Shown in pieces: positions 1-13,363 of a stretch of 13,363 nucleotides of DNA. The position numbers were made by a program, and so were the translations under genes. The number at the start of each line of letters is the position of its first letter. Within the stretch, counting starts at the first letter, position 1. The notes under the pieces are model-generated. The model ran no database searches and was not told the origin of the DNA. It saw nothing but the letters and a program-made list of their open reading frames with translations. The stretch is from contig JAEZJA010000021.1 of assembly GCA_023415895.1 (NCBI GenBank), positions 1 to 13,363 of the forward strand. The letters are read 5' to 3'. This DNA is from Bacillota bacterium (lineage in GTDB: Bacteria; Bacillota; Clostridia; Oscillospirales; Acutalibacteraceae).

Positions 1-1
1 G

Positions 2-397
2 GCTTGGAACAAGGATACGGTGACCTTGATTCCTGAGACCGATTTTGCCACGACCGTCGTCAACAACCTCGACCCCGAGACGATCCGTAAGGTGATTACC
101 CTCACGGCCGACAGCATTGAGGCTCCGGTGGAAAAGGGTCAGGTGTGCGGAAAAGTGGAACTGTATATCAATATGGACGAGAAGATCGGGGAGGTGAATC
201 TGATCGCCGCGGAATCCATTGGGCGCAGCCAGATTTTATATGTCTGGGATCAGATCAAGACCATGCTGACTTCCATCTGGTTTCTTGTCGGCGTGATTGT
301 GCTCGTACTGCTGTTGATCGGTTATATTGTCTTGAACATCGTGCACAACCGCCAGCGCCGCCGCAACCGCATGAAAAAGGTGCGCAAGTTTAAATAA
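2..397 (+). CDS. D-alanyl-D-alanine carboxypeptidase (PBP5/DacA-like), C-terminal part
   Basis: The reading frame is open from the window edge, so the N-terminal peptidase domain (SxxK, SxN and KTG motifs) lies outside and cannot be checked. What is visible is the beta-rich C-terminal domain typical of PBP5-type enzymes: an ETDFATTVVNNLD segment, then EAPVEKGQVCGKVELY and a GEVNLIAAESI strand. A single hydrophobic helix follows (about nt 272-343, SIWFLVGVIVLVLLLIGY), and then a strongly basic tail (RQRRRNRMKKVRKFK). Family knowledge: these enzymes trim the terminal D-Ala of peptidoglycan stem peptides outside the membrane, anchored by a C-terminal helix. The tail here is a true transmembrane span with a cytoplasmic basic end, as in clostridial DacF/DacA proteins. 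The GTG at nt 20 is internal, because the frame continues upstream of it. Family assignment is fairly sure; the exact paralogue is not. Confidence 0.82.
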   Translation, partial: AWNKDTVTLIPETDFATTVVNNLDPETIRKVITLTADSIEAPVEKGQVCGKVELYINMDEKIGEVNLIAAESIGRSQILYVWDQIKTMLTSIWFLVGVIVLVLLLIGYIVLNIVHNRQRRRNRMKKVRKFK

Positions 398-403
398 TTA
401 AAA

Positions 404-435
404 GGCCGAAACGAAGCGTTTGCTGCGTTCCGGCC
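404..435. terminator. Bidirectional hairpin terminator between convergent genes
   Basis: GGCCGAAACGAAGC (404-417) pairs with GCTGCGTTCCGGCC (422-435) with two mismatches and a short loop. On the minus strand the stem is followed by TTTTTAATTATTT, a good U-tract for ending the dCMP deaminase transcript. On the plus strand a weaker T-rich stretch (AAGCTTTTCAATTGTTT) follows, so it probably also serves the carboxypeptidase gene. Confidence 0.7.
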
Positions 436-450
436 AAGCTTTTCAATTGT

Positions 451-939
451 TTAATACCCCGCAACGCCTGTCAGCGATTCATCGTGCTCGATCCAGTCCT
501 GGACATACACAGCAGTAAAGTCATTCAGCGTGTTGCGGATGATGACACGGGCGATCCCCGCGTTGATGATCTGCCGTTTGCACATCGAGCAGGGATTGGC
601 GTTTTGAACCAGCTCTCCTGTCTGTGCGTCGATGCCCACCAGATACAGGGTGGAACCGATCATATCGCCGCGCGCTGCGTTGATGATGGCATTGGCTTCC
701 GCGTGAACCGAACGGCATAGCTCATAGCGTTCACCGCGCGGGATATTCATACGCTCGCGCAGGCAAGTACCAAGATCGGTGCAGTTCTTGCGGCCGCGGG
801 GAGCGCCGGTATACCCGGTGGAGAGAATTTGATCGTTTTTGACAATAATCGCCCCGAAGTTGCGCCGTAGGCAGGTACCTCTTCCGGATACGGCCTGGGC
901 AATGTCGAGATAATAGTTTTCTTTGTCCCGTCTGCTCAT
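451..939 (-). CDS. dCMP deaminase (ComEB-like cytidylate deaminase)
   Basis: Zinc-dependent deamination of dCMP to dUMP, which feeds thymidylate synthesis. The 162-residue protein has the cytidine/deoxycytidylate deaminase signature: HAEANAI with zinc ligand H79 and catalytic E81, and PCSMC with ligands C117 and C120. The GYTGAPRG and NCTDLGTCLRE segments before the zinc site are typical of the dCMP deaminase/ComEB group and separate it from short cytidine deaminases. The start is placed at the ATG at 939: AGAAAGGA lies about 10 nt upstream on the minus strand and the protein then begins MSRRDKENYYLDIA, like relatives. An in-frame ATG at 978 would add 13 residues with no family match. The gene is divergent from a cytidine deaminase gene 138 bp away. 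In Bacillus the homologue sits in the competence comE operon; here no competence gene is adjacent, so a nucleotide-metabolism role is the simplest reading. Confidence 0.9.
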   Translation of the reverse strand: MSRRDKENYYLDIAQAVSGRGTCLRRNFGAIIVKNDQILSTGYTGAPRGRKNCTDLGTCLRERMNIPRGERYELCRSVHAEANAIINAARGDMIGSTLYLVGIDAQTGELVQNANPCSMCKRQIINAGIARVIIRNTLNDFTAVYVQDWIEHDESLTGVAGY

Positions 940-1007
940 GGGAAGACCATCCTTTCTCGCGGCAGACAGCCTATGCAAGACACGATTGCCGCTTGGTGTA
1001 TAGTCCT

Positions 1008-1036
1008 ATCATAACGCAAAAGAGGGAACGGCGCAA
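1008..1036 (-). promoter_or_regulatory. Candidate sigma-A promoter for the dCMP deaminase gene
   Basis: On the minus strand TTGCGC (1036-1031) is separated by 17 bp from TATGAT (1013-1008). The -10 matches consensus at five of six positions and the -35 at three. It lies 70 bp upstream of the chosen start. It overlaps weaker plus-strand matches (TATCAT, TATAGT) that could serve the cytidine deaminase gene. The 979-1077 gap contains nothing else recognisable. Confidence 0.4.
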
Positions 1037-1077
1037 CCGTCTGGGACAGAAAAGATCGCAAAAGGAAGAAGAATGGT

Positions 1078-1494
1078 ATGGAAATTCTCACAGTCTCAAG
1101 TCAAGAGGATGACAGGTGCATGATGAAGCTCGTGCAGCAGGCACGAGAGGCACGTGAGCGGGCGTATTGTCCCTATTCTGGTTTTGCCGTCGGCGCGGCT
1201 TTGCTTGCGGCGTCGGGCAAGGTCTATCTCGGTGCCAATTGCGAGAACGTTTCCTTCGGAGGAACGATTTGCGCCGAACGCGCCGCGCTGACCGCCGCGA
1301 TTACCGCGGGGGAACGCCGGTTTACCGCCTTGGCGGTGGCGGCAGGAGAGACACCCGTCACGCCCTGCGGCCTTTGTCGTCAGATGCTGACCGAATTCGG
1401 GGATATGACCGTATTTTGTGCGGCGGCGCAGGGAACCGTGATTCACAAAACCACGCTGTCGGCGCTGTTGCCGGCCGCGTTTGACAAATTCTGA
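1078..1494 (+). CDS. cdd: Cytidine deaminase
   Basis: Hydrolytic deamination of cytidine and deoxycytidine to uridine and deoxyuridine in pyrimidine salvage, in the cytoplasm. The 138-residue protein has the homotetrameric Cdd pattern: CPYSGFAVGAALL near the N-terminus, then CENVSFGGTICAERAAL with zinc-binding Cys and catalytic Glu (CAE), then PCGLCRQ with the other two zinc cysteines. Length is close to the usual 130-140. AAAGGAAG ends about 9 nt before the ATG at 1078, which supports this start. A second in-frame ATG at 1120 would begin MMKLVQQAREARERAYCPYS, which resembles typical family N-termini, so the first 14 residues are uncertain. rsmA follows 38 bp downstream in the same direction with no terminator between, so the two are probably co-transcribed. 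Confidence 0.93.
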   Translation: MEILTVSSQEDDRCMMKLVQQAREARERAYCPYSGFAVGAALLAASGKVYLGANCENVSFGGTICAERAALTAAITAGERRFTALAVAAGETPVTPCGLCRQMLTEFGDMTVFCAAAQGTVIHKTTLSALLPAAFDKF

Positions 1495-1532
1495 TCGCGC
1501 CCCTATTTAAAATCGAAACAGGAGACAAGCGC

Positions 1533-2381
1533 ATGACCAATTTAACCGATATCGGCGCGGTCCGGCAGCTGCTTGACCGCCATGGCTTTCGTTTTTCCAA
1601 AGCCCTTGGGCAAAATTTCCTGATCAATCCTTCCGTCTGCCCTCGCATGGCACAGGCTTGCGGCGCGGATGAGCAAACCGGAGTACTGGAGATCGGACCG
1701 GGCATCGGTGTGCTGACGCACGAGCTGGCCAAGCGGGCAGCGCGGGTTACGGCGGTTGAGCTGGATGAGCGGCTGCTGCCCGTTTTGTCCGAAACGCTTG
1801 CCGATCACGACAATGTCCATGTTCTTCATGGAGATGTGCTCAAGCTTGACCTTCACCGTCTTATCGCGGAAGAATTTGCTGGTCTGAAAGTGGCCGTATG
1901 TGCCAATCTGCCCTATTACATTACGTCTCCGATCCTGATGGCTCTGCTTGAAAGCCGCCTGCCCATCGACAGCATCACGGTTATGGTGCAAAAGGAGGCC
2001 GCCCAGCGGCTTTGCGCGCAGCCGGGAACGCGCGAGTGCGGCGCCATTACCTTAGCCGTGCATTATTACGCGCAGCCCGAAACGCTGTTCGGCGTTTCTC
2101 GGGGCAGTTTTATGCCCGCTCCGAACGTCGACAGTGCGGTTATCCGACTGGCAATCCGCCCCCATCCACCCTGTCAGGTGGATGACGAGAAGGCACTGTT
2201 CCGCCTCATCCGCGCGGCCTTCGGTCAACGCCGTAAGACACTGGCCAACGCATTGACCGGTACCGGGATGAGCAAACCCCAGGTAGCCACGCTGCTGAAC
2301 AGGGCAGGAGTAGACCCTGGCGCGCGCGCGGAGCAACTGACGCTTGAGCAATTTGCTGCCCTCGCCAACGCGATGGAGTGA
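1533..2381 (+). CDS. rsmA: 16S rRNA (A1518/A1519-N6)-dimethyltransferase RsmA/KsgA
   Basis: Transfers four methyl groups from S-adenosylmethionine to two adjacent adenines in the 3' terminal helix of 16S rRNA, late in small-subunit assembly; its loss gives kasugamycin resistance. The 282-residue protein has the expected order: substrate-approach motif KALGQNFLINP (residues 23-33), SAM-binding motif I VLEIGPGIGVLT (51-62), acidic motif II VTAVELDE (72-79), HGDVLKLD (99-106), and catalytic motif IV NLPYYITSP (125-133). The C-terminal helical domain has the typical FGQRRKTLANAL segment. AGGAGA before ATG 1533 is a good ribosome binding site. Length is normal and all key residues are intact. Confidence 0.97.
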   Translation: MTNLTDIGAVRQLLDRHGFRFSKALGQNFLINPSVCPRMAQACGADEQTGVLEIGPGIGVLTHELAKRAARVTAVELDERLLPVLSETLADHDNVHVLHGDVLKLDLHRLIAEEFAGLKVAVCANLPYYITSPILMALLESRLPIDSITVMVQKEAAQRLCAQPGTRECGAITLAVHYYAQPETLFGVSRGSFMPAPNVDSAVIRLAIRPHPPCQVDDEKALFRLIRAAFGQRRKTLANALTGTGMSKPQVATLLNRAGVDPGARAEQLTLEQFAALANAME

Positions 2382-2450
2382 AGGTGTTGATTACGGTTGA
2401 ACAGTAAAAGGAGACTGTGATACACTTCGATAAGTATTCATACCCCTTGG

Positions 2451-2528
2451 GGGAAGCCTTGTGTAATTTTTAATCCAGGTATTATTCGTAGTCATCCGAA
2501 TTGGCGCACCAAGAATCTTCCTGTTTTT
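2451..2528 (+). terminator. Long structured hairpin with U-tract; terminator or small-RNA 3' end
   Basis: GGAAG (2452-2456) pairs with CTTCC (2517-2521), and after a small internal loop CTTGTGT (2458-2464) pairs with GCACCAAG (2506-2513) with one bulged C. Inside, ATTCG (2484-2488) and CGAAT (2497-2501) can pair again. The outer stem is followed by TG and seven T (2524-2530), the layout of an intrinsic terminator. The arms are about 50 nt apart, unusually long for a plain terminator, so this may be the 3' end of a small structured RNA or a leader. It lies after rsmA and before the 61-codon gene. I could not assign it to a known RNA family. The rest of 2382-2570 holds no gene that I can see. 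Confidence 0.45.
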
Positions 2529-2570
2529 TTGCCTGCGTTTCGCAGAGACTAAAGCGGGAGGTGAACTTGG

Positions 2571-2756
2571 ATGGATCCGATTTATTATGAAGGGTTTTCA
2601 ACGGTCTTATCTGAAAATGCCGGACTGCTGCCCAAAGACGATTCCTTTTATTCGCTGCCGGAGGAAGTGCAGGAGCAAGTCAACGCGCATGCGAAGGAAT
2701 TTCGGACATCACACGACATGCAATCCTATATAGACGATTTAATGCGGCGGGCATGA
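2571..2756 (+). CDS. Small acidic hypothetical protein, 61 aa
   Basis: I do not recognise the family. GGGAGGTG lies 7 nt before the ATG, one of the best ribosome binding sites in the window, and a strong terminator overlaps the stop codon; together these argue for a real, separately expressed gene. The product begins MDPIYYEGFSTVLSENAGLL and has a second segment YSLPEEVQEQVNAHAKEF followed by a helix (SYIDDLMRRA). It is net acidic, with no membrane helix, no signal peptide and no cysteine, and looks mostly helical. Short proteins with a LPEEVQEQV-type helix are seen in Clostridia, but I cannot attach a function. The structured element at 2451-2528 lies just upstream and may control it. Confidence 0.72.
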   Translation: MDPIYYEGFSTVLSENAGLLPKDDSFYSLPEEVQEQVNAHAKEFRTSHDMQSYIDDLMRRA

Positions 2757-2776
2757 CCCGCCGCATCGTGTTTTTT
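2742..2776 (+). terminator. Intrinsic terminator overlapping the stop codon of the 61-aa gene
   Basis: ATGCGGCGGG (2742-2751) and CCCGCCGCAT (2757-2766) form a perfect 10-bp GC-rich stem with a 5-nt loop, followed by CGTG and six T. The stop codon TGA (2754-2756) lies in the loop. On the minus strand the hairpin is not followed by a U-tract, so termination of the convergent small gene here is less certain. Confidence 0.85.
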
Positions 2777-2960
2777 ATAAATCGTCGGGATCCTGTTCGG
2801 GTATTAAGCCGTCTTCGGGAGTACCGGTATAGCTTCCCTGGGTGTCCGATGGAATTTTTCCCCGCCCTTGTTTTTGAAGAGTGTTGGACGGGTTTTTCTT
2901 AGGATTAAGACGCGTGGGCTGTTTTTGATTGCTCTTGTCAAGGGGGCTGTTTAGCGGCAT
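2775..2960 (-). CDS. Small disordered conserved protein downstream of rubrerythrin, 61 aa
   Basis: Function unknown. GAGAGGAGAGG lies a few nt upstream of the ATG at 2960 on the minus strand, a strong ribosome binding site. The product is rich in Lys, Gln, Asn, Pro and Asp with almost no hydrophobic core: a basic N-terminal half (KSNQKQPTRLNPKKNPSN) and an acidic C-terminal half with SDTQGSYTGTPEDG and a PEQDPDDL end. From memory, a DTQGSYTGxPxDG...DxDDL ending recurs in small hypothetical proteins of Clostridia, which suggests a conserved short motif; I cannot verify this here. It starts 35 bp after the rubrerythrin stop on the same strand with no terminator between, so the two may share a transcript. 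It could be a small stress or regulatory peptide; that is speculation. Confidence 0.65.
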   Translation of the reverse strand: MPLNSPLDKSNQKQPTRLNPKKNPSNTLQKQGRGKIPSDTQGSYTGTPEDGLIPEQDPDDL

Positions 2961-2995
2961 AAGACCTCTCCTCTCGATTGTACCTGTAAACTAAA

Positions 2996-3568
2996 TTAAT
3001 AATCCATAACGTGCATTGCAAAATACGCCTGGGGATAGAGACAGACAGGGCACTTTTGGGGTGGCTGGGCACCTTCATAAACATAGCCGCAGTTAAGGCA
3101 GATCCACTGGGTATTTTCCTCCCGGTGAAACACCTTGTCGTTTTCCAGGTTGTCGGTCAGCGTGTTGTAGCGTTCCTCGTGGCGCTTTTCAATTCCGGCG
3201 ACCAGTTCAAATGTGGCCGCGATATCCTTAAACCCTTCCTCCCGTGCCGTTTCGGCAAACTCTTTGTACATCTGAGTCCATTCAAAATGTTCGCCTGCTG
3301 AGCCATCCTTGAGGTTGTCGGCTGTTGAAGGAATGCTTCCGCCCTTGATGCGTTTGAGCCACAATTCGGCGTGCTCCTGTTCGTTGTGTGCGGTCTCATC
3401 AAAAATATCGGCGATCTGGACATAGCCGTCCTTGCGCGCCTGATTGGCATAAATCAGGTATTTGGTGAACGCCTGACTCTCGCCGGCATAGGCGGCGTAC
3501 AAATTGGCTTCTGTGCGGCTTCCTTTAAATTCCACGTGTTTCACGTTCCCTTCGTCAAGGTCGATCAT
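2996..3568 (-). CDS. Rubrerythrin (diiron peroxidase with C-terminal rubredoxin domain)
   Basis: Reduces hydrogen peroxide in the cytoplasm of anaerobes using electrons passed through its rubredoxin site. With the ATG at 3568 the protein has 190 residues. The ferritin-like four-helix domain shows the first diiron helix pair with E20, AGESQ (E30) and ETAHNEQEH (58-66), and the second pair around EFAETAREEGF and IEKRHEERY (126-134). The C-terminal rubredoxin knuckles are CLNCG (C157, C160) and CPVC (C173, C176). The start is uncertain: no Shine-Dalgarno precedes ATG 3568 or ATG 3595. The candidate -10 box at 3596-3601 would put the transcript start below about 3590, which disfavours ATG 3595 and GTG 3625. 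A GTG at 3535 would give MEFKGSRTEANL, the best match to family N-termini. Only the first residues depend on this choice. Confidence 0.93.
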   Translation of the reverse strand: MIDLDEGNVKHVEFKGSRTEANLYAAYAGESQAFTKYLIYANQARKDGYVQIADIFDETAHNEQEHAELWLKRIKGGSIPSTADNLKDGSAGEHFEWTQMYKEFAETAREEGFKDIAATFELVAGIEKRHEERYNTLTDNLENDKVFHREENTQWICLNCGYVYEGAQPPQKCPVCLYPQAYFAMHVMDY

Positions 3569-3595
3569 CCGTTGAATAGTGGATGAATCAACCAT

Positions 3596-3624
3596 AGTAT
3601 AAATCGAGCGAGGGAAAATATGCA
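3596..3624 (-). promoter_or_regulatory. Candidate promoter for rubrerythrin
   Basis: On the minus strand TGCATA (3624-3619), 17 bp, then TATACT (3601-3596). The -10 is strong (five of six) and the -35 weak (three of six). If used, transcription starts near 3589, so translation must begin at 3568 or further in. No clear PerR-like palindrome was found around it. Confidence 0.35.
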
Positions 3625-3703
3625 CGTTTGAGCTTCGGTTAGAGGAAAATGGCAGATACGGTTACCTACGACACAAAAAGAACACAAATTTTTAAATACT
3701 GTT

Positions 3704-3732
3704 CATACACAAGCACATTTCTTTGTTACAAT
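3704..3732 (+). promoter_or_regulatory. Candidate promoter for the two-component operon
   Basis: CATACA (3704-3709), 17 bp, TACAAT (3727-3732). The -10 matches consensus at five of six positions and the -35 at three. A start near 3739 would leave a leader of about 36 nt before the response regulator ATG at 3775. T-rich hexamers TTTAAA (3691) and TTCATA (3702) lie 11 bp apart just upstream, a spacing used by OmpR-family regulators, but the match is too weak to call an operator. Confidence 0.4.
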
Positions 3733-3774
3733 AGGAAACAGAAGGATTGTTTCAATCAGAAAGAGGTGGGAGAT

Positions 3775-4491
3775 ATGGCGAGCGGCAAAATTATGGTCGT
3801 GGATGACGACAGCAACATTTGTGAGCTTTTGCGGTTGTATCTTGAAAAAGAAGATTTTGAAGTTGCATTGGCATCAAACGGGGCGCTGGCGCTGGAAAGC
3901 TTTGATTCTGTCAAGCCGGACCTGATGCTCCTCGATATTATGATGCCTCAGCTCGACGGCTGGCAGGTGTGTCGTGAAATCCGCAAAAAGTCCAGTTGCC
4001 CCATTATTATGTTGACAGCGAAGGGCGAAGTGTTCGATAAAATCCTTGGGTTGGAGCTGGGCGCGGATGATTATGTGGTCAAACCGTTCGAAGCCAAAGA
4101 GGTTATAGCGCGTGTCAAGGCCGTTCTTCGCCGCAGCGGCAAGACCCAGCAGCAGGAAAAGGTTGTGCAGTACGATAATCTGTACATCAACATGGAAAAC
4201 TATGAGCTGCGTGTGCGCGGCAAGCAGATTGATACCCCGCCCAAGGAAATGGAGCTCATTTACCATTTGGCGAGTAACCCCAACCGCGTGTATACACGGG
4301 ATCAGCTGCTGGACGAAGTGTGGGGTTTTGAATACTACGGGGACAGCCGCACCGTGGATGTTCACGTCAAACGTCTGCGCGAAAAACTGGACGGAATCTC
4401 CGGCCAGTGGACGCTCAAGACCGTGTGGGGTGTAGGGTATAAATTTGAAGTACATGACAAAGAGCATCAGCAGGGCGAGGCACACGCCTGA
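3775..4491 (+). CDS. OmpR/PhoB-family response regulator
   Basis: A 238-residue cytoplasmic transcription factor activated by phosphorylation from the kinase encoded next. The receiver domain has the acidic pocket VVDDD (D10-D12), phosphoacceptor D54 in LLDIMMP, T81 in IIMLTAKGE and K103 in YVVKPFE. The C-terminal winged-helix domain (about 145-230) contains TRDQLLDEVWG, then SRTVDVHVKRLREKL as recognition helix, and WGVGYKF as wing, all typical of the OmpR/PhoB class. The start at 3775 is set by AGAGGTGGGAGAT directly upstream; an open frame back to 3649 has no such site and no receiver-like sequence. The next gene lies 56 bp downstream with no terminator. Context with an HtrA protease suggests an envelope-stress regulator like CssR or CiaR; the signal is unknown. 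Confidence 0.95.
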   Translation: MASGKIMVVDDDSNICELLRLYLEKEDFEVALASNGALALESFDSVKPDLMLLDIMMPQLDGWQVCREIRKKSSCPIIMLTAKGEVFDKILGLELGADDYVVKPFEAKEVIARVKAVLRRSGKTQQQEKVVQYDNLYINMENYELRVRGKQIDTPPKEMELIYHLASNPNRVYTRDQLLDEVWGFEYYGDSRTVDVHVKRLREKLDGISGQWTLKTVWGVGYKFEVHDKEHQQGEAHA

Positions 4492-4547
4492 CCAGTGCAC
4501 TCCGTTCGCGTGCATGCTCCGGCAACAGGCTGCTGTGAGGTGAGACT

Positions 4548-6011
4548 ATGTTCAAGAGCATTTTTGCTAAGTATTTTTCGGTTGTTTCCATGGTCATTGT
4601 GATCAGTTTTATAGCGATGGGCGGAATGCAGATGTTCTTTTCCACCCGCTACTGGGTATCCGAAAAGCAGCGCATGCTTGAGGAGAACGCCGACTCGCTA
4701 GCAAAAATCACAGCGGTGATTGCCGAACAAAATTATTTTCTCAGCGGCAGCTACTCGCTTTCGGGCTCCTCGATTCTTCCCTATATGAATTTGATGGCAA
4801 GCTCGATTGACTCCTTTCTTTTTATTGTCAACAACCAAGGCGATGTCATCATCAATTCGGACAACGCCAAAGGGGTATTAAACGGTGCGCAGCTGCCCCA
4901 TTCCGTTCAGTCCAAACTCAACGGCAGTGACTATATGGAAGTGGGTAAGCTGGATGGGGTTTATTCCAGCCGTCAATACACGGTGGGGGTTCCCATTTGG
5001 GTGGAGAACGGACAGTCGTGTATTGGCTATCTGTTTGGTTCCACCTCGGCCAGTGCGCTTAGTGAATATTTAAAAAACAATTTGCAGGTATTCGTTCTTT
5101 CGGCTCTCGGAACGCTGACCTTAACCTTTATTGTGCTCTATCTGATGACTTACCGCATGGTTCGCCCTCTCCGCCAGATGGCTTCCGCGGCCCGCAGCTT
5201 TGGTATGGGCGATTTCAGTGCCCGTATTCATGTGCAGGGACGGGATGAGGTTGCCCAACTGGCCTCTTCGCTCAACAACATGGCTGTATCACTGTCTTCC
5301 GTGGAGGGAATGCGGCGCAGCTTCGTTGCCAATGTGTCTCATGAGCTGAAAACGCCCATGACCACCATCGCTGGGTTTATTGACGGCATTTTGGATGGCA
5401 CGATTTCCGATGACAAACGCAATTATTACCTTAAGATTGTTTCGGATGAGGTCAAGAGGTTGTCACGTTTGGTGAAGTCCATGCTCGATCTGTCCCGTAT
5501 TGATAACGGCGAACTGCATCTCAATCCCGTGCAGTTCGATCTTACAGAGCAGCTCTGCAGCGTGCTGATCACGCTCGAACAGCGGGTGGACAGTAAGAAT
5601 ATCGCGGTTAATGGACTCGAAGACAGTGAGCGGGCGGAGGTTTATGCCGATTATGACCTAATGGGGCAGGTGATTTACAATCTGGTGGACAATGCCATCA
5701 AGTTTATCAACGAGGGTGGCACCTTGACCCTGCACGTACTTCACAAGGACAATCGTGTATACTGCAGGATTCGCAACACCGGAATGGGTATTCCCGCCGA
5801 GGAAATGCCGCATATTTTTGAACGCTTTTACAAAAGCGATAAGTCGCGAAGTCTGGATAAGAACGGCATGGGTCTAGGCCTGTATATTGTTAAAACGGTG
5901 ATCAACTTCCATCATGGCGAAATTGTCGTTCGATCGGTGGAAGGCGAATATACCGAGTTTGAGTTCTGGCTTCCCGAATATGAAAGCGGAAAGCGTTCGT
6001 CCGCTTTGTAA
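4548..6011 (+). CDS. Membrane sensor histidine kinase
   Basis: The 487-residue partner kinase of the upstream response regulator. Order: transmembrane helix 1 (about 5-31), extracytoplasmic sensor region (about 35-175) with a PAS/Cache-like strand pair LFIVNNQGDVIINSD (91-105), transmembrane helix 2 (about 179-203), HAMP linker (about 204-256), and HisKA dimerisation helix with FVANVSHELKTPM and phosphorylated H265. The HATPase domain follows, with N-box NLVDNAIKF (378-386), NTGMGI (410-415), FERFYKSD (424-431) and GMGLGLYIVK (440-449). All catalytic boxes are intact. GAGGTGAGACT before the ATG gives a good ribosome binding site. It forms a regulator-kinase pair with a 56-bp gap and is followed after 121 bp by a membrane-anchored HtrA protease, which suggests it senses damaged or overproduced surface proteins, by analogy with CssS and CiaH. 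Confidence 0.95.
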   Translation: MFKSIFAKYFSVVSMVIVISFIAMGGMQMFFSTRYWVSEKQRMLEENADSLAKITAVIAEQNYFLSGSYSLSGSSILPYMNLMASSIDSFLFIVNNQGDVIINSDNAKGVLNGAQLPHSVQSKLNGSDYMEVGKLDGVYSSRQYTVGVPIWVENGQSCIGYLFGSTSASALSEYLKNNLQVFVLSALGTLTLTFIVLYLMTYRMVRPLRQMASAARSFGMGDFSARIHVQGRDEVAQLASSLNNMAVSLSSVEGMRRSFVANVSHELKTPMTTIAGFIDGILDGTISDDKRNYYLKIVSDEVKRLSRLVKSMLDLSRIDNGELHLNPVQFDLTEQLCSVLITLEQRVDSKNIAVNGLEDSERAEVYADYDLMGQVIYNLVDNAIKFINEGGTLTLHVLHKDNRVYCRIRNTGMGIPAEEMPHIFERFYKSDKSRSLDKNGMGLGLYIVKTVINFHHGEIVVRSVEGEYTEFEFWLPEYESGKRSSAL

Positions 6012-6037
6012 CAAAATCCAAACAATTTGTTTATGAT

Positions 6038-6066
6038 TTATCGTTTTTTTCTTCAAGAATTATACA
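6038..6066 (+). promoter_or_regulatory. Candidate promoter for the HtrA-type protease gene
   Basis: TTATCG (6038-6043), 17 bp, TATACA (6061-6066). The 6012-6132 gap is much richer in A/T than its flanking genes and has no terminator hairpin after the kinase gene, so the protease may be read both from the operon promoter and from its own. A second -10-like TAATAA follows at about 6070. The box assignment is only moderately supported. Confidence 0.35.
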
Positions 6067-6132
6067 CATAATAAAGTTAAACTAGAAGCAAGCTCAAAAT
6101 CAGAACACAGAGTCGAAAGGACTGATGATACG

Positions 6133-7809
6133 ATGTCGAACTGGTTTGATGAAAACAACACGACACCCGAGAACAAGGACACCCCGCTCACAGATGAAAA
6201 ACAGGATCAAAGTTTTGTGCCCTCGGAATCTGACCGAGAGGAGCACGAGACACCGACAGAGGCTTTGGAAAAGAAAGAGAGCTTTTCTCAGCCTTCTTCG
6301 GAGGAACCGGCCGCGCCACCCACTTCGGAACCATCCGCCGGGTGGTACACCAGTCCATCGGTATCCAATCCCACCTCCTGGAACAGCACCGGAGCAAGCC
6401 AACAACCTCCCTACCAAACAGGCAATACCGGGAGCACCTATCATTACGGCGTGAATTCTGGCAACCCGGTTCCAAACAGCACGAACAATTATCAGCAACC
6501 GTATCCTTCCCAGCAAAATGGGTATCCGGTACAAAACAGCTATCAGCCCCAGGGTGGGTATGATCCGTATGCGTGGCAGCGTGCGCAGAACCAGCGTCCT
6601 GCTCAGCCGCCTGTGCAGCCCCCCAAACCGCCAAAAAAGAAAAAGAAAGGTGCCGCGATTGCGATCGCCACGCTGGGAGTTGTCTGTGCGGCAGCGATTG
6701 TGACGCTGTCCGTGCTGTTGGCAATGGCCATTAACAATAAGGGGGCACTGCCCAACGGCGGCACGTCTTCGCAGACGACCTCTGGCCCCACATCCAATTC
6801 CAACGCACCGACATTACAGATTGAGGCTGAGGATGAGGATGCGGGCAACCTGACCACAGCGTCCATTGTGGCCTTGAATCTGGATTCCACCGTTGTTATC
6901 ACCACCTATACGAAATCGGCTTCCAACTTTGGAAACTTCCAGTTTGGAAACGATGACCAGCTAACCGAAGCGGGTGCGGCAACCGGGATTATTATGACAG
7001 CCGACGGCTATATCATTACCAACTGGCATGTGGTTGTCAATGAAAACACCGGTGAAAAGTATGACCGTGTGGATGTAAAAACGTATGACGGAACGGAGTA
7101 TAAAGGGGCCGAAGTCGTGGGCGCCGACCAGTCGACCGACCTTGCGGTCATCAAGATTTATGCTTCGGGCTTGAACGCGGCTGAATTTGGCGATTCTGCC
7201 AACCTCAAGTTGGGCGACAAGATCGTAGCCATCGGCAACGCTGGCGGACTTAACTGGACAACGACACAGGGCATTGTGTCCGGTCTTGCGCGGGATGTGT
7301 ATGAAGATACGGGCTATGCGATCAAATGCCTGCAAGTGGATGCCGCCATCAACCCCGGCAACTCTGGAGGACCTCTGCTCAATTCCCAGGGTAAGGTTGT
7401 GGGAATCAACTCGGCGAAAATTGTGGCAAGCGGCTATGAGGGATTGGGCTTTTCCATCCCGATTAATGAAGCCAAGACGATCATTGACGATTTGGTGGCC
7501 TATGGCTATGTCAAAGGACGTGTTCAGCTGGGCATCAAGGGCGTGACGATCACACAAAGCGGTTACGAAGGATTCCGCATCAGCGAGATTAGCTCGAATT
7601 CTTGCTTCAGCGGCACCAACGCGGCCGTGGGCGATATCATTGTGGGTGTCGAAGGCACAAAAGTCACCAATTATGCCATGCTTCGCAGTGAGCTGGCTAA
7701 GCATAAGGTTGGGGACACCATTACCATCAATCTGATGCGTGTGAACACACGCACAGGTGAAAAAAACAACTTCTCAGTACAGGTAACCCTCCAGGAATCC
7801 CAGGGATAA
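6133..7809 (+). CDS. Membrane-anchored HtrA/DegP-type serine protease with PDZ domain
   Basis: Degrades or chaperones misfolded proteins at the outer face of the membrane. The 558-residue protein has a 165-residue N-terminal region rich in Pro, Ser, Gln, Asn and Tyr that looks disordered (QQPYPSQQ, NSYQPQGGYDPY), then a lysine stop (KPPKKKKKG) and one transmembrane helix (about 174-200), which predicts a cytoplasmic N-terminus and an exported protease. The trypsin-like domain carries the full triad: H299 in ITNWHVV, D336 in STDLAVIKI and S411 in NPGNSGGPLL. A PDZ domain follows (about 463-537; VQLGIKGVTI, AVGDIIVGVEGTKV). GAAAGGA lies 11 nt before the ATG at 6133, slightly long spacing. Its place after a two-component pair matches the CssRS-HtrA and CiaRH-HtrA arrangement, so regulation by that pair is likely but inferred. 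No residue needed for catalysis is missing. Confidence 0.95.
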   Translation: MSNWFDENNTTPENKDTPLTDEKQDQSFVPSESDREEHETPTEALEKKESFSQPSSEEPAAPPTSEPSAGWYTSPSVSNPTSWNSTGASQQPPYQTGNTGSTYHYGVNSGNPVPNSTNNYQQPYPSQQNGYPVQNSYQPQGGYDPYAWQRAQNQRPAQPPVQPPKPPKKKKKGAAIAIATLGVVCAAAIVTLSVLLAMAINNKGALPNGGTSSQTTSGPTSNSNAPTLQIEAEDEDAGNLTTASIVALNLDSTVVITTYTKSASNFGNFQFGNDDQLTEAGAATGIIMTADGYIITNWHVVVNENTGEKYDRVDVKTYDGTEYKGAEVVGADQSTDLAVIKIYASGLNAAEFGDSANLKLGDKIVAIGNAGGLNWTTTQGIVSGLARDVYEDTGYAIKCLQVDAAINPGNSGGPLLNSQGKVVGINSAKIVASGYEGLGFSIPINEAKTIIDDLVAYGYVKGRVQLGIKGVTITQSGYEGFRISEISSNSCFSGTNAAVGDIIVGVEGTKVTNYAMLRSELAKHKVGDTITINLMRVNTRTGEKNNFSVQVTLQESQG

Positions 7810-7817
7810 GGGCAAAA

Positions 7818-7871
7818 AACAAAACAGCCTATTCGGAACGTGCTCGTCCGTTCCGAATAGGCTGTTTTGTT
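7818..7871. terminator. Perfect 23-bp inverted-repeat terminator between convergent genes
   Basis: The arm at 7818-7840 is exactly complementary to 7849-7871, with an 8-nt loop. The arms end in AACAAAAC and GTTTTGTT, so on either strand the stem runs into a T-rich stretch, the usual design of a bidirectional intrinsic terminator. It separates the protease gene from the convergent esterase-like gene. Confidence 0.85.
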
Positions 7872-7890
7872 GTATTGGAAGCTGGTGGAA

Positions 7891-8919
7891 TCACATGCCC
7901 TCTCGCAGAAGGGAACACAGCCTCACGGAGGCGGTTTCAAAGCCAGCAACAGTGGGATGCATACGGTCGATGCCAATTTCAACGCCCCATGAGCGCGTAT
8001 CTACAAACCGGATGTTTTTGTCAAAAAGCGAGGACTTTGCGGCGGCCGTAATCGCTGAAAGGCGAAGACCAAGAGCGTTGTCGGCGAAGGGAAGAATCAA
8101 ATAAAAGGGTACGCACGGGTAGAGCGTGCGAAGATTGCGGATAAACATCTGGTAGGATTCAATGAACAAAGTGCAATTTTGCCGATTGATCAGCCAGTCG
8201 TTTGTTCCGATGTTCACGAGGATGGCGTTAGGATGCTCATATGCATACGAGGCTGGGGTGTAGGGAGCACTTTGACTGACGCCTTCCAGATGAAAATAGG
8301 CTTTTTCCATGCCGATGTGGCTTTGCTGGCCTGAGGGGAGCTTATAGCCTCCCCAACCGTTGCGCAGGGCAATGGAACCGCGGGCAATCGTTGTGTGTTC
8401 ACAGTCGAGAGAACCACAAATGCTTGTGGAATAACTGGTATCCATGGCTGTCAGCATATCGCCGATAAATTGAATCTCAACAGGTTTGTCTTTAGGCTTG
8501 CTTACAATACTGTCGGCACTGACCCCTATGTCTGTGAAGATGAGCGGCTCGCTGTGGTGTACATTCATAATTGTGATGGTATGGGTACCCGGCTGGAGAT
8601 GGGGGTAGACTATGCTTTCCCCAACCATCACCGTGAGGTGTTGCTCAGAGCCATCCATGGTAATACAAAGTTGAAAGCTGGAAACACTAGGATGGGAGCC
8701 GAGGTTGAGCTGAAAGGTGCTTCCCGTAAAGGTAAGGCTCACATAAGCACGACACCAGTATGCGACGGCTGCTGTCGAGTGAATATCCCAGCGCCCATGA
8801 TAATTCAGCTTGTCATCATTCGGGGGGATAACACGCACGCCGCTTGTTGTTTCCCGCTGTGATGGAACTTGATTGGGAGATAAAATGACTGCCTGAGCAC
8901 ATCTGCAGCGAATCGACAT
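7891..8919 (-). CDS. SGNH/GDSL esterase-like protein (CE2-type architecture) with nucleophile Ser replaced by Met
   Basis: A 342-residue protein with an N-terminal beta-sandwich-like region (about 28-135; LNYHGRWDIH, YVSLTFTGSTFQLNL), as in carbohydrate esterase family 2, followed by an SGNH hydrolase domain (about 146-342). Block I reads IQFIGDMLTA (149-158): the catalytic Ser of GDS is Met155. Block III GTND (238-241) and block V DRMHP (D318, H321) are normal. Family members deacetylate polysaccharides with a Ser-His pair; without the serine this copy may bind a glycan without cleaving it, or be inactive. No signal peptide is evident, so it is probably cytoplasmic. The ATG at 8919 is preceded by AGGTG; the frame stays open to 9081, but the promoter at 9087-9115 rules out a start there. 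It is convergent with the protease gene and divergent from the radical SAM gene. Confidence 0.82.
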   Translation of the reverse strand: MSIRCRCAQAVILSPNQVPSQRETTSGVRVIPPNDDKLNYHGRWDIHSTAAVAYWCRAYVSLTFTGSTFQLNLGSHPSVSSFQLCITMDGSEQHLTVMVGESIVYPHLQPGTHTITIMNVHHSEPLIFTDIGVSADSIVSKPKDKPVEIQFIGDMLTAMDTSYSTSICGSLDCEHTTIARGSIALRNGWGGYKLPSGQQSHIGMEKAYFHLEGVSQSAPYTPASYAYEHPNAILVNIGTNDWLINRQNCTLFIESYQMFIRNLRTLYPCVPFYLILPFADNALGLRLSAITAAAKSSLFDKNIRFVDTRSWGVEIGIDRMHPTVAGFETASVRLCSLLREGM

Positions 8920-9086
8920 TGTATCACCTACAATTACAGAATAGAAAGCAATGAAGCGATATCCGCAATAGGTTCTACGGGGAACAAGCAGAAAATGATG
9001 CTCGCGGGAGAAGGAGAAGAGCGGGCCAGGTCGCGTAATCGTATCTTTTTTGGATAGCAAGTTTGTAAACACACGGAACATCTTTA

Positions 9087-9115
9087 ATTATACGGCAAAA
9101 CCGAGGGCAAAGCAA
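9087..9115 (-). promoter_or_regulatory. Sigma-A-type promoter of the esterase-like gene
   Basis: On the minus strand TTGCTT (9115-9110), 17 bp, then TATAAT (9092-9087), a perfect -10. Transcription would begin near 9080, giving an unusually long leader of about 160 nt before the ATG at 8919. Confidence 0.65.
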
Positions 9116-9125
9116 GGGCTGTATA

Positions 9126-9159
9126 CGGTTGGTATAATTATAATATTTAGTACCAAACG
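9126..9159. repeat. Imperfect 34-bp palindrome, possible operator
   Basis: CGGTTGGTA (9126-9134) and TACCAAACG (9151-9159) are inverted copies with one mismatch in nine, separated by 16 bp of almost pure A/T that includes two overlapping TATAAT-like words. It lies between the two divergent promoters, just upstream of the -35 box of the esterase-like gene. A repressor or activator site is plausible; a chance hairpin is the alternative. Confidence 0.4.
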
Positions 9160-9211
9160 ATGGCCATTGTTCTGTCAAAACAAAAAAATTAGAGGATGTA
9201 AGAACATATGT

Positions 9212-9240
9212 TTGACATTCTCGAAACTTTGTTCTATACT
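9212..9240 (+). promoter_or_regulatory. Near-consensus sigma-A promoter of the radical SAM/DUF4130 genes
   Basis: TTGACA (9212-9217, perfect -35), 17 bp, TATACT (9235-9240, five of six). Expected transcript start is near 9247, which leaves a leader of about 24 nt containing GAGAGGG before the ATG at 9271. This excludes the in-frame ATG at 9208 as the translation start. Confidence 0.8.
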
Positions 9241-9270
9241 AATGCTAATCTCATGAGAGAGGGTCAGCCA

Positions 9271-10602
9271 ATGGATCTGATGGAAAAGCTCAGCATCTTG
9301 ACCGATTCTGCAAAATACGATGTGGCCTGCACGTCAAGCGGTTCCAGCCGCGGAGGCGTCAAGGGGGCAATTGGCAGCACCTGTGCGCCGGGGATTTGCC
9401 ACAGTTTTGCCGCCGACGGGCGCTGCATATCGCTGTTAAAAGTTTTGATGACCAATTACTGCACCTATGACTGTCAGTATTGTGTCAACCGTTGCTCCAA
9501 CGACGTGCCTCGCGCGGCCTTCACTCCCGAGGAGCTGGCCAGCCTGACGATGGAGTTTTATAAGCGCAATTATATTGAGGGGCTGTTTTTGAGTTCGGGG
9601 GTGCTGCAGAGCGCGGATGCATCCATGGAGCGCATGTGTCGAACCTTGGAGCTGCTGCGTCACGAGCACCGGTTCAACGGCTATATCCATGCCAAAGCCA
9701 TTCCCGGCTGCTCCCCTGAGCTTGTGACCAAACTGGGGCTCCTTTGCGATCGGTTGAGCGTCAACATTGAATTGCCCAGCGAAAAAAGCCTGCATCTGCT
9801 GGCACCGGATAAACCCAAGGAGTCTATTCTTCGGCCCATGGGTGCTATCCGCGACACCTTGTCGCAAAACAAACAGGAGCTGGCGGTTTACCGTCATGCG
9901 CCGACCTTTGCGCCGGCCGGTCAGAGTACGCAGTTGATCATCGGGGCGACTCCCGACACGGATTGGCAGATTCTGCGTCTCAGCCAAAGCTTATACAAAA
10001 GGTATTCTCTCAAGCGCGTCTTTTATTCGGCGTATATTCCTGTGGGCACGCATGCGCTGCTTCCCAAAAATCAACCCGTACCTCTGCTGCGGGAGCACCG
10101 GCTGTATCAGGCCGACTGGCTGCTGCGTTTTTATGGGTTTCAGGCAGAGGAGCTGCTCAGCGACGCGCAGCCCACTCTGGATCCGCTACTCGACCCCAAG
10201 TGCCATTGGGCAGTGGGGCATCTCTCCAGCTTTCCGGTCGAAGTCAACCGCGCAGACAAGGAATTGCTGCTGCGCGTGCCGGGCATCGGCCCAAAATCGG
10301 CCGGGCGCATTTTGACCGCCCGACGCGCCGGGGCTCTGACGTTTGATGATCTCAAAAAAATGGGAGTCGTGATGAAACGCGCGGTGTATTTTGTGACCTG
10401 CAAGGGCAAGCTTTATCCCGGCGTCCAATTCACACCTTCGTTTATTTATCAGAATCTTGTGGCGGATACCCGCCGCAATCCGCGCGATGAGCCGTTTTTG
10501 CCTCAGACGGAGCAGCTGTCTCTGTTTGCCTCGCCTGCGGCACCGGCGTTGTCCGCACCAATTTCGGGAGGCGAGCTTGTATGGCCGAATACAGCCGGTT
10601 GA
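9271..10602 (+). CDS. Putative DNA modification/repair radical SAM protein
   Basis: A 443-residue protein of the family I know as TIGR03916 (putative DNA modification/repair radical SAM protein), found next to a DUF4130 protein. No reaction has been assigned that I know of. The iron-sulfur cluster motif is CTYDCQYC (C64, C68, C71), with an unusual set of further cysteines nearby (C38, C43, C52, C75). The C-terminal part has a helix-hairpin-helix, LLLRVPGIGPKSAGRIL (332-348), a DNA-backbone-binding element. The flexible tail contains QLSLF (415-419), which fits the sliding-clamp-binding consensus. The start at 9271 follows from the promoter at 9212-9240, the GAGAGGG site and the family N-terminus MDLMEKLSILTDSAKYDV. 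It overlaps the next gene by 22 nt, so translation is coupled. It probably acts on DNA or a DNA-bound nucleotide; the substrate is unknown. Confidence 0.92.
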   Translation: MDLMEKLSILTDSAKYDVACTSSGSSRGGVKGAIGSTCAPGICHSFAADGRCISLLKVLMTNYCTYDCQYCVNRCSNDVPRAAFTPEELASLTMEFYKRNYIEGLFLSSGVLQSADASMERMCRTLELLRHEHRFNGYIHAKAIPGCSPELVTKLGLLCDRLSVNIELPSEKSLHLLAPDKPKESILRPMGAIRDTLSQNKQELAVYRHAPTFAPAGQSTQLIIGATPDTDWQILRLSQSLYKRYSLKRVFYSAYIPVGTHALLPKNQPVPLLREHRLYQADWLLRFYGFQAEELLSDAQPTLDPLLDPKCHWAVGHLSSFPVEVNRADKELLLRVPGIGPKSAGRILTARRAGALTFDDLKKMGVVMKRAVYFVTCKGKLYPGVQFTPSFIYQNLVADTRRNPRDEPFLPQTEQLSLFASPAAPALSAPISGGELVWPNTAG

Positions 10603-11483
10603 CAGGCGGGATTGTACTTCAATATGATGACAGCTTTGAGGGACTGCTGACCGCTATTTTTGAGTCTTATCGTCGCAAGCCTATGCCGGTATCGGTTGTG
10701 GGCGCTCAGCATCAGCGATTGCTCGGCGTGGAATACGAAACCATCACAACCGATGACAGCAAAGCCGAGCGTGTAATTGCCGGTATCGAGAAGACAATCG
10801 GCGGGGATGTCTACGAGCGGATTTGGACAGGGTTTCTGTCCTGTCAACCGGACAAAGGGGACATCATTTATCAGTATATTCGTTTAGGGATGCATCTCGG
10901 ACACGCTGTTCATCAGCATCTGACGGATGAGCGCGTGATGGCCATGGATAAGCTTGCGTCCTTGGTGGGCAAGGAATCCTCACAGCTGATCGAGTTTGTG
11001 CGGTTTTCGCGCATGGAGGGCGGGGTATATTACGCAAAAATCCAACCCGACAATGAGGTGATTCCCCTGATGATGCCTTTTTTTGTCGACCGCTTTCAGA
11101 CCCACCCCTTTATCATTCACGATACCGACCGGCAGAGTGCAGGAGTATCCACACCCCAAGGGTGGTTTCTGACCTCGACGGCGGATATGGAGCTGCCGTC
11201 GCTTGCCGATGACGAGTGGGATTATCGCCGTCTGTGGAAACGATTTTACGACACCATTGCGATCAAAGAGCGCATCAACCCCCAGCTGCGCCGCCAGCAC
11301 ATGCCCAAGCGTTTCTGGCGCAATATCACCGAGATGACCATGCCTGAGACAGATCAAGAGGCGGCGTCCCCCACACTGCCTTCTGATATCAGCCGGGCTG
11401 CGGTGCAAAACGTATGCTTTGCACCACAGCCCGGCGATCCCCCAAAACTAGGAGAGAAAGATATCGATCAATTGCAGTCATAA
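10581..11483 (+). CDS. DUF4130 protein, partner of the radical SAM enzyme (probable DNA metabolism protein)
   Basis: A 300-residue cytoplasmic protein of the DUF4130 / TIGR03915 family, known almost only as the neighbour of the radical SAM protein encoded upstream. The N-terminus has the hallmark YDDSFEGLLTAIFESY (15-30). Further family blocks are GDIIYQYIRLG (93-103), LIEFVRFSRMEGGVYYA (136-152), PFFVDRF (166-172), and the end MPKRFWRNITE (241-251). Some relatives are fused to a uracil-DNA glycosylase domain; no such domain is present here. Residues 252-300 form a Pro/Gln/Asp-rich tail beyond the usual end, probably disordered. GGGAGG lies 9 nt before the ATG, inside the upstream gene. The stop lies 2 nt from the stop of the convergent flavodoxin-like gene and no terminator is visible. 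The role in DNA metabolism is inferred from the conserved pairing. Confidence 0.9.
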   Translation: MAEYSRLTGGIVLQYDDSFEGLLTAIFESYRRKPMPVSVVGAQHQRLLGVEYETITTDDSKAERVIAGIEKTIGGDVYERIWTGFLSCQPDKGDIIYQYIRLGMHLGHAVHQHLTDERVMAMDKLASLVGKESSQLIEFVRFSRMEGGVYYAKIQPDNEVIPLMMPFFVDRFQTHPFIIHDTDRQSAGVSTPQGWFLTSTADMELPSLADDEWDYRRLWKRFYDTIAIKERINPQLRRQHMPKRFWRNITEMTMPETDQEAASPTLPSDISRAAVQNVCFAPQPGDPPKLGEKDIDQLQS

Positions 11484-11485
11484 AT

Positions 11486-11935
11486 CTAAAGGAATTCCCG
11501 TCTTGCCAGACACTTACCACGCTGACAGACAATGCTTGTGCAGCGGCCATGCTGTACGCCGAGCAGCGAATCCATGGCTTGGAGCGTGCCCGGATAGCGC
11601 ATGGGGAAGCTGAAATGTACGAGGATATAGTCAACGGCTTTGATCTGGCCGTGTGCCAGTTCCAGAAATGATCGAATGGGGGCACAGATACTTAATACCC
11701 AGATTGGCGAACAGATTATGACTTTGTCGTACTGCGTGAGGTCGGTTGACAGCGGTTGGATGGGCATTCCCCATCGATGCATACCAAAACGGCCGCACCA
11801 CCAGAAACCGAAAAATCCCGACGTGCGTTCACTTGTTTTAACTTCGTAAAGTGCAGCATCCAGCTGTTGTGCAGTCTGCTCTGCCACGCGGCGGACAGAC
11901 CCTTTACGGGAAAAGTACACCACCAATGTTTTCAT
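11486..11935 (-). CDS. Flavodoxin-like protein
   Basis: A 149-residue protein with a flavodoxin fold: first strand and phosphate-binding loop TLVVYFSRKGSVRRVAE (3-19), then DLTQYDKVIICSPIWVLSICAPIRSFL (65-91), the strand and loop that usually contact the flavin ring. Family members carry FMN and transfer electrons or reduce quinones. The loop reads S-R-K-G-S-V rather than the classical T/S-x-T-G-x-T, a variant seen in flavodoxin-family proteins of unknown partner. The start at 11935 is set by GGAGAAACGGAC upstream and by an ATGA overlap with the stop of the membrane protein gene, so the two are translationally coupled. FMN binding is likely; electron donor and acceptor are unknown. It could serve anaerobic redox enzymes, possibly the nearby radical SAM protein, but it is on the opposite strand and that link is speculative. 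Confidence 0.85.
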   Translation of the reverse strand: MKTLVVYFSRKGSVRRVAEQTAQQLDAALYEVKTSERTSGFFGFWWCGRFGMHRWGMPIQPLSTDLTQYDKVIICSPIWVLSICAPIRSFLELAHGQIKAVDYILVHFSFPMRYPGTLQAMDSLLGVQHGRCTSIVCQRGKCLARREFL

Positions 11936-12354
11936 GTCCGTTTCTCCTGTATGTACAGCCGCCAGCCCGTTAAGGCTTCCAGCAAGCCGAACACAAAGTA
12001 GAGGGGGGACAGGAAGTTTAACGGGAATGCGACAAACTGAATGCAGATCCACAGCATAAGGATCACGCCGCAGCCGATGCCCAGTCGGCTTGCGAAGGGC
12101 GAGTTTCGAAAGAGAAAGACCGCGGTTGTCAGTTGGGTCAGCCCGTTGACAACCAGCAGAGCCACCCCCGGGAAGACATAATTCTGAAAGAGCTGCTGCG
12201 CAAACGGCAGCACCTGAAAATAGGGGAGCAGAACATCCATGCGCATGGCTTTGCCGCTGGGGTCAACTAACATGCCGGTCGCTCCCAAAACAGCACCGAG
12301 GCCAATGAAAAGACACCAGCAGACTAAAATTCGCCGAAGTGTTTTTTGCTTCAC
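11932..12354 (-). CDS. Four-helix integral membrane protein of unknown function
   Basis: I do not recognise a family. The 140-residue product has four predicted membrane helices, at about 9-30 (ILVCWCLFIGLGAVLGATG), 60-82 (VFPGVALLVVNGLTQL), 90-110 (GIGCGVILMLWICIQFVAF) and 114-131 (FLSPLYFVFGLLEALTGW). The N-terminus is basic (KQKTLRR) and the C-terminus short and charged. The start is taken as GTG 12354, because GGGAGG lies 8 nt before it; the TTG at 12360 is only 2 nt from that site and too close. It overlaps the flavodoxin-like gene by 4 nt (ATGA), which suggests the two products are made in fixed ratio and may act together, perhaps as a small membrane redox unit; it has no heme or cluster motif to support this. 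metK lies 73 bp upstream on the same strand, with no terminator seen. Confidence 0.78.
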   Translation of the reverse strand: MKQKTLRRILVCWCLFIGLGAVLGATGMLVDPSGKAMRMDVLLPYFQVLPFAQQLFQNYVFPGVALLVVNGLTQLTTAVFLFRNSPFASRLGIGCGVILMLWICIQFVAFPLNFLSPLYFVFGLLEALTGWRLYIQEKRT

Positions 12355-12427
12355 AGCCAATTCCTCCCTTTCGCTTTAGGATGGGTTTGCACACGGACAC
12401 CGCCGGGAAAAGAGATTGATGATGGAA

Positions 12428-13363
12428 TTACAAACCGAGAACCTGCCGGAGCGCCTGGGCACGGTCGGTTTTCTCCCAGGCCACGCCGAGATCTTCCCGG
12501 CCAATATGACCGTAGGCGGCCAACGGACGGAAAATGGGACGGCGCAGGTCGAGCGCGTCAATGATGGCGGCAGGACGAAAATCAAAGACGGTTGAAACGG
12601 CTTGCGCCAGTTTGTCATCGGATACAATGCCCGTTCCCTCGGTGTCCACCAGAATGGAGACAGGGTGGGCAACGCCGATGGCGTAGGCCAGCTGCAGCTC
12701 ACAGCGTTTGGCTAAACCCGCAGCCACCACGTTCTTTGCCGCATAGCGTGCCATGTAGCAGGCCGAGCGGTCAACCTTGGTCGGGTCTTTTCCCGAAAAG
12801 GCGCCGCCGCCGTGCCGCGCATAACCACCGTAGGTATCTACGATAATTTTGCGACCGGTCAGACCGCTGTCACCCTGAGGGCCTCCGACCACAAAGCGCC
12901 CGGTCGGGTTGACAAAGATTTTTGTTTGCTCATCCAGGAGTTCTGCTGGAATGATGGGGCGGATAACGTGCTCAATGACATCGGCGCGGATCGTACTCAG
13001 CTGCACATCTTCGCTGTGTTGAGAGGAGACCACCACCGCATCGACACGAACCGGTTTATTACCATCGTATTCCACCGTGACTTGGGTTTTGCCATCGGGA
13101 CGAAGGTAGGGAAGAAGACCGCTTTTTCGAACATCGGTGAGTTGCTTGGCAAGCTTGTGTGCCAAAGAAATGGGAAGCGGCATGAGTTCGGGCGTTTCAT
13201 CGCAGGCGAACCCGAACATCAGACCCTGATCACCCGCACCCTGGTTCAGGCGCTCTTCAGGGCTGCGATCCACGCCCCTGGCAATGTCGGGCGACTGCTT
13301 GTCGTAAGCCACAAGCACCGCGCAGCCTTTGTAGTCGATACCGAATTCAGTGTTGTCGTAGCC
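12428..13363 (-). CDS. metK: S-adenosylmethionine synthetase (methionine adenosyltransferase), N-terminus cut
   Basis: Makes S-adenosylmethionine from methionine and ATP. The C-terminal 311 residues are present; about 85-90 N-terminal residues lie beyond the window. The frame is open to the edge ([15 protein letters not shown] precedes the first internal GTG at 13318). Both family signatures are seen: [12 protein letters not shown] (about nt 13205-13240), and [16 protein letters not shown], the phosphate-binding loop. Other conserved blocks are [21 protein letters not shown] and [11 protein letters not shown]. The C-terminus ([15 protein letters not shown]) is normal. Any SAM riboswitch would be upstream of the start and outside the window. 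The product is the cosubstrate of both RsmA and the radical SAM enzyme encoded here, but metK is universal, so proximity alone proves nothing. Confidence 0.97.

What the first reader, a model, noticed from the sequence alone, without database searches (positions are those of the whole stretch)
9271..11483. Radical SAM / DUF4130 two-gene unit: an uncharacterised DNA-linked system
A radical SAM enzyme with a CxxxCxxC cluster motif, extra cysteines and a helix-hairpin-helix is encoded with a 22-nt overlap to its DUF4130 partner, under one near-consensus promoter. The families (as I recall them, TIGR03916 and TIGR03915) are linked to DNA metabolism only by motif and neighbourhood; the reaction is unknown. 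Some partners are fused to a uracil-DNA glycosylase; here that domain is absent, so any glycosylase would have to be elsewhere. The pair could repair or modify a base by radical chemistry.
Basis: partly seen in the sequence, partly recalled or inferred. Interest (0 to 1): 0.72.

Follow-up and report, generated by a model that had tools for sequence, protein, structure and literature searches.

The report
SOS-controlled radical-SAM DNA repair pair
Two overlapping bacterial genes, probably switched on by DNA damage, encode an iron-sulphur radical enzyme and a partner it is almost never found without; the reaction they carry out is still unknown, and the parts found here make it testable.

Summary
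ORF 9271-10602 is TIGR03916 (641 bits, cut-off 343.5); ORF 10581-11483 is TIGR03915/DUF4130 (241 bits, cut-off 112). They overlap by 22 nt behind one 11/12 promoter, without a glycosylase domain: an ordinary member of a known orphan family pair.

What the tools add:
(1) A LexA/SOS-type box (9201-9214) overlaps the -35 hexamer. Such boxes precede the gene in 32 of 80 relatives at <=1 mismatch (background 0.0006); exact, differently shaped LexA boxes precede it in 4 of 4 alpha/betaproteobacterial loci tried. SOS control was already reported or predicted for some relatives.
(2) The partnership is near-obligate: 44 of 45 genomes with the enzyme carry DUF4130.
(3) Three further cysteines (CX20-26CX8CX11CX3CX2C) occur in 223 of 227 aligned rows; the exceptions are two N-terminal truncations and two relatives with no DUF4130 detected. 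This suggests a second, three-Cys iron-sulphur cluster.
(4) The DUF4130 model resembles the DHH/DHHA1 fold (RecJ, Cdc45, NrnA), with low TM-scores and no profile support.

Best reading: an SOS-induced complex that chemically reverses or converts a DNA lesion. The substrate is unproven.

The parts
9201..9214 (+). LexA/SOS-type box AGAACATATGTTTG, one mismatch to CGAACRNRYGTTYG, overlapping the -35 hexamer
   Evidence: Only <=1-mismatch site in the window (0.26 expected by chance in the whole window, 45 of 200 shuffles have at least one); such boxes lie upstream of many relatives
9212..9240 (+). Sigma-70-like promoter TTGACA-17-TATACT
   Evidence: 11 of 12 consensus positions; sequence read
9255..9263 (+). 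Probable ribosome-binding site of the rSAM gene (GAGAGAGGG)
   Evidence: Read from sequence; inference
9271..10602 (+). Radical SAM protein, TIGR03916 (rSAM_link_UDG), 443 aa; SAM-cluster cysteines C64, C68, C71; further family cysteines C20, C43, C52; helix-hairpin-helix around residues 322-355
10566..10571 (+). Probable ribosome-binding site of the DUF4130 gene (GGGAGG), inside the rSAM gene
   Evidence: Read from sequence; inference
10581..11483 (+). DUF4130 / TIGR03915 partner, 300 aa, overlapping the rSAM gene by 22 nt; predicted DHH/DHHA1-like fold over residues 5-213 plus a conserved C-terminal stretch (W219, R231, MPxx[YF]W 241-246, E251)

Best explanation
It is an SOS-inducible two-protein DNA-repair unit. 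LexA represses the promoter by sitting on the box that overlaps the -35 hexamer, and DNA damage relieves this. The two proteins are made together from overlapping genes and act as a complex. DUF4130 uses a RecJ/Cdc45/NrnA-like fold that has lost the DHH catalytic motif as a DNA-holding scaffold. The rSAM protein holds DNA through its helix-hairpin-helix, and its CX3CX2C cluster makes the 5'-deoxyadenosyl radical. A second [4Fe-4S] cluster on C20/C43/C52, with a free iron site, anchors the damaged base or a co-substrate. The chemistry directly reverses or converts a base lesion instead of excising it. Shown here: the families, the overlap, the co-occurrence, the conserved cysteines and the LexA-type boxes. 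Supported by a prediction only: the DHH-like fold. Inferred: LexA binding in this organism, complex formation, the second cluster, DNA as substrate, and direct reversal (probability of that last step about 0.35; of DNA-lesion processing in general about 0.6).
Confidence: 0.55

Rival explanations
1. The pair does not restore a base but installs a chemical mark or hypermodification on damaged or stalled DNA, for instance to aid translesion synthesis or protect the strand until repair.
For: SOS control fits tolerance as well as repair. Two-cluster rSAM enzymes such as TYW1 and MiaB add groups to nucleobases (PMC5352715 passages). A figure legend of PMC3765255 suggests that the associated enzymes might modify thymines (passage).
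Against: No modification has been seen. No other window gene is conserved beside the pair in relatives (at most 8 of 80 loci).
Confidence: 0.15
2. The pair processes covalent DNA-protein or abasic-site products, such as those left by the cross-linking UdgX domain, and UdgX fusion shows the step before it.
For: In Phaeobacter, Azospirillum, Caballeronia and Agrobacterium the second gene is annotated as UdgX family and is DUF4130 fused to a UdgX domain with GEQPGDQED in 4 of 4 and an R-loop ending in His in 4 of 4 (KRRIH exactly in 2 of 4), read by eye; motif definitions from the start of the abstract of PMC10359453 (listing).
Against: Stand-alone DUF4130 occurs without UdgX in the Bacillota, Bacteroidota and Acinetobacter records read. 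No UdgX over cut-off in 149 genomes; no association with family-4-like UDG.
Confidence: 0.12
3. The substrate is RNA: a damage-responsive tRNA or rRNA modification enzyme.
For: Three-Cys auxiliary clusters are found in tRNA-modifying MiaB and TYW1. DHH/DHHA1-type matches include a nanoRNase and AlaRS C-Ala.
Against: Helix-hairpin-helix related to those of ComEA and RuvA (weak matches; Pfam HHH above cut-off). LexA-type boxes of three shapes. UdgX fusion.
Confidence: 0.1
4. The pair acts on a free nucleotide or small metabolite (viperin- or MoaA-like), with damage control being indirect.
For: Viperin and lipoyl synthase are among the fold matches of the rSAM core. MoaA's second cluster binds GTP. 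DHH phosphatases act on small nucleotides (recalled; PAP phosphatase 8a8k).
Against: HHH domain, UdgX fusion and SOS-type control point to polymeric DNA. The fold matches are generic for radical SAM barrels and the model is poor.
Confidence: 0.08

Closest known systems
TIGR03916 (COG4277) rSAM_link_UDG with TIGR03915 / PF13566 DUF4130, e.g. C. acetobutylicum CAC3343-CAC3344
   Same: Same rSAM family name and a following gene of unknown function under predicted LexA control (PMC3828012 passages). That CAC3344 is DUF4130 is my inference; its sequence was not read
   Different: No essential difference found; the window is another member, from a metagenome-like contig whose protein relatives include Ruminococcaceae, Oscillospiraceae and Acutalibacteraceae
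COG1573-COG4277 'UDG base excision repair' operon of the SOS response in Bacteroidetes, with reports from Verrucomicrobia and Alphaproteobacteria
   Same: Same rSAM family (that COG4277 equals TIGR03916 is recalled), SOS-regulated (PMC8565304 passages)
   Different: The window has DUF4130 alone with no UDG domain, so a 'UDG excision' reading cannot hold for the pair itself
Spore photoproduct lyase SplB
   Same: Radical SAM, damage-linked; PMC3765255 speaks of SplB-like radical SAM proteins beside DUF4130 (passages)
   Different: Different family by profile. Three extra family-wide cysteines and an HHH. Its absence from the listed fold matches is weak evidence
Three-Cys auxiliary-cluster rSAM enzymes: MoaA, TYW1, MiaB/RimO, LipA
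   Same: CX3CX2C plus three further Cys, which in TYW1 and LipA are N-terminal (PMC5352715 passages)
   Different: Spacing CX20-26CX8CX11CX3CX2C differs from TYW1 CX12CX12C and MoaA CX2CX13C. Cluster not shown
DHH/DHHA1 proteins (RecJ, Cdc45, NrnA, PAP phosphatase 8a8k)
   Same: Predicted fold of DUF4130, residues 5-213; D-[GD]-[ST]-x-[ED]-G at the motif-I position (by eye) in most stand-alone members
   Different: Low TM-scores and no sequence-profile match. DH[HN] in only 2 of 74 rows. Extra conserved C-terminal stretch

Membership tests
TIGR03916 (rSAM_link_UDG) | Score above curated cut-off over full length | tested here: met
   641.4 bits vs 343.5, profile 1-414 of 415
TIGR03916 (rSAM_link_UDG) | Radical SAM CxxxCxxC motif | tested here: met
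   C64, C68, C71; 227 of 227 aligned rows
TIGR03915 / DUF4130 | Score above curated cut-offs | tested here: met
   241.5 vs 112.25 bits; PF13566 162.6 vs 27
LexA/SOS regulon | LexA-type box at the promoter, also found upstream of relatives | tested here: met
   23 of 80 relatives lack one at <=2 mismatches
LexA/SOS regulon | LexA binding and induction by damage | not testable with these tools
   Needs EMSA or RT-qPCR
Two-cluster (auxiliary [4Fe-4S]) radical SAM enzymes | Three conserved extra cysteines | tested here: met
   C20, C43, C52 in 223 of 227 rows; exceptions are two truncated rows and two relatives without detected DUF4130
Two-cluster (auxiliary [4Fe-4S]) radical SAM enzymes | A second cluster is bound | not testable with these tools
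   Needs iron/sulphide assay and spectroscopy
UDG / UdgX system | UDG superfamily domain in the pair | tested here: not met
   Only DUF4130 found in the second protein
DHH/DHHA1 superfamily | DHH/DHHA1 topology | tested here: inconclusive
DHH/DHHA1 superfamily | DHH catalytic motif | tested here: not met
   DH[HN] in 2 of 74 rows
Spore photoproduct lyase | SPL family profile | tested here: not met
   No SPL model among the 13 NCBIfam matches with E<=1

The most novel reading that the evidence does not exclude
The pair is an unrecognised class of SOS-induced direct-reversal enzyme: a two-cluster radical SAM enzyme whose second iron-sulphur cluster grips the damaged base, working on DNA held by a catalytically stripped RecJ/Cdc45-type clamp (DUF4130). 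UdgX would be a proteobacterial add-on that marks the site covalently. It would be a damage-response repair route distinct from photolyase, SplB, AlkB and Ada, spread over several bacterial phyla.
Probability: 0.3. Interest if true: 0.88.

Novelty: new member of a known kind. Interest (0 to 1): 0.58.

Why it matters
TIGR03916/TIGR03915 is a widespread orphan: 45 of 199 genomes sampled from the phylum of a Paenibacillus relative carry the rSAM over cut-off. SOS-type boxes of three shapes, an all-but-obligate partner and a three-cysteine signature together say that it is a damage-response enzyme more likely than a metabolic one. They also give concrete mutants (C20/C43/C52 of the rSAM protein; R141, R171, W219, R231 of DUF4130) and an inducing condition to work with. 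If the reaction is direct reversal, it would add a repair chemistry to a short list.

Tried and rejected
Upstream start at 9208: rejected, it would lie inside the promoter. Flavodoxin (11486-12052) and MetK (12428-13318) beside the pair as functional partners (electron and SAM supply): not supported, found in 0 of 80 related loci, though several loci are short. The same search found the window's response regulator in 8, kinase in 4, rubrerythrin in 2 and dCMP deaminase in 1 of 80. A missing glycosylase elsewhere as a needed partner: PF03167 proteins occur in 30 of 30 pair-bearing genomes tried, but that family also rings in 13 of 14 control genomes; UdgX over cut-off 0 of 149 and no association for family-4-like hits. 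DUF4130 as an active DHH phosphoesterase: not favoured, motif absent, and sequence profiles do not link it to DHH proteins (against small alignments of 9, 4, 3 and 7 proteins). Phage origin: a scan of viral contigs found no relative; 11 phage records match DUF4130 and 10 match the rSAM, but the one whose surroundings were read looks like bacterial chromosome. C311 and C377 as further cluster ligands: rejected as family-wide, C in 197 and 203 of 227 rows; C311 is present in 2 of the 8 aligned diverse copies. SplB is absent from the listed fold matches, but the rSAM model is poor, so this says little. Literature: the listings and the passages read showed no reaction or structure for either family; two UdgX papers searched for 'radical', 'operon' and 'fused' held none of these words. 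Only open-licence papers are held.

What was left out of counts. 120 rows are listed of 361 and of 7999 scored (more exist); 65 and 29 of them went with the window into A1 and A2. The 227 rows are the window, loci with an rSAM match over 200 bits and 900 nt, and the 119 other listed hits; they are mostly close Bacillota relatives and some may repeat one protein. In one search, 68 of 149 genomes match at E<=1e-3; only the 35 over cut-off were counted, the rest being weak or fragmentary. DUF4130 was counted by E-value; over its curated cut-off it is 27 of 149 and 35 of 199, because the divergent subclass scores lower.

Full report
What is there. The window (13,363 bases, no tRNA) encodes at 9271-10602 a 443-residue protein scoring 641 bits against TIGR03916, and at 10581-11483 a 300-residue protein scoring 241 bits against TIGR03915 and 163 bits against PF13566. 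No solved structure is recognised as a relative by sequence: the best rSAM hit has E 0.044 and lies in the HHH, and DUF4130 has none up to E 10.

Regulation. The sequence AGAACATATGTTTG at 9201-9214 matches the Gram-positive LexA box CGAACRNRYGTTYG (consensus recalled) with one mismatch and overlaps the -35 hexamer. It is the only such site in the window. By itself it is not significant for a whole window: 45 of 200 shuffles have one. Relatives decide. In 80 loci from GTDB genomes the 200 bp upstream of the rSAM gene hold a box with at most one mismatch in 32 and at most two in 57, against 0.0006 and 0.031 of random stretches of the same loci. The 80 loci hold only 41 <=1-mismatch sites in 1.27 Mb. 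A more divergent subclass (409-430 bits) has one in 6 of the 7 loci examined, with a 2-mismatch box in the seventh; two more of that class (G203, G218) were not examined. The alphaproteobacterial plasmid copies of Phaeobacter, Azospirillum and Agrobacterium have exact GTTCN7GTTC, and Caballeronia has exact CTGTN8ACAG, beginning 17 to 39 nt before the start codon (these lineage motifs are recalled). In those 11-kb loci the motif occurs once each, twice in Azospirillum.

Results against regulation. 23 of 80 loci have no box at two mismatches. L183 and L198 have none; L197 and the Pusillibacter plasmid copy have only 2-mismatch sites beyond -120; five of five stand-alone DUF4130 genes have none within 300 bp. 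Acinetobacter has none of the three motifs tried, and Spirosoma none of these nor the two Bacteroidetes motifs of PMC8565304. The loci are related, so the counts are not independent.

What was known about regulation. [quoted passage not shown] Passages of PMC8565304 report SOS control of a COG1573-COG4277 operon in Bacteroidetes and cite reports for Verrucomicrobia and Alphaproteobacteria. A figure legend of PMC3765255 calls DUF4130 a predicted mutagenesis-related enzyme. So SOS control is known in part. The breadth over Oscillospirales, Paenibacillus and Desulfosporosinus relatives was not seen in the listings and passages named under Tried and rejected.

Partnership. In 199 genomes drawn from the phylum of a Paenibacillus relative, 45 have the rSAM over cut-off and 46 have DUF4130 at E<=1e-10; 44 have both (Fisher p 1.5e-40). 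The one rSAM without a partner (G070) ends 79 bases from a contig end, so its downstream neighbour would be cut off. The two DUF4130 without a full rSAM (G154, G185) have rSAM fragments. In the 149-genome sample, 34 of 35 rSAM genomes have DUF4130 (p 4.9e-30) and the two further DUF4130 genomes have an rSAM fragment (G154) or decayed pieces (G119); 34 of its 35 rSAM genomes recur in the 199, so the two samples are not independent. DUF4130 lies downstream within 1 kb in 42 of 44; in the other two it is elsewhere in the genome. Among the 80 loci, 73 have it within 400 nt, 4 more within about 1.4 kb, and the remaining 3 have it elsewhere in the genome. Other window genes appear in at most 8 of the 80 loci.

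Glycosylase. UdgX over cut-off: 0 of 149 genomes. Sub-cut-off, family-4-like hits occur in 21 of 35 pair-bearing and 79 of 114 other genomes (p 0.31). In the four alpha/betaproteobacterial records read, the second protein is DUF4130 fused to UdgX (471-492 residues), keeping GEQPGDQED and a loop ending in His in 4 of 4. Pusillibacter, Spirosoma and Acinetobacter have DUF4130 alone. Among the named control genomes Caulobacter rings for all three families and Bacteroides for TIGR03915 and TIGR03916 only. So the core is rSAM plus DUF4130, and UdgX is an add-on of some lineages.

Cysteines. Of 227 aligned rSAM rows, 223 have CX20-26CX8CX11CX3CX2C. The four exceptions are P0149 and P0155, whose N-termini are short, and L183 (G074) and L181 (Gemmatirosa), both below the family cut-off. 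G074 had no DUF4130 match, with the caution that it is a fragmented assembly. For Gemmatirosa the profile scan of its 9-kb locus found none; its genome was not searched. [quoted passage not shown] the second cluster has a potentially free iron site, shown to bind substrate in MoaA and co-substrate in TYW1 (PMC5352715 passages). The spacing here differs from those given there for TYW1 and MoaA. The sample is biased to Bacillota.

How it probably works, and how sure. Damage, LexA release, joint synthesis, and a complex in which DUF4130 and the HHH hold DNA while the radical SAM centre, with a second cluster, acts on a lesion. Regulation and partnership rest on counts; the second cluster and the fold rest on conservation and prediction; the substrate and the reaction are inference. 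DNA-lesion processing about 0.6, direct reversal about 0.35.

Verdict. The window holds an ordinary member of a known but uncharacterised pair.

Noticed in passing
window 451-978 (-) and 1078-1494 (+): A dCMP-deaminase-type and a cytidine-deaminase gene lie divergently side by side (PF00383).
   Followed up: no
window 7821-7868: A 20-pair inverted repeat between the convergent HtrA-like and GDSL-esterase-like genes, scored as terminator-like on both strands.
   Followed up: no
G118 (L197, L106) and G079 (L198, L110): rSAM and DUF4130 are far apart yet both kept; no LexA-type box within two mismatches upstream of either copy, except a 2-mismatch site at -129 in L197.
   Followed up: partly
L183 (G074) 2286-3419 and L181 3665-5263: Relatives of the rSAM just below the family cut-off, without detected DUF4130 and with altered or missing extra cysteines: possibly a sister family with another partner.
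   Followed up: partly
L185 (G119): rSAM and DUF4130 both look decayed together (short pieces, one with stops inside).
   Followed up: no
PQ571268.1 45696-46232 (Bacteroides phage BKO1-TP1): A DUF4130 gene at the end of a phage record; could be host DNA or a carried gene.
   Followed up: no
L180 (CAKLQH020000003.1): The record named Acinetobacter phage MD-2021a carries glyQ/glyS beside the pair and looks like bacterial chromosome.
   Followed up: partly
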